Origin: Leptolyngbya sp.
Lineage (GTDB): Bacteria > Cyanobacteriota > Cyanobacteriia > Leptolyngbyales > Leptolyngbyaceae
Assembly (NCBI GenBank): GCA_003249025.1
Contig: QBMH01000012.1
Coordinates: 1 to 43,393 of the forward strand
Reading direction: 5' to 3'
Length of the DNA stretch: 43,393 nt
Positions 1 to 43,393 of the stretch are shown here, in pieces. A program made the position numbers and the translations under genes. Below the pieces are notes generated by a model. That model saw only the letters and a program-made list of their open reading frames with translations. It did not search any database and was not told where the DNA came from. How positions within the stretch are numbered: position 1 is the stretch's first letter; the number at the start of each line of letters is the position of its first letter.

Positions 1-30
1 GCTCCCCAAAACTCAAGCCCAGTCATGTTT

Positions 31-606
31 CTATATACTTCTGCCTAACGGATAGCCTCCTAGAGTGAGGGTGCCTGACCAATTCATCACGGCTCCACCG
101 CCCTCTTCTAGTTGGGCAGGAGCAGACTGAAACCCTTCACCTCGCTGGAATGCCGCGATCGCAATTTTGGCAAGGCTATCACTATTGTCGTAGCCCGCAT
201 TCAGCCCGACGGGATTGCCCAAGGGTTGAGTTTGGGGCACCACGACATACGCCAAGTTGCTATCCAAGGATTCAACCAGCACCGAGCCTGCCAGGGGACT
301 CACTTTATAATCTTGCAAAATGCCGACCCGAAAGCGTCCACCTGGATCTTGATAGATGCTGCCCATGGGTAAAGGAGGTGCAGTCGATGCCGGGGGAGCA
401 AATGAGGCGGAACCAGGCGGATTGAACGGAATGGCAGGCAGAGAATTAGGAGATGCAGTTGGGGATAGATTGGCAGGTTGAGCGATTGCGGCACCATCCA
501 CTTGAAAGGCGCTTTCAGACGGTTGGTACTGATGATAGCCACCAAATATGAGGGCGATCGCGCTGATAATGCCCAAACTCACTAACCACAGTCGTTTTCG
601 ATTCAT
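31..606 (-). CDS. membrane-anchored hypothetical protein, possibly 3'-truncated
   Basis: Protein of 191 residues with unknown function. Residues 4-22 are a short positively charged start followed by one hydrophobic segment (membrane anchor or uncleaved signal). Residues 40-80 are rich in Pro, Ser and Ala (linker). A compact domain follows from about residue 84 (SIYQDPGGRFRVGIL) to the end. The ATG at 606 has an AGGA about nine bases upstream. The gene lies 57 bases downstream of the nucleoside transporter on the same strand and could be cotranscribed. The protein stops abruptly after a glycine-rich strand (TLTLGGYPLGRSI). From memory, similar cyanobacterial proteins continue past this point, so the 3' end may be truncated; this is inference. 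Confidence 0.6.
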   Translation of the reverse strand: MNRKRLWLVSLGIISAIALIFGGYHQYQPSESAFQVDGAAIAQPANLSPTASPNSLPAIPFNPPGSASFAPPASTAPPLPMGSIYQDPGGRFRVGILQDYKVSPLAGSVLVESLDSNLAYVVVPQTQPLGNPVGLNAGYDNSDSLAKIAIAAFQRGEGFQSAPAQLEEGGGAVMNWSGTLTLGGYPLGRSI

Positions 607-663
607 ATCGGTTATTCCTGTCTCGTTTCAAATCCCTGTATGGTTTAAGCGGCTACTTTCCTG

Positions 664-2217
664 CTATTTGCCTAAGATGGCTGGATTCCCGGTGTCATAT
701 AACCCTGCAATGCAGCCAATCATCAGGGTTGCCAGGGTTGCCGCCCAGAGAGCCTTCCAGCCAAGCTCAGTAATATCTCGACGGCGAGACGGCACTAAGC
801 TAACCAATCCGCCGACAAAAATGCCCACCGAGGGTAAATGGGCAAATCCACACAGGGCATAACTGACTACCAGCAGAGCGCGAGGACCCAGAACTCCCTG
901 ACTTGCTAACACTGCAAGCTGCTGATAGGAAGGCACTTCAGTTAAAATCAGTCGTTGCCCAATCAAAACGGAGGAGTGCCACAGTTCTTGCCATTGCAGA
1001 GAAACTCCCGTCAGAAAGGTAAGCGGTAAGAACAGGGCACCTAAAATATTTTGCAACGTGACAATTTGAAACACCCGACCGATGCCGCGAATGAAGGGTT
1101 GAGAACTGGTTGCCAGAGATGCCAGATTTGCGAAAAACAGGTTGACCAACGCCACCAATCCCAGAATGGCGATCAGGAGCGCTGCTATCGCTACTGCTAA
1201 TTTCACCCCATCCATGGCACCCAACACCACGCTTTCCATCAAGTTCAGGCGAGTAGGTTGATCATAATTCCGCTGCTTTACATCAATCTCGTCATCAGCA
1301 AACACATCACTCCCGCCCACGTCCTCAAATTCCCTCTCTATTAAGTCTCCGTCCTCCACTGCCGTATCCGTTTGACTCTGCTGGCGCTCCTGCAAAGCTT
1401 TCCCCATGGTGTCTGGCACCTCTGTTTCCGGCACCACAATTTTAGAAATGACAAAACAGGCGGGAATTGCCATGATCGATGCTGAAATCAGATGCCCGGT
1501 GATATTGGGAAACACCGGCTGCAAGAAGCCCACATATAGCGCTAAAACCGTGGAAGCGATGCTGCCAAAACAAGAGGTCAAAATGGCGCAGAGTTCGCTG
1601 CGGGTCATGCGCTCCAGATAGGGACGCACCAAAAGAGTCGCTTCAATCCCCACAAAGATATTGCTAGCACCGCTGAGGGCTTCGGCACCGCTGAGATTCA
1701 TGGTGTGGCGGAAAATTCGGGCAAACACATTGACCAACGGCTGGATTAAGCCCAGGGTATAAAGTAGCGCCATTAACGCCGAAAAGAAAATGACACTGGG
1801 CAACGCTCGAAACGCAAAAATGTAGCCCAGGCTAATAAAATCGCCGCTGGAGCCGTTGGAGAGGAGGCGATCGCCCGGAACGGGAACATAGGGCGGTGTA
1901 ATGGCACGGGCAATCCACCGACCCGCCAGCAAAGGACTGGGTGGAGCGCTGGTTGGGTCAGGCACCAGCAATGAACCAAAGATGAAGCGTGAGCCTGCTT
2001 CTGTTGCTTGCAGAATAGAATTCACGCCATCGCTTAATAGCTCCATGAGGCTACGGGTGGCGGGAATTAGAAAGACTAGCAACCCTAGAATAAGCTGTAG
2101 CCCAATTCCCCAAAAAATGGTTCGCCAGGGAATGATACGGCGATTCTCTGAGGTGAGCCATGCAATGCCACAGAGCGCAAAAATTCCAACAAATGATAAA
2201 AAATTTAGCCCAGACAT
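664..2217 (-). CDS. CNT/NupC-family nucleoside transporter (copy 1)
   Basis: Multi-pass inner-membrane protein of 517 residues in the concentrative nucleoside transporter family, which imports nucleosides using an ion gradient. Family features are the N-terminal hydrophobic pairs, the conserved block around residues 176-235 (LSGAEALSGASNIFVGIEA, then MTRSELCAI), and the C-terminal block with FLTGVSL and YALCGFAHLPSVGIF. Compared with the paralog ending at 7839 it has about 40 extra residues near 86-127. It also has an acidic hydrophilic linker at about 268-325 between the two halves. Typical bacterial CNTs are nearer 400 residues. Its start overlaps the deacetylase gene by 13 bases, so it is probably translationally coupled as the third gene of an operon. 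Substrate is not determinable from sequence. Confidence 0.88.
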   Translation of the reverse strand: MSGLNFLSFVGIFALCGIAWLTSENRRIIPWRTIFWGIGLQLILGLLVFLIPATRSLMELLSDGVNSILQATEAGSRFIFGSLLVPDPTSAPPSPLLAGRWIARAITPPYVPVPGDRLLSNGSSGDFISLGYIFAFRALPSVIFFSALMALLYTLGLIQPLVNVFARIFRHTMNLSGAEALSGASNIFVGIEATLLVRPYLERMTRSELCAILTSCFGSIASTVLALYVGFLQPVFPNITGHLISASIMAIPACFVISKIVVPETEVPDTMGKALQERQQSQTDTAVEDGDLIEREFEDVGGSDVFADDEIDVKQRNYDQPTRLNLMESVVLGAMDGVKLAVAIAALLIAILGLVALVNLFFANLASLATSSQPFIRGIGRVFQIVTLQNILGALFLPLTFLTGVSLQWQELWHSSVLIGQRLILTEVPSYQQLAVLASQGVLGPRALLVVSYALCGFAHLPSVGIFVGGLVSLVPSRRRDITELGWKALWAATLATLMIGCIAGLYDTGNPAILGK

Positions 2218-2996
2218 GAGGATTTTGGGTGAACAAACTGCCTGAAATCAGCGTAGGTGATAAAGTCTGCCTGGGAATGCAGCCAAGTGAGATAGCGTTC
2301 TAAACGCAAAAGCATCGAGTGCCCAGAATGGCGTTTTACATAACTTGGTAGCCCATAGGCGGAAAGGTCGGTAAACTCCCACGGGTGAAAGTATAAGCTC
2401 AAATAGCGATCGCAGTTCAGCGTCAACAAGCTGGCAAGCTGATAGAGCGGCAGCGGCAGATTTTTGAAGCTCAACCAAAACAGTGGAAACCGAATCAGCG
2501 GCGTGACCGATACGGGAACATGCAAAAGTTGCTGCGAGTAGTAGGCAGTGCGCGGCGTAAAAAAGTTGTTATATCGCCCCGGAAGATAAGTCGGATTCAT
2601 GGATGAATTATAGGCATATCCGGCGCTTTCAATCGCATAATCATTCACTTTTTGCAAGCGCGCCATGCGAAACCCGGTGATGGACGTTTGGGTGATTTGT
2701 TCGAGTGTATGCTTAGATGATGCTAAGTCGGCGAGTTCAAAGGACGAATGATAGAAGCCGTGGGAAGCGATTTCGTGGGTTTGGGCGATCGCTCGGATCA
2801 AGGGTTGATGGTGCAGCGCAAAGTGGGCAGTTGTAAAAAAGGTGGCTCGGATATTCAACCGCTCTAACAAGTGCAAAACGGGTTCTAAGCCTTGGCGCGA
2901 TACCCGAAATTTTTCTGATTCATCCAAGGTTTGACCATATTCTTCAGGAATATCGAACTCTTCCACATCAAAACTCAGCAGAACCACTTTATTCAT
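2205..2996 (-). CDS. polysaccharide deacetylase family protein (NodB-like)
   Basis: Protein of 263 residues with the NodB/CE4 fold. It starts directly with the metal-binding strand LSFDVEEFD (Asp10 region), then the ATFFTT strand near 51-56, and the second metal motif SHGFYH (His79 and His83). No signal peptide is visible, so it is either cytosolic or not secreted by the classical route. The family removes N-acetyl groups from sugars or opens related bonds. It overlaps the preceding glycosyltransferase by 8 bases and the following transporter by 13 bases. The neighbours suggest a role in modifying a glycan or glycolipid, but the substrate cannot be read from the sequence. Confidence 0.82.
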   Translation of the reverse strand: MNKVVLLSFDVEEFDIPEEYGQTLDESEKFRVSRQGLEPVLHLLERLNIRATFFTTAHFALHHQPLIRAIAQTHEIASHGFYHSSFELADLASSKHTLEQITQTSITGFRMARLQKVNDYAIESAGYAYNSSMNPTYLPGRYNNFFTPRTAYYSQQLLHVPVSVTPLIRFPLFWLSFKNLPLPLYQLASLLTLNCDRYLSLYFHPWEFTDLSAYGLPSYVKRHSGHSMLLRLERYLTWLHSQADFITYADFRQFVHPKSSCLG

Positions 2997-3897
2997 AGCG
3001 TCCGGTCAAATCATTCCAGCGAATTTTGAACAGGTCGCACAGCATTTTGAGGGAATCTGCCAGCAGGTTTACTTTTGATATTTTGATCGCATGGCTGCTG
3101 GAGACATACGCCGGAATTTCTGCGATCGAGCAACTCAGTTTTTTCGCTAAATAGATTAGCTCCACATCAAAGGAAAAGCCGATCAATTCCTGTCGATCAA
3201 ATATTTCTTTGGCTGCCTTGACTCTAAAGCCCTTTAAACCGGCTTGCATATCCACATAGGGCAAGTTCAAAATTTGTTTGGACAAAGTATTAAAAATTTT
3301 CCCGGCAATTTTTCTGGATAGCTTCAATCCCTGGTTGCCTTCAGGCATCAGACTACGACAGCCAATCACCACATCGAACTGCGCCAATTTCGCCACCAGC
3401 CTATCTAAATGATCCAACGAATAGGCAAGATCGCCATCTAAAAAGCAAACATACTCAGTATTGGCTAGATAGACTCCCATTCTGACGGCATATCCCTTGC
3501 CGCCGCGATCGCCATAAGATAGCAGTTGAATTTGCTCGGTTTGTGACTCCGCAATTCGTTGTTCTAAAATCTGCTGGGTGCGATCGCTAGAGCCATCATT
3601 CACAAAAATAAAGCAGTAATCAGGGTGGCTTTGGCAGTATGCCAACACTGCGTCATAGGTCGGGCTGATACAGGCTTGCTCGTTGTACACAGGCATGATG
3701 ATCGCCACTTGATAAATCGGATGAATAGGGGCGATCGCCACGGTGCCAATCCTGCTTTCAACCCCATCTACACTAGTGGCTAACTCACCCGCAAATGCCA
3801 ATCCTGATTCTCGCTTTTGGTTGAATGCTTCCTGCTGACGATTAAACTGAACCCACTTCAACTTGGAGCTTAATGACTTTCTAAGCAACCGACTCAT
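2989..3897 (-). CDS. family 2 glycosyltransferase (DPM1/DPG-synthase-like)
   Basis: GT-A type glycosyltransferase of 302 residues. It shows the opening strand VAIIMPVYNEQ, the nucleotide motif FVNDGSSDRT and the metal-binding DGD in VCFLDGDLAYSLDHL. This resembles dolichyl-phosphate mannose/glucose synthases, which transfer a sugar from a nucleotide donor to a polyprenyl phosphate. An N-terminal extension of about 60 residues precedes the domain. I chose the ATG at 3897 because GAGGAA lies six bases upstream; an upstream GTG at 3921 is in frame but lacks a site. It is the first gene of an overlapping trio with the deacetylase and CNT transporter. Products of this family often supply lipid-linked sugars to membrane transferases, and two multi-pass proteins lie just upstream. 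Confidence 0.85.
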   Translation of the reverse strand: MSRLLRKSLSSKLKWVQFNRQQEAFNQKRESGLAFAGELATSVDGVESRIGTVAIAPIHPIYQVAIIMPVYNEQACISPTYDAVLAYCQSHPDYCFIFVNDGSSDRTQQILEQRIAESQTEQIQLLSYGDRGGKGYAVRMGVYLANTEYVCFLDGDLAYSLDHLDRLVAKLAQFDVVIGCRSLMPEGNQGLKLSRKIAGKIFNTLSKQILNLPYVDMQAGLKGFRVKAAKEIFDRQELIGFSFDVELIYLAKKLSCSIAEIPAYVSSSHAIKISKVNLLADSLKMLCDLFKIRWNDLTGRYE

Positions 3898-4052
3898 GCT
3901 GTTTTCCTCAACACCACACACCTGGCATCAGACATAATCTTTACCATACAAGACAGTCGAAGATTGACCTATCCTATGGGACGATTTAGACTCGCCGTTC
4001 TTGCTATTCCCATTCAATTCAAGGGTTCAAACGAATGGATTTGACTCCATTG

Positions 4053-5804
4053 CTACCATTTTTTCCGCTGTTTTGTTTTTTCTAAAGACGCTAGCAACTC
4101 TTGCCGCAAGGGTGCCCAATTTGTTAAAAGCGCTGGTTCAGAGGGCGCGCCCTTTTGCAACAACACCACGCCATCTTGCAATTTCACCAGTCCATAGGTT
4201 TTCTGAGCAAGCACCTCATCCATTACGGCAATAATTCTAGTCAAGTGGTGATACTCTGCGTTAAACAGCCGTTGATATTGATCTAACCGCCACAGATCCG
4301 CCACAGCATACTCCATTAGATCGACCTGTCCCCGTTCATCTTTTAGCTGGAGGGTCGGAAACCGAATAATTTTGCGCCGCGTCGAAAGGGGCGGAATTAG
4401 GTGAGTGGATGCGGCGACGCTAGCATCGGGCGGAATCACCCGAATTGTATCGTGCAGCACCTGGCTATGTTCCCACTGGCGCGGCAGGGTAATCCGTAGC
4501 CAGGGATCAAAGGAATCGGGCAGCAAAAAATAGAATGACTGATTAGGGCTAGCAAGAATCACTGAGATAATTGACAGGGTGATGCAGACTATCCAAAAGC
4601 GGCGAAAAGTGGGAGTTAACTGGCGAGTGCGATAGGTCAGGCAAAGGGTTTGCCACAGCGATCGCGTTGCTGATAGATCAGGCAAAGGACGCTTTGAAGG
4701 AGACGACCACCACAAAATTGCTCCATAAAACATTCCAGGAACCACCGCAACCGAATATCGAATTGTAATCGTCATCGCAGAGATACCCGACTGCATCATT
4801 AACGACAACAACGGGACTCCTGCAATCACCCAACTTGCCGGAGCCAAAGCAGGCACAAACGCTAAAGGCAACCATTGACCCAGAAAATACAGCGCTCTGC
4901 GGTGAAATGGAGTCAGCAGGCTTTTTAGCACCTCTAACGGGTGGGTCAGCATCCCCCACAGCACTTGTAGAGTACTAGGCGACGAATTACCAGGTACATA
5001 TTGACCAAAGCGTCCTGCCATATACAGCCGCGGATTATCGCTTGAAATGTGCGGTGAAACCACATTTGTAATAACCGCAACATAAGCAAAACTCACCCCA
5101 CACAGTGCTACGCCCAGCCAAGGATGGCGACGGCTTAACACCAGATACAATCCAATTCCAAATAAAATAATTCCCGTATCTTCTCGAATCCCCAAGGTAA
5201 GAGCCACCATCAGCCAAAATAGCCACCAGCGCTGTTTTTCCATTGCCAGCAGTGCGCTAAACACAAACAGCGGAATCTGACAGTGTTCATAGAAATTGGC
5301 AAAGGTCGGACCAATCACGGCATGTGCCCCCAAATAGCCTGCGGTGATCAGCAACGATAAAGTAGGTTCCAAATAATGCCGCGCCAGAGCATATAACACC
5401 GCTCCACCCGCCGCCATTAAGCCAACTTGTAAGAAGATTAAGGTAATTGGAGAAGGGAAAACAGCATAAATCGGCAACCAAAGTAGAAAGTTGGGAACGA
5501 AATGTTGTCCCAGATGGTTGAAATTGACGATCGGAATCTGGTGGTCTATCAAAACTGACGCTGAAAGTCCGCTAGTGAGGGAGCTTTGAAACCATCGTCC
5601 ATGCAGGTTGTTCCAAAAAATTTGATTGAATAGCCCGTGATCGTAGGATGCATAAAAGGTGTAATACCGATGGAGCGAAAAAATCAGCATGAAGCTACAA
5701 AAAGCGGCAATTAAAGTTAATAGCCCCTTGATCTCTTCTTGATAATTTTGGTAGGAGTCATTCCAGTCAAACAACGATTTTTTAAGGGATCTTGGATGCG
5801 TCAT
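4053..5804 (-). CDS. DUF2079 family multi-pass membrane protein (copy 1)
   Basis: Integral membrane protein of 583 residues with roughly ten or more hydrophobic segments. It carries the DUF2079 hallmark near the N terminus: a helix followed by YYTFYASYDHGLFNQIFWN. DUF2079 proteins have no proven activity. Their topology resembles GT-C type transferases that use lipid-linked sugars, so the polyprenyl-sugar-synthase-like gene 155 bases downstream is a suggestive neighbour (inference). A soluble region of about 140 residues follows the last membrane segment. The closest relative is the next gene upstream, which shares the whole layout, so the two look like an old tandem duplication. The C-terminal tail is Lys/Arg-rich and differs from the paralog. 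Confidence 0.8.
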   Translation of the reverse strand: MTHPRSLKKSLFDWNDSYQNYQEEIKGLLTLIAAFCSFMLIFSLHRYYTFYASYDHGLFNQIFWNNLHGRWFQSSLTSGLSASVLIDHQIPIVNFNHLGQHFVPNFLLWLPIYAVFPSPITLIFLQVGLMAAGGAVLYALARHYLEPTLSLLITAGYLGAHAVIGPTFANFYEHCQIPLFVFSALLAMEKQRWWLFWLMVALTLGIREDTGIILFGIGLYLVLSRRHPWLGVALCGVSFAYVAVITNVVSPHISSDNPRLYMAGRFGQYVPGNSSPSTLQVLWGMLTHPLEVLKSLLTPFHRRALYFLGQWLPLAFVPALAPASWVIAGVPLLSLMMQSGISAMTITIRYSVAVVPGMFYGAILWWSSPSKRPLPDLSATRSLWQTLCLTYRTRQLTPTFRRFWIVCITLSIISVILASPNQSFYFLLPDSFDPWLRITLPRQWEHSQVLHDTIRVIPPDASVAASTHLIPPLSTRRKIIRFPTLQLKDERGQVDLMEYAVADLWRLDQYQRLFNAEYHHLTRIIAVMDEVLAQKTYGLVKLQDGVVLLQKGAPSEPALLTNWAPLRQELLASLEKTKQRKKW

Positions 5805-5949
5805 AATCGTGGAAATCTACTTTCTCGTTGCAGTGTCAGTTGATTTAATGGGCTGACTTGAATGGGTCTAAATTCTGGAGATGATCATACGCTGGATTCG
5901 TGTAATTTTTCGCGCTCTAAGTTGAGCGATGCTGGATAGATGATGCAGC

Positions 5950-5991
5950 GATCGCTTAATCAATTGAGTTTAGATGTTGGCACCCACTCTA
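5950..5991 (-). repeat. degenerate copy of the 3' end of the DUF2079 copy 2 gene
   Basis: Read on the minus strand this stretch encodes VPTSKLN followed by TGA and then a HIP1-containing flank. The authentic end of the gene at 6030 encodes VPTPKPN followed by TGA and the same flank. The direct repeat covers the last seven or eight codons, the stop and about 14 bases beyond, with several substitutions. It lies in the gap between the two DUF2079 genes and is probably left over from the tandem duplication. Confidence 0.6.
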
Positions 5992-6029
5992 GCGAATGCC
6001 TTAGTCACAAAGCAAAGGCGATCGCCCAA

Positions 6030-7682
6030 TCAATTGGGTTTAGGCGTAGGCACGTAGGTGAAACGAAGCGCCTTCCACTGGGCTAAGGCTTCGGGTTGCG
6101 ACGGTTTTCCGCGCTGCATTACTACAATGCCATCCTGAAAAGCTTGAATGCCATACTGATTTTGTGAGAGCAGGTCGTCAATTTTAGCGGGCAAAATTTC
6201 CATGTAGCCGCGCTCTTCCCGAAACGCAGGCTGATACTGTTGCAATTGCCAAAAATCCGCCACAATATACTCCACGTCTTCCACTTGATTTTGGTCATTG
6301 CGAAACTGCAAAAGGGGCATTCGCAAAGCGGCTCGACGACTAGAGAGCGGCGGCACCAGATAGGTCGTTGCCGAAACGCTGGCATTGGGGGGCACTTGGG
6401 CTAGGAGCGATCGCGCCGCTGCCCCATGACTCCACTGCCGAAACAGGGGAACCTGCACCCAAGGTTGAAACGAATCTGGAACCACAAAATAAAATACGCG
6501 ATGGGGGCTTTTCAAAAGTACGACCAAGAGTGACAGGATGATCAACCCTAGCCAAATCTTCTTAAACCGGGGTCTAAAAACCTTGGGATGCACTGACCAC
6601 CACAAAATCGCCCCATAAAACAAACCGGGCACCAGCGTAATCGCATAGCGAATATACACCGAGAACCGCGAATCTCCCCCTTGCAGCAGCAGTTGTGCCA
6701 AGGGTGCACTAATTATTATCCAAGCGATGGGGGAGATCAGCGGCACAAAAGCAAGAGACAGGGTTTGTGCCAGCATATAGGACACTTTTACATCAAACGA
6801 CGAAAAAACATGGGCAATCAACCGCAGGGGATTGCTAAGAATGCCGCCCAAAATGTCAACCGTGGAGGCTTCGTTCCCGTTAGCAAAATGTCCAAATCGC
6901 TCCACCATAAATCGCTGGGAAATATCCCTAGAAAACAGCGGCATGAACCCATTGGTGGCTAACATCACGTAGGCGAAACCCAAACTGCACAAGGCAATCC
7001 CCACAACTGGAAATCGCCGACTCAGCGCCAAATATAGCCCAATGCCAAACAGCAAGATGCCGGTGTCTTCTCGCACCATTAGGGTTAAGCCTGCCATTAG
7101 CCAAAAGAGCCACCACCAGCGCTTTTCCAATGCGAGGAACAGGGTAAACAGCAACAACGGAATTTGGCTTAAATCGTGAAAGTTAGAAAATGTTGGTCCA
7201 ATGATGGCAACCGAGGTGTAGTAGCTGGCAGTGATCCACTGGGCAAGAGCAGGCTGCAAATACTGCCGTGCCAATGCATACAGCACCAATCCCGCGATCG
7301 CCACCTGCGCCACCTGAAGTACAACCAGCGTCGCCGCATGGGGAAACAGCGCGTAAATCGGTAGCCACAACAGCAAAATCGGGTCGAAATGCTGCCCTAA
7401 TCGGTGATAGGACACGGTGGGCACTTGGCGATCAATGACCACGGCTCCCGACAGCACCGACGATAGGGAACTTTGAAAAAAATTTCCGTGAATCCCATTC
7501 CAGAAAATCTGATTAAAAATTCCCTGATCGTAGGAGGCATACAAGGTTAGGTGGCGATGCAATGCCAACAGCACCATCACGCCAAAGAAACATGCTGCTA
7601 ACCTCAGCACGGGCTTCATTTCTAGCTGCACTTTTGAATGGCGCTTTGCCCACATTTCTTTGAATCGCTGGAACTGAAGCAT
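6030..7682 (-). CDS. DUF2079 family multi-pass membrane protein (copy 2)
   Basis: Integral membrane protein of 550 residues, clearly paralogous to the gene at 4053-5804. It has the same N-terminal motif (LYASYDQGIFNQIFWN), the same spacing of hydrophobic segments, and the same soluble C-terminal region (PPNASVSATTYLVPPLSSRR against PPDASVAASTHLIPPLSTRR). Biochemical role is unknown; a GT-C-like sugar transferase is one possibility. The ATG at 7682 is preferred. A TTG at 7706 would add eight residues, and neither has a good ribosome binding site. It is 225 bases upstream of copy 1 on the same strand. Confidence 0.8.
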   Translation of the reverse strand: MLQFQRFKEMWAKRHSKVQLEMKPVLRLAACFFGVMVLLALHRHLTLYASYDQGIFNQIFWNGIHGNFFQSSLSSVLSGAVVIDRQVPTVSYHRLGQHFDPILLLWLPIYALFPHAATLVVLQVAQVAIAGLVLYALARQYLQPALAQWITASYYTSVAIIGPTFSNFHDLSQIPLLLFTLFLALEKRWWWLFWLMAGLTLMVREDTGILLFGIGLYLALSRRFPVVGIALCSLGFAYVMLATNGFMPLFSRDISQRFMVERFGHFANGNEASTVDILGGILSNPLRLIAHVFSSFDVKVSYMLAQTLSLAFVPLISPIAWIIISAPLAQLLLQGGDSRFSVYIRYAITLVPGLFYGAILWWSVHPKVFRPRFKKIWLGLIILSLLVVLLKSPHRVFYFVVPDSFQPWVQVPLFRQWSHGAAARSLLAQVPPNASVSATTYLVPPLSSRRAALRMPLLQFRNDQNQVEDVEYIVADFWQLQQYQPAFREERGYMEILPAKIDDLLSQNQYGIQAFQDGIVVMQRGKPSQPEALAQWKALRFTYVPTPKPN

Positions 7683-7838
7683 GGATGCAGGCGAGGATGA
7701 AACCAATTAGAACGCCAGAATACCATGTCCCTTTAAATATCGGGTGGGAAGAATGGAGGATGGAGTGCGGATATTAAAGCGATCGCTGGTTTGGTACGTT
7801 TTGACAGACTCAACACATCTTACTGTTGACCTGTTTAT

Positions 7839-9578
7839 TTATTTGGCAGAGGGTTTTGGCGCAGGTTGAGGAACTTGTTGTGGGTTAGCAGTGGCAGCAG
7901 GGGCAGCAGGTCCTTTAGGCGCGATCGCAGGCGCAGAAGTTGGTGCTGGAGATTGGGGCACCGCGAGAGGAGTCTGGGTCGCAGCAGGAGTGGGAACCGC
8001 CGCCGGAGTTGCAGGGGGTGCCACAGGCGCGGGACTGACGACAGGCGCGGGAGCCTGCTTCTCGCCCAAAATGCTGGCATTGCCAGGAACGTAGTAAACC
8101 CCAGAAACGGCGGCGATCATTAGGGTTGCCAGGGTGCCGACAAACAGGGCTTTCCAGCCTAGTTCAGAAATATCTTTACGGCGGGAAGGAATCAGGGCGA
8201 TCGTGCCGCCGACAAAAATCCCCACTGAGGCGAGGTGAGCAAAGCCAGACAGGGCATAGCTGACAATCAACACGGCGCGATCGCTCAAGGAACCATCGGC
8301 TGCCGCTGCTGCTAGTGCTTGATAGGGTGGGATCGCCGTTTCCAGTAAGCGCCGACCAATAATCACCGACGACAGCCAGAGTTCATTCCAGTCGAGGGAA
8401 ACCCCAGTCAGAAAGGTAAACGGCAGGAATAGAAACCCGAGGATATTCGCTAGAGTGACGACCTTAAACACATCCCCAATCGGACTGGGTAAGGTCGCCA
8501 ACCAGAGAAAGATCTGATTGAACAAATAAACTAATCCCAAGATCAAGATCAGCACAGCGGCGATCGACACTGCCATTTTCACCCCATCCAACGCCCCAAT
8601 AATCGCTGCATCCAGGGGACTGACGCGCTCAATGGGTTCGCCCCCAACGGTTTCCTGAGGAACGTCTGCAAAGTCGTCTGATTCATTGCCTGCTGCTGTT
8701 CGATTTAAAGGCTGTTCGCCCCGTAGAAGCCGCGCAATTTCTTCATCTTCAGCGGTGATGGGCACCTCTGAAACGGGCGTGCGGTTGGCATCCTCTAGTA
8801 GCTGCCGTTTGCTCGTGGACAGTCGCAGCTTGGAGGCTTTCGGCTCCTTGGGTATCCCGCCTAAGGTCAGCGGCACCTCCGTTTCGGGCACCAAAATTTT
8901 AGACAGCACAAAGCAGGCAGGAATCGCCATAATCGAAGCCGAGACTAAATGCCCCAAAATATTGGGAAAAACAGGTTTGAGAAAACTCACATAAATCGCC
9001 AGCGTGGAAGAAGCCGCCGTGCCAAAACAGCAAGACAGAATCGCACAGAGTTCGCTGCGGGTCATCTTGGCAAGAAACGGCTTGACGACGATCGCCGCCT
9101 CAATCCCCACAAAAATATTCGCGGCACCGCTCAAAGCTTCCGCTCCACTGAGCCGCATCGTTGAGTAGAAAATTTTGGCAAACACATTGGTAATCACCTG
9201 AATTACGCCAATGTTGTAGAGCAGCGCCATCAAGCCAGAAAAGAAAATCACCGTGGGCAACGCCCGAAACGCAAAGATATAGCCCAAATTCACATCAGGT
9301 GGCTTATCGGGCAAAGGCACAATATTTCGCCCAAACACAAACCGCGCCCCTGCGTCCGCTGCGTCAAACACAACGTTGAGCAAATCGCTAAATGCCTTAA
9401 GCGCATCTCGCGTTGGCGGAAACAAAAAGACTGCTGCTCCTAATGCAAGCTGTAGCAAAATGCCCGTTATCATCACCCGCCAAGGAAAGTAGCGCAGACG
9501 GCGATTTTCTGAAAACAACCAGGCGATGAAACACAGCCCAAAAATGCCAAGAAACGAGATCAAATTCAGAATAGACAT
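7839..9578 (-). CDS. CNT/NupC-family nucleoside transporter (copy 2)
   Basis: Concentrative nucleoside transporter of 579 residues. The ATG at 9578 is chosen because the protein then begins MSILNLISFLGIFGLC, matching the start of the paralog at 2217; an in-frame upstream ATG at 9677 adds 33 residues unlike any transporter. Conserved blocks are LSGAEALSGAANIFVGIEA (about 143-161), MTRSELCAI and YALSGFAHLASVGIFVGG. There is a hydrophilic linker of about 85 residues (238-322) between the two halves. A tail of about 70 residues (509-579), almost all Pro, Ala, Thr and Gln, follows the last membrane segment and is missing from copy 1. The role of the tail is unknown. Confidence 0.88.
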   Translation of the reverse strand: MSILNLISFLGIFGLCFIAWLFSENRRLRYFPWRVMITGILLQLALGAAVFLFPPTRDALKAFSDLLNVVFDAADAGARFVFGRNIVPLPDKPPDVNLGYIFAFRALPTVIFFSGLMALLYNIGVIQVITNVFAKIFYSTMRLSGAEALSGAANIFVGIEAAIVVKPFLAKMTRSELCAILSCCFGTAASSTLAIYVSFLKPVFPNILGHLVSASIMAIPACFVLSKILVPETEVPLTLGGIPKEPKASKLRLSTSKRQLLEDANRTPVSEVPITAEDEEIARLLRGEQPLNRTAAGNESDDFADVPQETVGGEPIERVSPLDAAIIGALDGVKMAVSIAAVLILILGLVYLFNQIFLWLATLPSPIGDVFKVVTLANILGFLFLPFTFLTGVSLDWNELWLSSVIIGRRLLETAIPPYQALAAAAADGSLSDRAVLIVSYALSGFAHLASVGIFVGGTIALIPSRRKDISELGWKALFVGTLATLMIAAVSGVYYVPGNASILGEKQAPAPVVSPAPVAPPATPAAVPTPAATQTPLAVPQSPAPTSAPAIAPKGPAAPAATANPQQVPQPAPKPSAK

Positions 9579-10180
9579 AAGCTCGGCACTCGATGAAGAA
9601 AACGGTGGACGGCAACAGCGGCTTTGCTGCGATTGGAAAACGCGATCGCGGATGAAACGAATCTCTGTATGCGGCACTTATGCACCTATTTAAGAGATCT
9701 GTACCCCCATAAATGCCGCCTGTAATAACGCAGCAATTCTATTAAGATGCGTCAGGTGCGCTAACATAGTTTCCCCAATCCATGGGTGGGTTTTTATTTG
9801 CCTACCAAATGCCTTCATTGACTCAGGAATCATCCTTAAGATAGAAGGCAAATATTCTTAAGACAATACTCAAAAACTTCTACCTTGGCACAGCCGAAAG
9901 GATGACTTTCAACTGAATGTTACAAAACGAGTCATAGCTTCAAACTTGATAATCTTATAGAACCCATTTGATATCTAGCCTACAACCCTTAGCAGGAGAC
10001 GTTTTCGGTAAATTAACCGCTTTTGCTGAAACGCCTTGATAGTAACAGTTTCACAAAAGATCCAAAACAGGCTCTATAAAGTGAGTTGTGCTTACAATAC
10101 TGACCGCTGTTCTCTGAATCATCCTTTTTTCTAAAAGGTTGATAATGGGCGAGTGAACCCGTAGACTTCTGGCTATTTTT
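9579..10180. other. long intergenic region without a recognisable gene
   Basis: About 600 bases between the divergent copy 2 transporter and the small zinc-ribbon gene. No ORF with coding character, tRNA or repeat was recognised. A weak hairpin, bases 9774-9790, is followed by five T residues on the plus strand, but no plus-strand gene lies upstream for it to terminate. Promoters for both flanking genes must lie here, but no convincing -35/-10 pair was found by eye. Confidence 0.5.
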
Positions 10181-10468
10181 ATGGAAGCGTTTGAGCTAAT
10201 CCCGCCTGAGTGGACCCAATTAGCGGTTCATGCCGCAACATTTCAGTGTCCTAATTGTCATGCCACCAGCCAATCAGCAAATCAGGTTTGGATCAATCGC
10301 CGATCGCCTGTTTTTACTGAAGATCATCGCCGCAAGTGGCAGGAATTTTATCGGTGCAATTGTGAAACGGTTTGGTGGGGCTGGAGTAGCGATCGCCCCC
10401 CGTCTGAGCTTGCCAACCAAGAACGAGAACTACCTCCCCCGCGCAGTTTTAACCCGTCTGAGGAGTAA
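10181..10468 (+). CDS. small conserved zinc-ribbon-like protein
   Basis: Protein of 95 residues. Two cysteine pairs, CPNC (Cys23 and Cys26) and CNC (Cys60 and Cys62), are spaced as in a zinc ribbon. The segment after the second pair is tryptophan-rich (VWWGW). The C terminus is Pro/Glu-rich. No catalytic motif is visible. The function is unknown; a nucleic-acid or protein-binding zinc ribbon is the simplest reading. It stands alone between a long intergenic region and the CDP-sugar operon, 211 bases before rfbF. A second ORF in another frame at 10230-10487 is a shadow. Confidence 0.65.
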   Translation: MEAFELIPPEWTQLAVHAATFQCPNCHATSQSANQVWINRRSPVFTEDHRRKWQEFYRCNCETVWWGWSSDRPPSELANQERELPPPRSFNPSEE

Positions 10469-10679
10469 ATTGGACATAGTAGTCTAGTTTGGAAATCTAT
10501 CTCTCTAAACGTTAGCGGCTTAGAGAGCCAGGGAAGACTGAAGGTAGTCATTAACTTCTTTGTTTTTTCACACGTTAGTCTTTTTGCTCATCATTAGGTT
10601 CACAAATCGACTTAAAAGAAATACTGGGATTGAGAAGTAGTGAAAAGACCCCTTCAGTGTTATTGAGGCTTGTAAACTT

Positions 10680-11453
10680 ATGAAAGCAGTCATCCTTGCA
10701 GGCGGACTGGGAACGCGGCTTAGTGAAGAAACCTCAATCAAACCCAAACCCATGGTAGAGGTGGGAGGGCAACCTATCCTCTGGCATATTCTAAAAATTT
10801 ATTCCTCTCATGGCGTGAATGATTTCGTCATTTGCTGTGGCTATAAGGGATACATGATCAAAGAATATTTTGCCAACTACTTTCTCCGCATGTCCGATGT
10901 CACCTTTGATATGCGGTTTAACCAGATGAACATTCACGCGGGCAAAGCGGAACCTTGGCGAGTCACCCTAGTGGATACGGGCGAAGACACCTTAACGGGT
11001 GGGCGATTGAAACGGGTGCGTGAACACATTGGCAATGAAACATTCTGCTTTACCTATGGAGATGGAGTGAGCGATGTCAACATTACCAAACTGATTGAAT
11101 TTCATCAGCAGCAAGGAACCCTCGCCACCCTGACAGCCGTGCAACCTCCTGGGCGGTTTGGCGCGATCGCCCTGAGTCACGAGCAAACCAAAATCAACAC
11201 CTTTCATGAAAAACCCGACGGTGATGGCGCATACATCAACGGCGGTTACTTTGTTTTAGAGCCTGCCGTAATTGACTACATCGCCGACGATTTCACCACC
11301 TGGGAGCAAGAACCTCTGCAAAAGCTGGCTCATTTAGGACAAGTTTCTGCCTTTCGGCATCATGGCTTCTGGCAGCCAATGGATACCCTAAAAGACAGGA
11401 ACGATTTAGAACGCCACTGGCAAAACGGCACAGCCCCATGGAAGGTTTGGTGA
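10680..11453 (+). CDS. rfbF: glucose-1-phosphate cytidylyltransferase
   Basis: Converts glucose 1-phosphate and CTP to CDP-glucose and pyrophosphate, the entry step of CDP-deoxysugar synthesis. The 257-residue length matches the family. The nucleotidyltransferase signature is at the N terminus ([20 protein letters not shown], then MVEVGG), and the family-specific [28 protein letters not shown] and NGGYFVLEP follow. It is the first gene of a rightward operon. Its stop overlaps the preferred start of rfbG by one base (TGATG), which indicates translational coupling. Confidence 0.95.
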
Positions 11454-12580
11454 TGTCAATGGAATTTTGGTCTAACAAGAAAGTCTTGATTACCGGACAC
11501 ACTGGGTTCAAAGGGAGTTGGCTTTCCCTGTGGCTGCAACGTTTAGGTGCCAGTGTGATTGGCTACTCACTTCCTGCACCGACTCAACCCAGCCTGTTTG
11601 AGGTTGCCAAAATTGAGCCAGAACTCACCAGCATGATTGGCGATATTCGGGATCTGGCAAAGTTGCAAGCGGTGATGACAGAGCATCAGCCAGATATTGT
11701 GTTCCATATGGCAGCCCAGCCATTGGTGCGATACTCCTACCAGAATCCGGTAGAAACCTACGCCACCAACGTGATGGGCACGGTCAACCTATTAGAATCA
11801 GTGCGTCATACTCCCAGTGTGCGGGCTGTCGTCGTGATCACCACCGATAAGTGTTACGAGAACCGAGAATGGGTTTGGGGCTATCGCGAAGATGAACCCA
11901 TGGGTGGACGTGATCCCTATTCCAGCAGCAAGGGCTGTGCAGAACTGGTCACCGAAGCCTATCGATCTTCGTTTTTTATGCCGCATCCAGAGAATCTTTC
12001 TCAGCCTGCTGCGATCGCCAGTGTGCGGGCAGGTAATGTAATTGGTGGGGGCGACTGGGCAAGCGATCGCCTGATTCCTGACATCATGCGGGCAATTCAG
12101 GCAGAACAGCCTGTGCAAATTCGCAATCCTCACGCCATTCGTCCCTGGCAGCATGTTTTGGAACCTCTCAGCGGCTACTTGTTGCTGGCAGAGCGACTCT
12201 GGCAAACCGGAGCTACCTATGCGGAGGGCTGGAACTTTGGTCCCAATGATGAGGATGTCAAATCAGTCTCTTGGATTGTGGACTATTTGACCCAGCGTTG
12301 GGGCGAGGGCGCAACTTGGCAACTGGATGCTGCCGATCATCCCCATGAAGCAACCTATTTAAAACTCGATTGCTCTAAAGCAAAAGCTAGGCTGGGCTGG
12401 CATCCTCGTCTATCCTTGGGAACCACCCTGGAATGGATTGTGGAATTCTATCAGGCATATCGCCACCAGGAAGACATGAAAACAATCGTGGAGGCGCAAA
12501 TTCTTCGCTATCAAGCGTTGCAATTAAATCAGGCTGCCCCTATCCCTGCAATACCGTCCCTTTCCACCAGTTCACCGTAA
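11453..12580 (+). CDS. rfbG: CDP-glucose 4,6-dehydratase
   Basis: NAD-dependent short-chain dehydrogenase-type enzyme that turns CDP-glucose into CDP-4-keto-6-deoxyglucose. Visible features are the Rossmann motif VLITGHTGFKGSW at the N terminus, the active-site YSSSK (in DPYSSSKGCAELV), VRAGNVIGGGDWA and the substrate-binding RPWQHVLEPLSGY, all typical of RfbG. The ATG at 11453 overlaps the rfbF stop and gives 375 residues; an in-frame ATG lies upstream at 11438 inside rfbF and another at 11459. The next gene follows after 22 bases. Confidence 0.95.
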   Translation: MSMEFWSNKKVLITGHTGFKGSWLSLWLQRLGASVIGYSLPAPTQPSLFEVAKIEPELTSMIGDIRDLAKLQAVMTEHQPDIVFHMAAQPLVRYSYQNPVETYATNVMGTVNLLESVRHTPSVRAVVVITTDKCYENREWVWGYREDEPMGGRDPYSSSKGCAELVTEAYRSSFFMPHPENLSQPAAIASVRAGNVIGGGDWASDRLIPDIMRAIQAEQPVQIRNPHAIRPWQHVLEPLSGYLLLAERLWQTGATYAEGWNFGPNDEDVKSVSWIVDYLTQRWGEGATWQLDAADHPHEATYLKLDCSKAKARLGWHPRLSLGTTLEWIVEFYQAYRHQEDMKTIVEAQILRYQALQLNQAAPIPAIPSLSTSSP

Positions 12581-12602
12581 TCATGCATGACTTGGAGTAC
12601 CT

Positions 12603-13154
12603 ATGATTTTCACTGAAACTACTTTGCAGGGGGCTTTTATCATTGATCTTGATCGCAAATCGGACGATCGCGGCTACTTTGCCCGAATGTTTTGTGGCAA
12701 CGAGTTTGAGCAGCATGGCTTGAAACCTACCGTCGCCCAATGCAACCTCTCGTTTAACCATCACCAAGGCACCCTGCGGGGAATGCATTACCAAATTCCA
12801 CCTGCCACAGAAACGAAACTTGTGCGCTGCATTCGAGGTGCGATTTATGATGTCATCGTTGATTTGCGTCCTGACTCTCCTAGCTATCTTCAGCATGTGG
12901 GCGTGGAGTTGACCCCAGAAAATGGGCGATCGCTCTATGTGCCCGAACTGTTTGCCCATGGCTATCAAACTCTGACCGATAACACTGAAGTGATGTATGC
13001 GGTCAGCGAGTTTTATACGCCCAACTGTGAACGGGGTGCGCGATACAACGATCCCGCCTTTGGGATTGAGTGGCGCTTGCCCATCACCAACATCTCAGAA
13101 AAAGATGCCTCCTGGGCATTCTATGAACCCGTCGCGATTGGAGTTCCATCATGA
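12603..13154 (+). CDS. RmlC-like nucleotide-sugar 3,5-epimerase (cupin)
   Basis: Protein of 183 residues with the dTDP-4-dehydrorhamnose 3,5-epimerase fold. Residues that match the catalytic set of RmlC are present: His62 in RGMHYQIPP, Lys72, Tyr132 and an Asp near 168. The family blocks AIYDVIVDLRPDSPSY and LYVPELFAHGYQTL are also seen. Since it sits directly behind rfbF and rfbG, the substrate is more likely CDP-4-keto-6-deoxyglucose than the dTDP sugar (inference). A GGAG precedes the ATG. The last four bases overlap the next gene (ATGA), so the two are probably coupled. Confidence 0.85.
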   Translation: MIFTETTLQGAFIIDLDRKSDDRGYFARMFCGNEFEQHGLKPTVAQCNLSFNHHQGTLRGMHYQIPPATETKLVRCIRGAIYDVIVDLRPDSPSYLQHVGVELTPENGRSLYVPELFAHGYQTLTDNTEVMYAVSEFYTPNCERGARYNDPAFGIEWRLPITNISEKDASWAFYEPVAIGVPS

Positions 13155-14461
13155 TTATTGTTGATACAGCACTGAAAGCACGGGCAGAAGCGGGAAACCC
13201 CGTCAGAGTGGGCATGGTTGGGTCTGGGTTTATGGGCTGGGGCATTGCCAATCAAATTATCAACTCGGTTCCTGGCATGGAGTTGGTGGCAGTGGCGAGT
13301 CGGCATTTGAGTAACGCCAAACGCGCCTATGACGAGGCGGGTGTTGAAACGGTGCGAGAAGTCAAGACGGTGGCAGAACTGGAGGACGCGATCGCCCAAG
13401 GAACCGCCGCCATCACTGAAGATGCCCTATTGCTGTGTCAGGCAGAGGGGATTGATGCGCTGATTGAGGTGACGGGCACGATCGACTTTGCGGCAAAAGT
13501 CGTTTTGGAGGCGATCGCCCACGGCAAACATATTGTGTTGATGAACGCAGAATTGGATGGCACCATCGGCGCAATTCTGAAAACCTACGCCGACAAAGCG
13601 GGCGTGATTCTTTCTGGCTGCGATGGGGATCAACCCGGCGTGGAGATGAATCTGTATCGCTATGTCAAAAGCATTGGCATGACTCCCTTGCTCTGCGGCA
13701 ACATCAAAGGCTTGCAAGATGCCTACCGCAACCCAACCACGCAGGAAGGCTTTGCCAAAAAATGGGGACAAAAGCCGCACATGGTCACGAGTTTTGCGGA
13801 TGGCACCAAAATTTCCTTTGAGCAGGCGATCGTTGCCAATGCCACAGGCATGACCATCGCCAAGCGGGGAATGCTGGGCTACGACTTCACCGGGCATGTG
13901 GATGACATGACCCACCTCTACGATGTGGAGCAACTCAAAGCGTTGGGTGGCATTGTGGATTATGTGGTGGGCGCAAAACCCGGTCCTGGTGTATTTGTCT
14001 ACGCTACTCAAGACGACCCAAAACACTGCCATTATCTCAACTATTACAAGTTGGGCGCAGGTCCACTTTATAGCTTTTACACGCCCTATCACCTCTGCCA
14101 CTTTGAAGTGCCGCTGTCGGTGGCGCGAGTGGTCTTGTTCAAAGATGCGGTGCTGGCTCCGTTGGGTGCGCCCAGAGTGGAGGTGGTGGCGACTGCCAAA
14201 ACTGATCTTAAAGTAGGTGAAACGATCGACTGCATTGGTGGCTATATGACCTATGGGCAGTGCGAAACCGCTCAAGTTACCCAAGCGCAAAATTTGTTTC
14301 CGATTGGTTTAGCAGAAGGGTGCCGCCTGAAGCGCGCCGTCGCCAAGGATCAGATCCTCACCTACGACGATGTGGAACTGCCGGAAAATCGCTTGTGTGA
14401 TCGCCTGCGGGCTGAACAAAATGCCTACTTTCCTCAAGCGCGTCAACTGGTAACGGTCTAA
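13151..14461 (+). CDS. NAD(P)-binding oxidoreductase with C-terminal SAF domain (COG4091-like)
   Basis: Protein of 436 residues. A Rossmann domain opens near residue 18 (VRVGMVGSGFMGWGI, GxGxxG). A homoserine-dehydrogenase-like middle follows (EVTGTIDFAAKVVLEAI, SGCDGDQPGVEMNLYRYVK). A SAF-type domain fills about 360-412 (VAKDQILTYDDVELPE). Proteins of this build are often labelled homoserine dehydrogenase, but the position inside a CDP-sugar operon argues for a sugar-nucleotide or sugar substrate. It occupies the place where a CDP-4-keto-6-deoxyglucose 3-dehydratase (rfbH) is found in classical 3,6-dideoxyhexose operons, and no rfbH is present. The reaction is unknown. Confidence 0.8.
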   Translation: MIIVDTALKARAEAGNPVRVGMVGSGFMGWGIANQIINSVPGMELVAVASRHLSNAKRAYDEAGVETVREVKTVAELEDAIAQGTAAITEDALLLCQAEGIDALIEVTGTIDFAAKVVLEAIAHGKHIVLMNAELDGTIGAILKTYADKAGVILSGCDGDQPGVEMNLYRYVKSIGMTPLLCGNIKGLQDAYRNPTTQEGFAKKWGQKPHMVTSFADGTKISFEQAIVANATGMTIAKRGMLGYDFTGHVDDMTHLYDVEQLKALGGIVDYVVGAKPGPGVFVYATQDDPKHCHYLNYYKLGAGPLYSFYTPYHLCHFEVPLSVARVVLFKDAVLAPLGAPRVEVVATAKTDLKVGETIDCIGGYMTYGQCETAQVTQAQNLFPIGLAEGCRLKRAVAKDQILTYDDVELPENRLCDRLRAEQNAYFPQARQLVTV

Positions 14462-14490
14462 TTTCTCGACATCTAACCTGGCACTGTTCT

Positions 14491-15321
14491 ATGAAACTAA
14501 GCGTAATTCTGCCGTGTTTTAACGATGCAGAAACAATCGCCGTTCAACTGGAAGCGCTGACTCGTCAGTTTTGGGCTGGAGAGTGGGAAGTGATCGTGTC
14601 AAACAATGGCTCAACGGATAACTCGATGAAGATTGTGGAGCGCTACCGCGATCGCCTGCCCAATCTTCGCATTGTCAATGCTCACAATCCGCCTGAACCC
14701 AGATTAGGCGTAACCCATTCCTACAATGTCGAGATTAAAGCGGCAACCGGGGATGCTTTTGCCTTTTGTGAATCTGACGATGAAGTGGCTCCGGGCTGGG
14801 TAGCGGCGATGGCAAAGGCACTGACGAACTATGACCTGGTTGCCGGATCACTGGATTACACCAAACTTAATCCCGACTGGCTGGTCAAAGCTTTTGGAAC
14901 AGGGATTCAATTGAAAAAGTTTAACATTGTTGAGTTCATTCATCCTGCACCTTATGCTTCTGGCTGCAACATGGGAATGAAGCGATCGACTTACGAAGCT
15001 GTGGGCAAGATTAATGAGGCAATTCGCTACGTCTGGGATATGGAATTTTGTTGGCGCGTTCAGGATGTAGGCTTCCAACTTCACTTTGTTCCAGATGCGA
15101 TCGCACGCTATCGCCTGCGCCACACATTACGGGGGCTATTTCGCCAAAATCGCAATTGGGGCGAAGAACAGGCACTCCTGAGACGGTTGAATAAGAGAGC
15201 GATCGGTCGAATGGCGATCTCCAAAGATAGTTTTGGTGTTTTGATCAATGTGTGGGAGTCGTCACAATTTTTAGCAAGGCAAGGTTGGCACGCTGGGCTT
15301 TTAATACGGGTTGGAATGTAG
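14491..15321 (+). CDS. family 2 glycosyltransferase with frameshifted 3' end
   Basis: GT-A glycosyltransferase with the opening strand LSVILPCFNDAETI, the VSNNGSTDNS motif and the metal-binding ESDDE (about 91-95). As read the product is 276 residues and ends in LLIRVGM. From about 15255 the coding signal moves to another frame, which reads VVTIFSKARLARWAFNTGWN and continues to TGA at 15402-15404. Removing one TG from the TGTGTG at 15249-15254 joins the frames and gives about 303 residues. The operon context suggests it transfers the CDP-derived sugar. Either the strain has a frameshift or the base call is wrong. Confidence 0.8.
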   Translation: MKLSVILPCFNDAETIAVQLEALTRQFWAGEWEVIVSNNGSTDNSMKIVERYRDRLPNLRIVNAHNPPEPRLGVTHSYNVEIKAATGDAFAFCESDDEVAPGWVAAMAKALTNYDLVAGSLDYTKLNPDWLVKAFGTGIQLKKFNIVEFIHPAPYASGCNMGMKRSTYEAVGKINEAIRYVWDMEFCWRVQDVGFQLHFVPDAIARYRLRHTLRGLFRQNRNWGEEQALLRRLNKRAIGRMAISKDSFGVLINVWESSQFLARQGWHAGLLIRVGM

Positions 15322-15385
15322 GCAATCTGCGGGGCAACAGAAAATATTTTCGATCGGATTTTGATAAAGCGCAGTATGTAGTCAA

Positions 15386-15413
15386 GGCGAGAGGCAAGAG
15401 GTGAGAGGGAAGA
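15386..15413. repeat. 7-bp tandem repeat (GGCGAGA-type, four units)
   Basis: Four consecutive heptamers: GGCGAGA, GGCAAGA, GGTGAGA, GGGAAGA. They cover the end of the frame-restored glycosyltransferase and the gap to the convergent livG-type gene. Confidence 0.7.
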
Positions 15414-15420
15414 ATTAAGA

Positions 15421-16293
15421 CTATTGACCGAGGTAGGCTTCTAACACTTCCGGGTTGGATTGAATTTCGGCGGGGGTGCCATCTGCCAAGTTGCGTCCTT
15501 CTGCCAGCACCCAAACGCGATCGCAGAGAGACATAATTACATCCATGTTGTGTTCGATGATCAAGAAAGTCATGCCATCCCGATTCCAACCTTGGATGCG
15601 ATCGCAAATTTGGTTGATTAACGTTGGGTTCACACCAGCGGCGGGTTCATCCAGCATAATTAGTTTTGGATCAGCCATCAACGCCCGTCCAATTTCCAGT
15701 AATTTTCGTTGTCCACCTGATAGTGCCCCGGCATACTCATTTGCCATGTGCGCCAAACCAATCGAGTCTAAAATTTCAAATGCTTTTTGGCGCTGTGCTT
15801 TCTCTTCTTGAGCAATCTGTTTTTGTCGAAACCAGGTATTCCAAAATTGCTCTCCGGTTTGCTTTTGGGCAGCCAGCAACAAATTGTCTAAAACTGAGAG
15901 CCGAGACAGAACACGAGCGACTTGAAAGGTACGCACCATACCCATTCGAGCGATGGTGTGGGGTTGGAGCTGATGAATCGGTTCGCCATCAAACAAGACG
16001 CGCCCTTGATCGGAACGAATCACATTGGATAGCAGATTAAACAAGGTGGTTTTTCCAGCGCCGTTAGGTCCTACCAATCCAGTGATGCTGCCTTTGGGCA
16101 CTTCAATCCGGGCGCAATCGACGGCGCAACAGGTGCCACCAAAATTTTTGACGAGTCCACTGGCGGCTAACAGGGGCAGTTCCAGTCGTGGCGCGATCGT
16201 GCCATCTTGCACCTCTGCTAATATCTCCGCTAGGGTTTCTCCAGCGCGATCTCCTGGGGAAGACTGGGGAAAATTGGTGGGTTCATCGACCAA
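15421..16293 (-). CDS. branched-chain/neutral amino acid ABC transporter ATPase (LivG-type)
   Basis: ATP-binding subunit of 290 residues. Walker A is GPNGAGKT (75-82), the ABC signature is LSGGQRKLLEIGRAL, Walker B is LIMLDEPAAGV and the switch histidine is in IIEHNMDVIM, all of the LivG subtype. It would energise amino-acid uptake with the permease encoded just upstream. The start is TTG at 16293, supported by GGAGGAA at 16301-16307, seven bases away, and by overlap with the permease stop. No in-frame ATG precedes the domain. This gives about 40 extra N-terminal residues compared with standard LivG. In cyanobacteria the closest known systems are the Nat permeases (NatA-like). No binding protein, second permease or LivF is present nearby. 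Confidence 0.88.
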   Translation of the reverse strand: MVDEPTNFPQSSPGDRAGETLAEILAEVQDGTIAPRLELPLLAASGLVKNFGGTCCAVDCARIEVPKGSITGLVGPNGAGKTTLFNLLSNVIRSDQGRVLFDGEPIHQLQPHTIARMGMVRTFQVARVLSRLSVLDNLLLAAQKQTGEQFWNTWFRQKQIAQEEKAQRQKAFEILDSIGLAHMANEYAGALSGGQRKLLEIGRALMADPKLIMLDEPAAGVNPTLINQICDRIQGWNRDGMTFLIIEHNMDVIMSLCDRVWVLAEGRNLADGTPAEIQSNPEVLEAYLGQ

Positions 16294-17452
16294 GGGTCAG
16301 TTCCTCCTTTTTACCTAAAATGCCTTGAGGACGCACCATCATGAGGATAATCAGCAGCAAGCCAATCACCATAATTCTAAAAGCACCTAAACGGGCATCA
16401 TCAATGCTGGCAGGGACGATGGGAATCACGGAATGCAGGGCTTGTAAGAAATCTGGCAAAAAGCGGGTGGCTGAGTAATACGCCCAGTAAATCACTGCTC
16501 CCAAAATCGTCCCAGCGTTGTTCCCAGCTCCGCCTAACACGACGATAATCCAGGCTTGAAAGGTAATCAGGGGAATGAAGCCATCTGGATTAATAAAGGT
16601 GAGGTTCCAGGCATAGAAGGCTCCGGCAATCCCCGCGATCGCCCCGCCCAACATCAGCGATTGCAGCTTATACCAAAACACGTTTTTTCCTAACGCTCTC
16701 GCCACCTCTTCATCTTCTCGAATCGATTTAAGCACCCGTCCCCAAGGGGAATTGACCGATACTTCCAGCCACCAATAAACTATTGCTAGCACGGTTACCA
16801 ATATCAACATGAGTCCTGCTTTATAGGAATAGTCATACAGGGCACTGGCACCAATACTATAGACGAACAGCCCCAAAGCGGCAGAGGCTAAACCGATAAG
16901 CAGCCTTGGGGGGTGACTTGGCGGATGGGCGCGATCGCTTTCAGGCTGAATGGACAATTGCTCCAACGCCAATCTATCAATCCGCCGCGTCCATTTCCAT
17001 AGATGCTTTCCGCTCAGCACAAAAATACCTGTCCACAGAGCAATCATGGCGATCTTGCTGCCTATTGTGGGCTGGGTTAGATTGGCAAGTGGCAGCGGAA
17101 AATTGGCAACGCCAAGGGCACCACGAGTCAACCATTCTTCATTCAGGGCAATCAGCCGAATCACTTCCGATGCGCCGATGGTGACAATGGAAAGATAGTC
17201 TTCCCGCAGGCGTAACGTAGTAGTTCCCAGGATCAATCCTAATAGTGCAGCCAGTGCGGCACCAATGAATGTTGCGAATACCAGCGGCATTCCGTTTATG
17301 CTCAGCATTACAGTGGTGTAGGCTCCCACCGTCATAAAGGCAACATGCCCAAAATTGAGCAAACCTGTATAGCCCCATTGCAGGTTCAACCCTAGGCTAA
17401 ACAGCGCATAGATTGCGGTAGAAATAATCAGTGTAACGAGATAGCCAACCAT
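16283..17452 (-). CDS. branched-chain/neutral amino acid ABC transporter permease (LivM-type)
   Basis: Permease of 389 residues with about ten hydrophobic segments. Family motifs include LGLNLQWGYTGLLNFGHVAF, GLILGTTTLRLREDYLSIVT and, in the large cytoplasmic loop, SPWGRVLKSIREDEEVARALG followed by GAGNNAGTILGA. An internal stretch near 165-190 is longer than in E. coli LivM, as seen in cyanobacterial NatC-like proteins. It overlaps the ATPase gene by 11 bases. The ATG at 17452 has no ribosome binding site; a heptamer repeat fills that position. Likely partner subunits must be encoded elsewhere. Confidence 0.88.
   Translation of the reverse strand: MVGYLVTLIISTAIYALFSLGLNLQWGYTGLLNFGHVAFMTVGAYTTVMLSINGMPLVFATFIGAALAALLGLILGTTTLRLREDYLSIVTIGASEVIRLIALNEEWLTRGALGVANFPLPLANLTQPTIGSKIAMIALWTGIFVLSGKHLWKWTRRIDRLALEQLSIQPESDRAHPPSHPPRLLIGLASAALGLFVYSIGASALYDYSYKAGLMLILVTVLAIVYWWLEVSVNSPWGRVLKSIREDEEVARALGKNVFWYKLQSLMLGGAIAGIAGAFYAWNLTFINPDGFIPLITFQAWIIVVLGGAGNNAGTILGAVIYWAYYSATRFLPDFLQALHSVIPIVPASIDDARLGAFRIMVIGLLLIILMMVRPQGILGKKEELTLGR
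16301..16307 (-). promoter_or_regulatory. ribosome binding site deciding the TTG start of the LivG-type gene
   Basis: On the minus strand GGAGGAA lies seven bases before the TTG at 16293, inside the end of the permease gene. It is the best Shine-Dalgarno match near this gene and supports a TTG start. Confidence 0.7.
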
Positions 17453-17455
17453 GCA

Positions 17456-17478
17456 GGGTTTGGGGTTTGGGGTTTGGG
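17456..17478. repeat. 7-bp tandem repeat (GGGTTTG, three units)
   Basis: Three perfect GGGTTTG heptamers plus two bases. On the permease strand they read CCCAAAC and end four bases before the start codon at 17452, in the place of a ribosome binding site. Confidence 0.8.
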
Positions 17479-17582
17479 AAATACTCAGTTGAATCGTATC
17501 CTATCAGGTTAGGAAAAGTGCGAGTGGTAAATGAAAACACGCGATCGCAGAGGGTGTGTTGAGCATACTTGAAACTCACCCT

Positions 17583-17608
17583 AAAAAAGGGGCATAAAAT
17601 ACGCCCCT
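17583..17608 (-). terminator. Rho-independent terminator of tkt
   Basis: On the minus strand a nine-pair stem (AGGGGCGTA with TATGCCCCT, one G-T wobble) with a three-base loop is followed by six T residues. It begins about 25 bases after the tkt stop. Confidence 0.85.
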
Positions 17609-17633
17609 AGTGATAATGATTTTTACAACTGTC

Positions 17634-19652
17634 TTAACTTGCCGCTAAGACTGCTTTTGCCTGCGCCAACACATTTTCTAACGTGAAGCCAAATTTCTCC
17701 ATGCATACGCCACCGGGAGCCGATGCGCCAAAAGAATCGATCCCAATTACTGCACCTTGATCGCCCACATACTTGTGCCAGCCCATGGTGATTCCAGCTT
17801 CCACCGCCACCCGCTTCCTGACCGCTTTCGGCAAAATAGATTCTTTATAAGCGGCATCTTGAGCTTCAAACAGTTCCCAAGACGGCATCGAAACAACTCG
17901 AACTTTCTGACCTTCGCCAGTGAGTTGTTCTGCTGCTTTGACGCAAAGATTCACTTCAGAACCCGTACCAATCAGAATTAAATCAGGCGTACCGTCACAG
18001 TCAATCACCGAGTAGGCACCCTTTGCCACACCGTCGATCGACGAGCCAGCCAGGTTTGGCAACCCTTGGCGAGACAATGCCAGCAGCGTTGGACGATTTT
18101 GATTCGCGTTCAACACTGCAACTTTATAAGCTCCAGAGGTTTCGGTGCCATCAGCAGGACGCAAAACCGTCAGTTGAGGAATTGCTCGGAGAGACGCGAT
18201 CGTTTCAACGGGTTGGTGCGTGGGACCATCTTCGCCCAACGCCACAGAATCATGGGTCATCACCCAAATTACACCCGCTTGGGACAATGCCGAAAGCCGA
18301 ATGGAACAGCGCATGTAATCGGTAAATATCAGGAAGGTGGCACCGTAAGGAATTAAGCCAGAGCCATGCAGGGCAATGCCGTTACAAATTGCGCCCATGC
18401 CGTGTTCGCGCACACCGAAGTGAAGGTTGCGATTTTCGTAGTGCCCCGCTTGGAAGTCGCCGCTGTGTTCTAGTTCGGTTAGGTTGGAATGGGTTAAATC
18501 TGCCGAACCACCAAAGAGTTCTGGTAGAACAGGAGCCAATTTATTCAAGCAGATTTCGGAATGTTTGCGGGAAGCCAATGTTTTGTCTTCAGGCGTGTAG
18601 ATGGGCAACACTTTATCCCAACCATCGGGTAGTGTGCCGCTGATTAACCGCTCAAACTCGGCAGCTTCTTGAGGAAACTTGGTTTTGTATTGGGCTAAGG
18701 TTGCTTCCCATTCAGCTTCCAGTCCAGCCCCCCGCTCAACCGCTTTGCGAGTGTGTGCCAATGCATCCTCAGGCACGACAAAGGGTTCATACTCCCAGCC
18801 TAGTTTGTCGCGAGTCAGCTTAATTTCTTCAGCGCCAAAGACTGAGCCATGGGCGCTGGCGGTGCCTGCTTTGTTAGGAGAGCCGTAGCCGATCGTGGTC
18901 GTGACTTTGATCATCGTTGGCTTGTCGGTGACAGCTTTTGCCGCCGCGATCGCCTTGCCAATTGCAGCTAAATCTGTGTTGCCATCTTCAACATGCAATA
19001 CGTGCCAGCCATAAGCTTCAAAGCGCTTGGAGACATCTTCAGTAAAAGCAATGTCGGTGGAGCCGTCGATCGAAATATGGTTGTCGTCGTAAAGCGCAAT
19101 CAGTTTACCCAAACCCAAGTGACCCGCTAAAGAGCAAGCTTCCCCAGAGATCCCTTCCATGTTGCAGCCATCACCCAAAATCACGTAGGTGTAATGGTCA
19201 ACTAGGGTCGCATCGGGCTTGTTGAACTTGGCGGCGATATGGGCTTCGGCGATCGCCAAACCGACTGCATTCGCAATCCCTTGACCCAAAGGTCCCGTGG
19301 TCACTTCCACACCGGGAGTCTCAAAGTTTTCGGGATGTCCAGGTGTTTTCGATCCCCATTGGCGGAACTGTTTGATGTCCTCAATCGTAACGCTGTCATA
19401 TCCAGTCAGATACATCAGGGCATATTGCAGCATACAGCCATGACCCGCTGACAGCACAAAGCGATCGCGGTTAAACCATTGCGGGTTTTTAGGATTAAAC
19501 CGCATGAACTGATCCCACAGCACAAACGCCATTGGAGCCGCGCCCATGGGTAACCCAGGGTGACCCGATTTTGCTTTCTCAACAGCATCTACCGCCAGAA
19601 AACGGATTGAATTAATACAAAGTTCTTCAAGTGATTGAGTTACGACAGCCAT
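17634..19652 (-). CDS. tkt: transketolase
   Basis: Thiamine-diphosphate enzyme of the Calvin and pentose phosphate cycles that moves two-carbon ketol units between sugar phosphates. The length, 672 residues, is typical. Seen motifs are [17 protein letters not shown], the ThDP/Mg motif [33 protein letters not shown], and in the second half [14 protein letters not shown] and [16 protein letters not shown]. The end has the C-terminal transketolase domain ([16 protein letters not shown]). It lies 223 bases downstream of fabF on the same strand, the conserved cyanobacterial acpP-fabF-tkt order, and has its own terminator. Confidence 0.97.
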
Positions 19653-19875
19653 GATTCCTACTCAGTGATGAATTAGCGTTAGGACGGGGATAAACAAGAT
19701 GCTGGGTAAGACAAGCCACCCGATAATTTCTTTGCCTCATCATCCCATTATTAGAGACGGTAGGCAATAATTCCTATTGGGAAAACTAATGGTTTTAGTA
19801 TGAACTGAACACCCCCTCAAATCAGCCAGCAAAAATTGTTTTGATTCCTTAACAATTCCTTGTTAGAAAACAAAC

Positions 19876-21129
19876 TTAAGCAACAAACTTTTTGAATGCA
19901 AGGGTCACATTATGTCCCCCAAACCCAAAAGAATTTGACAACGCCACGTTTACAACCTGCTCTCGGCTATGGTTGGGCACATAATCTAAATCGCAATCTG
20001 GATCAGGATTGACCAAATTAATCGTGGGAGGAACGCGATCCTTCACAATTGCCATCACCGTTGCCACCGCTTCAATGCCGCCCGATCCGCCCAATAGGTG
20101 CCCTGTCATGGATTTTGTGGAGCTAACAGCAATCTGATGGGCAGAGTCGCCTAACGCTTTCTTAATGGCGGCGGTTTCTGTGGAATCATTTGCGGGGGTG
20201 CTGGTGCCGTGGGCATTGATGTAACTCACCTGATCAGGGGTTAAATTGCCATCTTTGAGACATAGGGCGATCGCGCGGGCTGCTCCTTCGCCACCGGGCA
20301 CTGGAGAGGTCATATGATAGGCATCACAGGTCATGCCATAGCCCACGATCTCTGCGTAAATTCGAGCGTTGCGCGCCAGGGCGTAGTCTAGCTCTTCCAA
20401 AATCAAAATGCCTGACCCTTCGCCTAAGACGAAACCATCCCGATCTTGATCAAACGGACGGCTGGCATGGGCAGGATCATCGTTGCGAGTAGACATCGCC
20501 TTACAAGCCGCAAACCCGGCGACCGATAAAGGAGTGACCGCTGCTTCCGTGCCGCCACAGATCATGGCTTGAGCATATCCTTGCTGAATTAGGCGAAAGG
20601 CATCGCCGATCGCGTTTGAACCCGCCGCACATGCCGTCACCGCGCAAGAGTTTGGTCCTTTGGCTCCCGTGTGAATGGCGGTTAACCCCGCTGCCATGTT
20701 GGCGATCATCATCGGAATCATGAAGGGGCTACAGCGATCGGGTCCTTTGGTCAGATAAATTTCCTGCTGATCTTCCAATACTTTCAAGCCACCAATGCCT
20801 GTGCCAATCAACACGCCGACCTGTTCAGCATTTAAGTCATTGATCACAAACTGAGCATCGGCGATCGCCTGCTTACTGGCAGATACCCCAAACTGAGCAA
20901 AGCGATCCATCCGCTTCGCTTCTTTGCGATCTAAATAGGTAAGTGGATCAAAGCCTTTCACTTCTCCAGCCATGCGGCAATCATGTCGGGAAGCATCAAA
21001 TAAGGTGATGGAATCGATTCCGTTGCGTCCACTCATCAAGCCATCCCAATAGTCACCCACCGTGTTTCCAATCGGGGTGATTGCGCCCAGCCCAGTGACG
21101 ACAACGCGCTTACGAACAACGTTTGTCAT
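19876..21129 (-). CDS. fabF: 3-oxoacyl-ACP synthase II
   Basis: Condensing enzyme (KAS II) of fatty acid elongation, 417 residues. It extends acyl-ACP with malonyl-ACP in the cytosol. The Cys-His-His triad is visible: Cys167 in TACAAGSNAIG, His307 in NAHGTSTPAND and His344 in SMTGHLLGGSGG, with Lys339 in STKS. The start VVVTGLGAITPIG is the usual thiolase-fold strand. It lies 119 bases downstream of acpP on the same strand; a small hairpin in that gap may set the ratio of the two products. Confidence 0.97.
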   Translation of the reverse strand: MTNVVRKRVVVTGLGAITPIGNTVGDYWDGLMSGRNGIDSITLFDASRHDCRMAGEVKGFDPLTYLDRKEAKRMDRFAQFGVSASKQAIADAQFVINDLNAEQVGVLIGTGIGGLKVLEDQQEIYLTKGPDRCSPFMIPMMIANMAAGLTAIHTGAKGPNSCAVTACAAGSNAIGDAFRLIQQGYAQAMICGGTEAAVTPLSVAGFAACKAMSTRNDDPAHASRPFDQDRDGFVLGEGSGILILEELDYALARNARIYAEIVGYGMTCDAYHMTSPVPGGEGAARAIALCLKDGNLTPDQVSYINAHGTSTPANDSTETAAIKKALGDSAHQIAVSSTKSMTGHLLGGSGGIEAVATVMAIVKDRVPPTINLVNPDPDCDLDYVPNHSREQVVNVALSNSFGFGGHNVTLAFKKFVA

Positions 21130-21193
21130 GATTTCAACGTAAAAATAAGTAGCCCAAGCTAAAAAAGTTTTGAGTTACAAATAGGGACTTTTA

Positions 21194-21212
21194 CTCTGAT
21201 ACCGTCTCAGAG
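21194..21212 (-). promoter_or_regulatory. hairpin in the acpP-fabF intercistronic gap
   Basis: Perfect six-pair stem CTCTGA / TCAGAG with a seven-base loop. On the coding strand it is followed by TAAAAG rather than a T run, so it is more likely a processing or attenuation hairpin than a strong terminator. Confidence 0.35.
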
Positions 21213-21248
21213 AAGATCCTTATTCATAACTCATCACCCAATGCTTGG

Positions 21249-21500
21249 TTAGGCAGATGCGGTCGCTTTGTTGCTGATGTAATCTACTGCCGATTGTACG
21301 GTAGCAATTTCCTCAGCCGCTTCGTCAGGAATTTCAATGTCGAATTCTTCCTCTAATGCCATGACTAGCTCAACAGTATCGAGGGAATCGGCTCCCAAGT
21401 CGTTGGCAAAGCTGGCTTGAGGAGTCACCTCAGTTGCATCAACTCCCAGTTGTTCAGCCACAATCTTCTGAACTTTATTGAAAATTTCGGTTTCGCTCAT
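21249..21500 (-). CDS. acpP: acyl carrier protein
   Basis: Carries growing acyl chains on a phosphopantetheine arm during fatty acid synthesis. The product is 83 residues, acidic and helical. The arm attaches to Ser39 in [11 protein letters not shown] chose the ATG at 21500, because it gives the usual [14 protein letters not shown] start and has GAGGGAG just upstream; the longer reading frame from 21587 is not ACP-like. fabF and tkt follow downstream on the same strand, so all three likely share regulation. Confidence 0.97.
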
Positions 21501-21812
21501 AAGCTCCCTCGCTGAATGCAGTGGCAATAAACTCATGCCGGAGTGTGTACAATGTCCAGACATAAATGGTTTGAGCGTTGATAACACTCTTTGCCAGATA
21601 TATCTATTTTAAGCATCCCACCATCTTAAGCTGAAAGCGCGATCGCTCTGAAGCAGAGTAGACGCTTTCTAGTCGTGACCTAAAAGAATTTTAAGAATTT
21701 GCCAAATTTCGCATCGTAACCATTGATGATGGGAACATCCAGGGTCATTGCTGCTTAGCCAGAAACCAAGGACGCTGCTGAAAAATTCGCTATCCTGCCG
21801 AGCCTTCGCCTT
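21501..21812. other. divergent intergenic region between acpP and the HdrB-like gene
   Basis: About 310 bases with no coding signal. It must hold promoters for both divergent genes. The only clear structure is the compound hairpin at 21633-21669. No convincing promoter hexamers or transcription-factor palindromes were recognised by eye. Confidence 0.5.
21633..21669. promoter_or_regulatory. compound hairpin upstream of acpP / HdrB-like gene
   Basis: Outer seven-pair stem GAAAGCG / CGCTTTC encloses an inner perfect hairpin CTCTG-AAG-CAGAG at 21646-21658 and a HIP1 core. It has no T run. It could be a 5' leader structure for either divergent gene. Confidence 0.35.
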
Positions 21813-22715
21813 ATGACTCCTAAATCTTTGAGATATGCTTACTTTCCCGGTTGTGTTGCCCAAGGAGCTTGTCGAGAACTGTATCAAAGCACCCAAGCCC
21901 TCACGCAAGCCTTGGACATCGAATTAGTCGAACTTAAAAAAGCCTCTTGCTGTGGTTCCGGCACGTTTAAGGAAGATTCTCAATTATTAGAAGACACCGT
22001 GAATGCCCGTAATCTTGCCTTAGCAGAGGAATTAAACCTGCCTCTATTAACCCATTGCAGCACTTGTCAGGGTGTATTGGGTCATGTGGATGAACGCCTA
22101 AAAGACGCTCAAAACCAAAACCCTGCTTACGTTGAACAGGTGAATGGATTGCTCAAAAAAGAAGGCTGTTCTCCCTATCAAGGCAGCGGTGAGGTGAAAC
22201 ACATTCTTTGGGCATTAGTGGGTGATTATGGCTTGGAAGCTTTGCAAGCAAAAGTAACTCGTAAATTGGCAGGGCTGAATTGCGCTGCCTTCTATGGCTG
22301 TTATTTGCTGCGTGCCCAAGATCGTATTCCCTACGACGACCCCTACAATCCACAGTCGATGGAAAATGTGTTTCGGGCGGTGGGTGCTACGCCGATTTAT
22401 TTTCCGGGGCGGACTCAGTGTTGCGGCTGGCCACTGGCTAGCTATGCCACGGAGCAGTCGTTCACCATGGCAGGCGGGCATATTCAAGCGGCGATCGCTG
22501 CTGGAGCCGATTGTATCGTTACGCCCTGTCCCCTGTGCCACCTCAATTTAGACTCTCGCCAACCTGAAGTTGAAAAAGTGATTGGCTCCAAACTGGGACT
22601 GCCCATTTTGCATTTACCCCAGTTAGTCGCACTGGCATTGGGTGTAAGTCCCCAAAAACTCGGTTTAGATCGCCATATCGTTTCTACAAGCTCTGTTTTG
22701 AATAAGCTTAGATAG
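21813..22715 (+). CDS. HdrB-like CCG-domain iron-sulfur protein
   Basis: Protein of 300 residues with two cysteine-rich CCG domains, related to subunit B of CoB-CoM heterodisulfide reductase. It opens with AYFPGCVAQGACRELY. The first domain has ASCCGSGTF and THCSTCQGVLGHV; the second has YGCYLLRAQ, TQCCGWPLASY and TPCPLCHLNLDSRQ. In archaea such domains bind unusual 4Fe-4S clusters at the heterodisulfide site. Cyanobacteria lack coenzymes M and B, so the partner is different; links to succinate dehydrogenase or another quinone-linked dehydrogenase are possible but not shown here. It is monocistronic and ends at a hairpin terminator. Confidence 0.85.
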   Translation: MTPKSLRYAYFPGCVAQGACRELYQSTQALTQALDIELVELKKASCCGSGTFKEDSQLLEDTVNARNLALAEELNLPLLTHCSTCQGVLGHVDERLKDAQNQNPAYVEQVNGLLKKEGCSPYQGSGEVKHILWALVGDYGLEALQAKVTRKLAGLNCAAFYGCYLLRAQDRIPYDDPYNPQSMENVFRAVGATPIYFPGRTQCCGWPLASYATEQSFTMAGGHIQAAIAAGADCIVTPCPLCHLNLDSRQPEVEKVIGSKLGLPILHLPQLVALALGVSPQKLGLDRHIVSTSSVLNKLR

Positions 22716-22767
22716 AGTCCTGGGTAAGGAGTTTGGAGTGCGCGTCAATGGGGGTGAGTTATTAAAA

Positions 22768-22805
22768 AGCCTGTAGAAGCGTGGGATTGTCATCCTCTAC
22801 AGGCT
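22768..22805. terminator. bidirectional terminator between HdrB-like and Nif11-like genes
   Basis: Perfect ten-pair stem AGCCTGTAGA / TCTACAGGCT, with a small GGAT/ATCC hairpin inside the loop. On the minus strand a T run follows directly, suiting the Nif11-like gene. On the plus strand the T run comes nine bases later. Confidence 0.8.
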
Positions 22806-22851
22806 GTCTGACATTTTTTCCAAGCCATCTCAGACGCGATCGCTGAGCAAA

Positions 22852-23235
22852 CTATCGAGCGCCAAGATAAGTTCTCATAAACCAATTTTTTACCTTTGCA
22901 GCACTCAGCATTCCTGCTTCATTCGTCTGAGCAGAAAAAGAGACCCCCAACAACGCCGCAAAATCACTATCTGACAGTTCGCCCGCCTGATGCTTTTGAA
23001 AAGCATCCACGACGGTGACCAATTCATCTACAGAAAACGAATAGCCTTTTTGGGCAGCGAACTCGGCAACCACTGGCGCACGCTCCCCTTTCAATGCCTC
23101 CGATTCAGCAGGATCTAAATCTGCTTCGCTGCTAATATTGCCATCTCCAACGCCTAATAGAGTTTCAAGCTGCTGGCGCAGAGCTTCATCTTCCGCAGTC
23201 TTCTGCATAAACTTCAAAACCGTTGCAGTAGCCAT
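22852..23235 (-). CDS. Nif11-domain-like protein
   Basis: Small acidic protein of 127 residues. The N-terminal helix VLKFMQKTAEDEALRQQLE and the later VVAEFAAQKGYSFSVDELV match the two halves of the Nif11 domain. About 30 acidic residues sit between them, more than usual. The Nif11 domain occurs in nitrogen-fixation-associated proteins and in leader regions of ribosomally made peptides. Here there is no Gly-Gly cleavage motif and no modification enzyme nearby, so a leader peptide is unlikely. The role is unknown. It is divergent from psaC and has a terminator downstream. Confidence 0.65.
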   Translation of the reverse strand: MATATVLKFMQKTAEDEALRQQLETLLGVGDGNISSEADLDPAESEALKGERAPVVAEFAAQKGYSFSVDELVTVVDAFQKHQAGELSDSDFAALLGVSFSAQTNEAGMLSAAKVKNWFMRTYLGAR

Positions 23236-23782
<547 letters not shown>

Positions 23783-23848
23783 ACGGTGTAGATTATAGTG
23801 CGATCGCTTTAGTCTATTGGTTTATTCATAGTTCAGACTTAAAAAAGG

Positions 23849-23875
23849 AAAGAGGGATCAATTCCCTCTTTTTTT
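23849..23875 (+). terminator. Rho-independent terminator of psaC
   Basis: Nine-pair stem AAAGAGGGA / TCCCTCTTT with a five-base loop, continuing into a T run. The HPt gene converges from the other side, and on that strand the stem is also followed by T residues, so it may serve both. Confidence 0.88.
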
Positions 23876-23895
23876 ATCAAAAAATGAGCACCGTG

Positions 23896-24861
23896 TTATT
23901 GAATTGCTTTCATCAAGAATTCCGCTAACTCAATTAACTGCTGTTTGTTAAAGGCATCTAGTAACGCTCTGGCAGCAGCGCGAGGTTCTAAAGGAATAGA
24001 AATTTGCTGAGTCCGAGTTGCCCCATTTTGATCGGGGGTGCTCGCCGTAGTGGAGGATGCTATGGATTGGGCGACTGGCGCGGGGGCGAAAACAACCGTT
24101 GGGGCAAGCTGTCGCAGTTTCACACTGGGAACAATTTCGCTCGATCGCCCCGCGACCAGCAGATCGCCGGATAGTTTGATCTCTTTAATAATCAGCGGTG
24201 CCAGCATAGAGTAAGAACCCTGTGGATTGGCGATCGCGCCTTGAGTCACCGCTAACAATCCATGCCAAGCTGAACAATTGCTCAGTTGCTCCATGCGATT
24301 ACAAAGGACGGATAGCTGCTGACGGCAAAGTGGCGTGTCACCCTGCTTGAACAACTGCAACATTTTTCTAAGAGCCGCATTGATAAAGGCAGGCGCTTCA
24401 GCACTGACCTTGACCGCAGTAGCCGCTTTATTTGACCTGTTTTGGATTAAATGATGTAAATAAGCTTCAACTTCCACAAACGCTGGCTGGGCATCTTGAA
24501 CAATTTGCTCTGCCTGTACCTCTTGAAAACCAAATGGAGATTGAAGCGCTTCGACTAATTCCTTCAGCACATCAAACACTTTGAGAAACAAGTTTTCTAG
24601 CTGGCGATCGGGCTTAACTGGATTATCCTTCAGAATCTTAAAGGCATCCTCTAAGTGATGGGCAGTTCGATGGATGCTGTCAAAGCCGAGCATTGCAGCG
24701 CCACCCTTGACGGAATGAGCCGCTCGAAACACTTCATTCATCTGCTCAGAATCTGCCAAGGTTGCCTCTAGATTTAGCATTCCTTGTTCAATCGTATCGA
24801 GGTGTTCTTTCGCTTCCTCGATAAAGAACCCCATAATTTGTTGTTGTTTCGTCGCTTGCAC
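23896..24861 (-). CDS. HPt domain-containing phosphotransfer protein
   Basis: Protein of 321 residues. The N-terminal histidine phosphotransfer domain spans about 7-110 with the phospho-accepting His49 in FRAAHSVKGGAAMLG. A helical region follows (about 150-230), then a Pro/Ala/Ser-rich linker and a short helical end. In phosphorelays such domains pass phosphate between receiver domains. CheA-like kinase domains are absent and no kinase or receiver lies nearby. The start is GTG at 24861, with GAGGA eight bases upstream; an in-frame ATG lies at 24834 inside the domain. It may belong to a chemotaxis/pilus-type relay encoded elsewhere. Confidence 0.85.
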   Translation of the reverse strand: MQATKQQQIMGFFIEEAKEHLDTIEQGMLNLEATLADSEQMNEVFRAAHSVKGGAAMLGFDSIHRTAHHLEDAFKILKDNPVKPDRQLENLFLKVFDVLKELVEALQSPFGFQEVQAEQIVQDAQPAFVEVEAYLHHLIQNRSNKAATAVKVSAEAPAFINAALRKMLQLFKQGDTPLCRQQLSVLCNRMEQLSNCSAWHGLLAVTQGAIANPQGSYSMLAPLIIKEIKLSGDLLVAGRSSEIVPSVKLRQLAPTVVFAPAPVAQSIASSTTASTPDQNGATRTQQISIPLEPRAAARALLDAFNKQQLIELAEFLMKAIQ

Positions 24862-24982
24862 AACCCAAATCCTCTGAATGTTAACGTTGTACGAGCCACA
24901 GAGATGTGATTCCTCCGTTGTCTCTCGTTTTTAATGTTCCCCTATCGATTCGCTTTTTATCGGTTTGTAACAAGGAAATCTC

Positions 24983-25384
24983 ATGATGCAGATAAATGAC
25001 CTAATGAGTTATGAAGGGGGCTGTCATTGTGGGGCAGTGAGGTTTCAGGTGAGGGCAAACCCTAAGCAAGCCGAAGTGTCAGATTGCAACTGTTCTATTT
25101 GTCGAAAAAAGGGGTTTCTCCATTTGATTGTGCCGCTGGAGCAGTTTACCCTGCTACAGGGTGAAGATACTTTGGCGACTTATACCTTTAATACGGGCAT
25201 TGCCAAACATCTCTTTTGTCGGATTTGTGGAATTCATGCTTTTTATCGTCCGCGATCGCATCCTCATAAAATGGATGTCAACCTCCGCTGTCTAGATGAA
25301 AACATACTTTCCCAATTTCGCATCACTCCATTCGACGGTCAAAATTGGGAAGCCAATGTGCATGAAATTCAAAAGGAAGATTAG
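24983..25384 (+). CDS. GFA family zinc protein
   Basis: Protein of 133 residues in the GFA/CENP-V fold. The zinc-binding cysteines are all present: Cys14 and 16 (CHCG), Cys35, 37 and 40 (CNCSIC), and Cys79 and 82 (CRICGIHAFY). The family is named for glutathione-dependent formaldehyde-activating enzyme, but most members have no proven reaction. AAGGAAA lies four bases before the ATG at 24983 and seven before an immediately following ATG at 24986, which may be the true start. It converges on the slipin gene. Confidence 0.85.
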   Translation: MMQINDLMSYEGGCHCGAVRFQVRANPKQAEVSDCNCSICRKKGFLHLIVPLEQFTLLQGEDTLATYTFNTGIAKHLFCRICGIHAFYRPRSHPHKMDVNLRCLDENILSQFRITPFDGQNWEANVHEIQKED

Positions 25385-25412
25385 AAGTCAGTGCGGAGTA
25401 AGGAGTTGGTCG

Positions 25413-25447
25413 GAAACTCAAAACTTAAAACTTAAAACTCAAAACTC
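25413..25447. repeat. 7-bp tandem repeat (AAAACTC-type, five units)
   Basis: Units GAAACTC, AAAACTT, AAAACTT, AAAACTC, AAAACTC lie between the convergent GFA and slipin genes. The consensus is the reverse complement of the repeat at 30093-30120. Confidence 0.8.
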
Positions 25448-25454
25448 CACCCAT

Positions 25455-26303
25455 CTACTCCTCCTCTATTTTTGTCTTCTCTTCCACAGGCTTATTGTTA
25501 AACAACACCTCTGGGTTAAATGGGCGATTAGCCTGTGTGAGAGCATCATTCGGTTCGGTTTGTGAAAACTTGCGCGCCAAGTTTACAAAATCAGACGGCA
25601 TCACGACGATAGTTGTAGTGTTGTTTTCAGCGCCAATTTCTGTCAGCATTTGCAGGCGGCGCAGTTCTAAAGCCGTTGGGTTAGCGCTAATGGTTTCAGC
25701 CGCTTGCGCCAATTTTTGAGAGGCTTCCTGTTCAGCAGCGGCTTTAATAATCCGCGCCCGTTTTTCACGAATGGCTTCGGCTTCTTTTGCCATTGCTCGC
25801 TGCATACTGGTCGGGATTTCTACATCCTTCATTTCTACCCGTTCAATCACAATGCCCCACGGCTCGGTGATTTCATCCACAATTTCCTGGACTTTGACAT
25901 TGATTTTGTCGCGATTTTGCAACACGTCATCCAAAATATTTTGCCCAACCACGTTGCGAAGGGTCGTTAATGCGATCTGGTAAACTGCCATTTCGTAGCT
26001 TTCAACTCGATTAATCGCTTTGGCTGGATCGAGAATGCGGTAATAGAGAACGGCATTGACTCGAATAGTGACGCTGTCGGCGGTGACGGTTTCCTGTGGC
26101 TCAATGTTGACGGTTTTGGTGCGGACATCCACCTGCATTTTTTGATCGACCCAGGGAACGATCCAATACATGCCGGGTCCGAGAACGCCGCGCGATCGCC
26201 CCAATCGAAAAATCACTCCCCGCTGATATTCGCGATCGAGCTTGATTCCACCCATCGCCATAATCATCAGTGCGCCAACAAACAAACCAATCAGACTTCC
26301 CAT
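25455..26303 (-). CDS. slipin (SPFH/band 7 stomatin-like protein)
   Basis: Membrane-scaffold protein of 282 residues. One hydrophobic N-terminal segment is followed by the SPFH domain (YQRGVIFRLGRSRGVLGPGM, then TVNIEPQETVTADSVTIRVN) and a helical coiled region with AKEAEAIREKRARIIKAAAE. A Glu/Lys-rich tail ends the protein. Prokaryotic slipins oligomerise in the membrane and often work with an NfeD protease partner; none is encoded next door. The ATG at 26303 has AAGGGA nine bases upstream; the TTG at 26312 would place the site too close. Confidence 0.9.
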   Translation of the reverse strand: MGSLIGLFVGALMIMAMGGIKLDREYQRGVIFRLGRSRGVLGPGMYWIVPWVDQKMQVDVRTKTVNIEPQETVTADSVTIRVNAVLYYRILDPAKAINRVESYEMAVYQIALTTLRNVVGQNILDDVLQNRDKINVKVQEIVDEITEPWGIVIERVEMKDVEIPTSMQRAMAKEAEAIREKRARIIKAAAEQEASQKLAQAAETISANPTALELRRLQMLTEIGAENNTTTIVVMPSDFVNLARKFSQTEPNDALTQANRPFNPEVLFNNKPVEEKTKIEEE

Positions 26304-26381
26304 TGCATTCAATCCCTTGCTATACCTCCATTTTAGAGAGCCTGCTTGGGATTAATCTAAAGATTTATATGAGAGGGGATA

Positions 26382-26416
26382 TCAGGTTTCAGGTTTCGGG
26401 TGCCAGGTTTCAGATG
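26382..26416. repeat. 7-bp tandem repeat (TCAGGTT-type, five units)
   Basis: Units TCAGGTT, TCAGGTT, TCGGGTG, CCAGGTT, TCAGATG lie between slipin and the pilin-like gene. Reverse-complement relatives (GAAACCC-type) lie at 27662-27689 on the other side of that gene. Confidence 0.75.
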
Positions 26417-26454
26417 ATGAAAAAGCCTCTCCCCCTACTCCTTGCCCTCTTGCC

Positions 26455-27570
26455 TTACTTCCCTACATCGATTGAGCCTGCTTCACAGGCGATCGCGCTA
26501 CCAAGAACTTCAGGGGTAGCGGGTGCTAGAGTCGAGGGTTGGGCGCTTTCACACAGAATGGTTGTCATTGCCGCTGCATTGGCACTCGATGAATTAGCCA
26601 CAACTGCGCTGACGTAGCTTTTCAGCTTTTCGGTTTTGGGAATAGCAGTCAGTCTTGCCTGAGTTTGATCGGTAACTATTAATTTGTATGCATAGTAAGC
26701 GCTTTTGGGGATAGAAATTTGCTCTAAGGCTGCCAAACTAGAAGCAAAACGACCATTCGTTTGATAAAACGCTTGCTGGGCTTGACTCATTTTAGTCAGG
26801 TAGTCTTTTACCTCATTTTGCTGCACCACAATCGTTAGATCCGTGAGTGATTGGGTTGTGTGTTGAGGATAGTTTACCGCTGGCACCATGGCTGCGGGAA
26901 AAGATTGCTTAGTAACAGGACGGGCAGTGGGAGTTTTGGGCATGGCAGCATTGGTTACGGCTGCCACAATACCGCCTGAAGCAAAGGCGATCGCTGCCAT
27001 TCCACCTAGCACCATCCATTGATTTGAAGGATTAATTTGCAAAAGCAAGCGCTGCACTATGGTTGGCATTCGCAGTGATCGATTGCCCGCTGAAGGCAGT
27101 TTTGGTATCGTCGAGCCTACTTTAGAAAAGAATTGAGTTGCCAAGGCAGAGCTAGAAACTTGCTGAATGATTCGCTGTGCCCAAGCAGAGGTGCTAGTTG
27201 TAGCCTGATGCGAAGGAGACTTTAAGGCTTGGCTCGATGCTAAATCCGAGGTAAGAATGGGTTCATGGGGAGCGGAATTTACGAGTTGAAATTCTTCTGT
27301 CCATAGCGGTGATCCCCCTATTTTTTGAGCAGATACTTTAACCTTGCGAATAGATGCTGCCGCCAATGAACCAATGCCACTGCGAATAAAACTAACGATC
27401 GCCGCTTGATTTAACAGCTTTTCTGACTGCACCATAATTAGCAAATAATCATCAGTCAATTGCGCGGTCGTCGTCACGCCTTTTGGTTCCAAAACCGAGT
27501 TCATCAGTGCCGCGATCGCTTGAGGATTACCCTGTTTCGCCAGATTGAGTAATTGGGATTGAGTCACCAT
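26455..27570 (-). CDS. type IV pilin-like (G/H family) protein with internal membrane segment
   Basis: Protein of 371 residues in three parts. Residues 1-95 form a soluble domain (LLNLAKQGNPQAIAALMN). A Ser/Thr/Ala-rich linker leads to one membrane segment near 190-215 (MVLGGMAAIAFASGGIVAAV). The C-terminal part resembles the cyanobacterial pilin G/H domain (YLTKMSQAQQAFYQTNGRFA). There is no class III pilin signal at the N terminus, so it is unlikely to be processed and assembled as a pilin. The ATG at 27570 fits the usual domain start; a GTG at 27603 is possible. Heptamer repeats flank the gene on both sides. Confidence 0.72.
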   Translation of the reverse strand: MVTQSQLLNLAKQGNPQAIAALMNSVLEPKGVTTTAQLTDDYLLIMVQSEKLLNQAAIVSFIRSGIGSLAAASIRKVKVSAQKIGGSPLWTEEFQLVNSAPHEPILTSDLASSQALKSPSHQATTSTSAWAQRIIQQVSSSALATQFFSKVGSTIPKLPSAGNRSLRMPTIVQRLLLQINPSNQWMVLGGMAAIAFASGGIVAAVTNAAMPKTPTARPVTKQSFPAAMVPAVNYPQHTTQSLTDLTIVVQQNEVKDYLTKMSQAQQAFYQTNGRFASSLAALEQISIPKSAYYAYKLIVTDQTQARLTAIPKTEKLKSYVSAVVANSSSANAAAMTTILCESAQPSTLAPATPEVLGSAIACEAGSIDVGK

Positions 27571-27661
27571 AAAAGATGCCAAACGCAGGAAGTAAAAATG
27601 CACTTCTAAAATACTCGCAAATTTTTAAGTAGCAACTTTTTTTACAGGGATAAGGGGTTTT

Positions 27662-27689
27662 GAAACCCGAAACTTGAAACCCGAAACCT
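27662..27689. repeat. 7-bp tandem repeat (GAAACCC-type, four units)
   Basis: Units GAAACCC, GAAACTT, GAAACCC, GAAACCT lie between the divergent pilin-like and GH57 genes, upstream of both. Confidence 0.8.
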
Positions 27690-27801
27690 AACACCTATCC
27701 CAACCAAGGTATACAGCTTTAATTGGAGAGCCTCTTTTCGTTCCCATTTCGCCTTACAATTTTGGCAATCACTCTTTGCCCTTTCCGTTTCACCCGTTTT
27801 T

Positions 27802-29391
27802 ATGAGTATTGGCTACCTCGCGCTCGTTCTCCACGCTCACCTGCCCTTCGTGCGGCACCCAGAGAGCGATTACGTTCTTGAAGAAGAGTGGTTGTTTGAA
27901 GCTATCACCGAAACCTATATTCCCCTCATTCAGGTTTTTGAAGGCTTAAAGCGCGATGGAGTAAACTTCAAGCTCACCATGAGTTTGACCCCTCCGTTAA
28001 TCTCCATGTTGCTCGATCCGCTTTTGCAAGAGCGCTATAGCGAACATCTTGCCAAGCTAGAAGAACTCACCGAACTGGAAGCGGAGCGCAATGCGTTTAA
28101 TGGGCATCTCCAGTATTTATCAGAACACTACGCCAAAGAATTTAACCAGGTTCGCACCACATGGGAACACTACAACGGCAACCTAGTCAAAGCCTTTAAG
28201 CAATTTGCCGACAGCAACAACCTAGAAATCATCACCTGCGGCGCAACCCACGGATACTTCCCATTGATGAAGATGTATCCCCAAGCGGTATGGGCGCAAA
28301 TTCAGGTGGCGTGTGAGCATTACGAAGAAAACTTTGGACGCAAACCCAACGGCATTTGGTTGCCGGAATGTGGTTATTACGAGGGTGTGGAGCGGATGCT
28401 GGCAGATGCCGGACTGCGCTACTTTCTCACCGATGGACACGGGATTTTATATGGTCGCCCGCGTCCACGCTTTGGCACCTATGCGCCTGTTTACACCCAA
28501 TCTGGGGTGGCAGCTTTTGGGCGCGATCACGAATCGTCTCAGCAGGTATGGTCGTCAGAAGTAGGCTACCCCGGTTCGCCAGAATATCGGGAGTTTTACC
28601 GTGATTTGGGCTGGGATGCGGAGTATGAATATATCAAGCCCTACGTCATGCCCAACGGTCAGCGGAAAAATGTAGGCATCAAATATCACAAAATTACTGG
28701 GCGCGGCTTTGGATTAAGCGATAAGGAACTGTATGATCCTTACTGGGCGCGGGAAAAAACCGCTGAACATGCAGGCAACTTTATGGTCAATCGGGCGCGG
28801 CAGGTCGAGCATCTCTATGGCATGATGCAGCGGAAGCCGATTATTGTGTCGCCCTATGATGCGGAACTGTTTGGGCACTGGTGGTATGAAGGTCCCTGGT
28901 TTTTGGATTATCTATTCCGCAAAACCTGGTTTGATCAAAGCAGTTATGAAATGACTCATTTGGCGGACTACCTGCGAGAAAATCCAACCCAGCAGATGAT
29001 TAATCCGGCACAGTCTAGCTGGGGTTATAAGGGCTTCCATGAATATTGGCTGAATGAAACCAATGCTTGGATTTATCCCCATCTGCATAAAGCAACCGAG
29101 CGAATGATTGAGCTGGCGAAACGGAAAGCCGTAGATGAGTTGGAGCGTAAGGCACTCAACCAGGCGGCGCGTGAGTTGCTGCTGGCGCAGTCTTCTGATT
29201 GGGCGTTTATTATGCGAACGGGAACGATGGTGCCCTATGCAGTACGGCGCACGCGATCGCACCTGATGCGGTTTAACAAGCTCTATGAAGATATCCTGCA
29301 AAGCAAGATTGATTCAGGCTGGGTGGAAAAGGTGGAAGCGATAGACAATATTTTTCCAAACATTAACTACCAGGTCTATCGACCGCTCTAA
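27802..29391 (+). CDS. glycoside hydrolase family 57 protein, probable 1,4-alpha-glucan branching enzyme
   Basis: Protein of 529 residues, cytosolic. It begins with the GH57 start GYLALVLHAHLPFVRHPE, followed by GATHGYFPLM, the catalytic-nucleophile region GIWLPECGYYEG and the acid region SPYDAELFGHWWYEGP. The C-terminal helical region includes SSDWAFIMRTGTMVPYA, typical of the DUF1957-containing branching enzymes. These introduce alpha-1,6 branches into glycogen-like glucans. Alternatives in GH57 are alpha-amylase and 4-alpha-glucanotransferase; the C-terminal block favours branching. It is a single gene; a heptamer repeat lies upstream. Confidence 0.88.
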   Translation: MSIGYLALVLHAHLPFVRHPESDYVLEEEWLFEAITETYIPLIQVFEGLKRDGVNFKLTMSLTPPLISMLLDPLLQERYSEHLAKLEELTELEAERNAFNGHLQYLSEHYAKEFNQVRTTWEHYNGNLVKAFKQFADSNNLEIITCGATHGYFPLMKMYPQAVWAQIQVACEHYEENFGRKPNGIWLPECGYYEGVERMLADAGLRYFLTDGHGILYGRPRPRFGTYAPVYTQSGVAAFGRDHESSQQVWSSEVGYPGSPEYREFYRDLGWDAEYEYIKPYVMPNGQRKNVGIKYHKITGRGFGLSDKELYDPYWAREKTAEHAGNFMVNRARQVEHLYGMMQRKPIIVSPYDAELFGHWWYEGPWFLDYLFRKTWFDQSSYEMTHLADYLRENPTQQMINPAQSSWGYKGFHEYWLNETNAWIYPHLHKATERMIELAKRKAVDELERKALNQAARELLLAQSSDWAFIMRTGTMVPYAVRRTRSHLMRFNKLYEDILQSKIDSGWVEKVEAIDNIFPNINYQVYRPL

Positions 29392-29402
29392 GCCGCTTCA
29401 CC

Positions 29403-29609
29403 CTACATCAAAAAATAGGTGGGACAAGACTGAGCATCAAATTCTAGGCTTGCATCGTCTGAAATGGGAAGATTTAGCCAAGTGTTGGGTCGGCTAGCGG
29501 AATCGCGATCGCTCTCAGTTGTTTTGGCTGAGTCAGCAGACGCGATCGGTGCTGCACACTGCTCCATTTCTTTGTTCCAATTCCAGTAGGTGTAAGCAAA
29601 ATTTTCCAT
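29403..29609 (-). CDS. small hypothetical protein
   Basis: Possible gene of 68 residues from ATG 29609 (MENFAYTYWNWNKEMEQ), with a GTG at 29624 as alternative. It ends 11 bases from the GH57 stop, convergently. The N terminus is aromatic and the rest is Ser/Asp-rich and probably disordered. No domain is recognised and no good ribosome binding site precedes either start. Confidence 0.4.
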   Translation of the reverse strand: MENFAYTYWNWNKEMEQCAAPIASADSAKTTESDRDSASRPNTWLNLPISDDASLEFDAQSCPTYFLM

Positions 29610-29847
29610 CGGAGGGTTCCACACTTTATAAAAGGGTCATGCTATCTACAACACAGGTGACGAAGTAATATCCGAAAAGTTCACTGTCGAAAAAATCGCT
29701 ATTATTTCAAACACTAGGTCGTTGGGGGTATCTTATCTTTTTAGGATAGGGGGTTACACCCCTCAGGTGGGTGATTCGTTATAAAAGTTCCCGATCGAAT
29801 CCATTCATGAATTTGATAGCTGGAATGGATGAAGTAGAGGTTAGTTT

Positions 29848-30069
29848 ATGAATTCATCAGAGCGATTTCGCGGATGCTTGTTAGGGCTGGCGGCTGGGGA
29901 TGAGATCGGCACAACTGTTGAGTTTCGGCGACGTGGCTCATTTTCACCCGTGACCGATATGGTGGGTGGCGGACTTTTTAACCTGAAGCCGGGTCAATGG
30001 ACTGACGATACATCGATGCACCAAGAGATCATCGAGCTTGCCAATCAACTACACGATGCTGTTGCGTAA
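29848..30069 (+). pseudogene. remnant of an ADP-ribosylglycohydrolase gene
   Basis: The 73-residue product begins like a complete ADP-ribosylglycohydrolase ([20 protein letters not shown]), includes the metal-binding GQWTDDTSM, and then runs straight into a short helical end ([13 protein letters not shown]) and a stop. The family is normally about 250-350 residues with a second metal site near the C terminus (an Asp-rich DTD motif), which is missing. This is best explained by a large internal deletion that joined the two ends. GTAGAGG precedes the ATG, so it could still be translated, but it cannot form the normal active site. Confidence 0.75.
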
Positions 30070-30092
30070 AAGTTGCCTTGGCTGGAGGGATG

Positions 30093-30120
30093 GAGTTCTG
30101 AGTTTTGAGTTTTGAGTCTA
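30093..30120. repeat. 7-bp tandem repeat (GAGTTTT-type, four units)
   Basis: Units GAGTTCT, GAGTTTT, GAGTTTT, GAGTCTA lie between the glycohydrolase remnant and argZ. The unit is the reverse complement of the repeat at 25413-25447. Confidence 0.8.
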
Positions 30121-30169
30121 GCAGTCCGTACCCTACACTCCATAACCCTCCGCAGTTTTTCTAGACTGG

Positions 30170-32269
30170 TTAAGCGACTTGATAGGGATAGGTCAAGCGA
30201 TCGAGTTGTTGGATCAGCAAGCTGAGGAATAAACCAACATCCGTGACCACTCCCACCGATTCGACGGAGCCGCGATCGCTGAGTTTGGTCACTACTGCTG
30301 GATTGATATCCACACAGACCATTTTCACGCCAGCCGGAGTCATGTTGCCCACGCCAATCGAGTGCAGCATGGAGGACAGCATCAAAATCAGGTCAGCCCC
30401 TTCAATCAAACGCGAGTAAGCTTCTTGCGCTTTAATCAAATCCATTTCAGTGTCGGGCAGTGGACCATCATCCCGGATGGAGCCAGCCAATGAAAAAGGG
30501 ATGTTGTTCTTAACGCATTCATACATCACGCCGCTGGTGACTACACCCGCTTCCACAGCTTTGGCGATGCTGCCATAACGCCGGACGATGTTGATCACTT
30601 TCAGGTGATGGCGATGTCCGCCCCGCACAGATACCCCGCGCTTCATATCCATGCCCAAGGAGGTGCCCAGCATCGATTGTTCCATATCGTGAACTGCGAT
30701 CGCGTTGCCGCCTAGCAATGCCTGCACATAGCCCTCGCGCACCAGGTGAGACAGGTGTTCGCCGCCGCCCGTATGAATCACCACGGGACCCGCTGTGACT
30801 ACCACTTTGCCGCCGTGGTCGCGGATCTGGCGCATTTCCCAGGCGATTTGCTCGACCACTAGTTCCACTCGCCGCTCACTGGAAACTCCTGCCCCCATAA
30901 AGCTAAATTCTTGGCTGCGAGTGTCGCGCGATTCAGGTTTGCGGACGGTGCGAATGCCTTCCACACCAACAATCACGCGATCGCCCACCTTCAAATCCCG
31001 CAGTAATCGACAGGCTGCTGTGGGGTTTCCGGTCATATCTACCGCGATCGCGCCATCCATCCGCTGCTTTTGCACTTGCACCCATTCGCCACTTACCCGC
31101 ACTTCCGTTGGGTAAATCGTGGACACATAGAAATCGTCAGGCGCTACACCATCCTGTATTACTGGCTCCCAGATAATGTCACACTGCTCATCCATTCGAG
31201 GCAATGCCCCCAAGTCGATCAGTTGCGACATGATCGCTTCCATCACATCATGGGAAGGAGCCGTTACCTTCACTTCCGCTGAAGACGTACTTTGTCGCTG
31301 TTCGCCCAGATTAAAGTTCAACACTTGGAAACTGCCGCCGCCTTCCACAATTAGATCCAACGCCTGATTAATCAAGCCTGCATCCAGCAAGTGCCCTTCC
31401 ATCCGCACGATTCGGCTTTCCACTGTGCCGCTGGCGTGAATGTCTGCCAGTACAGGTTCCGTCGTCCGCAAGGTCAAACATTTTGCCGCACCGCCTGCTT
31501 TCAAAAACTCCGTCAGCGGTGTTTCTACCACGTCAAAACCCGCTGCGCTCAGTCTGCGCTTTAGCTCATCGCTGGCTTTATTCATCACGACGACAGTGCC
31601 AATATTCACCGTGTTGCAGGCAAAGTTGAGGGCATCCGGTTCGCTAATGGGAATCCGCTTTGCTTCCGGCACCCGCATTTCGATCAAGCGATTGGAGTAA
31701 GAATCAAAGGCAGGCGGATAGTAGAGCAGATAGCCATTTGCCAACGGACAGAAGCAGGTATCTAGATGGTAGAAACGCTCATCCATCAGTCTTAGCGACA
31801 GCACCTCTATGTCTAGCCACTTCGCTAAATAAGGATGAGAATCAAGTTCAGAGCGGAAGCCATATCCTGCCCACAGCCAGCGCCCTTCGCGATCGAGCAA
31901 GGCATCTCCCGCCCCTTCAAATGGCAAATCTTTGGGCAATTCATGCACCGTAAAGCCTTGATCAGCAAACCACTGCTTAAAAAACGGTTCTTCGCCCTGA
32001 CGCTCTTTGTGGAAAAAGCGGCTCAGCACCACCTCTTTACCCAGCACCAACCCCGCGTTGGCAGTAAACACCATGTCGGGTACACCTTTCTCAGGTTTGA
32101 CCAGTTCCACGATCGCCCGGTCTTTAAGCACCTGAAACAGCCCTTGCCATTGTTCCACGGCGCGATCGCGAGAAGACTTGTGGACATTTCCTTCCATCCA
32201 CGGGTTAATCACATAGTCCACGTCATAGTGGTCAGGGGCACACATCAAGATGCGGATTTCAGAAGTCAT
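30170..32269 (-). CDS. argZ: bifunctional arginine dihydrolase / ornithine cyclodeaminase (ArgZ/AgrE type)
   Basis: Protein of 699 residues. The N-terminal guanidine-modifying domain (about 1-285) turns arginine into ornithine, CO2 and ammonia. Residues at the positions reported as essential in ArgZ are present: Asn22, Asn71, His168 and Cys264 (AAKCLTLR). The C-terminal LOR/SDH-type domain (TIGR00300; about 286-699) is linked in Anabaena AgrE with ornithine-to-proline conversion. Together they release nitrogen stored as arginine, for example from cyanophycin. It is a single gene with the ATG at 32269; no cyanophycin genes are nearby. Older annotations call it an LOR/SDH or TIGR00300 protein. 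Confidence 0.93.
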   Translation of the reverse strand: MTSEIRILMCAPDHYDVDYVINPWMEGNVHKSSRDRAVEQWQGLFQVLKDRAIVELVKPEKGVPDMVFTANAGLVLGKEVVLSRFFHKERQGEEPFFKQWFADQGFTVHELPKDLPFEGAGDALLDREGRWLWAGYGFRSELDSHPYLAKWLDIEVLSLRLMDERFYHLDTCFCPLANGYLLYYPPAFDSYSNRLIEMRVPEAKRIPISEPDALNFACNTVNIGTVVVMNKASDELKRRLSAAGFDVVETPLTEFLKAGGAAKCLTLRTTEPVLADIHASGTVESRIVRMEGHLLDAGLINQALDLIVEGGGSFQVLNFNLGEQRQSTSSAEVKVTAPSHDVMEAIMSQLIDLGALPRMDEQCDIIWEPVIQDGVAPDDFYVSTIYPTEVRVSGEWVQVQKQRMDGAIAVDMTGNPTAACRLLRDLKVGDRVIVGVEGIRTVRKPESRDTRSQEFSFMGAGVSSERRVELVVEQIAWEMRQIRDHGGKVVVTAGPVVIHTGGGEHLSHLVREGYVQALLGGNAIAVHDMEQSMLGTSLGMDMKRGVSVRGGHRHHLKVINIVRRYGSIAKAVEAGVVTSGVMYECVKNNIPFSLAGSIRDDGPLPDTEMDLIKAQEAYSRLIEGADLILMLSSMLHSIGVGNMTPAGVKMVCVDINPAVVTKLSDRGSVESVGVVTDVGLFLSLLIQQLDRLTYPYQVA

Positions 32270-32506
32270 AACATTAAACTTGTAGATGGGTAGGAGGCAA
32301 ACGTAAATACAGCCAAAAGATTAGCCAATCTCCTATCTTACTATTGCCTGGATTGCCAAAAAGCCAATCCAACTACCTTACGGTTAGGAACCTTTGACAA
32401 TCTGCCCAGTATTCTTGCAATCATGAACATCTTTGAAGCAGTCCCTCAATAGGAAAAGTTCTGCACTATCGAAAAAACGATGGCAACTATATGGAACGTT
32501 AAACCC

Positions 32507-32716
32507 ATGACAAATCGTGAACAGTTGATACAAGAACTTGAACAGGCTCCTGATGACCTAGTGGGAATAATGCTGGATTTTTTACATCGGGTTAAAGTGA
32601 CACGTCAAACTCATCCTCTTGCAAAGTTTGCCGGAATTTTAAGCGATACAGAAGCAGCAGAATTGAACCAGGCAATTGCATCAGAGTGTCGGCAGGTAGA
32701 TGTAGATGAGTGGTGA
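32507..32716 (+). CDS. probable antitoxin of a VapBC-like module
   Basis: Small protein of 69 residues from ATG 32507 (MTNREQLIQELEQAPDDLV), ending in the acidic IASECRQVDVDEW. Short cyanobacterial proteins with this pattern commonly precede PIN toxins. It overlaps the toxin gene by 11 bases. An upstream in-frame ATG at 32480 adds nine residues that do not fit. A DNA-binding fold is not obvious from sequence. Confidence 0.7.
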   Translation: MTNREQLIQELEQAPDDLVGIMLDFLHRVKVTRQTHPLAKFAGILSDTEAAELNQAIASECRQVDVDEW

Positions 32717-33095
32717 AATTGCTTTAGATACCTCTGTAGCAGTTCGCTTTCTCAATGGCGACGGAGCAGTAATTGAGAAAGTGCTGGCATTGCCAGAGAT
32801 TGTTTTGCCTCTAGTGGTCGCAGGAGAGTTGTTGTTTGGGGCAGAGAATTCGTCCCGCCCTTTGCAAAATCTGTCCCGTTATTTGGAGTTTATTTCAACC
32901 TGTATGGTTGTACCGTTAGGCAGGGACACAACATCTGTTTATGCTCAAACCCGATTATTCTTAAAGCGCAAGGGACGACCAATCCCCATGAATGATATTT
33001 GGATTGCTGCCCAATGTTTGGAACAAGGTTGGACGCTAGTAACGGATGATACCGATTTTGATTATGTGGATAGTTTGCTATTAGAACATTGGTAA
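32706..33095 (+). CDS. PIN-domain toxin (VapC-like RNase)
   Basis: PIN-domain protein of 129 residues, predicted metal-dependent RNase. The acidic residues expected in the active site are visible: Asp8 in IALDTSVAV, Glu in VAGELLFGAE, Asp in PMNDIWIAA and Asp in LVTDDTDFD. VapC toxins cut tRNA or rRNA when not held by the antitoxin. It is coupled to the preceding small gene, and a gene of unknown function follows after 16 bases. Confidence 0.85.
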   Translation: MSGEIALDTSVAVRFLNGDGAVIEKVLALPEIVLPLVVAGELLFGAENSSRPLQNLSRYLEFISTCMVVPLGRDTTSVYAQTRLFLKRKGRPIPMNDIWIAAQCLEQGWTLVTDDTDFDYVDSLLLEHW

Positions 33096-33111
33096 ACCAC
33101 AAGACGAGCAG

Positions 33112-33573
33112 ATGCCTGAATCAGCAGAGCCGCAGAGTCCTAAACAACTCAGTCGGGAACAGCGATGGGAAATTGTAAAAGCCTTACTGCAACGGGCAGA
33201 GGCGAAAACTGATGCAACGCAAGCATTTCGTGATGCTTATCCCAATGCACCAGAAGAAATGCTGCGAACTGCGGTTTTTCATACCTACGTTGACGGAGTT
33301 GGAGCCGTATTGGACTGGTTAGTTGACTTGGAGTTATTCCTAGAAAAGCCAAACCATAGACTTGATCTCGGCGCAACATTTCATGTTTTGTATCATCTCT
33401 ACAATTGGTATCAGTTCCAGGCATTGCTGCCAGAGGGTAGAGCAGGCGTATTAGAGCGGCTTAAGGAGATGAAAGAACTCCTTGCAGATGGGGATACAAA
33501 CGCAATTCTTGCGACCGTTGAGGAATTAGAATCAATGTTTGAAGGGAGTCGAAACTACCCTGATTTTCAGTAA
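33112..33573 (+). CDS. hypothetical protein downstream of VapBC-like pair
   Basis: Protein of 153 residues, mostly helical and acidic, with no recognised domain. The N terminus contains REQRWEIVKALLQRAEA, the middle is aromatic (FHVLYHLYNWYQFQALL), and the C-terminal third is a charged helix (LKEMKELLADGDTNAILATV). No signal peptide or membrane segment. It starts 16 bases after the PIN gene and ends 21 bases before sfsA, so all four may be one transcript. Possible role in the toxin module is unproven. Confidence 0.65.
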   Translation: MPESAEPQSPKQLSREQRWEIVKALLQRAEAKTDATQAFRDAYPNAPEEMLRTAVFHTYVDGVGAVLDWLVDLELFLEKPNHRLDLGATFHVLYHLYNWYQFQALLPEGRAGVLERLKEMKELLADGDTNAILATVEELESMFEGSRNYPDFQ

Positions 33574-33594
33574 ATCGACCCTGTGACCCCTGAA

Positions 33595-34317
33595 ATGACC
33601 GACTATCTTTATCACTATCCGCCGCTGTTGGCAGCCAAACTCGTTAAACGCTACAAACGATTTTTTGCCGATGTGGAATTGGTTTCTGGTGAAGTGGTGA
33701 CGGCGCATTGCCCTAACACGGGACCGATGACGGGCGTTTCAACTTTGGGCAGTCCGGTTTATCTGTCTGAAAGCGATAGTCCTACCCGCAAACTGCGCTA
33801 TACCCTGGAAATGATTCAGGTGTATGACAATCAGCCGACCTGGGTGGGAGTGAATACCAATTTGCCGAACCGGATTATCCAACTGGCGTTGGTCAACAAG
33901 CTGTTTCCTGCACTGGGCGACTACAGCGAGATTCGGGGGGAAGTGCCCTATGGACAGGATAAAAAAAGCCGCATCGATTTTTTGCTGATGGGTGCTGAGA
34001 AACCGATCTATGTTGAGGTGAAAAGCACGACTTGGGCGCAGGGCGAGTTGGTTTTGTTTCCCGACACGGTGACGACTCGCGGGCAAAAGCACCTGAAGGA
34101 ACTGATGGCGCTGCTGCCGGATGCTGTTCCCGTGATGCTGTATTTCATTAATCGGGCAGACTGCCCCTATTTTGCCCCCGGAGATCGCGGTGATCCAACC
34201 TATGGCAAGCTGTTTCGAGACGCGATCGCCCTAGGTGTGACAGTGCTGCCCTGCCGCTTTGAGATTTCGCCCGTGGGCATCCGCTATCTGGGGTTAGCAG
34301 AGTTGAAGCTCAGTTAG
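33595..34317 (+). CDS. sfsA: SfsA family DNA/RNA nuclease
   Basis: Protein of 240 residues. Motifs are AHCPNTGPMTGV, SRIDFLLMG and the nuclease-like core YVEVKSTTW, followed by FPDTVTTRGQKHL and FINRADC. SfsA was first described as a sugar-fermentation regulator; the fold contains an OB-like N-terminal part and a PD-(D/E)XK-type nuclease. The ATG at 33595 gives MTDYLYHYPPLLAAKL, the expected start; a GTG four codons upstream at 33583 is also possible. Confidence 0.9.
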   Translation: MTDYLYHYPPLLAAKLVKRYKRFFADVELVSGEVVTAHCPNTGPMTGVSTLGSPVYLSESDSPTRKLRYTLEMIQVYDNQPTWVGVNTNLPNRIIQLALVNKLFPALGDYSEIRGEVPYGQDKKSRIDFLLMGAEKPIYVEVKSTTWAQGELVLFPDTVTTRGQKHLKELMALLPDAVPVMLYFINRADCPYFAPGDRGDPTYGKLFRDAIALGVTVLPCRFEISPVGIRYLGLAELKLS

Positions 34318-34364
34318 GAGGGAATCGCGATCACCAAAATATCGCCTGAGAGCAGTCTTTGCAG

Positions 34365-34868
34365 TTATTTAGCGATCGCACAGGTGCCTCTCGCCCAGCC
34401 CCATTCTTCAGTTCCAACTGAGACTTGTGAACCCGGACGCACATTGCCTTTGCCTAAATCTACCAGCGAAATTGCAGTGGCGGACTGGAATGCTCCCCGG
34501 TAGATCGGCTGTCCTTGCTCATTGTTGCGATCGAACGTCAGGGGCGAGACGTAGGTTGGTTGACCCGATCGCGTCCAGGTAATTTGGGTAAAGCGACCAT
34601 CCAAAAATTTTGCATCATACTCCCAGCCATTGCTTTTACGTCCAGTACAGGAAAATGTTTGAATCGCATTGGACTGGGGAGTTGAACTTGGCTGGGGAGT
34701 TACAGTTGGCGGTTGAGTCGAATTCGGCTGGGGAGTTGCATTTGCCTGGGGAGCCACGGTTGGGGGTTGAGTCGCAGTTGGCGGTGTGGGAGAGCATCCT
34801 GCACTCGCAACCATTAGGCTAATTCCAGTCAGCCCAGCAGCAATTGCTTGGGTCATTTTGTTCGTCAT
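34365..34868 (-). CDS. lipoprotein with Pro/Gln/Thr-rich linker
   Basis: Protein of 167 residues. The signal peptide ends in a lipobox (VASAGC), so the mature protein is expected to be lipid-anchored. Residues 27-68 are a low-complexity linker of repeated TPQPN/TQPPT units. The C-terminal domain of about 95 residues (IQTFSCTGRKSNGWEYDAKF) has two cysteines, one near each end, that could form a disulfide. Function unknown. The ATG at 34868 is preferred over an adjacent TTG. It converges with sfsA. Confidence 0.75.
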   Translation of the reverse strand: MTNKMTQAIAAGLTGISLMVASAGCSPTPPTATQPPTVAPQANATPQPNSTQPPTVTPQPSSTPQSNAIQTFSCTGRKSNGWEYDAKFLDGRFTQITWTRSGQPTYVSPLTFDRNNEQGQPIYRGAFQSATAISLVDLGKGNVRPGSQVSVGTEEWGWARGTCAIAK

Positions 34869-34871
34869 CAA

Positions 34872-35255
34872 TCGTTTCCCGAAGTAAGTTATTTTGAATC
34901 CAGAGTTAGTTCTTGCTGTGATTTAGATCAGGCAATCGGTGATGCAGCCTTTGTTATTTTCAAGAGATTTTGCAGAGGTAACTAAAATGATTTACCACAG
35001 ACAATAGAGCAAGAAAATATGAAACTAATAGGACGAGAAACACCGCCTTTTGCTACTTTCGTCTGAACCAGATTGTCCGGGTACTTTTACTCAAAAACTG
35101 CTTTTGTGACGAGAGGGCGATCGCGAATGACAAAAAAACGTGCCAAATTTGCAAGCTGGAGTACCATGCTCCAGAGGAGTATTTCAGTGTCCAAAAGTAG
35201 CCTCTAGCAGAAACCCGAAAGTGCCTAGACTTTAAGGTTCCTAGATCAGCTTGGT
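34872..35255. other. intergenic region without a recognised gene
   Basis: About 380 bases. An antisense ORF at 35053-35271 has no recognisable features and is not called. A six-pair hairpin CTGGAG / CTCCAG lies at 35155-35173 without a T run. Promoters for the divergent lipoprotein and peptidase genes should be here. Confidence 0.45.
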
Positions 35256-36017
35256 TTGATTGCCATCTCAATTGAAAGCTTTTTTATTGCTGTGCTTAGA
35301 ACTATTCGTCTCCTGATCAATCGTTTGAATCTGGGTCATTTGAATTTGGCTGAACTGCTGCCAAAATTCATCTTTCAGCCTCGGCGAAAACTGATATTTG
35401 CGGGTTACGCCCTCCTGACGATCGCCTTAGCCGTGGGTTTAGCATCCCAGTCCATCCGCCCAGAAACGGCTCGTGCCCTAGAAGTGAACTCCAATCCAGT
35501 CGCCATGGGCACCTGGGTGGGGGCTTCCTTCCCGGTGGAAAATTTTCAAATCTACACCTCTCCGTTTGGGTTACGCCGATCGCCGGATGGTTCTTACACT
35601 CAGGAATATCATCGGGGATTGGATATGGCAGCGCCACAAGGCAGCTATATTCGCAATTGGTGGATGGGCAAAGTAGTAGAAGTATCCGATGATAGCGCCT
35701 GTGGAACTTCGGTAGTAGTGCAATCTGGGCAGTGGGAACACATCTATTGCCACATGAGCGGACATGTGGAAAAAGAGGGCGGTAAGCGCTACATGGTCGA
35801 TCTCGAAGGGGGCATCCAAATTTGGGAAGGTCAAATCGTACAAGCAGGTGTGCGGATCGGGCGCGTGGGCATGACCGGGCGCACCACCGGACCTCATCTG
35901 CATTGGGGGCTAAAGTTTACTGGAAAATGGGTCGATCCCGCATTGGTGCTACGGGCAATGTATAGCGAACAGGCAAGTGGGCGATCGCTGTCAGCAGTGC
36001 CCCAATCAGGGCGTTAA
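35256..36017 (+). CDS. membrane-anchored M23 (LytM-type) peptidase
   Basis: Protein of up to 253 residues. A hydrophobic segment near 48-66 anchors it or serves as a signal. The C-terminal M23 domain keeps the zinc and catalytic set: HRGLDMAAPQG (His and Asp), EHIYCHMSG and HLHWGLKF. It should therefore be an active endopeptidase that cuts peptidoglycan cross-bridges, acting in the periplasm. There is no in-frame ATG before the domain: TTG at 35256 or GTG at 35292 must be used, and neither has a clear ribosome binding site. Confidence 0.85.
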   Translation: MIAISIESFFIAVLRTIRLLINRLNLGHLNLAELLPKFIFQPRRKLIFAGYALLTIALAVGLASQSIRPETARALEVNSNPVAMGTWVGASFPVENFQIYTSPFGLRRSPDGSYTQEYHRGLDMAAPQGSYIRNWWMGKVVEVSDDSACGTSVVVQSGQWEHIYCHMSGHVEKEGGKRYMVDLEGGIQIWEGQIVQAGVRIGRVGMTGRTTGPHLHWGLKFTGKWVDPALVLRAMYSEQASGRSLSAVPQSGR

Positions 36018-36095
36018 TCAGTTCACTTTAAGTCTGATACCCTGAGTTGCCTAAATCCTTGGATAATGGAAAAGCGCCCTTCATTCCAACCTTTT

Positions 36096-36731
36096 ATGCA
36101 GACCACTGATCGACTGATTGATAATTCCCTGAGCTTGTTGCCCGATCGCGTTGCGTCCGTCAACCGCACGACTGGAGAAACCGATGTGCAGGTGATGATT
36201 AACCTGGATGGCACGGGACACTGTATCGCTCAAACGGGAATTCCTTTTTTGGATCATATGCTGCATCAAATTTCATCCCATGGCTTGATTGACCTGGATG
36301 TAAGGGCAACGGGTGATATTGAAATTGATGACCATCACACCAATGAAGATGTGGGGATTACCTTAGGAATAGCGTTGGGCAAGGCGTTGGGCGATCGCAA
36401 AGGGATTGTTCGTTTTGGTCACTTTGTGGCACCGTTGGATGAAGCCCTAGTGCAAGTTGCCTTAGATTTTTCGGGTCGTCCCCATCTCAGCTATGGCTTG
36501 CAGATCCCGACCCAGCGTGTGGGCACCTACGACACTCAACTGGTGCGCGAATTTTTTGTGGCGATCGTCAACCATGCCCAAATCACCCTACATATCCGCC
36601 AGCTAGATGGCATCAACTCGCACCATATTATTGAAGCGACCTTCAAAGCGTTTGCGCGATCGCTGCGAATGGGAACGGAAGTAGACGCTCGCCGTGCCAA
36701 CACGATTCCTAGTTCTAAAGGGGTGCTTTAG
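36096..36731 (+). CDS. hisB: imidazoleglycerol-phosphate dehydratase
   Basis: Sixth step of histidine synthesis: dehydrates imidazole glycerol phosphate using manganese. From ATG 36096 it has 211 residues, the usual length; an ATG at 36066 would add ten. Metal-binding motifs are [17 protein letters not shown], and in the second half HAQITLHI with [18 protein letters not shown]. It is a stand-alone gene, as usual in cyanobacteria, where his genes are scattered. Confidence 0.95.
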
Positions 36732-36815
36732 CGAGTAGAAGCAGGTTGTATATAGTGGCGGATGCCAAAATTTAAATGCTAGATTTGACCTTCAAGTTTG
36801 TCACTTAAAACTTAT

Positions 36816-36820
36816 GGAGG
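36816..36820 (+). promoter_or_regulatory. ribosome binding site deciding the GTG start of the GT4 gene
   Basis: GGAGG seven bases before the GTG at 36828. It supports that start over the ATG six bases later or a TTG at 36798. Confidence 0.7.
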
Positions 36821-36827
36821 TCGCCTT

Positions 36828-38018
36828 GTGGGTATGCGAGTACTATTTATTCAATATGCTGGCGATTATCGTGAGGCTGTTAGGAATCTCGCTCAAGGTA
36901 AAGGCGATAATTATTACGCTCAAAAGTATTCTGTTGATTCAGTAGCTGACATCGCCAAGAGCGGAAATGATGTCGCAACATTATGTTGCTTAACTGATAC
37001 TTCATATGACGAGATCCTTGAAAATGGAGTTCGAGCGATCGGTGCAGGATTTTCTACAGATGTAGATGCGAAAGAAATACTCAAATTAGTTAAAAACTAC
37101 AATCCCACTCATATCATTGCCCGAACCCCCATCCGAGAAGTACTAAATTGGGCAATTGAAAACAATGTTCAAGTGATTGCCACTCTGGCAGATTCCTTTA
37201 CTGTAGAAGGATTGAAAGACAGAATTCGGAACTATCGTTTAGCAAGATTGTTAAACAACAAAGGAGTTACTTGGGTCGGAAATCATGGAATCAACGCCTC
37301 AACTTCGCTGGAAAAAATAGGCGTTAAGGCAAGCAAAATTGTTCCGTGGGATTGGCCTCATGAAGTGACACCCAATGACTATGCCCCTAAAACTCTGCCC
37401 ACTCAAAAGGCTCATTGGGATGTTGTTTTTGTGGGTGCAATTACAGAATTAAAAGGCATTGGTGATGTTTTAGAAGCAATATCAATCCTCAAATCTGAAG
37501 GAAGTTCTGTTCGACTAAAAGCGATCGGTCGAGGTGAACTAGAAACTTATATGAATCGTGCTCGTGAGCTAAAGATCGAGGATAGCGTCGAGTTTCTAGG
37601 CTTGATTCCTAACAGAAATATTATTCCAACTATGAGAGCAGCAGACGTGGTGCTAATCCCTAGTAGAGACCGATATCCAGAGGGATTTCCAATGACTATT
37701 TATGAAGCTTTATGCGCTCGGACTCCAATCATTGCTTCAAGCCATCCGATGTTTCGAGAAAAGTTGATTGATCAAACGAATGCTTTAATTTTTCCATCGG
37801 GCAACTCAACCGCACTAGCAAACAGCATCAAGAAGCTTACTTCTTCTCCAGAGCTATACGAGAAACTTTCTGTGTCAGCCGCCACTGCTTGGAACAGTCT
37901 GCAAATTCCAGTCAAGTGGGCTGACTTGGTTAACCGATGGTTATCAAACTCTCCAACTGATAGACAATGGCTCACCAGCAATACGCTGTCTTCCGGTCGT
38001 TATAAGCAAGCCTCGTAA
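36828..38018 (+). CDS. family 4 glycosyltransferase (GT-B fold)
   Basis: Protein of 396 residues. The C-terminal half has the GT4 pattern: VVFVGAITELKGIGDVLEAI, EFLGLIPNRNIIPTMRAADV, and the donor-binding PSRDRYPEGFPMTIYEALCA. The N-terminal half begins with MRVLFIQYAGDYREAV. The GTG at 36828 is chosen since GGAGG (36816-36820) lies seven bases upstream; an ATG follows at 36834. The gene is visibly richer in A and T than its neighbours and lacks full HIP1 octamers, which points to recent acquisition. Acceptor unknown; likely surface polysaccharide. Confidence 0.85.
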   Translation: MGMRVLFIQYAGDYREAVRNLAQGKGDNYYAQKYSVDSVADIAKSGNDVATLCCLTDTSYDEILENGVRAIGAGFSTDVDAKEILKLVKNYNPTHIIARTPIREVLNWAIENNVQVIATLADSFTVEGLKDRIRNYRLARLLNNKGVTWVGNHGINASTSLEKIGVKASKIVPWDWPHEVTPNDYAPKTLPTQKAHWDVVFVGAITELKGIGDVLEAISILKSEGSSVRLKAIGRGELETYMNRARELKIEDSVEFLGLIPNRNIIPTMRAADVVLIPSRDRYPEGFPMTIYEALCARTPIIASSHPMFREKLIDQTNALIFPSGNSTALANSIKKLTSSPELYEKLSVSAATAWNSLQIPVKWADLVNRWLSNSPTDRQWLTSNTLSSGRYKQAS

Positions 38019-38198
38019 TGGTGTCACGTTCATGAGCAGACTAGCGCTGCATTAAAGCGTTTTCTATTCATCTAAGAGTTCAAGCAGCTGGGTAGTAACC
38101 GAAGTAGACTCTCGCTGTACTACTCATCCTAGTGCTAAAAGGTGCTTTGAAAAGTAGCAGCAGCGATCGCGAGGAATACTCCTAGCTGACTATCATTT

Positions 38199-38241
38199 TA
38201 GCCCGCCAAATTTAGCGGGCTAGCAATCACTTTGTGGTGAT
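38199..38241. terminator. twin hairpins between convergent genes
   Basis: First stem TAGCCCGC / GCGGGCTA (38199-38222, eight perfect pairs, eight-base loop), then ATCAC / GTGAT (38226-38241). They separate the GT4 gene from the convergent PF10118-like gene. No long T run follows on either strand, so termination is probable but not certain. Confidence 0.5.
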
Positions 38242-39050
38242 CAATCATGTGCTGCCGGATGAAAATTGGGTTGCAAATACCAGAGACAATGGGGAACCGA
38301 TCGCAGCAGCATTTTCTCTTTCGTAAACCAAAACTGCTCCATCTCCCGCCAAACTGCCCACCGCCAGAGACATCGATCCTGATGCAGCAAGGTTAACGTA
38401 CATCTGTTTAACAAGCCCAAGACAAAGGCACAGCCGATCGCCAACCCCGCAACCCGGAGCAGATAATTCTGGCTCACGGTTTGTAACACCTCATAGGCAA
38501 CGGCTTTATGCTCAATTTCTTCCAGCGCGTACCATTCAAGCATTGCCTTGAGGGTGGGTTCTGCCGCTTCTAGCAAATCACTGGCGAGAACCACCTCAGA
38601 GAGTAAAACCGTTAGATGCTCCATGCCTGCGATCGCTGCCAAATTCAGCCGCCAATCCAGCCGTTGCAGACTCGCTAAAATCCAATCTTCCATCCGCAAA
38701 CACGCTTTTAGCTCATACCCTTGCTGCCGCAGAATTTCCCCAACTTGGGCATGTTGCTCTGCATGTTGGGCTTCTTGCAGAATAAACCCGCGCACATTTT
38801 GCCTGAGTGGGCTAGCTGTAATGTTCTTGAGGCTAGACTTAACGTGTCTAACCATCCAATATTCCACACTAGGCAAGGTTAAATGCAAGCTGTTAAACAA
38901 ATGAGTTTTAAACGGGCTGCCCCTCACCCAATGGCGGTCAACTGAGGCTGGCAGATTAAACTGGACGACGCGAACGGTACTCACTAGGTTTACCTGATGA
39001 CTAAAGGTTCGTTTCTTTTGAGATAACACGATCGCTCGAATAATTGCCAT
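38241..39050 (-). CDS. PF10118-like metal-dependent hydrolase
   Basis: Protein of 269 residues resembling the predicted metal-dependent hydrolase family (COG3687). Family features: FNSLHLTLPSVEYWMVRHVK, the first ligand block FILQEAQHAEQH and the second block WYALEEIEHKAVAYEV, giving a ferritin-like di-metal pattern of Glu and His residues. A hydrophobic segment at about 200-220 may touch the membrane. The substrate is not known. The ATG at 39050 is used; a GTG directly precedes it. Confidence 0.75.
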   Translation of the reverse strand: MAIIRAIVLSQKKRTFSHQVNLVSTVRVVQFNLPASVDRHWVRGSPFKTHLFNSLHLTLPSVEYWMVRHVKSSLKNITASPLRQNVRGFILQEAQHAEQHAQVGEILRQQGYELKACLRMEDWILASLQRLDWRLNLAAIAGMEHLTVLLSEVVLASDLLEAAEPTLKAMLEWYALEEIEHKAVAYEVLQTVSQNYLLRVAGLAIGCAFVLGLLNRCTLTLLHQDRCLWRWAVWREMEQFWFTKEKMLLRSVPHCLWYLQPNFHPAAHD

Positions 39051-39114
39051 CACTCGTTAGAGTCACTAACCGTATAGCATTGTTGGTTAAGGAGTTAATT
39101 TAAGCAACGGGAAA

Positions 39115-39834
39115 TCAGGGCAGCGATCGCATCTGTGACAGCAAAACATAGCCCGTTCCCACCATCATTAAACTGTCAAATCGATCCAACACTCCGCCAT
39201 GCCCTGGCAATAGGTTGCTGTAATCTTTGACCTGGCACAGCCGTTTTAGGTAGGAAGCCAGGACATCCCCTGTAAACGCAAACAAAGCGGTTGTCATGCC
39301 CATTACCAGAGCGATCGGCATCGAGAATCCCACCCAATCCCGCGCCAATATCGCTGCAATCAAGCAAAAGATAATCCCGCCGATCAGTCCTTCTAAGGTT
39401 TTGCTGGGGCTGATGTGAGGCAGTAGTTTTTGTTTGCCAAGCAGTTGTCCGGCAACCTGGCTAAATCCGTCGAAGGTGAAGACTTGAAAGTAGATAAACA
39501 GCAGAAAAAATCGCCCAAACACCATTGAAAAACAAATAAAGCTGGCAGCAATGGCAAGATAAATTCCCAGTACAGGGAGTTGAAACGATCGCCTGGGTGA
39601 CGCAGCTAAAACCCGGATAATTTCCCCCAGCCCGATCGCGGAAATTAAAATAGCGGTGAGATAAAAGTAATCCAACAAAATACTGGCGATCGCGCTGCTC
39701 ACAATGGCGATGTAGGTCAAAAACTTAAACCAGCGTTGCTGACTGGTTTTCGCGTCCACCTTACGGTTGGCAAAGTACATGCCAATTCCACCCAGAAGCA
39801 GAAAAACCGCAATATAAATAAAAATGGGATGCAT
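39115..39834 (-). CDS. CdsA-like phosphatidate cytidylyltransferase family protein
   Basis: Integral membrane protein of 239 residues. The C-terminal signature is that of CDP-diglyceride synthases: SPSKTLEGLIGG, then SYLKRLCQVKD and LLPGHGGVLDRFDS near 195-221. Such enzymes activate a lipid phosphate with CTP. It is shorter than a housekeeping CdsA, with fewer N-terminal segments. The ATG at 39834 overlaps the stop of the upstream CDP-alcohol transferase by one base (TAATG), while the longer frame to 40122 is antisense-like noise within that gene. The pair therefore probably makes and uses one CDP-activated lipid. Confidence 0.85.
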   Translation of the reverse strand: MHPIFIYIAVFLLLGGIGMYFANRKVDAKTSQQRWFKFLTYIAIVSSAIASILLDYFYLTAILISAIGLGEIIRVLAASPRRSFQLPVLGIYLAIAASFICFSMVFGRFFLLFIYFQVFTFDGFSQVAGQLLGKQKLLPHISPSKTLEGLIGGIIFCLIAAILARDWVGFSMPIALVMGMTTALFAFTGDVLASYLKRLCQVKDYSNLLPGHGGVLDRFDSLMMVGTGYVLLSQMRSLP

Positions 39835-40412
39835 TATTGATTCGCGTCGCGCAGTACCCAAAATAAGCCTTTCACATCCGTTTGGGGTTCGGATAACCAC
39901 AGCACAATCAGAATTTCTTCCAGGCAAGCTAAAATTCCCCACCCGATCGCCAAATAGTACAGCCAATCCCAAAAGCCAAACCAGAGCAACCCCATCATGC
40001 AGGCTCCTTGAAGGTAAGCGGTGATTTTGAAGCTGTAGGTATGTAGCCCAATAATGCTGCGAAACTTGATCAGCATGACTAGATATAACGTGAACCAGGC
40101 GATCGCAAAAGCAATGATCCAAAGAATATGGGGCGCAATTTCCTGTCCTTTAAAGCTAAAAACCGCCCAGAAACCAGCGATATAGGTTGCCGTATCTGCC
40201 CAAGAATCTAGTTTCGCCCCCAGTTCGCTTTCCATGCCAAACGTCCGAGCGATCCAGCCATCCAGAATATCGGTGATTAAGCTAATCAAGAAAAAAACCG
40301 AAAAGATTTTCTCTTGCTCTTCAAGAATCAAAAATATTAGTAATGGAAATACTGCCAACCGATAAAGCGAGAGGGTGTTTGGAATCGTCCAAATAGCTGT
40401 TTTTTCTGTCAT
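39834..40412 (-). CDS. CDP-alcohol phosphatidyltransferase family protein
   Basis: Integral membrane protein of 192 residues with about six hydrophobic segments. The complete family motif DGxxARx8GxxxDxxxD is present at Asp51 to Asp73 (DGWIART ... GAKLDSWAD). Enzymes of this family displace CMP from a CDP-activated lipid or alcohol and attach an alcohol. The acceptor cannot be told; phosphatidylglycerol-phosphate, phosphatidylinositol-phosphate and phosphatidylserine synthases share the motif. It is translationally coupled to the CdsA-like gene downstream. Confidence 0.87.
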   Translation of the reverse strand: MTEKTAIWTIPNTLSLYRLAVFPLLIFLILEEQEKIFSVFFLISLITDILDGWIARTFGMESELGAKLDSWADTATYIAGFWAVFSFKGQEIAPHILWIIAFAIAWFTLYLVMLIKFRSIIGLHTYSFKITAYLQGACMMGLLWFGFWDWLYYLAIGWGILACLEEILIVLWLSEPQTDVKGLFWVLRDANQ

Positions 40413-40524
40413 AAAACCCTTGGCAACCCTAGATATTTAGATTGATAGAATATCAAAGGCTAGATAGTTGAGGCAATCCGTTGAGTTTTAATCCTCACGG
40501 TACTCCTCTCAAGGGAATCTTAAA

Positions 40525-41088
40525 ATGGTACAAACTCCCACTAAACCCCTGACCATAGAAGAATTTCTACAATTGCCAGAGACAGAACCCGCCAGCGAGT
40601 ATATTCATGGGCTGATCATCCAGAAACCAATGCCTCAGGGAGAACATAGTGCAATTCAGACTGAATTAGCGTCTGCAATTAACTTAATCGTCAAACCCAA
40701 GCAGATCGCACGGGCTTTCACGGAACTCCGCTGCACATTTGGTGGACGCTCAACGGTTCCGGATATCGCCGTGTACCGATGGAGTAGAATTCCACGCAAA
40801 GAGAATGGTGGAGTCGCTAACGTTTTTTCAATAGCTCCAGATTGGACAATCGAAATTCTGTCACCGGATCAGAGCCAAACGAAAGTCACCAAAAATATTT
40901 TGCATTGCCTCCAGTATGGAACTCAGATGGGATGGCTGATTGATCCAGATGAACGCTCTGTGTTTGTTTATCTCCCGGATCAACCGACTACTGTTTATGA
41001 TGAACCGGGGGCACGATTGCCAGTGCCGGAATTTGCTCAAGACTTTGATCTCACGGTAGAGGGTCTGTTTGGCTGGTTGATGGAGTGA
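40525..41088 (+). CDS. Uma2 family protein (putative PD-(D/E)XK nuclease fold)
   Basis: Protein of 187 residues from a family very abundant in cyanobacteria. Typical opening TKPLTIEEFLQLPETEPASE, then the core VPDIAVYRW, DWTIEILSPDQS and a Lys in KVTKNILHCLQYG, followed by LIDPDERSVFVY. The Asp, Glu and Lys match the expected nuclease site, but biological roles are unclear. Divergent from the lipid gene pair and 82 bases before glcD. Confidence 0.88.
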   Translation: MVQTPTKPLTIEEFLQLPETEPASEYIHGLIIQKPMPQGEHSAIQTELASAINLIVKPKQIARAFTELRCTFGGRSTVPDIAVYRWSRIPRKENGGVANVFSIAPDWTIEILSPDQSQTKVTKNILHCLQYGTQMGWLIDPDERSVFVYLPDQPTTVYDEPGARLPVPEFAQDFDLTVEGLFGWLME

Positions 41089-41170
41089 GTTTAGAGCCGT
41101 TTAGTCAGCAGGGACGGAATGCTTCTAGTTCTCCCTATAGAATGGTCAGTAGCAGTATTTGAGAAACTCC

Positions 41171-42646
41171 ATGCTGATTCAAGAACGAGAAACAACGCGG
41201 AATTGGCAGCCGATTATTAAACAATTTGAGGCGATCGCGGGTAAAAATAACGTCGTTCGTCGCAAGGAAGAACTGCTGGTGTATGAATGCGATGGGTTGA
41301 CCAGCTATCGGAACCGTCCTGATGTGGTGGTGTTGCCCCGAACCACGGCAGAAGTGGCGGCGATCGTCCAAGTTTGCGCCCAGAATCAAATTCCCTTTGT
41401 AACTCGTGGATCTGGCACGGGTTTATCCGGTGGAGCGCTGCCCGTGGATGGCTGTGTGCTGATTGTCACCACTTTGATGAAGCAAATTTTGGAGATTGAC
41501 CTGGAAAACCAGCGCGTCGTCGTTCAGCCCGGAGTGATTAATAGCTGGGTGACGCAGGCTGTGAGTGGAGCATGTTTTTTCTACGCACCTGATCCGTCTA
41601 GCCAAATTATTTGCTCGATCGGCGGCAATGTGGCAGAAAATTCTGGCGGTGTCCACTGCCTCAAATATGGCGTGACGACGAATCATGTGTTGGGCTTGAA
41701 AGTGGTTACGCCGACGGGCGAAATTGTGGATATCGGCGGTACGGTGCCGGAAATGCCGGGATATGACCTGACTGGCGTATTTGTTGGCTCTGAGGGCACC
41801 TTGGGAATTGCGACAGAAATTACGCTGCGACTGGTGAAAACGCCTGAGTCGATTCGGGTGTTACTGGCAGATTTCACCAGTGTGGAAGCGGCGGCGGCAA
41901 CGGTTTCAGACATTATCAGCGCGGGAATTATTCCGGGCGGCATGGAAATGATGGATAACCTCAGCATTAATGCAGTGGAAGATGTGGTGGCGACGAACTG
42001 CTATCCCCGCGATGCAGAGGCGATTTTGCTGGTGGAGGTGGATGGGCTGGAGGTGGAAGCGGCGGAAAATACGAAGCGGGTAGAGGCGATTTGTTTGCAG
42101 AATGGGGCACGCTGTGTGCGGATTGCCACGGATGCCGACGAACGCTTGACCTTATGGAAGGGGCGCAAAGCCGCCTTTGCAGCCATGGGTAAGCTGTCGC
42201 CCGATTATTATGTGCAGGATGGAGTGATCCCGCGCACTAAGTTGGAACTGGTGCTGAAGACCATTGCAGAGTTGGGCGATCGCTATGGCTACTATGTGGC
42301 GAACGTGTTTCATGCAGGCGATGGCAATTTGCATCCGCTGATTTTGTATGACAATGCCGTTCCTGGTGCCCTGGAAAAAGTGGAAGCGTTGGGCGGCGAA
42401 ATCCTCAAGCTGTGTGTAAAAGTCGGTGGCAGTATTTCCGGGGAACATGGCATCGGTGCCGATAAGCGCTGCTATATGCCAGAGATGTTTTCGCCAACAG
42501 ATTTGGAAACGATGCAGTGGGTGCGTCAGGCGATCGACCCGCAAACGATCGCGAATCCAACGAAGCTATTTCCCACACCCCGCACCTGTGGCGAAGCTAC
42601 TAAACCATCATCCAGCAAAGCTTTTGAAGGCGTTGAACGGTTTTAG
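41171..42646 (+). CDS. glcD: FAD-linked oxidase, glycolate dehydrogenase GlcD-type
   Basis: Protein of 491 residues from ATG 41171. N-terminal FAD-binding domain: VPFVTRGSGTGLSGGALP-like block (RGSGTGLSGGALP) and GGNVAENSGGVHCLKYGVTT. C-terminal FAD-oxidase domain: VANVFHAGDGNLHPLIL and GGSISGEHGIGADK. In cyanobacteria GlcD-type enzymes oxidise glycolate from photorespiration to glyoxylate; D-lactate dehydrogenase is a close alternative within the family. No glcE or glcF is adjacent. A TTG at 41159 would add four residues. Confidence 0.9.
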   Translation: MLIQERETTRNWQPIIKQFEAIAGKNNVVRRKEELLVYECDGLTSYRNRPDVVVLPRTTAEVAAIVQVCAQNQIPFVTRGSGTGLSGGALPVDGCVLIVTTLMKQILEIDLENQRVVVQPGVINSWVTQAVSGACFFYAPDPSSQIICSIGGNVAENSGGVHCLKYGVTTNHVLGLKVVTPTGEIVDIGGTVPEMPGYDLTGVFVGSEGTLGIATEITLRLVKTPESIRVLLADFTSVEAAAATVSDIISAGIIPGGMEMMDNLSINAVEDVVATNCYPRDAEAILLVEVDGLEVEAAENTKRVEAICLQNGARCVRIATDADERLTLWKGRKAAFAAMGKLSPDYYVQDGVIPRTKLELVLKTIAELGDRYGYYVANVFHAGDGNLHPLILYDNAVPGALEKVEALGGEILKLCVKVGGSISGEHGIGADKRCYMPEMFSPTDLETMQWVRQAIDPQTIANPTKLFPTPRTCGEATKPSSSKAFEGVERF

Positions 42647-42772
42647 GCTGCTGCTTTACCTCTACCCAATAAAATTGGGGGGAAACCCTCACTAATACGG
42701 GGGCTTTTCCCCTAACCAAAGCATCACTTCAACCGCGACTATAAGGCTATCCGCACTGTTGGTTGCAACTTA

Positions 42773-43159
42773 ATGAACTACGTTTACTTTTTAGCCAACA
42801 CCAGCTTGACCTTGAGAGTGGTTGAATTTTTGCATAAAGGCTATTTGCCAGTGCGCTTCATGAGTGTGATTCATCAGATCGATGGCTGGCTAATTCGAGT
42901 CAAATTAAGCGAACATTTAGAGCCTCATCAGCACAAAGATTTCCAAGCATTTATGAACGAACTGGGAATTCCTCATGAACCCAATATTCGGATTCAAATG
43001 GCAATGTGGGGCTTAGAAACGGGTCAATCCCCTGTGGCAGTGATGCAGCGCTACCAAGTGGCAGTGGTTTCTCATGGCATCCCCGATCGCCAAGAAATTG
43101 AAGAGTTTCGCACTCAGTTTGTTCGCGGTTTAGGCTATTGTCCAGAAACTTTAGCGTAG
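42773..43159 (+). CDS. conserved hypothetical protein
   Basis: Protein of 128 residues, soluble, with no recognised domain. It opens with MNYVYFLANTSLTLRVVEFL, contains HQIDGWLIRVKLSEHLEPHQ, and ends in a charged helix (EIEEFRTQFVRGLGYCPE). It could be a small regulatory protein, but nothing in the sequence fixes a function. It lies 126 bases after glcD on the same strand and eight bases before the lipoprotein gene, so an operon with the latter is likely. Confidence 0.65.
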   Translation: MNYVYFLANTSLTLRVVEFLHKGYLPVRFMSVIHQIDGWLIRVKLSEHLEPHQHKDFQAFMNELGIPHEPNIRIQMAMWGLETGQSPVAVMQRYQVAVVSHGIPDRQEIEEFRTQFVRGLGYCPETLA

Positions 43160-43166
43160 TTGAGCC

Positions 43167-43391
43167 ATGAATCAAATCTTACTCGTCTTATTTTGTGGAG
43201 TCATTGGGCTGAGTGCGATCGCCTGTGCCCCCAGTGCAAATCCCCCCCGCGCTACTCCCGACTCACCTAGCCCATCGCCCCAAGAATCTTCAGCACCCCC
43301 AACTCAGGTTAAGCCGCCCCAAGAAGCGCCATCCACTAAGAGCCTATCCGAAAAGTCAGTAAGAGTTAGATTAAATCCTATGTTGATATAA
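43167..43391 (+). CDS. short lipoprotein, possibly interrupted at the window edge
   Basis: Protein of 74 residues. The signal peptide ends in a lipobox (LSAIAC), and the mature part begins with Pro/Ser/Ala-rich low complexity. After about residue 57 composition changes (EKSVRVRLNPMLI) and the DNA becomes AT-rich up to the window end. The normal C-terminal domain seems to be missing, as if a foreign sequence begins near 43339-43350. An insertion-sequence end is one explanation. Confidence 0.55.
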   Translation: MNQILLVLFCGVIGLSAIACAPSANPPRATPDSPSPSPQESSAPPTQVKPPQEAPSTKSLSEKSVRVRLNPMLI

Positions 43392-43393
43392 AA

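Follow-up and report, generated by a model that had tools for sequence, protein, structure and literature searches.

A coupled CDP-alcohol phosphotransferase and CdsA-like gene pair in Leptolyngbya as a candidate module for an additional lipid

Only a few lipid classes are described from cyanobacterial membranes, and phosphatidylglycerol is the chief phospholipid. In Leptolyngbya sp., a CDP-alcohol phosphotransferase gene is coupled to a gene for a CdsA-like cytidylyltransferase, here called CdsL, and this arrangement raises the question of whether the organism has an extra CDP-lipid pathway, as an earlier note on this DNA proposed. The window, by which we mean the whole stretch of DNA analyzed, comprises 43,393 nucleotides (positions 1-43,393 of contig QBMH01000012.1, assembly GCA_003249025.1, Leptolyngbyaceae). 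Its genome, labeled G000, is 99.3% complete.

Layout and catalytic motifs of the pair

The features of the locus are as follows, with motif coordinates computed from the open reading frames (ORFs):

38241..39053, minus strand: Metal_hydrol (PF10118) gene, 61 bp downstream of the pair (E=9.4e-68)
39115..39834, minus strand: CdsL, CdsA-like membrane cytidylyltransferase, second gene of the pair, 239 aa (PF01148, E=1.7e-37)
39175..39228, minus strand: CDP-diglyceride synthase (CDS) signature KDYSNLLPGHGGVLDRFD in CdsL, fitting KDX5PGHGGX2DRXD
39832..39836, minus strand: TAATG junction of the pair, base 39834 being common to stop TAA and start ATG
39834..40412, minus strand: CDP-alcohol phosphotransferase, first gene of the pair, 192 aa (PF01066, E=5.4e-21; score 76 bits, cut-off 22)
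40194..40271, minus strand: complete CDP-alcohol phosphotransferase motif DILDGWIARTFGMESELGAKLDSWAD, fitting PS00379

The sequence bears out the coordinates, the minus strand and the overlap that had been reported: at the junction, CAATAATGCAT, the TAA of the transferase gene and the ATG of the CdsL gene overlap by one base. In the ORF listing the CdsL frame begins at a TTG farther upstream and has 335 aa; we took the 239-residue form. A divergent Uma2-family gene lies upstream of the pair in the window annotation, and promoter- and terminator-like sites around the pair are near chance level. The downstream PF10118 gene, whose product is annotated as a predicted metal-dependent hydrolase, is a possible third gene of the transcription unit. 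Its membership is doubtful because it was not seen beside the pair in relatives: tblastn did not find it in those of their loci that were examined.

The transferase contains the full motif claimed for it (PS00379, D-x2-D-G-x2-A-R-x7,8-G-x3-D-x3-D, as given in PMC9385802) and scores above its profile cut-off, which places it in the PF01066 superfamily. CdsL likewise combines the CDS signature, in the form quoted in PMC7018664, with a PF01148 score above cut-off. The catalytic motifs of both proteins are complete.

On sequence grounds, we favor the reading that the pair is a dedicated, non-housekeeping module supplying CDP-lipid and head group for an extra lipid, with a probability of roughly 0.6. 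CdsL would use CTP to make a membrane CDP-lipid from phosphatidic acid or one of its close analogues and hand it to the coupled transferase. The transferase would then replace CMP by an alcohol, yielding an additional phospholipid beside phosphatidylglycerol.

Housekeeping genes and the transferase

The earlier note had suggested looking for separate standard cdsA and pgsA genes, and had held that a genome with no others would make this the housekeeping pair. A genome profile search located both: pgsA at C131:15018-15500 (PF01066, 137 bits) and cdsA at C64:3414-4250 (PF01148, 222 bits). They are the one other PF01066 gene and the one other PF01148 gene of G000, and both outscore the pair members. 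These separate copies rule out a housekeeping identity, and the pair is therefore additional. The description of CdsL as short is also correct, since the genome's own CdsA ORF encodes 303 aa as against 239.

Neither pair protein reaches any NCBIfam equivalog cut-off (pgsA, ClsA, CdsA). The transferase scores best against ClsA (60.8 bits, cut-off 240), with pgsA at 44.1 bits (cut-off 109.1), and CdsL scores 89.5 bits against PRK11624, phosphatidate cytidylyltransferase, for which the cut-off is 385. PgsA and ClsA, the CDP-alcohol-type cardiolipin synthase, share PF01066, the PS00379 motif and lysine K129 with the transferase. However, its scores lie far below the cut-offs of both families, it is only 20% identical to the PgsA of G000 and to that of E. 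coli, and its conserved GLHxYSxK and VKGLxWV blocks are not seen in two aligned PgsA sequences. K129 is invariant in all ten aligned transferases, these two PgsA included, and we take it to be a lysine with a role at the acceptor site. The acceptor alcohol may itself bear a phosphate; the conservation of K129 fits this weakly.

These comparisons bear on a second reading, in which CdsL makes ordinary CDP-DAG and its partner makes PGP or cardiolipin, as a redundant or conditional pathway used, for example, under stress. The best-scoring profiles of the transferase (ClsA and PgsA), the K129 position common to PgsA and the whole CDS signature kept in CdsL are all in its favor. We nevertheless regard it as rather unlikely, given the distance of the scores from the family cut-offs, the low identity to both PgsA proteins and the rarity of the pair among cyanobacteria. 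In addition, phosphatidylglycerol synthesis has no need of the UbiA, DUF3419 and kinase-like genes present in the Bacteroidota gene cluster described below.

We placed the transferase in a 27-row tree, with 16 of the Bacteroidota solo transferases, all of which were retained, but without that of M33_DOE_097, which has lost its start to the end of a contig. Thirteen of 18 weak cyanobacterial matches were also tried; none of the 13 fitted the strict PS00379 pattern, and they were dropped. The window and MO_188 transferases join at 100/100, and YnbA-like proteins are separated from the transferase by a 100/100 branch, with long branches. The transferases of the pairs as a whole form no supported clade. 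Against solved structures, the transferase profile found nothing beyond short stretches of two PssA sequences (E 0.00055 and 0.002), and its AlphaFold model, with a pLDDT of 50, was set aside.

CdsL among CdsA-family proteins

In a 24-row CdsA tree, rooted at the midpoint and containing long branches, six CdsL rows (the window, two cyanobacterial metagenome-assembled genomes [MAGs] and three Bacteroidota) are united in one clade at 100/98; the CdsL of G858, cut by a contig end, was left out. Housekeeping CdsA and a YnbB-like group (100/99) both lie outside this clade, so that on this phylogeny CdsL appears as a third CdsA-family clade besides those two. The phylogeny that the earlier note had called for thus sets CdsL apart, but does not do the same for the paired transferases. 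Of the 24 rows, 21 carry the CDS signature unchanged; the G924 CdsL and two YnbB-like rows have an altered form. The YnbB-like group also takes in some second CdsA copies from genomes of the cyanobacterial phylum. In two genomes of the window's class (G237 and G193), a second CdsA-like gene (L007 and L029) groups with YnbB, not CdsA.

The closest known arrangement is E. coli ynbA-ynbB, in which a transferase gene likewise precedes a CdsA-like gene and the two are coupled at their ends; this too gives a CdsA paralogue beside a housekeeping cdsA. ynbA ends and ynbB starts at position 1478226, giving the same one-base overlap. The window pair could accordingly be a YnbA-YnbB homologue, joining a YnbB-type CdsA paralogue for the precursor of a glycolipid resembling MPIase to an uncharacterized CDP-alcohol transferase. 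Besides gene order and overlap, the resemblance extends to YnbB itself, of which only the C-terminal half is common with CdsA while the N-terminal half is different, according to the account in PMC7018664; the same account describes YnbB as supporting MPIase, not phospholipid synthesis, in vivo. However, CdsL falls outside the YnbB group and the transferase apart from YnbA-like proteins on long branches, YnbB has 298 aa compared with 239 in CdsL, and the neighbors differ, with no ynbC/ynbD-type genes beside the window pair. On the two trees we reject orthology with YnbAB, and we consider homology of this kind improbable. On a conjugative E. coli plasmid (L048, 4446-7761), a YnbB-like CdsA, a lysophospholipid acyltransferase and a YnbC-like hydrolase/methyltransferase lie in a row.

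A ynbAB-like pair on a Bacteroides finegoldii plasmid is coupled as well. Because these two pairs share the trait, the coupling, which the earlier note took as a sign of a dedicated pathway, is real in the window but less telling than assumed. Its broader claim of an extra CDP-lipid pathway is better served by the pair being additional, by the distinctness of CdsL and by a lipid-type gene cluster in Bacteroidota; the product may be a lipid with a new head group.

The best sequence and fold match of CdsL is T. maritima CdsA (TmCdsA), with which it shares the CDS signature and the C-terminal catalytic region. Its profile matches the solved structures 4q2g and 4q2e with E=3.7e-26 and 2.1e-25, in an alignment that begins at TmCdsA chain residue 39. 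The AF2 model of CdsL (pLDDT 81) has eight long helices, with a loop at 205-216, inside the signature, below 50. Foldseek returned four significant matches for this model, all TmCdsA. The likeness is limited, since CdsL is in its own clade, the TM-score is only ~0.5 and the N-terminal helix region of TmCdsA is not alignable in CdsL. As described in PMC7018664, the first of the nine TmCdsA helices makes up the N domain, and N-domain and C-domain residues together shape the cavity of the enzyme. Because this N-terminal helix region is absent from CdsL, we infer that its lipid pocket would be altered, and its lipid preference or rate may differ from those of CdsA.

Relatives, the Bacteroidota cluster and selection

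The pair is rare: the searches made found close relatives of it in two Leptolyngbyaceae MAGs and in four genomes of Bacteroidota, and nowhere else. In a sample of 292 genomes of the phylum, CdsL found its own gene and, among the matches listed, otherwise only distant ones, the best at 43-46% over roughly the final 115-120 residues of the match, in frames as long as a usual CdsA, with some nearly full-length alignments at 30-35%. As expected for a CdsA relative, 290 of the 292 genomes match it at E<=1e-10. At the same threshold the transferase has matches in 10 of 292, its own included, the best other being 35% identical. Within the order, 11 of 42 genomes match the transferase at E<=1e-6 and only G293 is close (79% identity); G293 has the frames seen in M33_DOE_097. 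One genus mate was searched (85% complete) and gave no transferase match.

Scanning the GTDB collection with CdsL yielded four loci, two of them from Leptolyngbyaceae MAGs (68 and 72% identity) and two from MAGs of Bacteroidota (35 and 39%), and the pairs of Bacteroidota genomes G858 and G924 were found among 87 genomes of one order. The one-base overlap recurs in M33_DOE_097 and in Chitinophagales ES-bin-175, with an 11-base overlap at L064. In MO_188.B28, the transferase gene (73% identity) is at the end of a separate contig from CdsL. Bacteroidota transferase matches L073-L107 have CdsL beside L100 and L101 only; L066 and L067, which also have it, are the loci of L065 and L064, respectively. 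Cyanobacterial transferase matches at ~30% (L036-L045, L054-L061) have no CdsA-like gene within ~1.5 kb and so are not pair members.

In Bacteroidota, the pair keeps company with genes for an HMG-CoA reductase (HMGR), UbiA (PF01040, E=9.4e-11), a PEP-synthase-like protein (PEPS; PPDK_N and PEP-utilizers), a BtaA-like DUF3419 protein (E=3.5e-64), a GNAT protein (E=3.5e-05) and an acyl-CoA ligase (ACS; AMP-binding, E=1.3e-52). A further member gives only a sub-threshold PF01148 match; we call it kinase-like, presuming its motifs to be those of phytol/dolichol kinases, and a profile comparison of its family with CdsL lent no support (probability 3%). G924 carries HMGR-UbiA-PEPS-CdsL-transferase-DUF3419-kinase-like-GNAT-ACS on a single contig. 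In G858, also on one contig, transferase and CdsL are divergent from HMGR-UbiA-PEPS-DUF3419-kinase-like-GNAT-ACS, and the contig end cuts CdsL. G331 has HMGR-transferase-CdsL and the start of UbiA on C344 and UbiA-PEPS-DUF3419-kinase-like-GNAT-SRPBCC-ACS on C294; the contigs are probably adjacent, because both end inside UbiA. Thus, the pair adjoins cluster genes in three of four Bacteroidota genomes, the fourth, G330, having the cluster on C459 and the pair on C515. Among the loci, the pair is beside HMGR in L064 and L109, and L108 contains PEPS-CdsL-transferase-DUF3419-kinase-like. In MO_188.B28, a kinase-like gene comes next after CdsL (its product matches the G330 protein at a pairwise E=5e-6), and a separate contig carries overlapping DUF3419 and GNAT genes.

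From its gene families, this looks like a lipid biosynthesis cluster. BtaA, a DUF3419 protein, functions in betaine-lipid synthesis. A DUF3419 gene is found in five of seven pair-bearing genomes searched, as against 46 of 395 sampled Bacteroidota. The likeness to BtaA holds for the Bacteroidota cluster but not for the window, as DUF3419 has no match in G000 and is also missing from G333. The single GNAT match in G000 is partial and weaker, and cyanobacteria commonly have GNAT proteins of its type; no full-length GNAT of the cluster type was found there. Because of these two gaps, the Bacteroidota pathway as a whole is absent from G000.

Conversely, the cluster occurs without the pair. Five loci from the cyanobacterial phylum but outside the window's class (L167-L170 and L174), in genomes we take as Gastranaerophilales, have UbiA-PEPS-DUF3419-kinase-like-GNAT-ACS and no pair. 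Of the best 30 of the 46 Bacteroidota DUF3419 loci, 29 have no cluster partner within ~1.5 kb; at that distance the pair is beside none and GNAT beside one. The pair is therefore an optional part of the cluster pathway, and in G000 it must work without DUF3419. The six genes are tightly packed in L167 (1415-9473), and likewise in L168, L169, L170 and L174. L171 (3994-8958), from a genome in the same class as the window, has a DUF3419-kinase-like-GNAT-ACS run.

We tentatively extend the favored reading of a dedicated module. The pair may be the CDP-lipid and head-group module of an undescribed lipid pathway formed by the cluster genes, with a product that is perhaps a prenylated or aminocarboxypropyl-bearing phospholipid; CdsL would then be a third CdsA lineage with a different lipid substrate, laterally transferred to a few cyanobacteria. 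This extension is possible, though well short of an even chance. Lateral transfer to the cyanobacterium is in itself probable, and its direction is an inference because the nesting of cyanobacterial CdsL inside Bacteroidota is supported only at 84/60 and 88/75. Among open-licence PMC papers, a scope that does not imply absence from print, no description of the pair or the cluster was found by title. The pair points to a conserved, uncharacterized lipid-type cluster in Bacteroidota and parts of the cyanobacterial phylum, which offers a ready gene list for finding the lipid product.

The pair could also be one piece of a larger pathway, gained by lateral transfer and now decaying or idle in G000. 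The gaps in DUF3419 and cluster-type GNAT and the genus mate's lack of a transferase match would agree with this, but the frames and motifs are intact and selection is evident. Nei-Gojobori dN/dS for CdsL is 0.093 (window-M33), 0.158 (window-MO_188) and 0.098 (M33-MO_188), and for the transferase 0.144 (window-MO_188). The ratios are rough, with dS (1.05-2.2) near or at saturation, but all four comparisons among the three cyanobacterial relatives are far below 1. Because dN/dS is 0.09-0.16, these appear to be working genes and not chance frames, both under purifying selection, and we consider decay very improbable. An intact, selected module of the kind we favor would add one more lipid class to cyanobacterial membranes.

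Two other gene arrangements were seen among the transferase matches. In Bacteroidota locus L079 (1486-2881), a full-length cdsA comes first and overlaps the gene of a solo CDP-alcohol transferase behind it. In cyanobacterial locus L042, a CDP-alcohol phosphotransferase gene (1486-2088) is flanked by a Proton_antipo_M (NDH-type) gene on one side and a ChpXY CO2-hydration gene on the other, and its product does not fit the strict PS00379 pattern; neighbor families were scanned for L042 and for the upstream gene of L037, and the gene layout of L043 and L044 is similar to that of L042.
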